From the NCBI GenBank assembly GCA_028287785.1, contig JAQBOZ010000008.1, forward strand, positions 1-44,936: DNA of 44,936 nucleotides, in the 5' to 3' direction. The stretch comes from Chlorobiota bacterium (GTDB lineage: Bacteria; Bacteroidota; Ignavibacteria; OLB7). A model generated the notes under the pieces. The model was not told the DNA's origin. It saw nothing but the letters and a program-made list of their open reading frames with translations, and ran no database searches. How positions within the stretch are numbered: the first letter of the stretch is position 1; the number at the start of each line of letters is the position of its first letter. Of this stretch, positions 1 through 44,936 are shown one piece after another. The position numbers and the translations under genes are program-made.

Positions 1-2235
1 GACATCGCCGTCGGCGTCGTAGTCGGCAGCGACGACGCAGGAGCCGCTGGTGGTTTCCTCGGGGAGCGCGCCGACGGCCTTGGTGAAGTGTCCCTTGCCG
101 TCGTTCAGATAGAGCCGGTCCTGGAGCTCGGGGGAATCGACGAAGTATTCATTGCCGCCGGAGACGACGTAGAGGTCGAGATCGCCGTCGCCATCGGCGT
201 CGAAGAAGACGGCGCCCATATCCTCGGATTCGGCATCGGCGCTGAAGGCGGCGGTATCCTTCGAATCGACAAATCGCCCGGCCTGCGTCTGGAAGAATAT
301 TCTGCCGGGAAACCCGCGCGCGTCACCGAGATAGAGATCCTCCAGCCCATCCCCGTTGACATCGCCGACGGCGGCGCCCGGCCCAAGCTGCGAGAGGCGA
401 TGCGGCAGCAGCCGCTCCTGCTTCAGATCATCGAACGTGTTTTCGCTATGCCTGTAGTCGATGATCTTCGCGATATCGGGTTCGGTGAAGACCGGCACCA
501 CGGGCTTCGGCGGGACAATTCCCTTTCTGGATGCGTTGGTCTGCTTCAGCGTGATCGTCTGGTTGGGCCTGACGTTCGTCAGGATCTGCCGCGCTCCGCC
601 GGGCCATGTCACCGTAAGCTCATCGATCACCGTATCCTGCCCGACGCCGAACACCAGCAGCGGCTCGGTGGTGGACATGTAGCCCTTCGACTGGAAGTTG
701 TCCTGCATCTGGTACTTGCCGTTCGCCTTCAGCTCAACCCTGGCCCCCACGCCGAAACGATTCAGCCCGTTGCCGTCGAACTTGATCCGGAGATAGTTGC
801 CGAGATGGTCCTCCACGGCGTGATTCCGGTAGATGAAGGAGACGGAGTCCATGTTGCTGATGATAAGATCGAGATCGCCATCCTGATCCAGATCGGCATA
901 GATGGCGCCATAGGCATAGGTCACCTGATCGACCCCCCATTCATGCGAGACCTTTGTGAAGGTGAGGTCGTGATTGTTCCTGAACGCGTAGTGGGGAAGG
1001 CGGAGCGTTCCAAGGCGTTTGGTGATCTCCAGCCGCGTGCCGACCTGATCGACGCGATAGTTCGTATCCTCGTTGCTCAGATTTCGTCGCATGCCGTTGG
1101 CGACATACATATCCTTGTAGCCGTCCAGATCGAAATCGCCAAGGAGCAGGCCCCAGCTCCAGTCCGTGGATGTGACGCCGGCGAACGGCGCGATATCGCT
1201 GAAGTAGCCGCCACGGTTCAGGTGGAGGACGTTCTGCGCCACCTGCGTCGAATCGAAGACCGGGCTGAGGCGCGATGGTGAGGTTGGAAGGGTGATCTGC
1301 CGGAGGCGATCCTCCGGGAGCATGTCATCGACGAAGATATCGGCCCAGCCATCATTGTTGTAATCGGCGATATCGCTCCCCATCGATGAGTTGCTGGTAT
1401 GCCCCATCACCTTGTTGTTCGCCAGGGTGAATGTCCCGTCCCTGTTGTTCAGATAGCAGCAGTCCGACGCGTCGAAATCGTTGCTGATAAAAATATCGGG
1501 ATAGCCATCGTTGTTAAGGTCCCCGACCACCACATTGTTGCAGTAACCGGCATCGGTGATCCCCGCCTGCTTCGTGACCTCGGTGAACTTCCCCTTTCCG
1601 TCATTCCGGAACATCTTGTCGTTATCCCCCCAGCGCGCATAGTAATCCCCCACGGCGTTGCCGGTCAGCCCCAGGTACATATCGAGATCGCCGTCGTTGT
1701 CGTAATCGAAGAACACCGCGTGGGTGCTCTGCCCACGGTAGTCCAGCCCGTACTTCTTCGCCTGATCGGTAAATGTTCCGTCGCCGTTGTTGATGTAGAG
1801 AAAGTTGGGGCCATTGATCCGGCAGACATAGATATCCAGATCGCCATCGCCGTCGATATCGACCATCGCCGCTCCGCGCTCCACGTAGCTGGAGTCCAGC
1901 ACCCCCGCCTTCTTCGAAACATCCTCGAACTGGAAATTGCCGCGGTTCAGATAGAGCCTGCTGCCGACATGCGTGCTCGGAAAAAAGATATCCGGGAGCC
2001 CGTCCCCGTTCACGTCGCCGACGGCGATGCCGTTGCCGTTGTAGGCGTTGGTGTAGGAGAGCGCGTTATAGCTCTCCGTCTCGTGCACTATGTTGGTGAA
2101 CCAGACATGAGTTGTATCCGCGGGGAGGAACTCGAACAGTGGGTGCGATGGAGGATCGGGATGCTGGGCATGGGCCGGGACGCAGATCCCGACGAGAAGA
2201 AGCAGAACATACCAACGATATGAAAATCCCGTCAT
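1..2235 (-). CDS. Secreted FG-GAP/VCBS-repeat protein with ASPIC/UnbV domain (3' end beyond window)
   Basis: This frame is open from ATG at 2235 through position 1 (745 codons) with no stop, so the C terminus lies outside the window. The N terminus is a signal peptide: a short hydrophobic segment (YVLLLLVGICVP) followed by AHA-Q, a good signal peptidase I site near residue 24. Many calcium-loop-like repeats follow, such as GDVNGDGLPDIFF, DIDGDGDLDIYV, DYDNDGDLDMYLG and DLNNDGYPDIFIS, which predict a beta-propeller. Around residues 485-565 comes an ASPIC/UnbV-like segment (NRFGVGARVELK, then DELTVTWPGG and PNQTITLKQ), after which FG-GAP repeats resume to the edge. This matches the CRTAC1-like family common in Bacteroidota and related phyla. 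It is probably exported or surface-bound, and its substrate is unknown. Long plus-strand frames opposite it are shadows. Confidence 0.9.
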   Translation of the reverse strand, partial: MTGFSYRWYVLLLLVGICVPAHAQHPDPPSHPLFEFLPADTTHVWFTNIVHETESYNALSYTNAYNGNGIAVGDVNGDGLPDIFFPSTHVGSRLYLNRGNFQFEDVSKKAGVLDSSYVERGAAMVDIDGDGDLDIYVCRINGPNFLYINNGDGTFTDQAKKYGLDYRGQSTHAVFFDYDNDGDLDMYLGLTGNAVGDYYARWGDNDKMFRNDGKGKFTEVTKQAGITDAGYCNNVVVGDLNNDGYPDIFISNDFDASDCCYLNNRDGTFTLANNKVMGHTSNSSMGSDIADYNNDGWADIFVDDMLPEDRLRQITLPTSPSRLSPVFDSTQVAQNVLHLNRGGYFSDIAPFAGVTSTDWSWGLLLGDFDLDGYKDMYVANGMRRNLSNEDTNYRVDQVGTRLEITKRLGTLRLPHYAFRNNHDLTFTKVSHEWGVDQVTYAYGAIYADLDQDGDLDLIISNMDSVSFIYRNHAVEDHLGNYLRIKFDGNGLNRFGVGARVELKANGKYQMQDNFQSKGYMSTTEPLLVFGVGQDTVIDELTVTWPGGARQILTNVRPNQTITLKQTNASRKGIVPPKPVVPVFTEPDIAKIIDYRHSENTFDDLKQERLLPHRLSQLGPGAAVGDVNGDGLEDLYLGDARGFPGRIFFQTQAGRFVDSKDTAAFSADAESEDMGAVFFDADGDGDLDLYVVSGGNEYFVDSPELQDRLYLNDGKGHFTKAVGALPEETTSGSCVVAADYDADGDV

Positions 2236-2398
2236 TGCGATAAATCGGAAAAGATGTAGAGTCGATACGGGAATGGCCGCCGGGGGATGGGCCGTGCGGG
2301 GAGTGCATGACGCTCGACGGCTCCGTATCGGCTGCCTCCGCGCGTGCGAGAGGCTCCGAAGAGTATAAACCCGGAAGATGGAGGAAAATTTCAGAAGA

Positions 2399-2437
2399 TG
2401 GGGCGTATCCATTTAAAAAAAATCGTAATACGTCCCA
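2399..2437. other. Hairpin with A/T-rich loop between moeA and the FG-GAP gene
   Basis: TGGGGCGTAT (2399-2408) pairs with ATACGTCCCA (2428-2437) over 10 bp with one G-T pair. The loop carries an eight-A run, which is a T run on the minus strand. It lies in the 323-bp gap between the moeA stop and the FG-GAP start, so it could end moeA transcription or act in the leader of the next gene. The T run is in the loop rather than after the stem, so this is not a standard intrinsic terminator. Apart from this hairpin and the repeat at 2471-2527, I see nothing in the gap. Confidence 0.35.
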
Positions 2438-2470
2438 TGTTGCGTTTTCGGGCAGAAATGGAGGATAGTC

Positions 2471-2527
2471 AGGGCGCGCGGGGCATCGCACCGCGCACCA
2501 GGGATTGCGCCCCTCCGGGGCTTGAGA
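2471..2527. repeat. Family A palindromic repeat, single copy
   Basis: This copy carries the two family A modules: a GCGCGGGGC...GCGCACC arm, then CAGGGATTGCGCCCCTCCGGGGCTTGAG (2498-2525 region). The second module is the reverse complement of the CAAGCCCCGGAGGGGCGCAAT module seen at 28263 and 31851. It sits directly downstream of moeA on the minus strand. Translations of such copies give spurious peptides resembling APGIAPLRGLK. Confidence 0.8.
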
Positions 2528-2558
2528 AGGTTGTTCCGCATCTGTCAACGGGCTGGCG

Positions 2559-3785
2559 TTACAGCAGTTCCACATCGACCATCGATCCGGCAGCGGGCGC
2601 GCCCGCTGCCTCGCTGATGATAATCAGACAGTTTGCGCGGCTCATTGAACTCATGGCCCCGCTCGACTGCGTGCCGGTAGTTGTGACGATCAGATCGCCG
2701 TGCTCATTGTCGCTCACGATGGCGCGGACGAAGTGCCGCCTGCCGTCGCCCACGGCGGGGAGGGGGGATGCCAGCCTGGCCTTCAGACGAAGGGGGGGGC
2801 CGGTTCGCCGGAGCAGGCGCGCGATGGCCGGGGCAACGAACTGGCGGAAGGTGACGAGCGTGGACACGGGGTTTCCCGGCAGGCCGAAGACAAGCGTCCT
2901 GTGCGCCGCCTCGCCGAATGTCCCAAAGAGGACAGGCTTTCCCGGCCGGATGTTGACCTTGTGGAATTGCACCTCGACGCCGAGCGCCGGGAGTATCTCC
3001 TGAACGAAATCGTAGGCCCCCGCCGAGACGCCGCCGGTGGTGATCAGGATATCGTAGCGCAATCCCTCCTCCAGTCGCTCCTCCAGCTCATCGCGATCGT
3101 CCCCGACGATTCCCAGATCGATCGGCTCCGCTCCGGCCTCCGCGCAGGCGGCGTAGAGCGCCGGGAGCGTGCTGTTGCGGACCTGGCCGGCCGCCGGCGT
3201 CCTGAACGCCTCCACGATCTCGCTGCCGGTGGAGAGTATCCCCACCTTCGGCTTTACGCGAACCGGAACGTTGACCACCCCGAGCGATGCCAGCACGCCG
3301 ATATCCCCCGGCGTGATCCGCCCCCCGGCGCCGATCGCCTCCGTTCCCGCCGCGATATCCTCTCCGATCTTCCGTATCGATTTTCCGACAGCCGCCTCCC
3401 GCCGTATCTCCACCGTCGCGTTCGTCTCCGTCGTGGCCTCGATCTCGATCACCGCGTCGGCACCCTCGGGAATCAGCCCGCCGGTCATGATCCGCGTCGC
3501 CTCTCCGGCTCCGACAATCCCCTCAAAGACCGATCCGGCCGCCGATTCCCCGATCACCTTCAATCGCGCCGGCGCGGCCTCCGTGGCTCCGGCCGTATCG
3601 GCGGCGCGGATGGCGTATCCGTCCATCGCGGAGTTCGGATGCGCGGGGATGTTCTCGGCCGCCACCACCGGACGCGCCAGCACGCGGCCCAGGGCCAGCA
3701 CCAGCGGGACGGTCTCGATGGGAAGCTCGCGATCGCAGTAATCGAGCACCGAGGCAAGGGCGTCGCTGTAGGAGATCAGTGGCAT
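2559..3785 (-). CDS. moeA: Molybdopterin molybdenumtransferase MoeA
   Basis: MoeA inserts molybdate into adenylylated molybdopterin, the last step of molybdenum cofactor synthesis in the cytoplasm. The 408-residue length is normal. Family signatures seen are NIPAHPNSAMDGYA near residue 48, the MIMTGGxIPEGADAV-like segment (RIMTGGLIPEGADAV), the MoaB/MogA-like core with STGSEIV and TTGGVSAGAYDFVQE, NIRPGKPVLFG, and FGLPGNPVSTLVTF. ATG at 3785 follows AGAAGGAAA at good spacing, 11 nt after the lptG stop, so it is probably co-transcribed with lptG. No other molybdenum cofactor gene is in the window. Confidence 0.96.
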   Translation of the reverse strand: MPLISYSDALASVLDYCDRELPIETVPLVLALGRVLARPVVAAENIPAHPNSAMDGYAIRAADTAGATEAAPARLKVIGESAAGSVFEGIVGAGEATRIMTGGLIPEGADAVIEIEATTETNATVEIRREAAVGKSIRKIGEDIAAGTEAIGAGGRITPGDIGVLASLGVVNVPVRVKPKVGILSTGSEIVEAFRTPAAGQVRNSTLPALYAACAEAGAEPIDLGIVGDDRDELEERLEEGLRYDILITTGGVSAGAYDFVQEILPALGVEVQFHKVNIRPGKPVLFGTFGEAAHRTLVFGLPGNPVSTLVTFRQFVAPAIARLLRRTGPPLRLKARLASPLPAVGDGRRHFVRAIVSDNEHGDLIVTTTGTQSSGAMSSMSRANCLIIISEAAGAPAAGSMVDVELL

Positions 3786-3796
3786 TGGGTTTCCTT

Positions 3797-4951
3797 CTAT
3801 CCTCGCTCGATGCGATAGAGATTGAACAGGCCGACGATGAAGAAGAGGATGTTCACCACCCAGGCGGTGAGCATCGGCGGGATCTGCGTGGTATAGCTGA
3901 AGGTCTTGCTGATCTCCGTCAACACCAGATAGATGGCGCTCACCAGCGCCGTGGTCGCGATCTGCACGGCCGCTCCGCCTTTCCGCTGTCCCGAGGAGAA
4001 GGGGAGGCCGAAGAAGACCACGATAAACGCCGCGAAGGGGAAGGAGTACTTGGAATAATAATCCACCATCAGCCGCGCCACATCCCTTCCACCGAGCTTC
4101 TCCTGCTCGATCCGCTCGCGCAGCTCATCCATCGAAAGCTCCGTGGTGTTCTGCTGCGACAGGTTCAGCTCCTTCGGGGTGATCGGAAGCGGGATGGAAT
4201 CCAGGAGGATTCTGGTGGTGGCGATATGCGCCTGATCGGAGAAGTTCCTGGCAACGGCATTCATCAGCACCCAGATCTTCCGCGTGGAGTCGTAGCGCAT
4301 GGAGGGGGCATCGATCCGCTCGGTGATCTTCAACGAGCGGACGGTATCGACCACCCGCGTGAACTCCGCCGGCGATGTGCGCCTGATCCGCTGGATCGGC
4401 ATCGCCGCGGATGTGTCGAACCGCTCGATGCTCACCTGGCTGGCCTCCGATTTCGCCGCGTCGAAATATTCTATCAGGAGATTTGTGGTTGGAGAGACGC
4501 GGAGATAGACGTTCCGCTGACCCCCCAGAAGGTTCTTCCCCAGATACTGCCGGTCGATGGCGAACTTCAGCTTGTTGGTCTGCGGCACCACCCAGCCGTC
4601 GAAGTAGATCATGCCGAAGGAGACGGCAAGCCCGAACATGAGGAGGGGAAGCGCAACACGGCGCATGCTCCGCCCGGCCGCCCGTATCGCCGTCAGCTCG
4701 TTCGATGTATCCAGCCGGCCGATGGTGAAGAGGCTTGCCAGCAGCATGGCGATCGGCACGATCAACTGGATGATGTCCGGCGCGAAATAGAGATAGTACT
4801 TCACGATGGTCATCGTCGCCACGTTGTGGTCGAAGAAATCATCAAGCGTCTCCATCAGGTTCACCACGATGTAGATCACCACGAACGCGAGGATCGCGAA
4901 GAGGAAGGTGAGGATGAACTGCCTGATGATATATCGATCGATTCTATCCAT
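3797..4951 (-). CDS. lptG: LptF/LptG-family lipopolysaccharide export permease
   Basis: This is an inner-membrane subunit of the Lpt ABC exporter, which extracts LPS and passes it to the periplasmic bridge. The protein has the YjgP/YjgQ layout: an N-terminal MDRIDRYIIRQFILTF segment followed by membrane helices in the first 110 residues, a periplasmic beta-rich domain (about 130-260), and C-terminal helices ending in FNLYRIERG. I chose ATG 4951 (384 aa) because it begins the conserved MDRIDRYIIRQF segment and lies 2 nt after the ftsX stop. The upstream in-frame extension to 5104 only overlaps ftsX. LptF and LptG are hard to tell apart by eye, so the G assignment is provisional. The partner subunit and LptB are not in the window. 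Confidence 0.9.
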   Translation of the reverse strand: MDRIDRYIIRQFILTFLFAILAFVVIYIVVNLMETLDDFFDHNVATMTIVKYYLYFAPDIIQLIVPIAMLLASLFTIGRLDTSNELTAIRAAGRSMRRVALPLLMFGLAVSFGMIYFDGWVVPQTNKLKFAIDRQYLGKNLLGGQRNVYLRVSPTTNLLIEYFDAAKSEASQVSIERFDTSAAMPIQRIRRTSPAEFTRVVDTVRSLKITERIDAPSMRYDSTRKIWVLMNAVARNFSDQAHIATTRILLDSIPLPITPKELNLSQQNTTELSMDELRERIEQEKLGGRDVARLMVDYYSKYSFPFAAFIVVFFGLPFSSGQRKGGAAVQIATTALVSAIYLVLTEISKTFSYTTQIPPMLTAWVVNILFFIVGLFNLYRIERG

Positions 4952-4953
4952 GC

Positions 4954-5823
4954 TCAAAGCGGATGTTTCCGGCGCAGATAATATCCCCCGGCAAGCGCCG
5001 AGCCCAGAACGCCAAGCGTCCCACCGGCGATGGGGAAGAGAAGGGGGAACCGTGCAAGATCGCTCCCCCGCATGAATCCCTCCAGTCCGGGAAAGATAAG
5101 CCACGCGCCGTACAGCGCGGCGGCGGCCACAATCCCCCCGGCCAGCCCTATCAACGTTCCCTGAATCAGAAACGGGGCTATCACCCAGCGCCGCTCGGCG
5201 CCAAGCAGTCGCATCGTGCGGATGACCGAACGACGGGATACGACGGTAAGCTGCGCCGTGATCCCCACCACCCCCACAACGCTCAGCGCCAGCGCGATGC
5301 CGGCCACCAGCGCTATCCTGAAGAAGCTCCGCGTCCGCTCGTCCACCACCCGCACAAGCTCTCCGGGAAATGCCACGTCCTCCACGTCCCGGATGTTTTT
5401 GAGCCGCGCGCGGAGATCGTTCATCCCCTTCACGGTGCGGGCGTCGTTCTGAAGCTCCAGCCGTATCGTCACCGGCAGCGGGAGGTCATCCTTGACGATC
5501 GATCCATCCCCGCTCAGCCCCTCGCCGAACAGCCGCATCGCCTCGGCACGCGAGCGGACCCGTGCCGATTCCACCGCCGGAAAGCCGGTGATCTCCGCCG
5601 CCACCGCCGCTCCCCGCGCCGAATCTATCCCGTCGTTGAGAAATACCTCCACCGTGGCCGACGCGCGCGCCGCCTCCAGATCCGCCCGGTAGGCCAGCGC
5701 CATCAGCGTAAATCCCCCGACGATCGCCAGCGCCACGCCGGTCATCAGCGCGCCGATGGCGGAGGCACCGGCAACGCGCCGGATCGAGGCGATCCCCTCC
5801 GCCAGGAGGACGCCGAACGTCAT
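4954..5823 (-). CDS. ftsX: FtsX-like cell-division permease
   Basis: FtsX works with the ATPase FtsE at the septum and activates peptidoglycan hydrolases. The 289-residue protein has one N-terminal membrane helix (about 20-45), an extracytoplasmic domain with ATVEVFLNDGIDSA and VEDVAFPGELV, and three C-terminal helices including the SVVGVVGITAQLTVVSRRSVIRTMRLLGA segment (helix plus conserved coupling motif). This is the bacterial FtsX layout. The start ATG overlaps the surE stop by 4 nt and the stop lies 2 nt before lptG, which points to translational coupling. No ftsE is adjacent, and a distant ftsE is expected. Confidence 0.9.
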   Translation of the reverse strand: MTFGVLLAEGIASIRRVAGASAIGALMTGVALAIVGGFTLMALAYRADLEAARASATVEVFLNDGIDSARGAAVAAEITGFPAVESARVRSRAEAMRLFGEGLSGDGSIVKDDLPLPVTIRLELQNDARTVKGMNDLRARLKNIRDVEDVAFPGELVRVVDERTRSFFRIALVAGIALALSVVGVVGITAQLTVVSRRSVIRTMRLLGAERRWVIAPFLIQGTLIGLAGGIVAAAALYGAWLIFPGLEGFMRGSDLARFPLLFPIAGGTLGVLGSALAGGYYLRRKHPL

Positions 5824-6677
5824 TCCGGCATCGGCCCGGCCTGCATGCTCCCGGCCGTTGAAGAAAGATCCCCGCCATCCGATTCCAGATCCCAGCCGCG
5901 CATCGCTTCAAGGGTGGGCTCATCGGTCAGCTTGTAGTGAACCGGGGTGATTGTCACATAGCCCTCGGTGATCAGCTTGTCGTCGCATCCATCCGGGCCA
6001 AGGAGCACATTGTGTCCCTTCAGCCAGTAGTAGGGGCGGCCCATCGGATCGTTCCTGACCTCGTAATGATCGTCCCAGTACGATTCCCCCTGCGGCGCCA
6101 CTCTGATGCCGCGGATCTCCGATTCCGGCAGCGCCGGCACGTTCACGTTGATCAGCACCCCGCGTGGCAATCCCCGCGCGGCGATACGCGGCACGATCCA
6201 CGCCGCCACCTTCGCGGCATAGGTGAAATCGGCGTCGTTCGAAAAATCGTCGAGGGAGATGGCGATCGATGGGATGCCGAGGAGCGTCCCCTCGGTGGCG
6301 GCGGAGACGGTGCCGGAATAGATCAGCGATACCGCCGCGTTCCGCCCGTGATTGATGCCGCTGATGACGATATCGGGAGGCTCCGGCAGGAGCTGCTTCA
6401 CCGCCAGCTTCACGGAATCCGCCGGGGTGCCGCTGACCGCCCATCCGAACGATTCACCGTTCCGCTCGAACTCCGTTGCCCGCAACGGCAGCGCCACGGT
6501 AAGCGCGTGCCCCACGGCCGACTGCTGCGTGTTCGGTGCCACCACATCCACATGGCCGATCGACCGGAGCGCGTCCGCCAGCGCCCGGATGCCGGGGGAG
6601 TCTATGCCGTCATCGTTGGAGATGAGGATGCGGAGCGGCCGGGACGGAGCTGGGGAGGGCATGCGAGTGTCGGACAT
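5820..6677 (-). CDS. surE: 5'/3'-nucleotidase SurE
   Basis: SurE is a metal-dependent phosphatase that releases phosphate from nucleoside monophosphates and short polyphosphates. The metal site SNDDGIDSPGI is at residues 20-30 (N21, D22, D23). Further signatures are VAPNTQQSAVGHALT, SGTPADSVKLAV, and ISGINHGRNAAVSLIYSGTVSAATEG, which contains the conserved Asn and the catalytic-site glycine loop. ATG 6677 gives 285 residues with about 15 extra N-terminal residues. An alternative start at 6662 would leave 280. The stop overlaps the ftsX start by 4 nt. The gene follows a 200-bp gap that contains a family A repeat. Confidence 0.95.
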   Translation of the reverse strand: MSDTRMPSPAPSRPLRILISNDDGIDSPGIRALADALRSIGHVDVVAPNTQQSAVGHALTVALPLRATEFERNGESFGWAVSGTPADSVKLAVKQLLPEPPDIVISGINHGRNAAVSLIYSGTVSAATEGTLLGIPSIAISLDDFSNDADFTYAAKVAAWIVPRIAARGLPRGVLINVNVPALPESEIRGIRVAPQGESYWDDHYEVRNDPMGRPYYWLKGHNVLLGPDGCDDKLITEGYVTITPVHYKLTDEPTLEAMRGWDLESDGGDLSSTAGSMQAGPMPE

Positions 6678-6753
6678 TGAATAATGAACATTCCGCCGGA
6701 AACCGGTGGATACATTATAACAAAGCGTCGGCGGATGTTGCCGTCGACGCTTG

Positions 6754-6808
6754 TGTGCACAGGGCGCTGCCCGGTGCACCAGGGATTGCGCCCCTCCGGG
6801 GCTTGAGA
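6754..6808. repeat. Family A palindromic repeat, single copy
   Basis: GTGCACAGGGCGCTGCCCGGTGCAC is followed by CAGGGATTGCGCCCCTCCGGGGCTTGAGA. The second half is identical over about 28 nt to the copy at 2498-2526. The repeat lies between rseP and surE, which are otherwise in one minus-strand run. Confidence 0.8.
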
Positions 6809-6880
6809 TTCAACGCAGCAGGTTGCGCTTTTCCGGCTACCCGGACTGTTCAGCAGCAGATGCCGCTGTTGGACGGTCCG

Positions 6881-8257
6881 CTAGTGCTTGAAGATATCGA
6901 GCTTCGATGAGTCGTTGATCAGCACAAACGCCATGAAGATGATGATCAGCGCCACGCCCACCTGCTGCACCGCCATGCGGATCTTGAGGGGGACTTCGCG
7001 ACGGGTGATCCCCTCGATCAGGATGAAGACCAGATGGCCGCCGTCGAGCGCCGGGATCGGGAGGATGTTCATGCAGGCGAGCGTCACCGAGAGGGCGGCG
7101 ATCAACCTGAAGAACTCCGCCAGCCCGAGCACCGCATACTCGCGGGCGACTTTCGCGATCATCATCGGCCCGCCGACCGAATCCTTCAGCTTCGCGCCGC
7201 CGGTCAGCAGTTTTCCAACCAGGCCGAACGTGCCGGCCGTGACCGCCATCGTCTCCTTCCATCCGGCCGAGAGGGCCTCCAGGACGCCGTAATCGATATG
7301 CTGCTGCGGGCCGCGATAATCGCCGTGGATCTCCACGCCCATGATTCCATCCGACCCCACCGTCACCTGCCTGGTGATCGGGCTGCCGTCGCGGTTGACC
7401 GTCACGTCGATCTTCTGTCCCTTCCTGGCGCCGACATAGCTGCGGAACTGATCCACATCGGCCAGCGGCGTGCCGTCCACGGCGACCACTTCATCCTTCG
7501 CCAGGATGCCGGCCTTCTCCGCGGGGGAGCCCGTCGCCACGCTGTTGACCGCCACGAACATCTTGTCGGGGGAGAGGGTCCACTTGGTTGGATCGGATGG
7601 GAGCTTTGCCTGCGGGATCGTGACGGTCGTCGGCGCGCCGGCGCGATCCACGGAGAATGTGAGATCCTTCCCCGCGTCGTGCTGGGCGATCTTCTGGCGG
7701 ACATCCTCGAAATAATCCACATGCTCGCCATCGACCGCAAGGATTCTATCCCCCTGGAGGAGCCCCGCCTGAGCCGCCGGGCTGGTGACGGGGATGGGGC
7801 CGACCACGGTGGTGGCAACCACATCCTTCCCCTTGGCGTAGTTCATGCCGGTGAAGACGAGAATGGCGAGGATGATATTCATGATAACGCCGGCGGAGAT
7901 CACCAGCGCCTTCTGAAACGTGTTTTTCGAGCGGAATTCCCACGGCTGTGGCTCCCGCGTCGCGTAATCGGCATCCATGCTCTCATCCACCATGCCGAGG
8001 ATCTTGACATATCCGCCAAGCGGCAGCGCCGAGATCCGGTAGTCGGTGAACTCTCCAAGCTCCAGCCCTTCCGGCAGCTTGCCGAAGGTGAAGCCGGTCT
8101 TCCTGTTCCATCCGAACAGGCGCGGACCCATCCCGACGGCGAAAACCTCGGCGCGCATGCCGGTCCAGCGGGCCGCCAGAAAGTGGCCCAGCTCATGGAC
8201 GAACACGAGAATGCCGACAACTACGATAAATGCGAGAACATACTCGAGAAAAACCAT
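6881..8257 (-). CDS. rseP: RseP-type site-2 intramembrane metalloprotease
   Basis: This M50-family zinc protease cleaves within the membrane, for example anti-sigma factors and leftover signal peptides. HELGH at residues 21-25 gives the zinc ligands and catalytic Glu inside the first helix. The C-terminal NILPIPALDGGH segment near residue 405 carries the conserved Asp. Two PDZ-like regions are recognisable by QAGLLQGDRILAVDG and EKAGILAKDEVVAVDG, as in RseP. Length is 458 aa, close to family norms. It follows dxr by 88 bp on the same strand, a common pairing in bacteria. No sigma/anti-sigma pair is present here, so its substrate cannot be named. Confidence 0.95.
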   Translation of the reverse strand: MVFLEYVLAFIVVVGILVFVHELGHFLAARWTGMRAEVFAVGMGPRLFGWNRKTGFTFGKLPEGLELGEFTDYRISALPLGGYVKILGMVDESMDADYATREPQPWEFRSKNTFQKALVISAGVIMNIILAILVFTGMNYAKGKDVVATTVVGPIPVTSPAAQAGLLQGDRILAVDGEHVDYFEDVRQKIAQHDAGKDLTFSVDRAGAPTTVTIPQAKLPSDPTKWTLSPDKMFVAVNSVATGSPAEKAGILAKDEVVAVDGTPLADVDQFRSYVGARKGQKIDVTVNRDGSPITRQVTVGSDGIMGVEIHGDYRGPQQHIDYGVLEALSAGWKETMAVTAGTFGLVGKLLTGGAKLKDSVGGPMMIAKVAREYAVLGLAEFFRLIAALSVTLACMNILPIPALDGGHLVFILIEGITRREVPLKIRMAVQQVGVALIIIFMAFVLINDSSKLDIFKH

Positions 8258-8345
8258 GGGTGTACGATCCTAAATGGGGACGCGGTTCCTGTGGCACACG
8301 CGCAAATTCTGTTCCTATACCCGAACGACCCAACCCCCTGACATA

Positions 8346-9521
8346 TCATTGCGCAAGATAAGAACGAACGGCTTCCCGCGTTCGTTTATCAGCCTCGAAG
8401 ATATTTTCCAGCGACGGCTCATCGTCGATCCGGGCCTCGCCAAGGGCTCGCTCGATCAGCCTCGGAATGTCGTTAAAAGCGATGGTTCCCTCCAGAAACG
8501 CCGCAACCGCCACCTCGTTCGCGGCGTTCAGCGTGGTCGGGGCGGTCCCTTTGCGGTCGAGCGCCTCGTAGGCCAGGCGGAGGCAGGGGAAGCGCGCGGG
8601 GTCGGGGGGGGAAAACGAAAGCGATCCGATGGTCGCCAGGGAAAGCCGGTCGAAATCGTTGATGATCCGCTCGGGATAGGCCAGCGCGTACTGGATCGGC
8701 AGGCGCATGTCGGGAAGCCCAAGCTGCGCCTTCACCGATCCGTCGATAAACTGCACCATCGAATGGATGATCGATTGCGGATGGATCACCACGCCGACCT
8801 TTTCACGTTCCACGTCGAAGAGCCATCGCGCCTCGATCACCTCAAGCCCCTTGTTCATCAGCGTCGCGGAGTCGATGGTGATCTTCGGCCCCATGGTCCA
8901 GTTCGGGTGCTTCAGGGCGCGTTCCAGGGTGATGCTGGCGAATTCCTCCGCCGGCAGATCGCGAAACGGCCCGCCGGAAGCGGTCAGGATGATCTGCTCG
9001 ATCGCCTCCGGTTGCTCTCCCACCAGGCACTGGAACACCGCGCTGTGCTCGCTGTCCACGGGAATCAGCGTTGCGTGATGTTCCTTCAGCAGCCGGTTGA
9101 TCAGCTCCCCGGCCACCACCAGCGTCTCCTTGTTCGCCAGCGCTATCCGCTTGCCGGCCCGGATCGCGGCCACCGTCGGCGCAAGCCCGGCAAAGCCGAC
9201 CAGCGCGCTCATCACGGTGTCGATTCCGGGACGCGCGACCACATCGCACAGGCTTTCCTCTCCCTCCAGCACCTCCACGCGATCGCCGTAGAGCTTCCGG
9301 GCAACCGAGGCGGAGCAGGGGTTGGAGACCACCACGGTATCGGGCCCGAACTCCGCGATCTGCGCGCCGAGCAGTTCCACGTTCCCGTTCGTCGTCAGGC
9401 AGGCCGCCCGGTAACGGTCGGGATTGCGGCGGATCACGTCGAGCGTCTGCGTTCCGATCGACCCGGTCGAGCCGAGGATTGCGATCTGCTGCAATTGTAT
9501 GGGCATCTGTTCCGGGCTCAA
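8346..9521 (-). CDS. dxr: 1-deoxy-D-xylulose 5-phosphate reductoisomerase
   Basis: Dxr converts DXP to 2-C-methyl-D-erythritol 4-phosphate with NADPH, the committed step of the MEP isoprenoid pathway. The NADPH motif GSTGSIGTQTLDVI is near the N terminus. The metal/substrate motifs ANKETLVVAGE, PVDSEHSAVFQCL, TASGGPF, HPNWTMGPKITIDSATLMNKGLEVIEA (read in pieces) and HPQSIIHSMVQF all match. I use the TTG at 9521, which overlaps the rne stop (TTGA) and has GGAG five bases upstream. ATG 9506 is a shorter alternative (386 aa) that begins closer to where other Dxr proteins begin. Coupling to rne is likely. Confidence 0.95.
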   Translation of the reverse strand: MSPEQMPIQLQQIAILGSTGSIGTQTLDVIRRNPDRYRAACLTTNGNVELLGAQIAEFGPDTVVVSNPCSASVARKLYGDRVEVLEGEESLCDVVARPGIDTVMSALVGFAGLAPTVAAIRAGKRIALANKETLVVAGELINRLLKEHHATLIPVDSEHSAVFQCLVGEQPEAIEQIILTASGGPFRDLPAEEFASITLERALKHPNWTMGPKITIDSATLMNKGLEVIEARWLFDVEREKVGVVIHPQSIIHSMVQFIDGSVKAQLGLPDMRLPIQYALAYPERIINDFDRLSLATIGSLSFSPPDPARFPCLRLAYEALDRKGTAPTTLNAANEVAVAAFLEGTIAFNDIPRLIERALGEARIDDEPSLENIFEADKRTREAVRSYLAQ

Positions 9522-12500
9522 CTCATCTCCACTTCGCGGATTTCCCTCGCGTCCCGCTTCTCCCGCTCCTTGTCGCGATCGCGCTCCTTTTCCTTCACCT
9601 TCGGCTCGTTGATGAACTTGTCGGTGATATCCGCCTGCTGGCGGAGGGAGAAGAAGTGGAATTCATCCACCGGAAGCGATTCATCGAGAACCACCTTGAC
9701 CCGGACGAAATACTTCAGCATCAGTTTCGTGAGCCGGCTCGGCGATCCCTCGGTCAGATAATCGATGATCGTCGGGTTTGCCGTCAGCGTCAGACGGAAC
9801 TCCCGCGATCCCTCCTTGAAGCGCGCCAGCCACCGCTCGATATTTCTGATGACGGTGCTCTTGGACTGCACAAGGCCGCTGCCGGCGCAGACCGGGCATG
9901 GCTCCGAGATGGTCTGCACCACCTGCTGGCGGATGCGCTGGCGGGTCATCTGGACAAGCCCGAACTGGGTCATCGGAAGGACCACGGATTTGGCGCGATC
10001 CTTCTTCATCTCCCGTTTCAGCTCATCGTACACTTTCTTCCGGTTCTTTTCATCGTACAGATCGATGAAGTCCACCACGATCAACCCGCCGATATCGCGA
10101 AGGCGGATCTGCCGCGCGATCTCCCTTGCCGATTCCAGGTTGGTCCGCAGGGAGTTCAGCTCCTGATCCTTCTTTCCGGCGTAGCGGCCGGAGTTCACGT
10201 CGATCACCATCATCGCCTCGGTCTGATCCAGGATGATGTAGCCGCCGGAGGGGATGTAGGTTCTCCGCTCGGAGATCTTGTGCAGCTCCCGCTCTATGCC
10301 GAACTGATCGAAGATCGGCTTGGCGCCGGAATAGAACTCCACCTTCTCCACGAGCTGCGGCGCGGCCCATGCCACGTAATCCCGGATCTCCTTGTAGAGC
10401 GCCTTGTTGTCGATCACCACCCGGTTTGTGTCGGGGGTGAACAGATCGCGCATCACCGTGTTGGCGATCGACTGATCCTTGTACAGAAGGGATGGGCCGT
10501 TGGTCTGCTTGATCTTCTGCTCCACCTCCCGCCAGTTGTCGATCAGCATGGTGAGATCCTGCTTGATCACCTCCTCATCCTTGTCCTGCGCCACGGTCCT
10601 GATGATGCAGCCGTAGCCCTCCGGCAGAATGCTCTTGGCGATCCTGCGGAGACGGCGACGTTCCTTCATCAACTGAACCTTGCGGGAGATGCCGATCGAT
10701 GGATCGAGCGGCAGAAGGACGAGGAAGCGTCCCGGCAGGCTGACCTTCGTGGTGACGCGGACGCCCTTCGAGGCGTACGATTCGCGCGTCACCTGGACGA
10801 TCACATCCTGTCCCTTCTCCAGCGCGATCGTCACCTCGCCCGAGCGCTTCGTCTGGAACGTCGGCAGCTTCGCGTCGACCGTCGGGCCTTTCACCGGCGC
10901 GTCGGCACTATCGTCCCCTCCGCGTTTGCCGCCACGCTGCGGCCTCCGCCGCGCCGATGGCTTCTTTGCCGCGCCTTCCTCGGAAGCCGGTTGTTGCGGC
11001 TCCGCCTGCGCGGGCTCCGGCGTGGCCGGTGCTTCGGCGCGCGGCTCGGCGGTTTCCTTTGTCTTTCCACGTCCTCCGCCCCTGGCGGGACGCGCCCGGC
11101 GCGGGCTTTTCTCAGTATTTGCGGGTGCCTCCTCGCGGGGCGCTTCGGCCTCGGCGGGTGCCTCGGCTTTTGCCGGAAGATCGCGACGGCTCGTCTCCCT
11201 GTTCCGGCGATCCTCCTTCAACGGGCGATCCTCGCCGCGAGTTCCCGGCCTGTAGGTATCCTCGTGCGACAGCTCGGCGGGGCGCTGCTCCGCTGCCGGC
11301 GCTTCAGCGCGCGGCTCGGCCGCTTCGCCCTCGCGACGCTCGCCACGAGGCCGGTCGCGCCGGTCGCCTCTCCGGTTGTTCCGTCGGCCATCGCCCCGTT
11401 CGTTGCCGGCCGCCGCTCCGGTTTCCGAGCCTTCCTCGCGTCCACGCGCCTCCGGTGCGGTGCGCTCATCCCGCTCGCGCCGGTCATCCTGCGATGATTC
11501 GCGATCGTCCGATGGCCCCTCGTCCGATACGCGATCGTCGTGACGATAGCGCTCCCGCTCGCGGTCGCGGCTCCGCTCGTTTCTCCGCTGATCGGATGAA
11601 AGCGACTCGTTCCCCGATGCTTCGCTGTCTTCCCGGCGACGTTCCGGTTGTGCGTCATCGGCGCGGTCATCGCGACGGCGGTCGTCGTTGACGTTCCTGG
11701 GGCGGTCATCGCGGCGGCGGTCGTCGGCTGGTTTTTCGGTGCGGTCATCGCGACGACGGTCATCCGCGGGCTTTTCATCGCGGCGACGGTCGTCGGCTGG
11801 TTTTTCTGTGCGGTCATCGCGACGGCGGTCATCCGCGGGCTTTTCATCGCGGCGACGGTCATCGCGGCGGCGGTCGTCTGCTGGTTTCTCGGCGCGGTCA
11901 TCACGACGGCGGTCATCCGCGGGCTTTTCGGAACGGTCATCACGACGGCGGTCGTCTGCTGGTTTCTCGGCGCGGTCATCGCGACGGCGGTTCTCCGGTT
12001 CCCTTGCGGGGCGATCGTCCTGCGCGCGATCCTCGGGCTCCGATGCCTCTCCATCCTGCGATTCCGTCTGATCGCTTCCGGCCTCCCCTTCCTCGCCGCC
12101 ATCGCGACGGCGGTTCCTGCCGCGACCTCCGCGACGGCCGCGCTTGCGGCGACGCTTCCGCTGCTCCTCCTGCTGCTCCGGCGTGCCACCCTCGATGGCA
12201 TCGACATCGCCTGTTTCGGTCTCCTCCTGGTCATCCTCCCGGTCCATCTTCGCCACAGGTTCCTTTTCGGCGCGTGGGGGGGGCTCCTTCTCCCGGCGGC
12301 TCTGATCGTTGCGGTCGCCACCACGACGGTTGCCGCCGCGTCCCCGGTTCTCCTCGGCCGGGACATCCTGCGCCGGGCGCTCCTCGGCCGGCTCGGGCTG
12401 AACGGCTCCATCGGTTTCGGGGCGACTCTCGGCGCGATCCCTGCCGCCATCGCGTCGATCGCGTCCGCCGCGCCGGTCATCGCGACCCTGGCGACGATCG

Positions 12501-13045
12501 CCGGAGCGTTCATCGCCGGCACGCCCGTCGCGTTCGCGCGGGGTGGGGGCTGCCGTTGCATCGGAATCGGTAGCGGTGGGTTGTGAATCTTCCTCGACGC
12601 GCGGCTGCGGCGCATCCTTGCGCGGGGCCCGCTCGCGGTCGCGGGCTGGTTTGCCATCGCGTCCGCGACCCTGATCGCCGCGTCCACTCTTCTTATCATC
12701 GGTGGATGCCGGGGCGCGGGCTTCTACTTTCTTATCCTTATCGCCGGATTCGGCGGCATCATCCTCGTCGTCATCCTCATCATCTTTTTCGTCGAGGAGG
12801 TCCTTGAATTCATCCATTGCCGATCCGACATCGGAGAAATGGAGGAACGCATCCTGCGTTTCGCCGATGCTGACGAACGCGGCGTTCATCCCCTGGACGA
12901 CGCGTTCGACGCGTCCCAGGTAGATAGAGCCCACATGGCGCTCCTTATCGGGAACTTCCAGGAAAATTTCAGCGAGGCGGTCGTCTTCGGTTATCGCAAC
13001 CCGGATCTCAGTGGAGGTTGCGTTGATGATAATTTCTTTCTTCAT
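9518..13045 (-). CDS. rne: Ribonuclease E/G with a very large insertion inside the S1 domain
   Basis: The protein is 1175 aa from ATG 13045 (MKKEIIINATSTEIRVA), the usual N terminus of the family. The in-frame TTG at 13072 is less likely. Residues 1-75 are the first half of an S1 RNA-binding domain (IYLGRVERVVQGMNAAFVSIG, FLHFSDVG). The second half (GQDVIVQVTRE, GVRVTTKVSLPGR) resumes only near residue 740. Between them are about 650 charged, low-complexity residues with Arg/Asp-rich tandem repeats. The catalytic core is intact: MVIDVNSG near residue 947, VVDFIDLYD, and the CPVC zinc-link, ending like the family. It would process and degrade mRNA and mature rRNA/tRNA. The insertion is probably a disordered binding or scaffold region (inference). 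Confidence 0.93.
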   Translation of the reverse strand: MKKEIIINATSTEIRVAITEDDRLAEIFLEVPDKERHVGSIYLGRVERVVQGMNAAFVSIGETQDAFLHFSDVGSAMDEFKDLLDEKDDEDDDEDDAAESGDKDKKVEARAPASTDDKKSGRGDQGRGRDGKPARDRERAPRKDAPQPRVEEDSQPTATDSDATAAPTPRERDGRAGDERSGDRRQGRDDRRGGRDRRDGGRDRAESRPETDGAVQPEPAEERPAQDVPAEENRGRGGNRRGGDRNDQSRREKEPPPRAEKEPVAKMDREDDQEETETGDVDAIEGGTPEQQEEQRKRRRKRGRRGGRGRNRRRDGGEEGEAGSDQTESQDGEASEPEDRAQDDRPAREPENRRRDDRAEKPADDRRRDDRSEKPADDRRRDDRAEKPADDRRRDDRRRDEKPADDRRRDDRTEKPADDRRRDEKPADDRRRDDRTEKPADDRRRDDRPRNVNDDRRRDDRADDAQPERRREDSEASGNESLSSDQRRNERSRDRERERYRHDDRVSDEGPSDDRESSQDDRRERDERTAPEARGREEGSETGAAAGNERGDGRRNNRRGDRRDRPRGERREGEAAEPRAEAPAAEQRPAELSHEDTYRPGTRGEDRPLKEDRRNRETSRRDLPAKAEAPAEAEAPREEAPANTEKSPRRARPARGGGRGKTKETAEPRAEAPATPEPAQAEPQQPASEEGAAKKPSARRRPQRGGKRGGDDSADAPVKGPTVDAKLPTFQTKRSGEVTIALEKGQDVIVQVTRESYASKGVRVTTKVSLPGRFLVLLPLDPSIGISRKVQLMKERRRLRRIAKSILPEGYGCIIRTVAQDKDEEVIKQDLTMLIDNWREVEQKIKQTNGPSLLYKDQSIANTVMRDLFTPDTNRVVIDNKALYKEIRDYVAWAAPQLVEKVEFYSGAKPIFDQFGIERELHKISERRTYIPSGGYIILDQTEAMMVIDVNSGRYAGKKDQELNSLRTNLESAREIARQIRLRDIGGLIVVDFIDLYDEKNRKKVYDELKREMKKDRAKSVVLPMTQFGLVQMTRQRIRQQVVQTISEPCPVCAGSGLVQSKSTVIRNIERWLARFKEGSREFRLTLTANPTIIDYLTEGSPSRLTKLMLKYFVRVKVVLDESLPVDEFHFFSLRQQADITDKFINEPKVKEKERDRDKEREKRDAREIREVEMS
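11650..12010 (-). repeat. In-frame tandem repeat inside rne (39-bp-class units)
   Basis: About eight to nine imperfect units encode the consensus DRRRDDR(A/S/T)EKPAD, typically 13 residues (39 bp), with some units shortened to 10 residues or lengthened to 15. They lie in the S1-domain insertion of RNase E/G, roughly residues 345-465. Because units are nearly identical at the DNA level, copy number is likely to vary by slippage or recombination. The reading frame is kept in every unit. Confidence 0.85.
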
Positions 13046-13431
13046 GGATCGATGAATGAGCCCATGAACCAAGTCGGCGAAGACGGGAAGGAAGCTGGAG
13101 GAATACGGCAGGCGGGGAGACTAATCGAGGTGGATGCGTCCAGAGTGAGGTAACAGATGGATACAAGAACTGTCCTGAGCAGCGGTTCCGGTCCTGGAAT
13201 GGAGCGGAATACCGTATGCTGCCGGTACCGCGATGTGAGTCAATATGCTGCACGAATCCTTCCGGCGTGGCCGGCGCGAGTGCGAGTCCGTCGGTGTCGC
13301 GCAGGCATTCGATCTCCAGAGAGAGATCGAGCGCGCGAATCACCGTGCTCAGCATCAGGCGCAGTGCCGACCAAAGGGCGCCGAAAAGTGCCACGGGCGG
13401 TGGGCTTAAAAAATAAAAAAGAGGCCAAGCT
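13046..13431 (-). other. Long leader region between ffs and rne
   Basis: About 385 nt separate the SRP RNA from the RNase E/G start, with no credible gene. On the minus strand a T-rich tract (13420-13408) comes just after the SRP RNA and may mark its 3' end. A 7-bp hairpin (CGATCTC 13310-13316 with GAGATCG 13323-13329) lies further on. RNase E mRNAs of other bacteria have long regulatory leaders, so autoregulation is possible here, but nothing in the sequence proves it. Confidence 0.4.
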
Positions 13432-13513
13432 GATCTGTATCGCACCGTATCATTACTGACCGCTGCTTCCTTCCGGACCTGACGGGATTGGGTATGATAC
13501 GGCCGCACAGGAC
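13432..13513 (-). ncRNA. ffs: Signal recognition particle RNA (small bacterial 4.5S type)
   Basis: On the minus strand the conserved apical region reads GTCAGGTCCGGAAGGAAGCA, followed by GC. This is the Ffh-binding helix 8 with the symmetric and asymmetric internal loops and the GGAA tetraloop. It is enclosed by a perfect 9-bp stem (CCGTATCAT, 13502-13494, with ATGATACGG, 13453-13445). Outer pairing of CTGT with ACAG suggests an RNA of about 80 nt. Exact ends are estimated. It pairs with Ffh to deliver membrane proteins to the translocon. A strong promoter-like sequence lies about 30 nt upstream. Confidence 0.93.
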
Positions 13514-13542
13514 TTGACCCCAAAACTTTCTGAATTATTGGA

Positions 13543-13573
13543 CAAATATAATGCGTCGCGCCTCCTCTGGCAA
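13543..13573 (-). promoter_or_regulatory. Promoter for ffs (and possibly rne)
   Basis: On the minus strand TTGCCA (13573-13568), a 17-nt spacer, then TATATT (13550-13545) form a classic promoter. The last hexamer extends to TATATTTG, which also fits the TAnnTTTG element of Bacteroidota-type sigma factors. The predicted start, near 13538, is about 25 nt before the SRP RNA. Confidence 0.65.
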
Positions 13574-13989
13574 GCGAAACAGTTGAAGAAAGTGTTCGCG
13601 GTCGCCGCGGGGGAGTGAGTATCACCCCTGCTCTTCACGTTTATTCTCAGCGCGCTCACCGCAGGCATCATGAGATCCCGCGGATTTTCACCCTGCCTCC
13701 ATATTCGTCCCGTAGCTTGACGTTTGTGATTCGTGGACGGCCAGCGGGGATTGTGATACGCCCGGAGATCGCCGGAAGCCCATTTCCGACACTACCTCCG
13801 CGCCCGGCAATCCGTGCCTTTCGCACCGGATTTCCGTTGTTCCCGCGGCCTGAACATATACGATTCACCGGGCCAGCCCTACAGGCTCATTGTTCGACAA
13901 TCAACAGACACTTCTTCTTCCAGAAGAGGTTCCGATGAGGTGAATCCCCGCACCGATCGATTCCTTCATGACCGTTATCGAACGATGCA
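13574..13989. other. Intergenic region between ffs and the divergent glycosyltransferase fusion gene
   Basis: This is a 416-bp divergent gap. Short open frames on both strands lack convincing start sites or family resemblance. No repeat, tRNA or riboswitch could be recognised. It should contain the plus-strand promoter for the gene at 13990, but I could not pick one with confidence. Confidence 0.4.
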
Positions 13990-15756
13990 ATGAACGTTCT
14001 TCTAGCCTTGTCGCAGGTAGAAGTCACAGGGGCTGAGACCTACGCGGTCCTCCTGGCCGACGCGCTTATCCGGCGCGGTCATACAGTCCTGATCGTCTCG
14101 GACACGTTGACCCGGAAAACCCTGGCAACGCACATCCCGCTGGACCTGAACAACCGGACCGTGCCGAACCGCATCCGGCATATCAGGAGGCTGGCGCGGC
14201 TGATCCGGGAGAACGATATCGATGTGGTCCACGCCCATTCACGGGCGTCATCGTGGGTGAGCTGTTTCGCCGCCCGCATCTGCGGGATACCGCTGATCAC
14301 CACCGTCCACGGGCGCCAGCCGGTCCATGCCTCCCGGAAGATCGTCAAGGCATTCGGCGACAGCACCATCGCGGTCTGCGAGAATATTCGCGATCATCTG
14401 GTCTCCGATCTCGGCCTTCCCCCGGAGGATATCGAGGTGATCCGCAACGGCATCATCCTTCGGGATGCAGGCGGCGGCCGGTGCGTGGAGCCGGTGCGCG
14501 GCCCGATCTCGATCATCGGGCGGCTGTCGGGGCCGAAAGGGGATGTGACCCACACGATTCTGCGGGATATCGTGCCGTCGCTTTCCGGCGTTGCGGTACG
14601 CGTCATCGGCGGGCAGACGATACCTGAGCGATTCGAGCAGTTCCGTCCCGCCGTCGATTTTCTCGGCTATGTGGATGATGTGGTGCCGTTGATCCGGGAG
14701 TCGTCGGTGGTGATCGGCGCGGGGCAGGTGGCGATGCAGGGGCTGATGTGCGGGGTGCCGACGATCGCCATCGGCGAGGCCTGTTCGGTGGGGCTGATCA
14801 CGATGGAGAATTTCTCCACGGGATTGCGGAGCAATTTCGGCGACATCGCGACCGATGGGGCCTTCGACTGGAAAACGGTGGCGTCGGATATAGAGGCCGC
14901 GCTGGCGCCGCGGTGCGTGGGACAGGAGCTTCGGGATATCGCCCGGAGGGAGTTCGATGGGGAGAGGATGGTGGACGCGATCCTCTCGACCTACCAGGAT
15001 GCGCTTGCCGCCAGGCACCGGCGGGAGGTGCCGGTCCTCACCTATCATCGCGTGGTCAAGTCCGCGTGGGAGGCGGGAAATCACGGGATCTACGTGACGA
15101 AGGATCGCTTCGAGAAACAGCTTCGATATCTGAAACGGAAGCGATATACCGTGCTCACGCTCCGGGAGTTCATGACGTTGTCGCCGAAACAGATCTCCTC
15201 CGGGCGCTATGCCATCCTGACGTTCGATGACGGCTACGAGGATAACTACACGCACGCGCTTCCGCTGCTCCGGAAATATGGCTTCCAGGCGGTGGTCTTT
15301 CTGGTGACCAACTGCACGGTGAATCAATGGGATTGCGACCAGCCGGCCGAGCCGGCGGTTCCGCTGCTGAGCATCGAGCAGATCAGGCGGATGCGAAGCT
15401 ATGGCATCGAGTTCGGCGCCCACACGCTCCACCATCCGCATCTGACGGAGTTGAGCGCCGAGGAGGCCGCGCGTGAAATCTCCGGCTCCAGGGAACAACT
15501 GGAGGAGATTGTCGGCGAGCGGATCGCCAGCTTCTGCTATCCCTACGGCGATCTGAACGAGGAGGTGAAGATGCTGGTGAAGCAGGCGGGATACAGTTTC
15601 GGCGTGGCATCGAATTCCGGTCCCGTGAATATCAATCAGGATCGTTTCGAGATACGCCGCATTCAAGTGTTTCCGGGGACGGGGATGATGGGCTTCCGGC
15701 GCAAGGTGAGCGGAAGATATCTATCGAGAACATTGAAGCGGGGCTCGGGGGGATGA
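13990..15756 (+). CDS. Fusion: GT4-type glycosyltransferase + NodB-like polysaccharide deacetylase
   Basis: Residues 1-340 look like a GT-B glycosyltransferase: ALSQVEVTGAETYAVLLADAL (read in parts), DVVHAHSRASSW, TTVHGRQP, IRNGI, then IGRLSGPKG. The C-terminal half (about 348-585) is a NodB-fold carbohydrate esterase: VLTYHRVV, the metal/catalytic motif TFDDGYEDN near residue 413, the GAHTLHHPHL zinc motif near 476-485, and FCYPYG. One polypeptide could both add a sugar and de-N-acetylate a glycan. No signal peptide is seen, so the protein is probably cytoplasmic or at the inner face of the membrane. ATG 13990 begins a natural GT4 N terminus. The acceptor is unknown. It stands alone, 11 kb from the polysaccharide cluster. 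Confidence 0.85.
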   Translation: MNVLLALSQVEVTGAETYAVLLADALIRRGHTVLIVSDTLTRKTLATHIPLDLNNRTVPNRIRHIRRLARLIRENDIDVVHAHSRASSWVSCFAARICGIPLITTVHGRQPVHASRKIVKAFGDSTIAVCENIRDHLVSDLGLPPEDIEVIRNGIILRDAGGGRCVEPVRGPISIIGRLSGPKGDVTHTILRDIVPSLSGVAVRVIGGQTIPERFEQFRPAVDFLGYVDDVVPLIRESSVVIGAGQVAMQGLMCGVPTIAIGEACSVGLITMENFSTGLRSNFGDIATDGAFDWKTVASDIEAALAPRCVGQELRDIARREFDGERMVDAILSTYQDALAARHRREVPVLTYHRVVKSAWEAGNHGIYVTKDRFEKQLRYLKRKRYTVLTLREFMTLSPKQISSGRYAILTFDDGYEDNYTHALPLLRKYGFQAVVFLVTNCTVNQWDCDQPAEPAVPLLSIEQIRRMRSYGIEFGAHTLHHPHLTELSAEEAAREISGSREQLEEIVGERIASFCYPYGDLNEEVKMLVKQAGYSFGVASNSGPVNINQDRFEIRRIQVFPGTGMMGFRRKVSGRYLSRTLKRGSGG

Positions 15757-15839
15757 TGAGTTCGGACAACATCATCCGCTCATGCTTTCGGGACCGACGG
15801 AAACTCCGTCTGCCTTTGACATATCAGGGAGGAGATGCC

Positions 15840-16607
15840 ATGAAGAACATGCTCAACAAGGTTCCGGCGATCACGCTCACGTTCTGGATGATAAAGATCC
15901 TGGCAACCACCGTGGGGGAAACCGCTGCGGATTATCTCTCAACGACGCTGAACCTCGGTCTGACGGGGATATCGTGCGTCATGAGCGCCGTGTTGTTGAT
16001 CGCGCTGATCGTTCAGCTCAGATCCAGACGGTATGTGCCGGCGCTGTACTGGATCGTGGTGGTTTTACTGAGCGTTGTCGGGACGTTGATTTCGGATAAC
16101 CTGGTGGATAATCTCGGGGTCAGCCTGACAACAACGACCATCCTGTTCGGTTCCGCCCTGGCGGTGGTCTTTGTCGCGTGGTATCTGAGCGAAAAGTCGT
16201 TATCCGTTCACACCATTACCACCACCAGGAGAGAGCTATTCTACTGGGCGGCCATTCTCTTCACGTTTTCGCTGGGCACGTCGGCGGGGGATCTCATATC
16301 GGAGAGTTCCGGTCTGGGGTACGCATATTCCGCGCTCCTGTTCGCGGGATTGATTGTGCTGGTCTATCTGGCTTATCGTTACCTCGGGATGAATGCAATC
16401 CTGGCGTTCTGGATCGCCTATATCCTGACTCGTCCTCTCGGGGCATCCCTCGGTGATTTGCTTTCACAATCCGTCAAGGACGGCGGCCTGGGCCTGGGAA
16501 CGACGATAACGAGCATCGTCTTCCTGCTGACAATCCTGGCCCTGATTATTTATCTGACAATTCAGGAGAAGCGGCAGGCGTCCGTCTCGGGAACCGCCCC
16601 GCTGTAA
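15840..16607 (+). CDS. COG4705-like polytopic membrane protein with fourfold internal repeat
   Basis: The 255-residue protein consists almost entirely of hydrophobic helices, about eight. I chose ATG 15840 because AGGGAGGAG lies just upstream. The upstream frame from 15753 is polar and lacks a site. Four related segments recur: TTVGETAADYL near residue 22, VVGTLISDNL near 81, SLGTSAGDLI near 144, and PLGASLGDLL near 201. Each has G, a small or acidic residue, and a membrane-embedded Asp. I recall this pattern from COG4705 'uncharacterized membrane-anchored proteins'. The repeated intramembrane acids suggest transport of a cation or small solute, but the substrate is unknown. No close partner gene is evident. 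Confidence 0.75.
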   Translation: MKNMLNKVPAITLTFWMIKILATTVGETAADYLSTTLNLGLTGISCVMSAVLLIALIVQLRSRRYVPALYWIVVVLLSVVGTLISDNLVDNLGVSLTTTTILFGSALAVVFVAWYLSEKSLSVHTITTTRRELFYWAAILFTFSLGTSAGDLISESSGLGYAYSALLFAGLIVLVYLAYRYLGMNAILAFWIAYILTRPLGASLGDLLSQSVKDGGLGLGTTITSIVFLLTILALIIYLTIQEKRQASVSGTAPL

Positions 16608-16650
16608 AGCGCGCGTCCGCAACGCGGAGCAACGTGGAACGATGATCATG

Positions 16651-16688
16651 CAGGCCCGGTCTCTCATGGCGATGGAGAGCCGGGCCTG
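16651..16688 (+). terminator. Strong hairpin downstream of the COG4705-like gene
   Basis: CAGGCCCGG (16651-16659) pairs with CCGGGCCTG (16680-16688). The stem continues as CTCTC/GAGAG after one bulged T, giving about 14 bp with a nine-base loop. It begins 43 nt after the stop codon. No T run follows, so it may stabilise the 3' end or act with Rho rather than terminate on its own. Confidence 0.45.
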
Positions 16689-16730
16689 TCCGCGATCGCC
16701 GATGAGTTGGCCCGTCCAGCCCCGCGAATG

Positions 16731-17035
16731 GTAGTGACTCAGTTTGAATCCAGCCCTCCGTTTGACATCGTCATCATCCACCAACGATTCTCTGATCACT
16801 CTTCAAGCTCCATCAGGAGCGCGCCGGTTGTAGCAACGATACCTCCGTTTCCCACGCAAGCTCCATCGGAGCGTACCATTCTGCCGGCATGCGAGGATGG
16901 TACGCTCCGATGGAGCTTGGATTACGGAAGGCGTGGTGATACTACAACCGGCACGCCCCGATGGGGCTGGGAAGCCAGATGCTCTCCAAGATTTCGGGCA
17001 TCATGAACCTCGCGCCCCAAAGTGAGTCGTCACCC
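16731..17035. repeat. Family B long palindromic repeat, copy 1
   Basis: The element opens with GTAGTGACTCAGTTTGAATCC and closes near AAAGTGAGTCGTCACC, so the ends are roughly inverted (TGACTC/GAGTCA). At its centre two 23-nt arms (16857-16879 and 16897-16919) are perfect reverse complements of the form CAAGCTCCATCGGAGCG... with a 17-nt loop. Further out, GCGCGCCGGTTGTAGCAACG is answered by CTACAACCGGCACGCC. No protein is encoded. It occupies most of the 550-bp gap before the SecD-like gene. Confidence 0.85.
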
Positions 17036-17157
17036 CACGAATTGGTTCGGTGGCCGTTCCATGATAGCTTTGGATATTCCCTCGAAACGGAACCGCGGCA
17101 ATGGTCCCCATCGCAATGGGAGGGACTTGTGAAATCGCCAACAATCTTCAGCCTGTC

Positions 17158-18468
17158 ATGAACCCGCGCAATCTTCTCCGGCTCCCGGCCCTGCTTATCG
17201 CCATCCTGCTGCTGCCGGCCCTCTCTGAATCCTCCATCGCGGCTTCTCCTGGGGAGGATACGCTGTTGCGCCTTCCTCATCATCCCCTCATCGCTCACCA
17301 TGACCGCGCGACCGAGACGATTGAGCTTCAACTCGATGGCCCGGCGCTGGCGCGGATGCTTGCCGGCGATCGGTTCGACGCGCTTCTCGGCGCCGTGTTC
17401 GATTCGGCGCTGACCAACCCCGAGGGCGTGACGCTTGCGGTGGCTCTCTCGCAACGTTTCCAGCGGATGATGCCGGCTGGGAAGCATCTGGGGGACTATT
17501 TCATCGGGCGGATGCCGGTTGACCGGATGAATGCAGGCGCCATGCCGGATTCCGCTGTTGCCGCGTGGCTGGTGGAGCGCCTGGACAGCATCCTCCAGGG
17601 TCAGATGGCGCAGCTTGGCCGACGATTCCAACTGGCCGGCGCGCCCAATGCCGGCATCCACCGCACGCTGGATTATCGCATCGAGATCCTGCTTACCAGC
17701 GTGGAGAGCGCGATGATCGGGGAGAATAAAGCGTTGATGACCAGTCAGGGCCGGGTGGCGCTCTACCTGGCGCGCGATGATGCGGACGCGGTGCGGCTCC
17801 TCCGGACGGCGGATGCGGCGCTGGCGCACGCGAAACCGTCGCAACTGAACCGGGGGAAATCCAGTCCGCTGATGGATGCCCTGTTCGTATCATATCTCAC
17901 GAAGGATGGCAGGTCGGGAATCGTTTCACCGGGTGATGCCGGTGTGCGGCTTCCGAAGGGGAATTACTCATTCGGCTTTATCGGCGACAGCCTCTCCCGG
18001 TTTATGAGCCTCTTCAACCTGCCGGTGCCGGGTTCGTTGAATGGCCGGTACGCCATGCTGCCGCAGTTGGGGCATCCAACGGGGCGGAGCAGGGAGGGGG
18101 GACCGCTCCCCGAGCTTTTTCTGGTGGACCGGACGCCGGCGATGGTGATCGGGCCGGTGAACGCCATCGTCGATACGATCGACCCGGCGACGGGACAGCC
18201 GGAGATCCAACTGGAGCTTTCCCCGGCCGATACAAAGCGGTTCGCAAATCTGACCGCGGGGAATATCGGCCGGAAGATCGTTATCGCGATCGATGGGGAG
18301 GTGATCGTGGCGCCGGTGGTGCGCTCCGCGATCCCCAACGGCAGGATCTCCATCTCCAGCGTCACCGATGAGCGCGAGCGGAAGTTGCTGGTTGGGTCGC
18401 TCATGATGGGGAGCCTGGAAGTTCCGATGAGAATCGTATCGGTTTTTCAGACCGTTGAGTCGCGCTGA
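17158..18468 (+). CDS. Secreted protein with SecD P1-head-like C-terminal domain
   Basis: The 436-residue protein starts at ATG 17158 with a clear signal peptide (RNLLRLPALLIAILLLPAL, then SESSIAAS). Its last 110 residues resemble the head of the SecD first periplasmic domain: ELSPADTKRFANLTAGNIGR, then KIVIAIDGEVIVAPVVRSAI, PNGRISIS, and LLVGSLMMGSLEVPM. These correspond to the SecD order (lT..n.Gr, ivlDG.v..aP.i, I..G..I.g, ea..la..L..G.lp.p). None of the SecD transmembrane helices is present, so it is not a translocase subunit. The remaining N-terminal 320 residues are not recognised. It may be a periplasmic protein that borrowed the head fold. The function is unknown. Confidence 0.75.
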   Translation: MNPRNLLRLPALLIAILLLPALSESSIAASPGEDTLLRLPHHPLIAHHDRATETIELQLDGPALARMLAGDRFDALLGAVFDSALTNPEGVTLAVALSQRFQRMMPAGKHLGDYFIGRMPVDRMNAGAMPDSAVAAWLVERLDSILQGQMAQLGRRFQLAGAPNAGIHRTLDYRIEILLTSVESAMIGENKALMTSQGRVALYLARDDADAVRLLRTADAALAHAKPSQLNRGKSSPLMDALFVSYLTKDGRSGIVSPGDAGVRLPKGNYSFGFIGDSLSRFMSLFNLPVPGSLNGRYAMLPQLGHPTGRSREGGPLPELFLVDRTPAMVIGPVNAIVDTIDPATGQPEIQLELSPADTKRFANLTAGNIGRKIVIAIDGEVIVAPVVRSAIPNGRISISSVTDERERKLLVGSLMMGSLEVPMRIVSVFQTVESR

Positions 18469-18546
18469 CGGGGGAGTACGGGGGGACGGAGAACCGAAAT
18501 CATCAATCGCCTTCTTCTCCCCGGATCACAATCGGGTCTGCTGGAG

Positions 18547-19182
18547 ATGGCATATCCCCAACGCTCGCCTCGGGCTCCGGATAAATATTTTCAGACGTGG
18601 CATGAATCCATCGCCCCCATCTCCGATCAGGGATTGAGCGGCGCCGGTGAGATGGAAAGAACCATCTATGCGATAGACGAGCAGGCGTTTGCGCCGTTCG
18701 AGTATTCACCGGGCGGGCCCGACTCCATGATGAATTATCGGTACACTGTAATTCAGGGAAGTATACGATATGGTATTTCCGATTCCATCCCCACTTCCGG
18801 TTTCGATTGGCCCAGGAATATTCCCGAGGGGGAAGTCGGCCATTTCCGGCCTCGCGTGTCGCGGATGCGGATGTCAGGAATTACTGTATATCTGATGCCG
18901 GAGCGGGAAGCTGAACTCAATGAATTTCCGGATCACGATGACGCCCCGTTTGCTCATCGGGAGAGAGAAGAATTTCTCAAACCTTATATGTTCGTGACTC
19001 ACCATCACTGGATGAAGGGATGGCATGTTGTGACACCTCCGGCCATTGGGATTCTCCTCAATCGGGCATTGAACTCCGCCACGATTTCGCTTCGTGTCGG
19101 GTATTATTTCTGGATGGCGCGATTGGCAAGGCGTGATGGGAAATGGATCGTATTGACCGTGAAGTCAGCTGGTGTTGAATGA
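18547..19182 (+). CDS. Hypothetical protein
   Basis: A 211-residue open frame, not recognised. It is rich in Trp, His, Tyr and Met in an arrangement that looks like a real folded protein (YMFVTHHHWMKGWHVV, SLRVGYYFWMARLARRDGKWIVLTV), and its Trp/Tyr-rich C terminus recalls small beta-sheet proteins. No signal peptide or membrane helix is visible. The start is uncertain: ATG 18547 has GGAG touching it, while ATG 18652 has GGTGAG nearby. It begins 78 nt after the SecD-like gene and could be co-transcribed with it. Confidence 0.5.
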   Translation: MAYPQRSPRAPDKYFQTWHESIAPISDQGLSGAGEMERTIYAIDEQAFAPFEYSPGGPDSMMNYRYTVIQGSIRYGISDSIPTSGFDWPRNIPEGEVGHFRPRVSRMRMSGITVYLMPEREAELNEFPDHDDAPFAHREREEFLKPYMFVTHHHWMKGWHVVTPPAIGILLNRALNSATISLRVGYYFWMARLARRDGKWIVLTVKSAGVE

Positions 19183-19183
19183 T

Positions 19184-19234
19184 CGCGTGCGGGATTCTGC
19201 CCCGCGCCGAATGCCGCACCCCCTCCGTGGCCTG
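19184..19234. repeat. Family A repeat, degenerate copy
   Basis: CGCGTGCGGGATTCTGCCCCGCGCC is followed by CACCCCCTCCGTGGCCTGA. This matches the family A order (TGCGGGGC...GCCCCGCGC, then GCCCCTCCGGGGCTTGA) with several changes. It starts immediately after the stop of the hypothetical gene. Confidence 0.55.
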
Positions 19235-19273
19235 AAAAAAACAACAGCACTGGAAATTCCCTGCGCGATGCCC

Positions 19274-19325
19274 GGATTCAACATGAGTCACCCCCTCCAA
19301 TCAGGTAGTGACTCATGTTGAATCC
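19274..19325. repeat. Perfect 18-bp inverted repeat at the left edge of family B copy 2
   Basis: GGATTCAACATGAGTCAC (19274-19291) is the exact reverse complement of GTGACTCATGTTGAATCC (19308-19325), with a 16-nt loop. The right arm is the left terminus of family B copy 2. The left arm looks like the matching terminus of another, otherwise missing element. The loop contains CCTCCAATCA, which is seen again at 19601 and 20834. Confidence 0.85.
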
Positions 19326-19610
19326 GTCCCCCGTCCCCCTGAACGATCATCGATCCCTTCATCACTCTTCAAGCTCCAGAGGAGCGCGCCGGTTGTAGCA
19401 ACGATGCCTCCCTTTCCCGCTCAAGCTCCATCGGAGCGTACCATTCTTCATGGGTGGGGGATGGTACGCTCCGATGGAGCTTGAGATCACAAGAGGCGTG
19501 GCATTGCTACAACCGGTACGCCCCGATGGGGCTGGGAAGGCGGTGCCGGATGCTCTCCATGATTTCGAGCCGTATGAACCCCACCCAAACCGAGTCACCC
19601 CCTCCAATCA
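19304..19610. repeat. Family B long palindromic repeat, copy 2
   Basis: This copy has the same plan as copy 1: GTAGTGACTCATGTTGAATCC at the left, GCGCGCCGGTTGTAGCAACGATGCC, then perfect 24-nt arms (19421-19444 and 19461-19484), GGCATTGCTACAACCGG, CGCCCCGATGGGGCTGG, and GAGTCACCCCCTCCAATCA at the right. The last 19 bases (19592-19610) repeat 19285-19303 exactly, so the unit is flanked by a 19-bp direct repeat. The ISAs1-family element begins at the next base. Confidence 0.85.
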
Positions 19611-20833
19611 CAGGGCAAACGCATTACGAAGCAAGTACTCTGAGGAGGTAATCATTATCCCAAGCAGCGTTTTTTGACTTGCCCTTGATGCCTCGCTTGC
19701 TGGTCGTCTCCTGGCGCAGCAGGTTCAGCGCGATCTTCCGCATGACCGCCATATTCTGCGGTGCATGGTCCTTGCGAACCCGGCTGTCGTCTTCACGGAA
19801 GACGATATCGAGAACCCAATGCACCGAGTTTTCGATGCCCCAATGACTGCGTACCGCCTCATTGAGCAGCTTCGCGTCGGCCGGTAGACTGGTCAGATAA
19901 TAGCGCTTCTCCAAGCTGATACTCTCACCGATATGCCGCTCCGACTCGATGAATACAATCGAGCGAAGCTTCGCCCAATCGTCGGCCCAGCGCCAACCGA
20001 GCTCCACGGCGATGCACCGACGGACTTCGACTCGGCCATGTCCGGCATCGGTCGATTCATGGGTTGCCACGTCAATGCCGGGTAATCGAGCGTTGCGTGC
20101 CTGCTCAAGCAGCTCGGAGACATCGGCCAGCAGCGTTGGATGGTTTTGCTTGAGCGCCAGCAGATACTCTCCGCCGCGGCTGGTGATCTCGGTCGCGATG
20201 CTCTTCTGGCAGCCAGCAGCGTCGATGGTGACAATCGCTCCGTCGAGCACAAGCATCGTCAAGAGTTCGGGAATCGCCGCCAGTTCGCTGGAGTGTTGAT
20301 CGACCTTCCGCTGCGCCAGGACAAGCCGGCTATCAGCAGCCCAGGCTGAGATGAGGTGCAAGGCGTGGGTGCCATTGGCGTGATCATGCGATCGCCGCGC
20401 GGTTTTGCCGTCGATGGCAATGATATGCGTGGTGCTCAGGGTGCTGATCGCGTTGATCCACGAGAGGAAACAGGCGTGAAATCCTTCAGGATCGATGCGA
20501 GCAAAGACCCGCTGGAAGGTGTCATGTGAGGGGATGCCGTTGGGCAGATCGAGGAATGTTCTGAGCCATTGTTCTTTTGCCAGCCCATAGTCCTGGAAAT
20601 CTGTAAAACCTTCGGCACCGCAGATCGTGGCGCAGATAGCAATGGCGATGATATCGATCAAGCGATGGCGCTTGCAGCGATCGATGCGGGGATCGTCAAG
20701 CGATGCGAAATGTTCCAAGAGGTTGGTGGTCATTGTAGCAAAAGGGATATCGTTGATGAGCCTGCGACAAAACTCGCAAATCTACGCCGACGATCCCACG
20801 CTTGTCCCAACCTCCTATAATGCGTTTGCCCTG
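19611..20833 (-). mobile_element. Complete ISAs1-family insertion sequence (1223 bp)
   Basis: Perfect 16-bp terminal inverted repeats (CAGGGCAAACGCATTA at 19611-19626 and its reverse complement at 20818-20833) enclose a single full-length transposase. A 10-bp direct repeat, CCTCCAATCA, flanks both ends (19601-19610 and 20834-20843) as a target-site duplication. Identical ends and an intact gene indicate a recent insertion. The target is the very edge of family B copy 2. Confidence 0.95.
19624..20733 (-). CDS. ISAs1-family DDE transposase
   Basis: At 369 aa it has the usual length of ISAs1 (H-repeat-associated) transposases. The N terminus has the family DDPRIDRCKRHRLIDIIAIA pattern. The DDE catalytic acids appear as AIDGKTARRS (D108), TIDAAGCQ (D171), and a C-terminal Glu region, with the family signature HWGIENSVHWVLDIVFREDD and QNMAVMRKIALNLLR. 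The reading frame is intact, and the stop codon lies inside the left terminal repeat. It should be active unless expression is blocked. Confidence 0.95.
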   Translation of the reverse strand: MTTNLLEHFASLDDPRIDRCKRHRLIDIIAIAICATICGAEGFTDFQDYGLAKEQWLRTFLDLPNGIPSHDTFQRVFARIDPEGFHACFLSWINAISTLSTTHIIAIDGKTARRSHDHANGTHALHLISAWAADSRLVLAQRKVDQHSSELAAIPELLTMLVLDGAIVTIDAAGCQKSIATEITSRGGEYLLALKQNHPTLLADVSELLEQARNARLPGIDVATHESTDAGHGRVEVRRCIAVELGWRWADDWAKLRSIVFIESERHIGESISLEKRYYLTSLPADAKLLNEAVRSHWGIENSVHWVLDIVFREDDSRVRKDHAPQNMAVMRKIALNLLRQETTSKRGIKGKSKNAAWDNDYLLRVLAS

Positions 20834-21120
20834 CCTCCAATCAGCATCTTTTCCGTCTTCCTCTTGAAAACCATATCTTGCGGGACAGGCTGTTTCAACA
20901 AGATCCTGCCGCTCTCCTCATGGCAATCCTGTCTGCGGGAGAGCCATTCCAGCCGATCTATGGTTCGTTTGCCGGCAATCCAGCCTCCCATATCGGGCAC
21001 GTCTCGCCTGGCCTCATCGGATACCCGTATCACCAGTCCGAACCCTACCGGAACGCACATCGATCTGCCCTGACCTTTCGTGGCGTCGACAACCGGCGCA
21101 TTTCCACGTTCGGTATTCAC
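20834..21120 (-). pseudogene. Possible gene fragment cut by the ISAs1 insertion
   Basis: A minus-strand frame from ATG 21120 runs about 95 codons to the right end of the IS and then ends a few codons inside it. The peptide (KGQGRSMCVPVGFGLVIRV, DMGGWIAGKRTIDRLEWLSRRQDC) is not recognised. Base composition looks less GC-rich than the flanking genes. It may be the 5' part of a gene broken by the insertion, but no matching 3' part is seen left of the IS, where repeat B begins. It could equally be non-coding. Confidence 0.25.
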
Positions 21121-21240
21121 TACTCGCAGCCGTTATCTGCGAACAATCGGCACGCTACTCTTCAGGACGCGCATGAACGATCCGGCCGGATGGTTTCCGG
21201 GATCGGCATGGGATAATGGGGCGGGCTTCCGGTCGGTTCG

Positions 21241-22533
21241 ATGCCTGCGCTCCAGCAATGCACACATGACGAATTCATGCAAGAAGCAACAGCATACCTG
21301 ACAGTCCTGGTCACGCTCGGGCTTGTGGTGGCGCGTCCACGCATCGGCCCCGTGTTCCGGATCACCCCGGCAATCTCCGCTCTGGCGGGCGTGCTCTTCA
21401 TGTTCATGCTCGGGATCGTGAAGCCCATGCACTGGGTGATGGCGGTGACCAACCTCTGGAGCCCGTTCGTGGCGCTGGTGGCGATCATGGTGATCACCGA
21501 GGTGGCGCGGCGCGCGGGGCTGCTGGAGTGGTGGGCCTCGATCATCGAATCGCGGGCCACATCCACATCGCGACTGCTGCTGCTGGTGTTCGGGCTTGGC
21601 GTGCTGACCTCCACGGCATTCAACAACGATGCGGCCATTCTGTTGCTGACACCGGTCGTGGTGGCGCTTGTGCAGCATCGCTATCCGGGTCGGCCGGACA
21701 TGGTCCCGCTCTTCGCCTTTGCGGTGTTCCTGTCGGCCGGAGTGGCGGCGTTGCCGGTATCCAACCCGATGAACATGGTGGTGGCGGAGTTTCTGCATAT
21801 CAGCTTCAACGAGTATGCCCGCCATATGATCCCGGTGGCGGTCGCGGGGTGGATCATCGCGTTTGTCCTGCTGCGGCTGGTCTTCGCCCGCCAGGTCGTC
21901 GTGCCGATCAAGGTGATAGCCACCAGCGTCCCCCGTTCAACAACAGTGCAGCGCATGATGATGGGGCTGCTCCTCTGCGTGCTGGTATCATATCCGCTCT
22001 TTGGATCGATGGGGGGCCCCGTATGGGCGGTTGCCGGCGTGGGAGCGCTCCTCTCGTTCGTGCTGGCGCGGCAGCAGATGAAGATCAACCCGACGGTGCT
22101 GCTTCGCACGGGGGTATCCTGGGAGACGCTGGTCTTTCTGCTGGCGGTGCTGGTGATGTCGTTCGGTCTGCGCGATGTGGGGCTGGTGGACCGTCTGGCC
22201 GCGCTCTACAGGGAATCGGGCTTTGTGATGGTGGGGATCGCCTCGGCGATCGGCTCGGCGCTGCTGAACAATCATCCGATGTCGCATCTCAACATGATGG
22301 CGCTGGACACGGTGGCGCCCGCCAGTCATCTCGGGGTGTTCGCGGCGCTGGTGGGGGGCGATCTCGGGCCGCGCCTGCTGCCAATGGGCTCGCTGGCCGG
22401 GCTGATCTGGATAGAGATGCTTCGGCGCTACGGCGTGAATATCAGCGTGGGGCGTTTCGCGCTGATCGGGCTTGTCGTCGCGGTTCCGACCATCGCCATC
22501 TCATTGCTTATCCTTTCGTTCTATAGTTTCTGA
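21241..22533 (+). CDS. ArsB/NhaD-like anion permease (ion transporter superfamily)
   Basis: A 430-residue polytopic membrane protein with about 11-12 helices. It has the two re-entrant motifs of the ArsB/arsenite-permease branch: TAFNNDAAILLLTP near residue 122 and LLNNHPMSHLNMMALDT near 340, plus the ArsB-like GGDLGPRLLPMGSLAGLIW. Family members export arsenite or move other anions. No arsR, arsC or arsA is near, so arsenic resistance is not established. The start is uncertain: ATG 21241 or ATG 21277 (which begins just before the first helix), neither with a strong ribosome site. It converges with clpX. Confidence 0.85.
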   Translation: MPALQQCTHDEFMQEATAYLTVLVTLGLVVARPRIGPVFRITPAISALAGVLFMFMLGIVKPMHWVMAVTNLWSPFVALVAIMVITEVARRAGLLEWWASIIESRATSTSRLLLLVFGLGVLTSTAFNNDAAILLLTPVVVALVQHRYPGRPDMVPLFAFAVFLSAGVAALPVSNPMNMVVAEFLHISFNEYARHMIPVAVAGWIIAFVLLRLVFARQVVVPIKVIATSVPRSTTVQRMMMGLLLCVLVSYPLFGSMGGPVWAVAGVGALLSFVLARQQMKINPTVLLRTGVSWETLVFLLAVLVMSFGLRDVGLVDRLAALYRESGFVMVGIASAIGSALLNNHPMSHLNMMALDTVAPASHLGVFAALVGGDLGPRLLPMGSLAGLIWIEMLRRYGVNISVGRFALIGLVVAVPTIAISLLILSFYSF

Positions 22534-22556
22534 CCCCTGCCTCCCCTGAAAACCAC

Positions 22557-22585
22557 AGCGGCCGGGGATACCATCCCCGGCCGCT
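22557..22585. terminator. Bidirectional terminator between the ArsB-like gene and clpX
   Basis: AGCGGCCGGGGAT (22557-22569) pairs perfectly with ATCCCCGGCCGCT (22573-22585), a 13-bp GC-rich stem with a three-base loop, between two converging genes. On the minus strand, GTGGTTTTC follows the stem. On the plus strand only a weak AT stretch follows. It probably serves both transcripts. Confidence 0.8.
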
Positions 22586-22613
22586 GCCATAAATCTCCGA
22601 AACCACCCCGCCG

Positions 22614-23882
22614 CTATGTCCCCGCCTGGCGCTGCTTCTCCTCGCCGAAGATGTATTCCGGCTCGCCGGTGCGGGAGATGACCTCGGCCGGGACCACCAC
22701 CTTCTTCAGGTTCTGGCGGTCGGGGAGGTGGTACATCACCTCCAGCATCGCCTCCTCCATCACGCCGCGGAGGGCGCGGGCGCCGGTCTTGCGGAGCTTG
22801 GCGCGACGGATGATCTCCAGGATCGCGTCCTCGCGGAACTCCAGATCGACCCCTTCCATCGCTAGGAGCTTGCGGTACTGCTTTACCAGCGCGTTCTTCG
22901 GCTGGGTCAGGATCTCCCGCATCGCCTCGTCGGTGAGGGGCTCCAGCGGCGAGATCACCGGCAGGCGGCCGATCAGCTCCGGGATCAGCCCGAAGCGCAT
23001 CAGATCCTCCGGCTCCACATGGCGGAACATCTCCGATTTCTCGTCGATCTTCTCCTTCACATCATTGCCGAACCCGATGCTTGTCTTCCGCATCCGCTGG
23101 GCGATGATCTTCTCCAGCCCGTCGAACGCGCCGCCGCAGATAAAGAGGATATTCTTCGTGTTGATCTGGATCAGCGGCTGCTCGGGATGCTTGCGGCCTC
23201 CCTTCGGCGGGACGTTGGCGCGCGTTCCCTCCAGAATCTTCAGCAACCCCTGCTGCACCCCCTCGCCGGAAACATCGCGCGTGATCGAGGCGGAATCGCT
23301 CTTGCGGGTGATCTTGTCCACCTCGTCGATATAGATGATGCCCCGCTCGGCGCGTTCCACATTATAGTCGGCGTTCTGAAGGAGCGATACCAGGATCGTC
23401 TCCACGTCGTCACCCACGTAGCCGGCCTCGGTGAGCGTGGTGGCATCGGCGATGGCGAACGGGACATCGAGCAGGCGGGCCAGCGTCTGAGCCAGCAGCG
23501 TCTTGCCGACGCCGGTGGGGCCGAGCATGAGGATGTTCGATTTCTCGATCTCCACATCATCGAACCCGGAGAGGGTTTCCTGCGATTCGATCCGCTTGTA
23601 ATGGTTGTAGACCGCAACGGCCAGCACCTTCTTTGCGTAATCCTGGCCGATGACATATTCATCGAGCGCCGCGCGGATGCTGCTCGGGGTCAGCCGACGC
23701 TCCAGTTGCGAAGCGCGGAAGAGTCGCGCGTTCTGCCGGAGGATATCGACCGAGCTCTGGATGCAGATATCGCAGATATAGACATTCGGGCCGGCGATGA
23801 TCGATGTCACTTCGTCGGTGGTTCTTCCGCAGAAGGAGCACCGGACCAGATCGGAGGGGAGAGTATGGATATCGTTTGCCAT
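22614..23882 (-). CDS. clpX: ATP-dependent Clp protease ATPase subunit ClpX
   Basis: ClpX unfolds tagged or damaged proteins and feeds them to ClpP. The 422-residue protein has the N-terminal C4 zinc finger (C15, C18, C37, C40: RCSFCG...YICDIC), Walker A GPTGVGKT (121-128), pore loop GYVG (154-157), Walker [10 protein letters not shown] (182-190), and the C-terminal arginine-finger/sensor region ([11 protein letters not shown]). No domain is missing. It lies 230 bp downstream of clpP in the conserved order tig-clpP-clpX. Confidence 0.97.
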
Positions 23883-24112
23883 GTCGAATCCGGGATTCGT
23901 GCCGGGAGATACTGATAAAACGTCCTGGAAGGGACCGAGGCGGGGAGCCGGAGGCGCCCATCACATCAGGAACTCCGGGCGGGTTGTATTGTTTACGGCG
24001 TTACGCCGTTCGGGGATGGGGAGCGGGTCATGTTCTTCTTTCGAACGCCGGCCCCGTTGAACGGCGGTGCCGGCATTCGTTCATCAACCTGGGTTCAGTC
24101 GGCGACGGCGGA

Positions 24113-24796
24113 TCAGTGGGTGCTGGTCTGCGCGTGCGCCGGCTCGGTGCTGGTTTCGATCGTGATCTTCTGATCGCCGGTGGTCGATGGGATCTCCGGG
24201 ATATCCTTGCTGACTTCCTTGCGGCTGTTGAGGACGCGGTCAATCAGTCCGTACTCCACGCCATCCTGCGGCGACATCCAGAAATCGCGATCGGCATCGC
24301 GCTGGATCGTCTCGTAGGGCTGGCCGGAATGCGCGGAGATGATCTTGTAGAGCTGCTCGCGCATGCGGACCATCTCCTTCAGGGCGATTTCCATATCGGT
24401 GGACTGTCCCTGTGCGCCGCCGGACGGCTGGTGCATCATGATGCGGGCATTCGGCAGCGCCATCCGCTTTCCCTTGGTGCCGGCGCAGAGGAGCACCTGC
24501 GCCATGGAGGCGGCCATGCCGATGCAGATCGTGGAGATATCCGGGCGGATATACTGCATGGTATCGTAGATCGCAAGGCCGGCGCTGACAACGCCGCCGG
24601 GCGAGTTGATATACATGATGATATCCTTCGACGGATCCTCCGATTCCAGCAGGATAAGCTGGGCGATCACAACGCTGGCGACAGCATCGTCGATCGGCGA
24701 GTCGAGCATCACGATGCGATCCTTCAACAGGCGGCTGAACGGGTCCCACGATGTCGTGCCGCGAGCCGTATGCTCAACGAAATTTGGAATCCACAT
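24113..24796 (-). CDS. clpP: ATP-dependent Clp protease proteolytic subunit ClpP
   Basis: This serine protease forms the barrel degraded into by ClpX/ClpA-fed substrates. Catalytic residues are Ser97 ([10 protein letters not shown]), His122 (MMHQPSGG) and Asp171 (DADRDFWMS), exactly at E. coli-like numbering from ATG 24796. The N terminus ([10 protein letters not shown]) matches mature ClpP, so no propeptide is evident. At 227 residues it carries an extra tail of about 30 residues (after [12 protein letters not shown]) that is polar and Thr-rich. It lies between tig and clpX on the same strand. Confidence 0.96.
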
Positions 24797-24934
24797 AACA
24801 ATTCTTGGTTATTCGAGTGAAAAGAAGCGTCCGACAGAACCTTGCCGTCCCCTCGTGAAGCCTCCCCCAGTTCCGGCGCATCGATAATGACGTTCGATCG
24901 CGTCCGATACTGGCTGTTTTGCCCAATGATACAA

Positions 24935-24988
24935 TGCGTGCGGGGCAGTACCCCGCGCACCAGCTATTGCGCCCCTCCGGGGCTTGAT
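24935..24988. repeat. Family A palindromic repeat, single copy
   Basis: TGCGTGCGGGGCAGTACCCCGCGCAC is followed by CAGCTATTGCGCCCCTCCGGGGCTTGA. The order and orientation are the same as the copies at 2471 and 6754. It lies in the 274-bp gap between tig and clpP. Confidence 0.8.
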
Positions 24989-25070
24989 CGCGGGCCAGCG
25001 ACCCACCATATGACAGGCCGGGGAGAGGACGTAACGCCGATACGCGGTCCAGGTTTCAGTTTCCCCCGGA

Positions 25071-26444
25071 TCAGCCCTCGCCGCCGCTCGATTCGGTCTC
25101 CGCCGTCTCAGGCTCGGTTGTGCCGGCCGTCTCGGCCTCCTGCGACGCTGCCTGGGCGGCTGCCAGTGCCGCCGTCTGCTCCTTTGCCAGCTCGCGGTCC
25201 TCGACCTCATCCACCGTCGCGTAGTCCTCGAGGAACTGGATCGCCTTTTCGGCGAGGATGCGATCGCGGATCTTGTCCGATTTCTTGAAGTAGCCCAGGA
25301 GCGTCTCGTAGTCGATTCCGGTGCGCTGCGATTCCAGATCGGCCAGCCCCTCGTAATCCACGTCATCGGCCTGAAGGTCTTCCTGATCGATGATCATATC
25401 GCGGAGGATAGCCCAGCGGACGGTCCTCTCGGCGGTCGGCTGCATTTCCGCGGCGAACTTCGCCTGATCGAAATCCTTCGGCAGCTCCTTCTTCGGCCCG
25501 TTCTTCATCTCCTCGGCGAACGATTTCAGAACCTCCGCGACGAAGACATCGGGGACATCGAAGTTGCCGTGGCGCTCAATGATCGTGCCGATCAGCTCAT
25601 CGCGGAAATAGCCGGTGTAGCGGCGCTCGTACTCCGCCTCGACTCCCTGCTTGACATAATCGTTCAGGTCCGCCATGGTTGCGTCGGGGTCCTGCGTGGC
25701 CTTTTTCGCCAGCTCATCGTCCAGTTCCGGGAGGATCACCTTCTGGATCTCCTGCACCGTCACCTCGTAATTGTTTATCTCCGCCTCATCGCCGGTCGGC
25801 AGATCGATGCGGAAGGTATCGCCCACCCTGGTGTTCATGAGCGAGGCTTTCAGCTCCTGGTTGACATCCGGGCGGTTGAGAAACAGCCGGACATCGCGCA
25901 TCACATTCCCTTCCTGCGGCTGGTCATCCACCATCCGCTGAAGATCGATCCTGACGGCGTGGCTGCTGTCGGAAATCGATTCGGCCGTCTCGGTGGTGGA
26001 GTAGTTCTCCCTGATCCGCTCAAGCTCCGCCTGGATCTCCTCCTCCTCGACGATATGGAAGATCTTCTTGGCGGGGATTCCCTTGTACTCGCCCAGCTCC
26101 ACCTGCGGCATCACCTCGTAGGCGACGGTGAAATGGAGGCCGCCATCGGCGGTGGGGTGGATATGATTGATCTGCGGAGTGCCGATCGGGACGATCTTCT
26201 GCTCGTCGATCGCGCGCGAGAACTCCTTCTGAACGGCCTCCTCGTACGCTTCGTTCATCAGCGCCGGGCCGTACATCTTCTTGATCATCGCCAGCGGCAC
26301 ATGTCCCTTTCTGAAGCCGTTGATGGCTACATTCTTCTGGGCATTCTTCAAAGCCGAGGTCAGGTACGGCTCGATTTCCTCCTTCATGAGGGTGACGTCG
26401 AGCTCATGCTTGACGCTGTTGTTCTGGCGAATCGTGGATTCCAT
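25071..26444 (-). CDS. tig: Trigger factor (ribosome-associated chaperone)
   Basis: Trigger factor binds the ribosome exit tunnel and shields nascent chains. The N-terminal ribosome-binding domain has the signature NGFRKGHVP (G43-F44-R45-K46). The C-terminal helical chaperone arms span roughly residues 110-150 and 250-400. In the middle, where E. coli has an FKBP-type prolyl isomerase, the segment from about 150 to 240 (VRIDLQRMVDD...GDTFRIDLP) lacks the usual FKBP signature, so isomerase activity is doubtful. The acidic Glu/Thr-rich tail after residue 415 is low-complexity. ATG 26444 is the only good start. It leads the tig-clpP-clpX run and lies 120 bp downstream of tRNA-Leu. Confidence 0.95.
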   Translation of the reverse strand: MESTIRQNNSVKHELDVTLMKEEIEPYLTSALKNAQKNVAINGFRKGHVPLAMIKKMYGPALMNEAYEEAVQKEFSRAIDEQKIVPIGTPQINHIHPTADGGLHFTVAYEVMPQVELGEYKGIPAKKIFHIVEEEEIQAELERIRENYSTTETAESISDSSHAVRIDLQRMVDDQPQEGNVMRDVRLFLNRPDVNQELKASLMNTRVGDTFRIDLPTGDEAEINNYEVTVQEIQKVILPELDDELAKKATQDPDATMADLNDYVKQGVEAEYERRYTGYFRDELIGTIIERHGNFDVPDVFVAEVLKSFAEEMKNGPKKELPKDFDQAKFAAEMQPTAERTVRWAILRDMIIDQEDLQADDVDYEGLADLESQRTGIDYETLLGYFKKSDKIRDRILAEKAIQFLEDYATVDEVEDRELAKEQTAALAAAQAASQEAETAGTTEPETAETESSGGEG

Positions 26445-26563
26445 TATGCGATGTAGAGAATTGCGTAGAAAATATGTTGACTGATCAAATCGTATCCGGG
26501 ACCTGTCCGGCGATCCCGATTCCCCGGAATAGTTCCACGCCGGGGGAACTCAAAGGGGGGTAG

Positions 26564-26644
26564 TGCGGATGGAGGGACTCGAACCCACACGCCTTGCGGC
26601 ACCAGTTCCTAAGACTGGAGTGTCTGCCATTTCACCACATCCGC
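26564..26644 (-). tRNA. tRNA-Leu (anticodon UAG)
   Basis: The minus strand reads GCGGATG at the 5' end and CATCCGC-A at the 3' end (7-bp acceptor stem). The anticodon arm is CCAGT-CTTAGGA-ACTGG (anticodon TAG), and GTGGGTTCGAGTCCC gives the T arm. The variable arm (TGCCGCAAGGCGT) is long, as expected for a class II leucine tRNA. The length is 81 nt. The CCA end is not encoded: CTA follows the discriminator base. Confidence 0.96.
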
Positions 26645-26715
26645 GATATCGTCATCCGCCCGCGTGTTCCGCCCGGATGGCCGGAATGAGCAACGGAAGG
26701 CGTTTGTCAAGATTC

Positions 26716-26723
26716 CAAATATA
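26716..26723 (-). promoter_or_regulatory. TATATTTG promoter element upstream of tRNA-Leu
   Basis: The minus strand carries TATATTTG about 70 nt before the tRNA, identical to the ffs promoter element. A TTGACA hexamer (26710-26705) follows at once and could be the -35 of a second promoter, but its expected -10 position is poor. Which one is used is unclear. Confidence 0.4.
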
Positions 26724-26843
26724 CGAAAGGGGAGGCCCTTTGCTATGCTTCTCGCGGATCGATACAGAGAGAATCGGAATCGGGACAAACAGTAACGATC
26801 CGGCATGGGCCGCCTCCGATAGCCCGCCGATATCGAACGGCAT

Positions 26844-26853
26844 GCTATATTTG
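26844..26853 (+). promoter_or_regulatory. TATATTTG promoter element for the polysaccharide cluster
   Basis: GCTATATTTG, preceded by T (extended -10 form TGC-TATATT), lies about 140 nt before the first aminotransferase and fits TAnnTTTG. It diverges from the tRNA-side element at 26716-26723. No clear -35 or -33 box is visible. Confidence 0.45.
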
Positions 26854-26991
26854 TCGGCTCGACGATAGTTCAAAACAGGCTTTCGGCGGCGCGATCGGCG
26901 ATTTGCCCCCGTCCGGGGTCTCCCGATCGGCCCCATTCGCCGATCCGTTCTTCCATGCGCCTTCCGGCGCCCATTCCGGATGTCCCTTCCG

Positions 26992-28170
26992 ATGACCGTT
27001 CCATTGCTCGATCTGAAGGCCCAGTACGCTTCGCTGAAATCGGAACTGGATGCCGCGGTGCTTCGCGTGGCCGCCAGCCAGTACTTCATCCTTGGCCCGG
27101 AGGTGACGCGGCTGGAGCGGGAGATGGAGGAGTATCTCGGCGTGAAGCACGCGCTGGGGGTAAGCTCCGGCACCGACGCGCTTCTGCTGGCGCTGATGGG
27201 GCTTGGGATCACGGCGGGGGATGAGGTGATCGTCCCCACCTTCAGTTTCTTCGCCACGGCCGGCGTCGTCAGCCGTCTGGGGGCGCGTCCGGTCCTGGTG
27301 GATATCGATCCGCTCACATTCAATATCGACCCCGCGGCGGTGGAACGGGCCATCACGCCGCGAACAAAGGGGATTGTCCCGGTGCATCTCTACGGGCAGA
27401 GCGCCGCGATGGCGCCGCTGATGGAGATCGCCGGCCGGCATGGAATCGCGGTGATCGAGGATGGCGCGCAGGCTATCGGCGTCCGCGATGCCGACGGGCG
27501 TCGTGTCGGGGGCATCGGCACGGTGGGATGCTTCAGCTTCTTCCCCTCCAAGAACCTGGGCGCGTTCGGCGACGCGGGGCTGATCACGACCAACGATTCC
27601 GAGTTGTACGAGCTGATGCGGATCATGCGCGTCCACGGCGGCGAGCGGCGCTACTACCATTCGGTGATCGGCGGCAACTTCCGCCTCGATGAGATCCAGG
27701 CGGCGGTGCTGAACGTGAAGCTCCCCCACCTGGATGCCTGGAGTGAGGCGCGCCGCCGGAATGCCGCGCGCTACAACGAGCTGTTCGAATCGCGCGGGCT
27801 GAGCGAAGGCCCCGGCCGCATCGCGTTCGACGAGAAGAACCGTATTCTGACTCCGGCGGCCGTAAACGAGGCGGCGGGGGTGCCGGACCACCATATCTTC
27901 AATCAGTATGTGATCCGCTCCGAGCGGCGCGATGAGCTGAAGGCGTGGCTTACCGAGCGGGGAATCGGCAACGAGATCTACTATCCGGTGCCGTTCCACA
28001 TGCAGGAGTGCTTCAGCGATCTGGGCTACCGCCAGGGGGATTTTCCCGAGGCGGAGCGGGCCGCGCGCCAGGTGCTTGCCATCCCGGTCTACCCGGAGCT
28101 GACCGACGAACAGATTCAGTATGTCGTTGATGGTGTCGCGGAGTTCTGCGCATGCGTGGCAGACTGTTGA
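26992..28170 (+). CDS. DegT/DnrJ/EryC1-family sugar aminotransferase (1 of 3)
   Basis: This PLP enzyme would transaminate a keto-sugar nucleotide. The family opening VPLLDLKAQY, the SSGTDALLLAL phosphate-binding region, DEVIVPTFSFFATA, IVPVHLYGQ, IEDGAQAIG (Asp near 157) and the PLP lysine in FFPSKNLGAFGDAG (Lys187) are all present. The end matches the IPVYPELTDEQIQYV family motif. ATG 26992 fits the family start. ATG 26980 adds four residues. The FFPSKNLG form resembles WbpE/WlbC-type enzymes acting on UDP-3-keto sugars, but substrate cannot be fixed. It is the first gene of the cluster. Confidence 0.92.
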   Translation: MTVPLLDLKAQYASLKSELDAAVLRVAASQYFILGPEVTRLEREMEEYLGVKHALGVSSGTDALLLALMGLGITAGDEVIVPTFSFFATAGVVSRLGARPVLVDIDPLTFNIDPAAVERAITPRTKGIVPVHLYGQSAAMAPLMEIAGRHGIAVIEDGAQAIGVRDADGRRVGGIGTVGCFSFFPSKNLGAFGDAGLITTNDSELYELMRIMRVHGGERRYYHSVIGGNFRLDEIQAAVLNVKLPHLDAWSEARRRNAARYNELFESRGLSEGPGRIAFDEKNRILTPAAVNEAAGVPDHHIFNQYVIRSERRDELKAWLTERGIGNEIYYPVPFHMQECFSDLGYRQGDFPEAERAARQVLAIPVYPELTDEQIQYVVDGVAEFCACVADC

Positions 28171-28520
28171 AGGACACCTGCGCGGGGCGATGCCCCGCGC
28201 AGAAGCAATGACGCCCCGCTGGGGCTTGGGAGCGGGGCGGGAAATCCTGATGTATGTTCTTCAAGCCCCGGAGGGGCGCAATCCCTGGTGCGCGGGGCAT
28301 GGCCCCACGCAGGAGCAATGACGCCCCGTTGGGGCTTGGGAGCGGGACGGGAAATCCTGATGTATGTTCTTCAAGCCCTGGAGGGGCGCAATCTCTGGTG
28401 CGCGGGGCATGGCCCCGCGCAGAAGCTCTCCGTTGGGGCAGAAAATCCCGCTGTATTCTCCTCAAGCCCCGGAGGGGCGCAATATCTGTGCGTGGGGCCT
28501 GGCCCTGCGAGGAATCACAA
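28171..28520. repeat. Family A tandem array (110-bp period)
   Basis: TGCGCGGGGC blocks begin at 28179, 28289 and 28399 (exactly 110 bp apart) and a shortened fourth at 28489. Each unit holds a TGCGCGGGGC...GCCCCGCGCA hairpin, a CGCCCCGCTGGGGCTTGGGA module, a spacer (GGAAATCCTGATGTATGTTC), and CAAGCCCCGGAGGGGCGCAAT. Units 1 and 2 differ at few positions, so duplication is recent. It fills the gap between two aminotransferase genes. Some frames stay open through it, but the translation is repetitive and not credible as protein. Confidence 0.9.
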
Positions 28521-28535
28521 TCAAGTCCCGATAGT

Positions 28536-29660
28536 ATGAATGTTCCCTTTGTCGACCTGAAAGCTCAGTACCAGACGATCAAGCCGGAGATGGACGCGGC
28601 GATCGAGGAGATCATCTCCAACACGGCGTTTATCGGCGGCAAGGCCGTCAGGACGTTCGAGGAGGAGTTTGCGGCATACCTCGGCGTCCCGCATTGCGTG
28701 GGCGTTGCCAACGGCACCGAGGCGATCGAGATAGCCCTTCGCGCGCTGGGCGTCGGCCCCGGCGATGAGGTGATCGTCCCGGCAAATACATTTATCGCCA
28801 CGTCGGAGGCCGTCACCTCGGCCGGCGCCACGGTGGTCCTCGCCGACAGCGATCCCGATTATTATACGCTCGATCCCGAGGACTTCCGCCGGAAGATCAC
28901 GCCGCGCACGAAGGCGGTGATCCCGGTCCATCTCTACGGCCAGCCGGCGGACATGGACGCCATCACGGCGATCGCCCGCGAGCACGATCTGCTGGTGATC
29001 GAGGATACATCGCAGGCGCAGGGGGCCCGCTACAAGGGGCGGAGGGTCGGCTCGATCGGCGATGCCGGCACGTTCAGCTTCTATCCGGGGAAAAATCTGG
29101 GCGCCTACGGCGATGCCGGCGCGATCGTCTTCAGGGACGCTGCGGCGGCGCAGTTCGCCCGCACCTACGCGGGGCATGGAAGCATCGTCAAGTATCATCA
29201 TATCATGGAAGGACGCAACAGCCGTCTGGACGGGCTTCAGGCCGCCGTGCTGACGGTGAAGCTGCGCCATCTGGATGCCTGGAGCGATGCCCGCCGCCGG
29301 AACGCCGCGCTCTACACGGAGCTGCTGGCCGATATCGACGGCGTGACCGCGCCGAAGATCGCCGATTACGCGGAGCCGGTCTTCCATCTCTACGTGATCC
29401 GCCTCGCCGATCGCGAGAATGTGCAGAACCGTCTGGCGGAGCGGGGCATCTCCACGGCGATTCATTATCCCATCTCCATTCCATCGCTTGAAGCCTATCG
29501 CCATCTGGGGCATGCTGCGAGCGATTTTCCGGTCGCCAACGGCCAGATGGGAGAGATCCTCTCGCTGCCGATGTATCCCGAGCTGACCCCCGAGATGATA
29601 CGGTATACGGTCGCCGAGCTGCGGGAAGCGGTGGCCGCATCGAACCTGGTGGGGCAGTAG
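28536..29660 (+). CDS. DegT/DnrJ/EryC1-family sugar aminotransferase (2 of 3)
   Basis: A 374-residue PLP-dependent sugar aminotransferase. ATG 28536 begins the family opening MNVPFVDLKAQY. The frame stays open upstream only through repeat DNA. Motifs are [47 protein letters not shown] (Asp157) and the PLP lysine in [15 protein letters not shown] (Lys186). It is closer to the third copy than to the first ([10 protein letters not shown] in both). It may use dTDP-3-keto-6-deoxyhexose or another keto-sugar. The step it serves relative to copy 3 is unclear. The nearest upstream sequence is the family A array. Confidence 0.92.
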   Translation: MNVPFVDLKAQYQTIKPEMDAAIEEIISNTAFIGGKAVRTFEEEFAAYLGVPHCVGVANGTEAIEIALRALGVGPGDEVIVPANTFIATSEAVTSAGATVVLADSDPDYYTLDPEDFRRKITPRTKAVIPVHLYGQPADMDAITAIAREHDLLVIEDTSQAQGARYKGRRVGSIGDAGTFSFYPGKNLGAYGDAGAIVFRDAAAAQFARTYAGHGSIVKYHHIMEGRNSRLDGLQAAVLTVKLRHLDAWSDARRRNAALYTELLADIDGVTAPKIADYAEPVFHLYVIRLADRENVQNRLAERGISTAIHYPISIPSLEAYRHLGHAASDFPVANGQMGEILSLPMYPELTPEMIRYTVAELREAVAASNLVGQ

Positions 29661-29742
29661 ACGCAGGCAGCAAACGTCCCGGAGGGGAGATGGGCGGGCT
29701 GCCCGTTGTTCCGGGGACTTCACGCATTGGAGGGAGTGGTCG

Positions 29743-30696
29743 ATGGAGTGTCTTGTCACCGGCGGCGCCGGGTTTATCGGGACCAACATTGTGCGCGGGC
29801 TTATCGAGCGGGGCGATCGCGTCCGCGTGCTCGATAATTTCGCGACCGGCAAGCGGGAGAACCTGAAGGATATCCCCGACGGCGTGGAGCTGATCGAGGG
29901 GGATATCCGCTCCTACCATCTGGTGCGGGAGGCGGTGGAGGGGGTCGATGTGGTGTTTCACGAGGCGGCGCTTCCGTCGGTGCCCCGCTCCATCAAGGAC
30001 CCCATCACGACGCACGAAGTGGGGACCAACGGCACCCTCAACATCCTCCAGGCCGCGCGGGATTGCGGCGTGCGGCGGATCGTCTTCGCGGGAAGCTCCT
30101 CGGTCTACGGCAACACGCAGGTCCTTCCAAAGCACGAAGGGCTGATGCCGGCACCGCTCTCTCCCTACGCCGTCTCCAAGCTCACCGGGGAGAACTACTG
30201 CCGCGTCTTCTTCCAGTTGTACGGCCTGGAAACCGTCGCGCTCCGCTACTTCAATGTCTTCGGCCCGCGGCAGGACCCCACCAGCCAGTACTCGGCGGTG
30301 ATCCCGAAGTTCATCGAGCTGATGCGCGCCGGGGAGCGGCCGACCATCTACGGCGATGGCGAGCAGTCCAGGGACTTCACCTATATCGACAATGTGGTCC
30401 ACGCTAACATCCTGGCGGCGACCACCGACACGGGGGTTGCCGGTGAGGTCTTCAACGTGGCCTGCGGCGAGCGGACCACGCTGAACCAGCTTGTGGCGGC
30501 GCTCAACGGCACGCTGGGGACATCGGTGGAGCCGATGTACACGGAGCGGAAGATGGGGGATGTGCAGCACTCGTTCGCTTCGATCGAGAAGTTCAGGCTG
30601 GCGACCGGCTACACGCCGCTTGTGGGGTTCGAGGAGGGGGTGCGCCGCACTGCCGCCTGGTACTGCACGCGGGAGGCCGGGGCGGCGATCCCGTGA
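29743..30696 (+). CDS. NAD-dependent sugar-nucleotide 4-epimerase (WbpP-like SDR)
   Basis: An extended short-chain dehydrogenase of 317 residues: TGGAGFIG (6-13) binds NAD, and SSS with YAVSK (Tyr142, Lys146) is the catalytic set. FGPRQDPTSQYSAVIPKF and DGEQSRDFTYIDNV match the UDP-GlcNAc/GalNAc 4-epimerase branch (WbpP, Gne type), as does LPSVPRSIKDP. GGAGGGAG lies 6-8 nt before ATG 29743. It would supply UDP-GalNAc or a uronic acid relative to the polysaccharide. Exact substrate cannot be read from sequence. Confidence 0.88.
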   Translation: MECLVTGGAGFIGTNIVRGLIERGDRVRVLDNFATGKRENLKDIPDGVELIEGDIRSYHLVREAVEGVDVVFHEAALPSVPRSIKDPITTHEVGTNGTLNILQAARDCGVRRIVFAGSSSVYGNTQVLPKHEGLMPAPLSPYAVSKLTGENYCRVFFQLYGLETVALRYFNVFGPRQDPTSQYSAVIPKFIELMRAGERPTIYGDGEQSRDFTYIDNVVHANILAATTDTGVAGEVFNVACGERTTLNQLVAALNGTLGTSVEPMYTERKMGDVQHSFASIEKFRLATGYTPLVGFEEGVRRTAAWYCTREAGAAIP

Positions 30697-30733
30697 TAGC
30701 GCGATGGCTCAATCATTTACGAACGGACAGACG

Positions 30734-31759
30734 ATGAACGTAGTAGTAACCGGCGGATGCGGATTTATCGGATCGAATCTGATCCATCATCTCATCGACC
30801 GCCATCCCGACTGGACGGTGACCAATATCGACTCGCTCACCTACGCCGCCGACGAGCGGAACCTGGACGGGCTGGAGGGGGAGGAGCGCTACCGCTTCCG
30901 GAAGCTGGATATCACCGATCGCGGCGCCGTGCGCGCCCTGCTGGCGGAGGCGCGCCCCGGGGCGATCATCCATCTGGCCGCGGAATCGCACGTGGACAAC
31001 AGCATCAAGGGGCCGGAGCAGTTCATCATGACCAATGTGGTCGGCACGTTCAACCTGCTCGAAGAGGCCCGCCAGCTCTGGGCCGGCGATCCATCTCCTC
31101 GCTTCATCCACGTTTCAACCGACGAAGTGTATGGGGCGCTCGGGGATGAGGGGGCGTTCAACGAGGAGACGCCATACGCGCCGAATTCCCCCTACTCCGC
31201 GTCGAAGGCGGGGAGCGATCATCTGGCCCGCGCGTGGCATCACACCTACGGGATGAACGTGATGATCACCAACTGCTCCAACAACTACGGCCCGCGCCAG
31301 CATCGCGAGAAGCTTATCCCGACGGTGATATCGACAGCGCTGGCCCACCGGCCCATCCCGATCTACGGCCAGGGGCTGAACGTCCGGGACTGGCTCTACG
31401 TTGCCGATCACTGCAACGCCATCGATCTGGTCCTTGCCTCCGGTCGCCCCGGCGAATCGTATGTTGTAGGGGGACGGAACGAGTGGCGGAATATCGATCT
31501 TGTGCGGCTCCTCTGCCGTCTTCTCGACGAAGAGGTGGGGGATGGCCCGGAAGGTGGCTACGCATCGCTGATGACGTTTGTGACCGATCGGCTGGGGCAT
31601 GATGCCCGCTACGCGATCGATGCGACGAAGATGGAAACCGAGCTTGGCTGGCGCGCGGCAACGGCGTTCGAGGAGGGGTTGCGGCGCACGGTCCGCTGGT
31701 ACTGCCGGCAGATTCTCCCCGAGCGTGAGCGGACGATGCCGGGGGAACGCACCTCCTGA
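30734..31759 (+). CDS. rfbB: dTDP-glucose 4,6-dehydratase RmlB
   Basis: RmlB makes dTDP-4-keto-6-deoxyglucose, the common precursor of many deoxy sugars. TGGCGFIGS (6-14) binds NAD. The dehydratase triad TDE (129-131, in HVSTDEVYG) and YSASK (Tyr154, Lys158) are intact. NIDSLTYAADERNL, HLAAESHVDNSI and NCSNNYGPRQHREKLIP are specific RmlB signatures. ATG 30734 gives 341 residues. In-frame ATG 30704 would add ten. It starts 37 nt after the epimerase. No RmlA is in the window, so dTDP-glucose must come from elsewhere. Confidence 0.96.
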   Translation: MNVVVTGGCGFIGSNLIHHLIDRHPDWTVTNIDSLTYAADERNLDGLEGEERYRFRKLDITDRGAVRALLAEARPGAIIHLAAESHVDNSIKGPEQFIMTNVVGTFNLLEEARQLWAGDPSPRFIHVSTDEVYGALGDEGAFNEETPYAPNSPYSASKAGSDHLARAWHHTYGMNVMITNCSNNYGPRQHREKLIPTVISTALAHRPIPIYGQGLNVRDWLYVADHCNAIDLVLASGRPGESYVVGGRNEWRNIDLVRLLCRLLDEEVGDGPEGGYASLMTFVTDRLGHDARYAIDATKMETELGWRAATAFEEGLRRTVRWYCRQILPERERTMPGERTS

Positions 31760-31796
31760 GCTGATGCCTGGATCAATGTGCATGGGTTGTATCTCA

Positions 31797-31901
31797 TGCA
31801 GGAGCCGTGGCGCCCCGTTGGGGCTTGAGGACGGGAGGATCGTATCTTCCCAAGCCCCGGAGGGGCGCAATCCCTGCTGCGCGGGGCATGGCCCCGCGCA
31901 G
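31797..31901. repeat. Family A repeat, one full unit
   Basis: The order is the same as a unit of the 28179 array: TGCAGGAGCC, CGCCCCGTTGGGGCTTG, a 22-nt spacer that differs from the array spacer (GACGGGAGGATCGTATCTTC), CAAGCCCCGGAGGGGCGCAATCCCTG, then TGCGCGGGGCATGGCCCCGCGCA. It separates rfbB from the ketoisomerase gene. Confidence 0.88.
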
Positions 31902-31926
31902 ATCATGTACCGAGGATAGAGCCATT

Positions 31927-32388
31927 ATGAAAAGCGAGAGTAACGCGATCGAGCCGGTCACACCGGTCACTCCCGAGGTATCAGGGGAAGGGCCGCGGTT
32001 GATGCAGTTCTCGAAGCTGGGGGATTCATCCATCGGGTTTATCACGGTGGCCGAGGGGGAGAGCATCCCGTTCGAGATTCGTCGTGTCTACTGGACCTAT
32101 TACACGCCGCAGGATGTTCAGCGTGGGCGGCATGCCCATCATCATCTCCGGCAGATCCTGATCGCGGCGGCGGGAACCATCCTGATCCGCACCGAAATGG
32201 CCGACGGCCGGAGCGGTCAGTATCCTCTCGATACCCCCTGGACCGGCCTCTACATGCCCCCGCACTGCTGGCATACGATGGACTTCTCCCACAATGCCGT
32301 GCTCCTCTGCCTTGCCTCGATGGAGTACAGCGAGAATGATTACATCAGGGATTACCAGGAGTTCAGGCGGATGGGCGGTCGCGCATGA
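31927..32388 (+). CDS. dTDP-sugar 3,4-ketoisomerase (FdtA/QdtA/WxcM family)
   Basis: This cupin isomerase moves the keto group of dTDP-4-keto-6-deoxyglucose to C3. The protein (153 aa) has the active-site pattern RRVYWTYY, then QRGRHAHHHLRQILIAAAG with His69 and His71, and PHCWHTM near residue 120, all family hallmarks. ATG 31927 is used, although the frame is open further through repeat DNA. Whether the product is the galacto (FdtA) or gluco (QdtA) epimer cannot be told from sequence. It is followed two genes later by a matching aminotransferase and formyltransferase. Confidence 0.92.
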   Translation: MKSESNAIEPVTPVTPEVSGEGPRLMQFSKLGDSSIGFITVAEGESIPFEIRRVYWTYYTPQDVQRGRHAHHHLRQILIAAAGTILIRTEMADGRSGQYPLDTPWTGLYMPPHCWHTMDFSHNAVLLCLASMEYSENDYIRDYQEFRRMGGRA

Positions 32389-32492
32389 TTTCCCTTCCGT
32401 GAGCGATCCATCCCGGATAAAAAATCCGTAACAACCGGCCCCCTGAAGATAGCAGTTGCGAATGGCCGGGAGTTATCCTAACATCTGCCCCG

Positions 32493-33878
32493 ATGTCCAG
32501 TCTCTTATCCCATGGTTGGGTCCGGGGCGATAGGCAATCCACGCTCTCCAGCCCGGCGATAGAGCCGGACATCCCCTCGAATCCCCCGAACGGAGGCCGA
32601 TCCGACGCCCCCGTTGTATCCTTTCGGAATCTCGTGATGTCGTTCGTTCCCGGCCTTCAGTCTCCTCGGAATAACAACGATGACCAGGGCGAACTCTCTG
32701 TTTCCGTCCCGGCCGGCGATGCCGCGTCCGCCACGGCTCCGGCTCCCTCGGGGGAGGCATCGCGCACCGGACGGTTCTATCATCCCGAGATCGACGCGCT
32801 CCGCTTTCTGGCCTTTCTGGCCGTGCTGGTCCATCACGCATTTCCTCCCGACGCGGCCACCTATGTAGGCTTCGGCTTTTCAACCGGCGTTGCCGCATGG
32901 ATCACCGCCGTGATCCGCTCGGGTGGCTTCGGCGTGGATCTCTTTCTGGGTCTCAGCGCCTATCTGATCACCGAGCTGCTGGTTCGCGAGCACGCGAAGC
33001 GTGGGAAGATCGATATCCGCGCCTTCTACATCCGGCGGGCGCTCAGGATCTGGCCGCTCTATTTCGCCTTCCTCGCCACCGTGATCCTTATCCTCCCTCA
33101 TCTCCTCCGTCACGAACAGTTGTCGACGATACAGAGCGTGGGATATCTCACCTTCCTGGGGAACTGGACATGCACGCTCTTCGGCTATCCGGCATCGGTG
33201 GCGGCGCCGCTCTGGAGCGTTTCGATCGAGGAGCAGTTTTATCTGATGTGGCCGTTTCTGCTGGCGCTTATCGGCATCCGGCGGGTTCGGGGGCTGGCGC
33301 TTTCGCTCCTTGCCATCGCCACGCTCACCAGGGTGGTGCTGGTGATGCAGGGGGTGGGGCATCCGGGGATCTGGTGCAACACCTTCGCGCGGCTGGATGC
33401 GATTGCCGGCGGCGCGCTGCTGGCGGCCCTGCTCCGTGGCGGGGCGCCGTCGCTGAAAGGGGGGATGCGGCTGCTGATGGCCGCCGGCGGGGTGTTCCTC
33501 TTCGTCCTGGCGGCGCGCTATGGATCGTTCGATGGCGCGGCCTCCCTCTACACCTATCCCGCGGCGGCGGCGGCATCGCTGCTGGTTCTCATTTCGGTGC
33601 TCCGGCCGATGGGCTCGCGGCAGCCGGTGATGGCCTCGCGACCGCTTCTCTATCTGGGGAAGATATCCTACGGGCTGTATGTGTTTCATCTGCTGGCGCT
33701 GGCCGTTGCCGCGCGGCTGATCGACACGACCATGATCCCCGGCCTGCTCGGGGTCCGTTTCTGCCTGGCGCTGCTGATCGCCATCGCCATCGCTGCCGGA
33801 TCGTACCGATGGCTGGAGGAGCCGTTTCTCCGCCTGAAGTCGCGATTTACGTATGTCAACTCCCGGCCGGTCCGGTGA
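32493..33878 (+). CDS. Acyltransferase 3 family membrane O-acyltransferase (OafA/YrhL type)
   Basis: A multi-helix membrane protein that would add acetyl or similar groups to a glycan. The motif set is RFYHPEIDALRFLAFLAVLVHH (His, N-terminal, in parts), GGFGVDLFLGLSAYLI (the FFVLSG-like loop), RRALRIWPLYF, and WSVSIEEQFYLMWP. About ten helices follow. The first 85 residues up to FYHPEID are polar, Pro/Ser-rich and not part of the family. Starts at 32493 (461 aa) or 32637 (413 aa) are both possible, with no strong ribosome site at either. Its product would be O-acylated O-antigen or a similar polymer. Confidence 0.9.
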   Translation: MSSLLSHGWVRGDRQSTLSSPAIEPDIPSNPPNGGRSDAPVVSFRNLVMSFVPGLQSPRNNNDDQGELSVSVPAGDAASATAPAPSGEASRTGRFYHPEIDALRFLAFLAVLVHHAFPPDAATYVGFGFSTGVAAWITAVIRSGGFGVDLFLGLSAYLITELLVREHAKRGKIDIRAFYIRRALRIWPLYFAFLATVILILPHLLRHEQLSTIQSVGYLTFLGNWTCTLFGYPASVAAPLWSVSIEEQFYLMWPFLLALIGIRRVRGLALSLLAIATLTRVVLVMQGVGHPGIWCNTFARLDAIAGGALLAALLRGGAPSLKGGMRLLMAAGGVFLFVLAARYGSFDGAASLYTYPAAAAASLLVLISVLRPMGSRQPVMASRPLLYLGKISYGLYVFHLLALAVAARLIDTTMIPGLLGVRFCLALLIAIAIAAGSYRWLEEPFLRLKSRFTYVNSRPVR

Positions 33879-33992
33879 TGACCCACGGCGCGCAACTCCC
33901 GATTGGACGGCGTCGGCTCCGGTCGCTATCTTGCGTTGCTGATTGAGCGGGCCCCGCCCGGCGCCCGTATTCCGATACTTGCAACGTGACCC

Positions 33993-35102
33993 ATGCAGAT
34001 CCCCTTCCTCGACCTCAAAACGAACTACGAATCGATTGCCGATGAGATCCGCGTTGCCGTGGATCGCGCGCTGGCAAGCGGCTGGTATATCCTCGGAAGC
34101 GAGGTGGAATCGTTCGAAACGGCCTTTGCCGCCTATTGTGGCGTAAAGCACTGCATCGGCGTGGGGAACGGGCTGGACGCGCTCCATCTTATCCTCCGCG
34201 GCTACGATATCGGGCCGGGGGATGAGGTGATCGTCCCCGCCAACACCTATATCGCCACCGCGCTGGCCGTCTCCTACGCCGGGGCCACGCCGGTCCTTGT
34301 GGAGCCGGTGGATGCCACCTGCAATCTCGATCCCGAAAAACTGGAACGGGCGATCACCCCACGGACGCGGGCGATCCTCCCGGTGCATCTCTACGGACAG
34401 CCGGCCGCGATGGGCCCCATCAACGATATCGCGCGGCGGCACGGGCTGAAGGTGATCGAGGATAACGCGCAGGCGCAGGGGGGATGCTACAGGGGGGCCC
34501 GCACCGGCGCTCTCGGTGATGCGGCCGGCACAAGCTTCTATCCCGGAAAAAATCTGGGCGCCTACGGCGATGCCGGCGCCATCACCACGAACGATGACGC
34601 GCTCGCCGAACGGCTCCGCAGGCTCAGGAACTACGGCCAGCGGGTGAAATACTACAACGACGAGCAGGGCTACAACTCCCGGCTGGATGAATTGCAGGCG
34701 GCGATCCTGAAGGTGAAGCTGAACCATCTGGACCGCTGGACCGCACGGCGACGGGAGATCGCCGCGGAGTACACGCGACTGCTGGCGGATATCCCCGGCC
34801 TCCGCCTTCCCGAACATCCCGCTGATATCGACCCGGTCTACCATCTCTACGTCATCCGCCACGCGCGCCGCGATGAGCTTCAGAAGCATCTTGCGGCGCG
34901 GGGCATCGGCACGCTGATTCATTATCCGCTGCCGCTCTATCTCCAGAAGGCGTATGCCGGCCTGGGGATCACGGCCGGGGCGTTTCCGATCAGCGAGGCG
35001 ATGGCCCGCGAAGTCCTCAGCCTCCCGATCTATCCCGAGCTTACCCTGGAGATGATCGCGACGGTGGTCGGCGCCGTGCGGGAATTCTGCGAGGGGGAGT
35101 AG
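33993..35102 (+). CDS. DegT/DnrJ/EryC1-family sugar aminotransferase (3 of 3), FdtB/QdtB-like
   Basis: A 369-residue PLP enzyme with [53 protein letters not shown] (Asp157) and [15 protein letters not shown] (Lys186). [22 protein letters not shown] matches the FdtB/QdtB/DesV branch that transaminates dTDP-3-keto-6-deoxyhexoses. Directly downstream (45 nt) is the N-formyltransferase, and the ketoisomerase is two genes upstream. Together they define a dTDP-3-amino-3,6-dideoxyhexose pathway. Residues deciding Fuc3N versus Qui3N cannot be read here. Confidence 0.93.
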
Positions 35103-35147
35103 GGCCATGCCGCACCGAGAATTCCATCACCATCGCGCGGTGAGATC

Positions 35148-35954
35148 ATGACGTATCTGCTCGGCGGCAAGTTCGCCGCGGCGATCGAGGCGGCCCGCAT
35201 CCTCCGGGAGATGGGGGTGGCGTTCAGCGTCATTCCATCCTCCGGCGAGGAGCGCATCCCCGCAATGCCGTCGCTGGAACGGTTCGCGAGCGGCCACGAC
35301 ATCCCGATCCTCCGCGATCCGGCGGCGCTGCACGGGGAGGATATCACCTTTATCTCCGTGGAGTTCGACCGGCTGATCCATCCCGCGCGGTTCGGCGGCG
35401 CATCCCGCTTCTTCAACATCCATTTCTCCATGCTCCCGGCCTATCGCGGGACCATGACATCCTTCTGGCCGATCATCCTTCGCGAGCGGACCACCGGCGT
35501 AACGCTCCACCGGATCGATGAGGGGATCGATACCGGCGATATCATCGCGCAACGGAGCTTCGCGATCGGCGGTGAGGATAGCTGCCGCGATCTCTATTTC
35601 CGGTATCACGATGCGGCATCGGTGCTGCTGCGGGAGCATCTGGCAAGCGTGATCGACGGGAGCTTCGGCGCGCGTCCGCAGGGGGAGGCGGGGGCAAGCT
35701 CCTTTCCGCGGTTTCTCTATCCGTTCTTCCCGAAGGAGTTCAGATCCAGACAGCTCCGGCTGATGGAACGGGGGGATGTCCACAACATCCTCCGCGCGCT
35801 GATCTTCAGGGAGTATCAGCTCCCGCTGGTCGATGGGGAGCGGATCGCCAGGATCGCGCTGGCGGATTTTCCCGAACGGAACCGGATCATTCCCACTAAC
35901 GGCGGGGAGCTGTACGCGCTGGCGATCGATGAACAGCCGGGCGAAACCTCATGA
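35148..35954 (+). CDS. Sugar N-formyltransferase (FdtF/QdtF/VioF-like)
   Basis: The enzyme would transfer formyl from N10-formyl-THF to the amino group of a dTDP-amino sugar. The formyltransferase core is present: FNIHFSMLPAYRGTMTSFWP with catalytic Asn90 and His92, VTLHRIDEGIDTGDII with Asp128, and the late motif IFREYQLPLVDG typical of QdtF/FdtF C termini. At 268 aa it lacks the extended domain of methionyl-tRNA formyltransferase, so this is not Fmt. A GGTGAG site precedes ATG 35148. The stop overlaps the next gene by 4 nt. Confidence 0.92.
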   Translation: MTYLLGGKFAAAIEAARILREMGVAFSVIPSSGEERIPAMPSLERFASGHDIPILRDPAALHGEDITFISVEFDRLIHPARFGGASRFFNIHFSMLPAYRGTMTSFWPIILRERTTGVTLHRIDEGIDTGDIIAQRSFAIGGEDSCRDLYFRYHDAASVLLREHLASVIDGSFGARPQGEAGASSFPRFLYPFFPKEFRSRQLRLMERGDVHNILRALIFREYQLPLVDGERIARIALADFPERNRIIPTNGGELYALAIDEQPGETS

Positions 35955-36898
35955 ACGGCGGGCCGCTTGTCACCGCGATCACCATCAGCTACAACCACGC
36001 CCGATGGGTCGCCACATGTCTGGACGCGATACGGGCGCAGACGTACGGCAATATCGAGCTGATCATCCTTGACGATCGTTCCCCCGACGATTCGGCGGCG
36101 GTGATCCGGCGATGGATCGAGGAGCATGGCGTGGCCTGCACATTTATCCCGCATGAGGTGAACCGGGGGCTCTGCGCCACGCTCAACGAGGCGATAACGC
36201 TGGCCCGCGGCAAGTACATCGCATTCCTCGCGGCTGATGATCTCTGGCTGCCTGAGAAGATCGAGCGGGACGTTGCGCTGATCGAATCGCTCCCCGCGGA
36301 TGTGGGGGTCATCTATGGCGACGCGTTTGTGATCGACGAGGAGGGGCGGAGGCTGGAGGAGCGGTTTATCGCGGCGCATGGCGGCCCTGTCACGCCGCCG
36401 GGCGGCCGGATCTTCGACGAGCTGATGGCGCGGAACTTCATTCCCGTGGCGGCAACGCTGATACGGCGTGAGTGCTTCGAGCGGGTGGGGCTGTACGATG
36501 AATCGCTGGTGTACGAGGACTGGGACATGTGGCTCCGCATCGCGGAACGGTTCAGCTTTGCATATTCGGACCGGATAACCGCATGCTACCGGATCGTCGG
36601 CTCCTCGATGATCAGGACGATGAGCGCCCGGATGATGGAGACGAACATCGGAATCTACCGGAAGTATCTGGGTCGCGACCCCCGCACCGACGCGATGCTG
36701 AAGGGGCGGATAGCGAAGGCGGCGGAGGTGATCTACAAATCGGGGAGCCCCCGCAGCGCGGAGTATCTCCGGCTTGCGCTCCGCTATCAGCGTGGGCTGC
36801 GGATGCTGTTGTTCTACGGGCTTGCGGCGAGCGGGATCACCTATTCACGGTTTTCGGGGTTGAAGCGGAGCGTGCGAACTTTTCTGGGCAGGGCGTAG
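35951..36898 (+). CDS. Family 2 glycosyltransferase
   Basis: A GT-A fold enzyme of 315 residues using a nucleotide sugar. Motifs are TAITISYNHARWV, QTYGNIELIILDDRSPDDS, ARGKYIAFLAADDLWLP (the DXD-like metal site), and YEDWDMWLR near the C-terminal third. No membrane helix is clear until a weakly hydrophobic C-terminal segment. The ATG overlaps the formyltransferase stop by 4 nt and the stop is 3 nt before the flippase, so all are one transcript. It is a candidate for attaching the formamido sugar (inference from position). Confidence 0.92.
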   Translation: MNGGPLVTAITISYNHARWVATCLDAIRAQTYGNIELIILDDRSPDDSAAVIRRWIEEHGVACTFIPHEVNRGLCATLNEAITLARGKYIAFLAADDLWLPEKIERDVALIESLPADVGVIYGDAFVIDEEGRRLEERFIAAHGGPVTPPGGRIFDELMARNFIPVAATLIRRECFERVGLYDESLVYEDWDMWLRIAERFSFAYSDRITACYRIVGSSMIRTMSARMMETNIGIYRKYLGRDPRTDAMLKGRIAKAAEVIYKSGSPRSAEYLRLALRYQRGLRMLLFYGLAASGITYSRFSGLKRSVRTFLGRA

Positions 36899-36901
36899 CG
36901 T

Positions 36902-38425
36902 ATGTGGAAGAAGATTGGTGTCAACTCCATCTCCTATCTGGCGCTGACCATATTCAAACTCGCCTTTGGATTGTGGTACACGCCCTATCTGCTCCATAAG
37001 ATCGGCGCGCTCGATTTCGCGCTGATCACCTTCATCTCCAGCATCTTCGGCTTCTCCGGCCTTCTGGATATCGGCCTTCGCCCGACGCTGGTCAAGCTGG
37101 TGGCCGCCAAGCACGCCCGCGGCGATCACGAGGGATTGCAGGCGGATGTAAGCGCGTTCCTGACGCTCTTCACCATCATCGGATTTGTGGCGGGGGTGCT
37201 GCTGTCGCTGGTCGGCATCGCGCTGCCGTACTTCACGCATATCCCGCCGGAGCGGGTGCATATCTACGCGATTCTCTTCGCCATCTCCGCGGTGCAGGCG
37301 TTCTACAACTTTCCGCTCGGCACGCTGAACGGGATTCTGAACGGCCTTCAGGACAACGTGATGGGATCGTTCATCCAGTTCTTCACGGTGGTCGCCACCG
37401 GCATCTACTCCTACGTGCTGCTGACCACCGGCTACGGCGTGGTGGCGCTCAACGTGGCGGCGATGATCGTGGGCCTGCTGGTGGTGCCGGTCTCCATATG
37501 GCGGGTCAAGCGGCTGCTGCCGGGGCTCCGCTTCCGGTTCCGCAGAGTGACGATGGATGAGGTTCGCGGCTACAGCCGGTTCAGCGGCGTGATGTTCATC
37601 TCCAACATCGCCGAGTCGGCCATCCGCCGCACCGATCAGCTTATCATCGCGATGTTCCTGCCGCTTGTCAACGTCGCCACCTACCAGATCGGCACGCGGC
37701 TCCACGACTACTCCCGCATGCCGATGGAGCAGGTCGTCGGGAATATCTTTCCGGCGGCATCGGCGCTTGCCGGGAAGGGGGAGCGGGAGAAGCTGTACGA
37801 TCTGATCTTCCGTGGGACGAAGTATATCATCATGATCTATCTTCCGATCTACGCGCTGCTGATCTGCTACGGTGGTGAGTTCATCACGCTCTGGGTGGGG
37901 AAGGATTTCGCGGGGGCGTACTGGGTGATGATCCTGCTGGTGAGCGGCAGCCTCTATCACGCCGTGGACGCCATCCCGCAGTGGTGCCTTCTCTCGCAGG
38001 ATCGCACCCGGAATTTCACGCGGGCCAACATCGCCGGCGCCGTGGTGAACCTGATTCTCTGCGTGGTGCTGGTGAACACGCCGCTCGGGATCTACGGCAT
38101 AGCGCTGGCGGCGCTCCTCACCTATCTGTTCGTCGGCGTGCCGTTCGGCTGGTTCGTCAGAAGGGAGCTGGGGTTCGGGTTTCCGGAGATGTTCCGCCGG
38201 AGCATTCTGGGGCCGCTCATCAGCGTGATCCCGATCTTCCTGCTTCGCGCGGCCTACACGCTCTTCCCGCTCCGCTGGTGGAGCTGGACCGCGTTCAACC
38301 TGGTCTCCGTGCTGCTGATGCTGGGCGTCTATCTGATCTTCTTCGCCGACGACCGCGAGCGGCGGAAGATCAGGAGCGTGCGCGATTCCATTCTCGGGCG
38401 CGCCATCCCCGAGGGGGCTGAATGA
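36902..38425 (+). CDS. Wzx-like polysaccharide flippase (MOP superfamily)
   Basis: A 507-residue membrane protein with about 12-14 helices. The pattern fits O-antigen/teichoic translocases: SISYLALTIFKLAFGLWYTPYLLHKIG at the N terminus, FSGVMFISNIAESAIRRTDQLIIAMFLPLVNVATYQIG in the middle, and a hydrophobic C terminus. It would flip lipid-linked oligosaccharide across the inner membrane. Start 36902 lies 3 nt after the GT2 stop. A Wzy polymerase is not recognised in the window. The GT-C-like gene at 42749 or a gene further right might fill that role, but this is not shown. Confidence 0.88.
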   Translation: MWKKIGVNSISYLALTIFKLAFGLWYTPYLLHKIGALDFALITFISSIFGFSGLLDIGLRPTLVKLVAAKHARGDHEGLQADVSAFLTLFTIIGFVAGVLLSLVGIALPYFTHIPPERVHIYAILFAISAVQAFYNFPLGTLNGILNGLQDNVMGSFIQFFTVVATGIYSYVLLTTGYGVVALNVAAMIVGLLVVPVSIWRVKRLLPGLRFRFRRVTMDEVRGYSRFSGVMFISNIAESAIRRTDQLIIAMFLPLVNVATYQIGTRLHDYSRMPMEQVVGNIFPAASALAGKGEREKLYDLIFRGTKYIIMIYLPIYALLICYGGEFITLWVGKDFAGAYWVMILLVSGSLYHAVDAIPQWCLLSQDRTRNFTRANIAGAVVNLILCVVLVNTPLGIYGIALAALLTYLFVGVPFGWFVRRELGFGFPEMFRRSILGPLISVIPIFLLRAAYTLFPLRWWSWTAFNLVSVLLMLGVYLIFFADDRERRKIRSVRDSILGRAIPEGAE

Positions 38426-39420
38426 CGCCCCGCCGGGATTTCCGCATCGCGAAGGTCGGGGTGGCGATGGCCGTCTACCGGCCGGATATCCTCTTCCTTG
38501 CCAGGCAGCTTGTCACGATCCGCGAGCAGGCGTATACCAACTGGGTCTGCGTCATCACGTCGGACTCGCCGCTCGATGAGTTCACGTCCGATCCGCGCAT
38601 CCTCCCCTTCATGGGGGATCTCCGGTTCGTCTGGCTTCAGAACGGGGAGCGGCTGGGGCACAAGAAGAATTTCGAGCGGGCGATACAGGAGGCCCTGGCG
38701 CGCGGGGCGGAGGCGATTGCATGTTCGGATCAGGACGATGTCTGGTACCCGGAAAAGCTGGCGGTGCTGGTGGAGGAGCTTCGCGCGGCCGGGCCGCTTT
38801 CGCTGGTCCATTCCGATCTCAATGTGTTCGAGGATGAGGCGCGGGGGATCACGATCGAGAGCGCATGGCGGGTGGAGCAGCGTGGGGTGGGGAACGCGCG
38901 GCCGCGGCATCTGTTCGTCAGGAATGTGGTCACCGGCTGCTCCATGATCTTCGACGCCGAGCTGGCGCGCCGATTCCCGGTGATACCGGCGGAGGTCGGC
39001 TTTCACGATCACTGGTACGCGATCACCGCCGCCTCGTGCGGCATCGTGGTGGCGCTTCCGCGTCCGCTGCTGGCCTACAGGCAGCATGCTTCCAACGTTC
39101 TGGGCGCGCGCCCGTTTATCTGGAACCCGAAGCTTCCCCCCGGCAACCGGCTGGCCGAGGAGGTGAACGGGCGGATGATCCGGTGGCGGGAATTTCGCGG
39201 CCTTGTTCTTGCCGCCATGCGGGAGGGGGTGCCGGTCGGGCTACCGTTCAGGATGATCTTTCTCTGGCGCCTCGATCAGGGGTTCGGGTTTATCCTGGCC
39301 GGCCTTGCCCAACTGGGTCGCGATCGGCCGCTGGCAAGGCTTCGCATCAGGATCGGCATCGGGAAGTTCGCGGACGGGATCGCGGCGTTCGGGCGGCTCT
39401 TCCGGTCGCGAAGGAAGTGA
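38422..39420 (+). CDS. Family 2 glycosyltransferase
   Basis: A 332-residue GT-A enzyme, sharing the fold but not closely the sequence of the gene at 35951. It has VAMAVYRPDILFLARQLVTIREQAYTNW, ACSDQDDVWYPEKL (metal-binding DQDD), VTGCSMIFDAELA and FHDHWYAITAASCG. ATG 38422 overlaps the flippase stop by 4 nt. The C-terminal 60 residues are basic. Donor and acceptor are unknown. Confidence 0.9.
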   Translation: MTPRRDFRIAKVGVAMAVYRPDILFLARQLVTIREQAYTNWVCVITSDSPLDEFTSDPRILPFMGDLRFVWLQNGERLGHKKNFERAIQEALARGAEAIACSDQDDVWYPEKLAVLVEELRAAGPLSLVHSDLNVFEDEARGITIESAWRVEQRGVGNARPRHLFVRNVVTGCSMIFDAELARRFPVIPAEVGFHDHWYAITAASCGIVVALPRPLLAYRQHASNVLGARPFIWNPKLPPGNRLAEEVNGRMIRWREFRGLVLAAMREGVPVGLPFRMIFLWRLDQGFGFILAGLAQLGRDRPLARLRIRIGIGKFADGIAAFGRLFRSRRK

Positions 39421-39461
39421 TCTCTTTTCAACTCGGCATCAACAAGGGAGCGGGGTTTTAC

Positions 39462-40427
39462 ATGGCTGAATCGAATTATCTGGTCACCGGCGCCGCCGGG
39501 TTCATCGGCTCCCATCTCGTGGAGGCGCTGCTGGCCCGTGGCGGGCGGGTGGTGGGGCTCGATAACCTCGATGACTTCTACGCCCCTGCCATCAAGCGAC
39601 GGAACGTGGAATCGGCCATCGCGTCCGACAGGTTCAGGATGGTGGAGGGGGATATCCGCGATACCGCCCTGGTGGAGGATATCCTCCGCTCCGGGCGGAT
39701 CGGGACGGTGTTTCATCTCGCCGCCCGCGCCGGGGTCCGCCCCTCCGTTGAAAACCCGTTTCTCTACCAGTCGGTGAATGTGGAGGGGACGCTCTCCGTT
39801 CTTGAAGCGATGCGGAAGGCGGAGGTGAAGCGGCTTCTCTTCGCCAGCAGTTCCTCGGTCTACGGCGATTCCTCCAACCCGCCGTTCAGGGAAACCGACA
39901 TGGTGGACAGCCCCATCAGCCCGTACGCGGCCACCAAGAAGGCGGGGGAGATGCTCTGCCACGCCTATCATCATCTGCACGGCATGGACATGGCGATCCT
40001 CCGGTTCTTCACCGCCTACGGCCCGCGCCAGCGACCGGAGATGGCGATCCACAAGTTCACCCGGATCATCGCCGACGGCGGGGAGATCCCGATGTTCGGC
40101 GACGGCTCCACCGCGCGCGACTACACCTATATCGAGGATATCATCCAGGGGATGCTCTCGATCGAGTCCAACCTTCACGGCTATCATATCCTGAACCTGG
40201 GGGAATCCGATACAACCACGCTGAGCGAGATGATCGGGATGATCGGCGCGGCGCTCGGCCGTGAGCCGCGCATCCGCCGGCTTCCGGCGCAGCAGGGGGA
40301 CGCCACCATCACGCGCGCCGATATCACCGCCGCGCGGGCGCTCGGCTACCGGCCCTCCACGCCGATTGCCGAGGGGATCAGGAAGTTCGTCGCGTGGTAT
40401 CACGCCCAGCAGGTGGAGGCCAATTGA
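39462..40427 (+). CDS. NAD-dependent epimerase (UDP-glucuronate 4-epimerase-like)
   Basis: A 321-residue extended SDR: GAAGFIGSHL (10-19) binds NAD, and SSSSVYGDSS with YAATK (Tyr155, Lys159) is the catalytic site. LAARAGVRPSVENP and TAYGPRQRPEMAIHKF are typical of UDP-glucuronate/UDP-glucose 4-epimerases. ATG 39462 was chosen because it begins MAESNYLVTGAAGFIG. The frame is open upstream only across the GT2 gene. A galacturonic or galactose residue is a likely product. The stop overlaps the next gene by 4 nt. Confidence 0.9.
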   Translation: MAESNYLVTGAAGFIGSHLVEALLARGGRVVGLDNLDDFYAPAIKRRNVESAIASDRFRMVEGDIRDTALVEDILRSGRIGTVFHLAARAGVRPSVENPFLYQSVNVEGTLSVLEAMRKAEVKRLLFASSSSVYGDSSNPPFRETDMVDSPISPYAATKKAGEMLCHAYHHLHGMDMAILRFFTAYGPRQRPEMAIHKFTRIIADGGEIPMFGDGSTARDYTYIEDIIQGMLSIESNLHGYHILNLGESDTTTLSEMIGMIGAALGREPRIRRLPAQQGDATITRADITAARALGYRPSTPIAEGIRKFVAWYHAQQVEAN

Positions 40428-41560
40428 GCGCCAACACCCGCCAGCCCAGGACCCGGAAACCGCGCGCCGCCGAACCCCCGCCGCGCATCAGGAAGGTCTT
40501 CGTCATCGCGTACGACGGCGAGCTGAACCCGGCCACGCGGCTCAGGATTCTCCAGTACATACCGGGCCTGCAGGAGGCCGGCTGGGAGGTCGAAACCGCC
40601 TACGTGGTTCAGGGGAAGCTGGCCGATCCGGTCGCGCTGGTCCGCGAGATCCGCGAGGGGATCGCCGCTGCCGATGTCGTCTTCGTGCAGCGCGTCCTTG
40701 CCGGCTGGCTGAACCGGCTGCTTGAACGCTCGGGCCGGCCGGTGGTCTTCGACATGGACGACGCGCTCCATTATATCCGCCAGTCCCAGATGGCCGCGGC
40801 GGAGACGCCGAGCGGGGCGCGGGATCATCTCACGATCGCCTTCAGGAAGCTCACCCGTGGCGGAAAATATTTCAGCTCGCGCAAGCGCCATCTGGACCGG
40901 ATGCTGAAGCTGGCGCGCGTGGTCATCGTCGGCAACAGGTGGCTGCGCGATGAGCTTGGGGGCTCGGCGGCGGAGATGCGCGTGCTTCCCACGGCGGTCC
41001 CGGCCGATGCAACGCCGATGAAGGAACATGGCGATCATTCGCCGGTCAGGATCGGCTGGATCGGCGTCAGGAGCAATCTCTTTCATCTCGGGCTGCTGGA
41101 GAATGTCTTCGCGCGGCTTGCCGCGGAGTTCGGCGACCGGGTGCTGCTGACGGTGGTATCGAGCGAGGAATATATCAGCCCGAACATCAGGACGGAGTTT
41201 ATCCGCTGGTCGCTGGAGGAGGAGAGCCGGATCGTATCGACGTTCGACATCGGGATCATGCCGTTGCAGGACGATCTTTTTTCGCGCGGCAAATGCTCCT
41301 TCAAGGCGATTCTCTGCATGTCGCACGGGGTTCCGGTGGTGATTTCCCCGGTCGGCATGAACATCGATCTTGTGGAGAACGCCTTCGACGGCTATCTGGC
41401 CGATAACGCGGAGGAGTGGTTTCAGGCGCTTTCCAGGCTGATCGCCGACAGCGGCCTCCGCTCCGCGATGGGTCGCCGGGCGTATGAGAAGATCGGCAAA
41501 TCGTACTCCAGCCGCTATGTGCTGGGCAATCTGCTGGAGATCCTTTCGCGGCTGGCGTAG
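40424..41560 (+). CDS. Glycosyltransferase, GT-B fold (family 1/4-like)
   Basis: This 378-residue protein would be a cytoplasmic transferase. It has RPVVFDMDDALHY (acidic patch common in this subgroup), IRIGWIG-like PVRIGWIGVRSNLFHL, SYIREF-like segments, FDIGIMPLQDDLFSRGKCSFKAILCMSHGVPVV (the GT-B donor-binding E/C region, read in parts) and a C-terminal helix. The best start is TTG 40424, which overlaps the epimerase stop (TTGA) and has AGGTGGAG six bases upstream. GTG 40394 is a poorer alternative. The first 35 residues are Arg/Pro-rich and extra to the family. Confidence 0.85.
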   Translation: MSANTRQPRTRKPRAAEPPPRIRKVFVIAYDGELNPATRLRILQYIPGLQEAGWEVETAYVVQGKLADPVALVREIREGIAAADVVFVQRVLAGWLNRLLERSGRPVVFDMDDALHYIRQSQMAAAETPSGARDHLTIAFRKLTRGGKYFSSRKRHLDRMLKLARVVIVGNRWLRDELGGSAAEMRVLPTAVPADATPMKEHGDHSPVRIGWIGVRSNLFHLGLLENVFARLAAEFGDRVLLTVVSSEEYISPNIRTEFIRWSLEEESRIVSTFDIGIMPLQDDLFSRGKCSFKAILCMSHGVPVVISPVGMNIDLVENAFDGYLADNAEEWFQALSRLIADSGLRSAMGRRAYEKIGKSYSSRYVLGNLLEILSRLA

Positions 41561-41601
41561 ATTCCATCGGCACGTTTCAATCCATTTGCGCGCATGTCAC
41601 G

Positions 41602-42168
41602 ATGAACCGGATGACGCCGAACCTGGACCGCGTTGTTGTTATCGGCAGCAGCGGCGCCGGCAAGAGCACCCTTGCGGCGTCGCTTGCCGGCGCGCTCGGA
41701 AGCCATCACATGGAGCTTGACGCGCTCCACTGGAAACCGAACTGGGTTCCCTCGCCGATCGAGGAGTTCCGCGAGCGGGTGGGGCTGGCCGCCGCCGGGG
41801 ATCGCTGGGTTGCCGATGGCAATTACGGCGGAGTGCGGGATGTTCTCTGGGCGCGCGCCACGGCGATCATCTGGCTGAATTATTCCTTTCCGGTGACGTT
41901 CTCCCGCGTGGTGCGGCGGACGTTTCACAGGGCCATCACCCGCCAGGAACTCTACAGCGGCAACCGGGAATCGCTCCTCACGGCGTTCTTCAGCAGGGAA
42001 TCGATTCTTCTCTGGGTAATCACCACCTTCCGCCGCCGTCGCAGGGAGTTCCCGCTGTTGATGCGTGACGAGCGGTATCGCCATATCGAGTTTATCGTGT
42101 TCGATTCCCCCCGCGCCACCGCCCGGTTTCTGGATGATGTGACGCATCGCGCGGCCGCACTGTCATAA
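41602..42168 (+). CDS. P-loop NTPase, adenylate-kinase/topology-modulation-like
   Basis: A 188-residue protein. Walker A is GSSGAGKS (15-22) after a short N terminus, and HMELDALHWKPNWVPS with the following VADGNYGG fits the 'topology modulation protein' kinase family (FlaR-like). No lid domain or second motif was identified. Its substrate is unknown, and such genes often occur alone near surface loci. It follows the glycosyltransferase by 41 nt and precedes the family B repeat. Confidence 0.8.
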   Translation: MNRMTPNLDRVVVIGSSGAGKSTLAASLAGALGSHHMELDALHWKPNWVPSPIEEFRERVGLAAAGDRWVADGNYGGVRDVLWARATAIIWLNYSFPVTFSRVVRRTFHRAITRQELYSGNRESLLTAFFSRESILLWVITTFRRRRREFPLLMRDERYRHIEFIVFDSPRATARFLDDVTHRAAALS

Positions 42169-42748
42169 CCCGCCATCCGCCCATTCCGTATCGCCGGGGA
42201 GAACGATCTTTGCTTCGATGCTGTTGCTGGAGACGCTTCTGAAGCCGGGAAATGCTTCAAGGTCGAACCGCGATTTTCCCTCGCACGGGTAATGACCCGG
42301 TTTGAATCCAGCCGCTAATCTGCGGCGCGATCATCCATCGGCTCTTCATCACTCTTTAAGCTCCTGGGAGCGCGCCGGTTGTGGCAACGATGCTCCCATG
42401 TTCCCTTGAGCTCCGTGGGAGCGAACCATGCCCCCCGCATTCATGAAGAGCGGTACGCTCCGATGGAGCTTGAGATCATGAGAGAGGGGGCGATGCTGCA
42501 ACCGGTTCGCCCCGGCGGGGCTGGAACGGCTGATGTCGTTTCGTCGCGTCGCTGGTTCTGTTTGTCGTGTGTGCCGTACAATCCGGTCCCGCGCGGGCCG
42601 GTTGCGTGAGGCCGGCAAATCCATCGCACGACCCCGCTTGCATCGATTCGTTTTTTTTGTACCTTGTCGTATCCGGTGTCCAGATCCGGATCGATCCAGC
42701 GCCATTCCATCTCCAGGAAGTCCAACCGGGTGATGATACGATGTCGCG
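42169..42748. other. Intergenic region with family B copy 3
   Basis: Apart from the repeat at 42289-42530, the 580-bp gap shows no credible gene. A GC palindrome (CCGGTCCCGCGCGGGCCGG) and a T-rich stretch lie between the repeat and the next gene. Confidence 0.4.
42289..42530. repeat. Family B long palindromic repeat, copy 3 (diverged)
   Basis: GGGTAATGACCCGGTTTGAATCCAG matches the left terminus, and GAGCGCGCCGGTTGTGGCAACGATG, TTGAGCTCCGTGGGAGCG, GGTACGCTCCGATGGAGCTTGAGATCATGAGA (in parts), ATGCTGCAACCGG and CGCCCCGGCGGGGCTGG follow in the same order as copies 1 and 2. The two central arms are no longer perfect complements, and the right terminus is not recognisable. It is the oldest-looking copy. 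Confidence 0.78.
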
Positions 42749-44485
42749 GTGATCACTACATTCCCTGAATCTGTCCAGACGAGGTCCAGAGTGCGACAGG
42801 TTTCCATTGAACCAGTGCGTTTAGCGCCCAGGGTTGCATCCCTGCGGAGAATCGCGCAATACCGTGACGACATCGCGGCCGTATCGGCCGGGCTGATCGC
42901 CGGCATCATCTATTTTCTTACCCAGACCAATCGCCTTACCGAGGATTCGGTGGAGTACGCGGCGGCCGCGACGCGCGGCGGGCTGGAGGGATTGCTGCAT
43001 CCGCATCATCTCCTCTTCAATCCGCTGCTGGCTGCCATTTATACTATGGTGGGAGGGACCGGGGCAACGCGCCAGACGCTGGCGATGTTCCAGGGGCTCA
43101 GCATCCTCGTCTCCGCCATCACGATCGCGCTTGTCCTGCTGGCGCTCCGGCGGATGGGCTGCTCGCTCCGCGTCTCCTCGCTCCTCGCGGCGCTCTTCGC
43201 GCTCGGCAACGGTTTCTGGCTCTACAGCTCGCAGATCGAGGTGTACAACATCGCGGCGCTCTGCATGATCGCCGCTGTGGCTGTCTCCCTGATCGATGGT
43301 GATATCGTCACCACCGGCCGCCGCGCCATCCCTGCCGCCATCTTCACGACGCTCGCCATGCTCTTCCATCAGACCGCCATCTTCTTCGTGCTGGCGCTGC
43401 TGGTCTACGGCGTTCGGACGCTCCCGCGCGAGGCCCGTTCCGGCTTCGTTCTCCGGTCGATCCTTCCGCCGCTGGCGGTGGTTGGCGCGTTCTACGTTGC
43501 CGCAACCTGGTATGTGCTCGGGAGCATCGCCCCCGGCACGGTGTTCTGGTTTGCCACATCGTATGCACATACCGGCTGGTGGGGGGCGATGGAGGGAATG
43601 CACTTCCCGAAGGCGGTCTACGGCCTGGTGGATACGATCCTCGCGATCGACAATGTTCGTCGTGTCGGAGTCCTCGGATGGGTTGCCCTCGCGCTTGGCG
43701 CGGCCGGCACCGTGGTGGCAATCCGGGGGCTTCGCACCGCGACAAGGAACGGCGGAGCATCGGTCCGCTATCTCTCATTTCTCCTCCCCTGGATTATCGC
43801 CCATGCGGCGTTCGTCTGGTGGTGGTATCCATCGAACATCGAGTTCTGGATTGTCCTGATGCCGGCCCTCTTCCTGCTGGCCGGTTCCCTCCTCACGTCG
43901 GTCGTGGCCGGAAGCGGAGCGGAGAGAACCGTGACGATGGGGCTGGGGCTGGTGATGGCCTGCATGCTCGGGATGAACGCCCCCGGCATCCTGGCGGATC
44001 ATGCCAACGAGAACCGGCGGCTCTCCTACTCGCAGGAGATCAGCTCGATCTCCAGAAGCGGCGATCTGTTTATTTCCACGGGTCAGGGAGCGCTTGCGTC
44101 GTATCTTCGATACTTCTCTCCGTCCAAGGTGCTCACGGTTCACGGCTACTGTGGCGTCGAGGCGAAGACGCTGGGAAATCGGATCACGGATGAGCTTATC
44201 CACCGGCTGGAGCTGGACATGCGGGGGACGATTGCCCGCAACGGCAGAGTTCTGGCGGAGGAAGGGCTTCTCGATGGCGGCATCGTCACCGATCGCGATC
44301 TTCAGCACTTCGATCGCGCGCGGTTCAGCCAGTGGGTGAGGGCTCTTCCCTGGCATGCCGTGGAGGGCTCCAGGGGCCGGATCTACATGCTGTCGACGAC
44401 ATCCGACCTGAGCGTTCATGAGTCCAACCGATCTGAAATTCCTCTATTTCACCCCTGCGGATATCCAGGTAGCGCGGGTCGATAG
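42749..44485 (+). CDS. GT-C-like polytopic membrane protein (glycosyltransferase 39-like)
   Basis: A 578-residue protein with a first loop (TNRLTEDSVEYAAAATRGGLEGLLHPHHLLFNPLLAAIYTMV, described in parts) that has the acidic Glu-Asp-Ser and His-His features of integral-membrane GT-C transferases. About 11 hydrophobic segments follow, including LFALGNGFWLYSSQIEVYNIAALCM. The C-terminal 150 residues are soluble. It may add a sugar to an exported lipid-linked or protein acceptor (inference). The start is unclear: GTG 42749 gives 578 aa, and a GTG near 42791 with GAGGTCCAG before it is possible. The last 68 nt overlap the next gene. Confidence 0.7.
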   Translation: MITTFPESVQTRSRVRQVSIEPVRLAPRVASLRRIAQYRDDIAAVSAGLIAGIIYFLTQTNRLTEDSVEYAAAATRGGLEGLLHPHHLLFNPLLAAIYTMVGGTGATRQTLAMFQGLSILVSAITIALVLLALRRMGCSLRVSSLLAALFALGNGFWLYSSQIEVYNIAALCMIAAVAVSLIDGDIVTTGRRAIPAAIFTTLAMLFHQTAIFFVLALLVYGVRTLPREARSGFVLRSILPPLAVVGAFYVAATWYVLGSIAPGTVFWFATSYAHTGWWGAMEGMHFPKAVYGLVDTILAIDNVRRVGVLGWVALALGAAGTVVAIRGLRTATRNGGASVRYLSFLLPWIIAHAAFVWWWYPSNIEFWIVLMPALFLLAGSLLTSVVAGSGAERTVTMGLGLVMACMLGMNAPGILADHANENRRLSYSQEISSISRSGDLFISTGQGALASYLRYFSPSKVLTVHGYCGVEAKTLGNRITDELIHRLELDMRGTIARNGRVLAEEGLLDGGIVTDRDLQHFDRARFSQWVRALPWHAVEGSRGRIYMLSTTSDLSVHESNRSEIPLFHPCGYPGSAGR

Positions 44486-44936
44486 ACAGTGCATCGTCAA
44501 CTTCTGCGAGGCGGTGCAGCGCCTCGGCGTCGATGTGGAGCTGGTGACGATCGGCATCACCCTCCTCGATGTGGAGAAGCGGGGGGAGCATCCGCTGGAT
44601 CTCTACAGGATCAGGGATCGCTTCCCCGTCAGAACCGTCCGCATCCCGGCGGGGCAGGAGAGCCCCGGATGGTGGGTGGCGCTCAACAGGCTCTGGGTGG
44701 ATATCATCGAGGGCTTTCGCGCAACCGGACGGGGTTCCGCCACGGCAGTTCTCTACACGAAAAACTACAGCCCCGCGCTTGCGTTCCTTGCCCTGCGCGC
44801 GCTCCGGGGGAGACGGGCATCGGTCTTCTTCGAGGCGCACATGCCCCCCCGTTCCCCGCTCCAGCGCTACGTCCTTCGCAATGCCGACGGCGTGATCGCC
44901 AATTCCGGCGCCCTCGCCGATGATCTCGTGAACGGC
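44418..44936 (+). CDS. GT4-like glycosyltransferase, N-terminal part (cut by window edge)
   Basis: ATG 44418 opens a frame with no stop to 44936 (173 codons). The peptide starts SPTDLKFLYFTPADIQVAR and continues with QRLGVDVELVTIGI, LYTKNYSPALAFLALR, SVFFEAHMPP and RNADGVIANSGALADDL. This is the N-terminal GT-B half of a GT4 transferase, with the usual acceptor-domain start and the 'D.vi.nS' patch. It begins inside the 3' end of the upstream gene (68-nt overlap, different frame). Its donor-binding C-terminal half is outside the window. Confidence 0.82.
   Translation, partial: MSPTDLKFLYFTPADIQVARVDRQCIVNFCEAVQRLGVDVELVTIGITLLDVEKRGEHPLDLYRIRDRFPVRTVRIPAGQESPGWWVALNRLWVDIIEGFRATGRGSATAVLYTKNYSPALAFLALRALRGRRASVFFEAHMPPRSPLQRYVLRNADGVIANSGALADDLVNG

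Follow-up and report, generated by a model that had tools for sequence, protein, structure and literature searches.

The array and its surroundings

The window analysed here is the whole of a contig (JAQBOZ010000008.1, our C32) of 44,936 nucleotides, from the 4.75-Mb genome of a Chlorobiota bacterium. Two co-directional genes for aminotransferases of the DegT/DnrJ/EryC1/StrS type are found at positions 26980-28170 and 28536-29660 (gene ends according to our own gene caller), and most of the gap between them is occupied by a repeat array. Three TGCGCGGGGC blocks begin at 28179, 28289 and 28399, with a spacing of exactly 110 bp; the fourth block, TGCGTGGGGC, is degenerate and follows at 28489, 90 bp past the block at 28399. 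Analysis with TRF gave the same period (110, with 92% matches and a score of 438), and the first two units are identical at 101 of 110 positions. The block coordinates and the TRF result thus bear out an earlier note on this DNA, which had described three blocks at an exact 110-bp spacing, followed by a shortened fourth. Folded as single-stranded DNA, the region 28171-28520 has a z score of -5.7 relative to shuffled sequences, none of 100 shuffles folding equally well.

Closer inspection of the unit upholds the exact period of the 110-bp array described in that note, but the array is an inverted mosaic and not a simple direct repeat. Its building block is a half-element of about 55 bp, designated family A, with the sequence TTCTCAA GCCCC-GGA-GGGGC GCAAT CCCTG GTGCGCGGGGC-ATC-GCCCCGCGCAC, in which a short hairpin, hp2 (CAAGCCCC-GGA-GGGGC-GCAAT), is followed by a long palindrome, hp1. 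The unit is composed as a BIME/REPIN-like mosaic, hp1-hp2'-linker-hp2-hp1, and the order along the array is hp1-hp2'-linker-hp2-hp1-hp2'-linker-hp2-hp1, such that alternating halves have hp1 in common. In hp1, 7 of the 11 base pairs display two-sided changes, a covariation score reached by none of 500 shuffles, which kinship among the copies may inflate; hp2 is invariant in this set because the copies were chosen by hp2. A covariance model identified ten strong family A halves in the window. The components of the array are as follows (strand in brackets where assigned):

28178..28202, hp1 palindrome of the first block (CTGCGCGGGGC-GAT-GCCCCGCGCAG); from the sequence and hp1 covariation
28176..28232 (-), half-element, hp2' GCCCC-AGC-GGGGC at 28213-28225 plus hp1; covariance model, 71.3 bits
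28258..28314 (+), half-element, hp2 GCCCC-GGA-GGGGC at 28265-28277, hp1 at 28288-28312; 74.7 bits
28286..28342 (-), half-element of the second unit, hp2' at 28323-28335, hp1 in common with the preceding half 28258..28314; 60.6 bits, linker 97% identical to that of unit 1
28368..28424 (+), half-element, hp2 at 28375-28387, hp1 at 28398-28422; 71.7 bits
28396..28439 (-), truncated half-element, where the third unit is shortened; 27.4 bits
28459..28514 (+), half-element that ends the array and includes the degenerate block TGCGTGGGGC at 28489; 51.7 bits

A second family A array of the same build, repeating about every 125 bp, is located on another contig (G000:C10:101736-102003). The linkers, 97% identical between units 1 and 2 of the window array, are 91% identical within this second array, compared to a median of 57% between loci; arrays therefore grow by local duplication, which is the source of the 110-bp period. 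Simple tandem duplication of unique sequence was rejected as an explanation, since the unit occurs throughout the genome.

Other repeats in the window

The remaining family A copies of the window are dispersed (E-values from 5e-25 to 5e-13 in the covariance model):

2472..2528 (-), single half-element; 74.3 bits
6753..6809 (-), single half-element; 75.2 bits
24934..24990 (-), single half-element; 68.0 bits
31776..31831 (-), left half of an inverted composite; 45.2 bits
31847..31903 (+), right half of the same composite (31776-31903); 82.5 bits

The first three correspond to single copies which the earlier note had placed at 2471, 6754 and 24935. Its fourth, at 31797, was also recovered, as part of the inverted pair at 31776-31903, whereas the degenerate copy it had proposed at 19184 is marginal (9.8 bits, E 0.12).

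A sister hairpin family, family B (CAAGCTCC-NNN-GGAGC-GTACCAT), appears in the window mostly in the form of inverted pairs and triplets:

16857..16919, inverted pair (CAAGCTCC-ATC-GGAGCG on both strands)
19370..19483, triplet (+,+,-)
42407..42472, inverted pair, left member imperfect

Several further features were also recorded. Between convergent genes at 22551-22590 there is a perfect, long GC-rich palindrome (GCGGCCGGGGATACCATCCCCGGCCGC) with a weak hp1 score and no hp2, and a tandem repeat with periods of 39, 69 and 84 bp (11627-12036) lies within a long predicted gene (9518-13045, minus strand). Rfam matches on the minus strand mark a bacterial small SRP RNA (13420-13519) and a tRNA gene (26564-26644).

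Distribution of the repeats in the genome

The family A hp2 pattern, GCCCYGNARGGGCGNNAT, has 151 exact matches in the genome, compared to none for the reversed pattern, and the wider pattern CAAGCYCCNNNGGRGC, which covers families A and B, has 424 matches, compared to two for its reverse. Most hp2 loci are singles; mosaics are also frequent, and inverted pairs and arrays occur.

The position of the repeats relative to genes was assessed in a 2.04-Mb sample of the genome, using our own simple codon-pair gene caller and not a standard program. Overlap with a predicted gene was seen for only 4 of 57 family A loci, as opposed to 46.8 expected (p 5e-35). All four lie within 60 bp of the gene edge, none of the 57 being found deeper, and none of 51 family B loci overlaps a gene. 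The copies are thus intergenic, as the earlier note had proposed from the window, and not scattered at random in and between genes, the outcome it had set against its own reading. The proximity to gene ends which it had reported also extends to the larger sample: in co-directional gaps, 29 of 36 family A loci are nearer to the stop of the upstream gene (p 3e-4), and few loci are situated in divergent gaps (4 of 53, compared to 26% expected; p 0.001). Its further claim, that most copies keep one orientation relative to transcription, did not hold. The 14 to 5 ratio of a first sample fell to 18 same versus 11 opposite in the larger one (p 0.26), and a fixed orientation to genes was consequently abandoned.

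Taken by themselves, the location near gene ends (29 of 36), the scarcity in divergent gaps and the strong covarying hairpins would suit regulatory RNA or DNA signals maintained by selection, for example mRNA 3'-end stabilisers, attenuators or protein-binding sites, the number of which would be set by function and not by mobility. The same placement is nevertheless expected from selection against harmful insertions, and the lack of orientation bias argues against such signals. In a search of the array for intrinsic terminators, the matches were weak 5-pair stems in the linkers and not the GC-rich hp1 or hp2, such that the array hairpins were rejected as terminators; no Rfam family covers the array. 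A DNA-level search of 40 related genomes, one of the same genus among them, did not find the elements. We consider a purely regulatory explanation of their number very improbable.

Transposase genes

The earlier note had likened the repeats to REP/BIME-type elements and had advised a search for a RAYT-like transposase. The resemblance is reinforced by the short palindromes, high copy number, intergenic location, inverted pairs and mosaic arrays, together with a Y1 transposase gene. A Pfam search revealed three Y1_Tnp genes in the genome, all listed here with their contigs:

G000:C36:160016-160459 (-), intact IS200-like HUH transposase gene (tnpA), 148 aa, single copy, outside the window
G000:C36:486311-486637, IS200-like transposase gene disrupted by two TAG codons in frame
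G000:C25, locus L033, at 1450-2187 (-), class 2 RAYT-like gene

The advised search did yield a Y1 (HUH) gene with an adjoining diverged family A copy, but the gene is not a classical RAYT. An inverted, diverged family A composite is situated about 115-205 bp upstream of the intact tnpA, on one side only and not in the usual bracket, and taken alone it is weak evidence of partnership. The intact protein contains DHVH and Y---Q--HH motifs, the latter reading YIERQKIHH, and scores as an IS200/IS605 TnpA. The Y---NP motif of the RAYT (TnpA_REP class 2) enzymes is absent from it. By motif and length it carries the signature of TnpA_Y1 subclass 1.2, to which we provisionally assign it. The conserved columns of the subclass are H55, H57, Y113, Q117 and H120/H121, the catalytic HUH and Tyr being retained, and Y---Q--HH is present in nearly all of the homologues read. 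One homologue belongs to Cytophaga aurantiaca DSM 3654, a cultured bacterium. The predicted structure (pLDDT 88) best matches the TnpA proteins of ISDra2 and IS608 bound to hairpin DNA, with the REP-associated transposase 4er8 lower among the matches.

The classical RAYT gene on C25 was rejected as a partner, as no CAAGCYCCNNNGGRGC hairpin of family A or B was detected in its fetched flanks; the same is true of the flanks fetched for the disrupted gene. The C25 open reading frame and its surroundings repeatedly contain a GAGxKPAPT-like stretch, which recalls a separate GGGTTTCAAACCCGC-type REP inserted both within the gene and around it. The GC content of the region that holds the disrupted gene (C36:486311-486637) is clearly lower, at 0.50 compared to approximately 0.61.

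Hairpins beside subclass 1.2 genes in other genomes

The association between hairpin and transposase was assessed using the following approach: (i) A first set of 39 homologous loci was assembled from named records of several phyla and from related genomes, and a strict motif (a perfect 5-bp stem, a GAA, GTA, GGA or GCA loop, then G) was chosen after these loci had been viewed. (ii) The motif was then frozen and applied to 25 further loci from a phylum-wide draw. (iii) A relaxed rule (any loop of 3-4 nt; hairpin no more than 130 bp from the gene and on the expected strand) was set after all 64 loci had been viewed.

Within 150 bp of the 39 genes, the strict motif occurs upstream in the sense orientation at 13 loci and downstream in the antisense orientation at 16. 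The opposite orientations account for two loci each, and the motif is present in 0.3% of control windows. In the 25 new loci, the frozen motif was found upstream sense in 6 (p 7e-9) and downstream antisense in 5 (p 3e-7), with one upstream and none downstream in the opposite orientations. The motif definition did not include the 3' foot GNNAT, and yet this foot recurred (A in 14 of 16, T in 12 of 16). By the relaxed rule, 52 of the 64 loci, which span several phyla, bear a hairpin on either side (control 10.7%) and 35 on both (control 0.8%). The other 12 are devoid of a hairpin even by this rule, and the motif is missing from most of the remotest subclass 1.2 members (about 30% identity).

In 200-kb samples of two relatives, the flanks of subclass 1.2 genes recur elsewhere, mostly as hairpin repeats; some of the matches in one of the two, G018, are coding. 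Nearly all Y1 matches in the relatives fall on subclass 1.2 loci, and viral contigs contained no homologues of the transposase. Among the 40 relatives, tnpA copy number correlates with hp2 excess (rho 0.57, p 1e-4), without a strict link between hp2 abundance and tnpA presence, as some genomes that lack tnpA show a modest excess. A core hairpin that brackets orphan ssDNA transposases in many bacteria suggests that such enzymes spread repeats.

It might be argued that the hairpins are the ordinary ends of IS200/IS605 elements and that families A and B are deletion derivatives of such an element, similar to MITEs or PATEs. The fold and family of the TnpA are indeed those of IS200/IS605, for which hairpins at the element ends are a trait (PMC8266576). 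Nevertheless, tnpA is single-copy in this genome, compared to 151 copies of hp2, and the tnpA paralogues within G018 and within G013 are at most 58% identical, so that no whole element is being amplified. Moreover, the flanking hairpins are mutually inverted, as in REPtrons, while IS200/IS605 elements do not have terminal inverted repeats (PMC2817692). Since no amplified element consisting of tnpA and its ends was found, an ordinary IS200/IS605 origin is judged unlikely.

Somewhat less likely still is that the repeats are spread or maintained by another system (the class 2 RAYT of C25, a DDE transposase that mobilises MITEs, or recombination by itself) and that the link to subclass 1.2 in this genome is due to chance. 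The further Y1 genes and the family A composites with inverted arms of about 50 bp would be compatible with such a system. Of these genes, neither shows the hairpin in its fetched flanks and one has two stops, and single halves and mosaics are frequent, unlike the fixed ends of MITEs. A chance link in this one genome would also leave the association across genomes unexplained.

Stem specificity

The stem sequence is specific to the genome and in part tracks the phylogeny of the transposase. The stem GTGCC is almost confined to three relatives (G013, G031 and G040), whereas GCCCY occurs in the present genome and chiefly in four others (G017, G018, G027 and G035). ATCCC is very common in G009, where it also flanks the tnpA gene. 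On the TnpA tree, in which many branches are unsupported, the stem type changes 14 times, compared to a mean of 20.6 for shuffled data (0 of 300 shuffles equally low); the signal is weaker when close duplicates are removed (1 of 300). Regular composites are found on contigs C35, C46, C61, C80 and C85 of G009, in which ATCCC and GCTCC stems oppose one another at distances of about 29 and 53 bp, as though a single element had two hairpin specificities.

Proposed mechanism

Family A is probably the non-autonomous, REP/BIME-like repeat in a system of the REPtron type, served by a TnpA_Y1 enzyme of subclass 1.2 (Y---Q--HH) that would mobilise it. The structure, copy number, intergenic bias and local duplication were observed directly, as were the hp2-like hairpins that bracket subclass 1.2 genes in many genomes. 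With slightly less assurance, we favor the broader proposal that subclass 1.2 drives a widespread class of REPtrons in several phyla, with untagged 5-bp hairpins that have a GNNAT foot and stems that coevolve with the enzyme, and that this subclass generated the hairpin repeats found in the present genome.

The following sequence of events is modelled on work with IS200/IS605 and TnpA_REP (PMC8266576); we infer the binding, cleavage and mobilisation, as well as the spread of family A by this tnpA and not by a lost relative. The hp2 hairpin (5-bp stem, loop of 3-4 nt and 3' foot GNNAT) would fold on single-stranded DNA and be bound by a TnpA dimer, which would cut beside the hairpin by means of Tyr113 and move or copy an inverted pair of half-elements to a new target. 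Insertions into genes and promoters would then be weeded out by selection, and some composites would expand in place through duplication into tandem mosaics, in this case with a 110-bp period.

Comparison with known systems

In the broad sense of REP/BIME, family A is palindromic, extragenic and present in high copy number, with alternating orientations and mosaics. REPtrons are likewise characterized by high-copy intergenic palindromes, inverted pairs and coevolution of the stems with the enzyme (PMC2817692, PMC3116915), and in Pseudomonas fluorescens SBW25 REPINs are known to form ordered tandem clusters in which the flanks are duplicated (PMC3116915). Family A shares with the REP/BIME/REPIN and RAYT systems these palindromes, pairs and mosaic or tandem arrays with duplicated flanks, the single-copy Y1 HUH gene and the enzyme-coevolving stems. 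A bracket of two inverted hairpins is seen in related genomes: it is present at 35 of the 64 homologous loci by the relaxed rule, and the genome studied here has the upstream composite only. In contrast to RAYT REPtrons, the enzyme is of subclass 1.2 (Y---Q--HH) and not of class 2 (Y---NP), and the half-elements bear a second, long palindrome, hp1. The GT(A/G)G foot of the classical GTAG REP was sought in hp2 and is not present, and there is no GTAG/GTGG head; the 5-bp stem is preceded by CAA and followed by GCAAT, the GNNAT foot at its 3' side. As both the GTAG tag and the class 2 motif are absent, the system is not a classical REPtron.

In the case of IS200/IS605 (IS608, ISDra2), the TnpA fold and family are the same and the best structural matches are found there, but in the present genome there is no amplified whole element, the flanking hairpins are mutually inverted in related loci, and dispersal is limited to the hairpin repeats. 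Among described systems that lack GTAG tags, the nearest is TIRYT/TIRtron (Di Nocera et al. 2013, PMC3733652), in which Y1 genes are also flanked by non-GTAG inverted repeats that include some double palindromes and are moderately repeated. The TIRYT proteins, unlike the present enzyme, were placed by Quentin et al. in subclass 2.1 and not 1.2 (PMC6006769).

Quentin et al. (2018) defined the Y---Q--HH proteins as subclass 1.2, without IS properties, and described REP-like structures for other classes only (PMC6006769). The present genes agree with that description in their Y---Q--HH motif, length of about 150 aa, low copy number and lack of evidence for an IS. They differ in that many of them are bracketed by inverted hairpins, the stems of which are repeated in the genome, whereas no REP was named for the subclass. 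A search of the open-access literature with six hp2 strings retrieved no paper, and an earlier report of a subclass 1.2 REP may exist.

Thus far, the spread of REPs has been ascribed to TnpA_REP enzymes of class 2, the substrates of which are GTAG-tagged hairpins. The new part in the present case is the transposase partner, and the most likely interpretation is a system that resembles a REPtron and is based on subclass 1.2. If this is true, the IS200 side of the family has also given rise to REP-type domestication, and an orphan class of enzymes gains a substrate which can be tested by an oligonucleotide cleavage assay. The varied stems and their matching enzymes would then represent a natural specificity code for an ssDNA nuclease.
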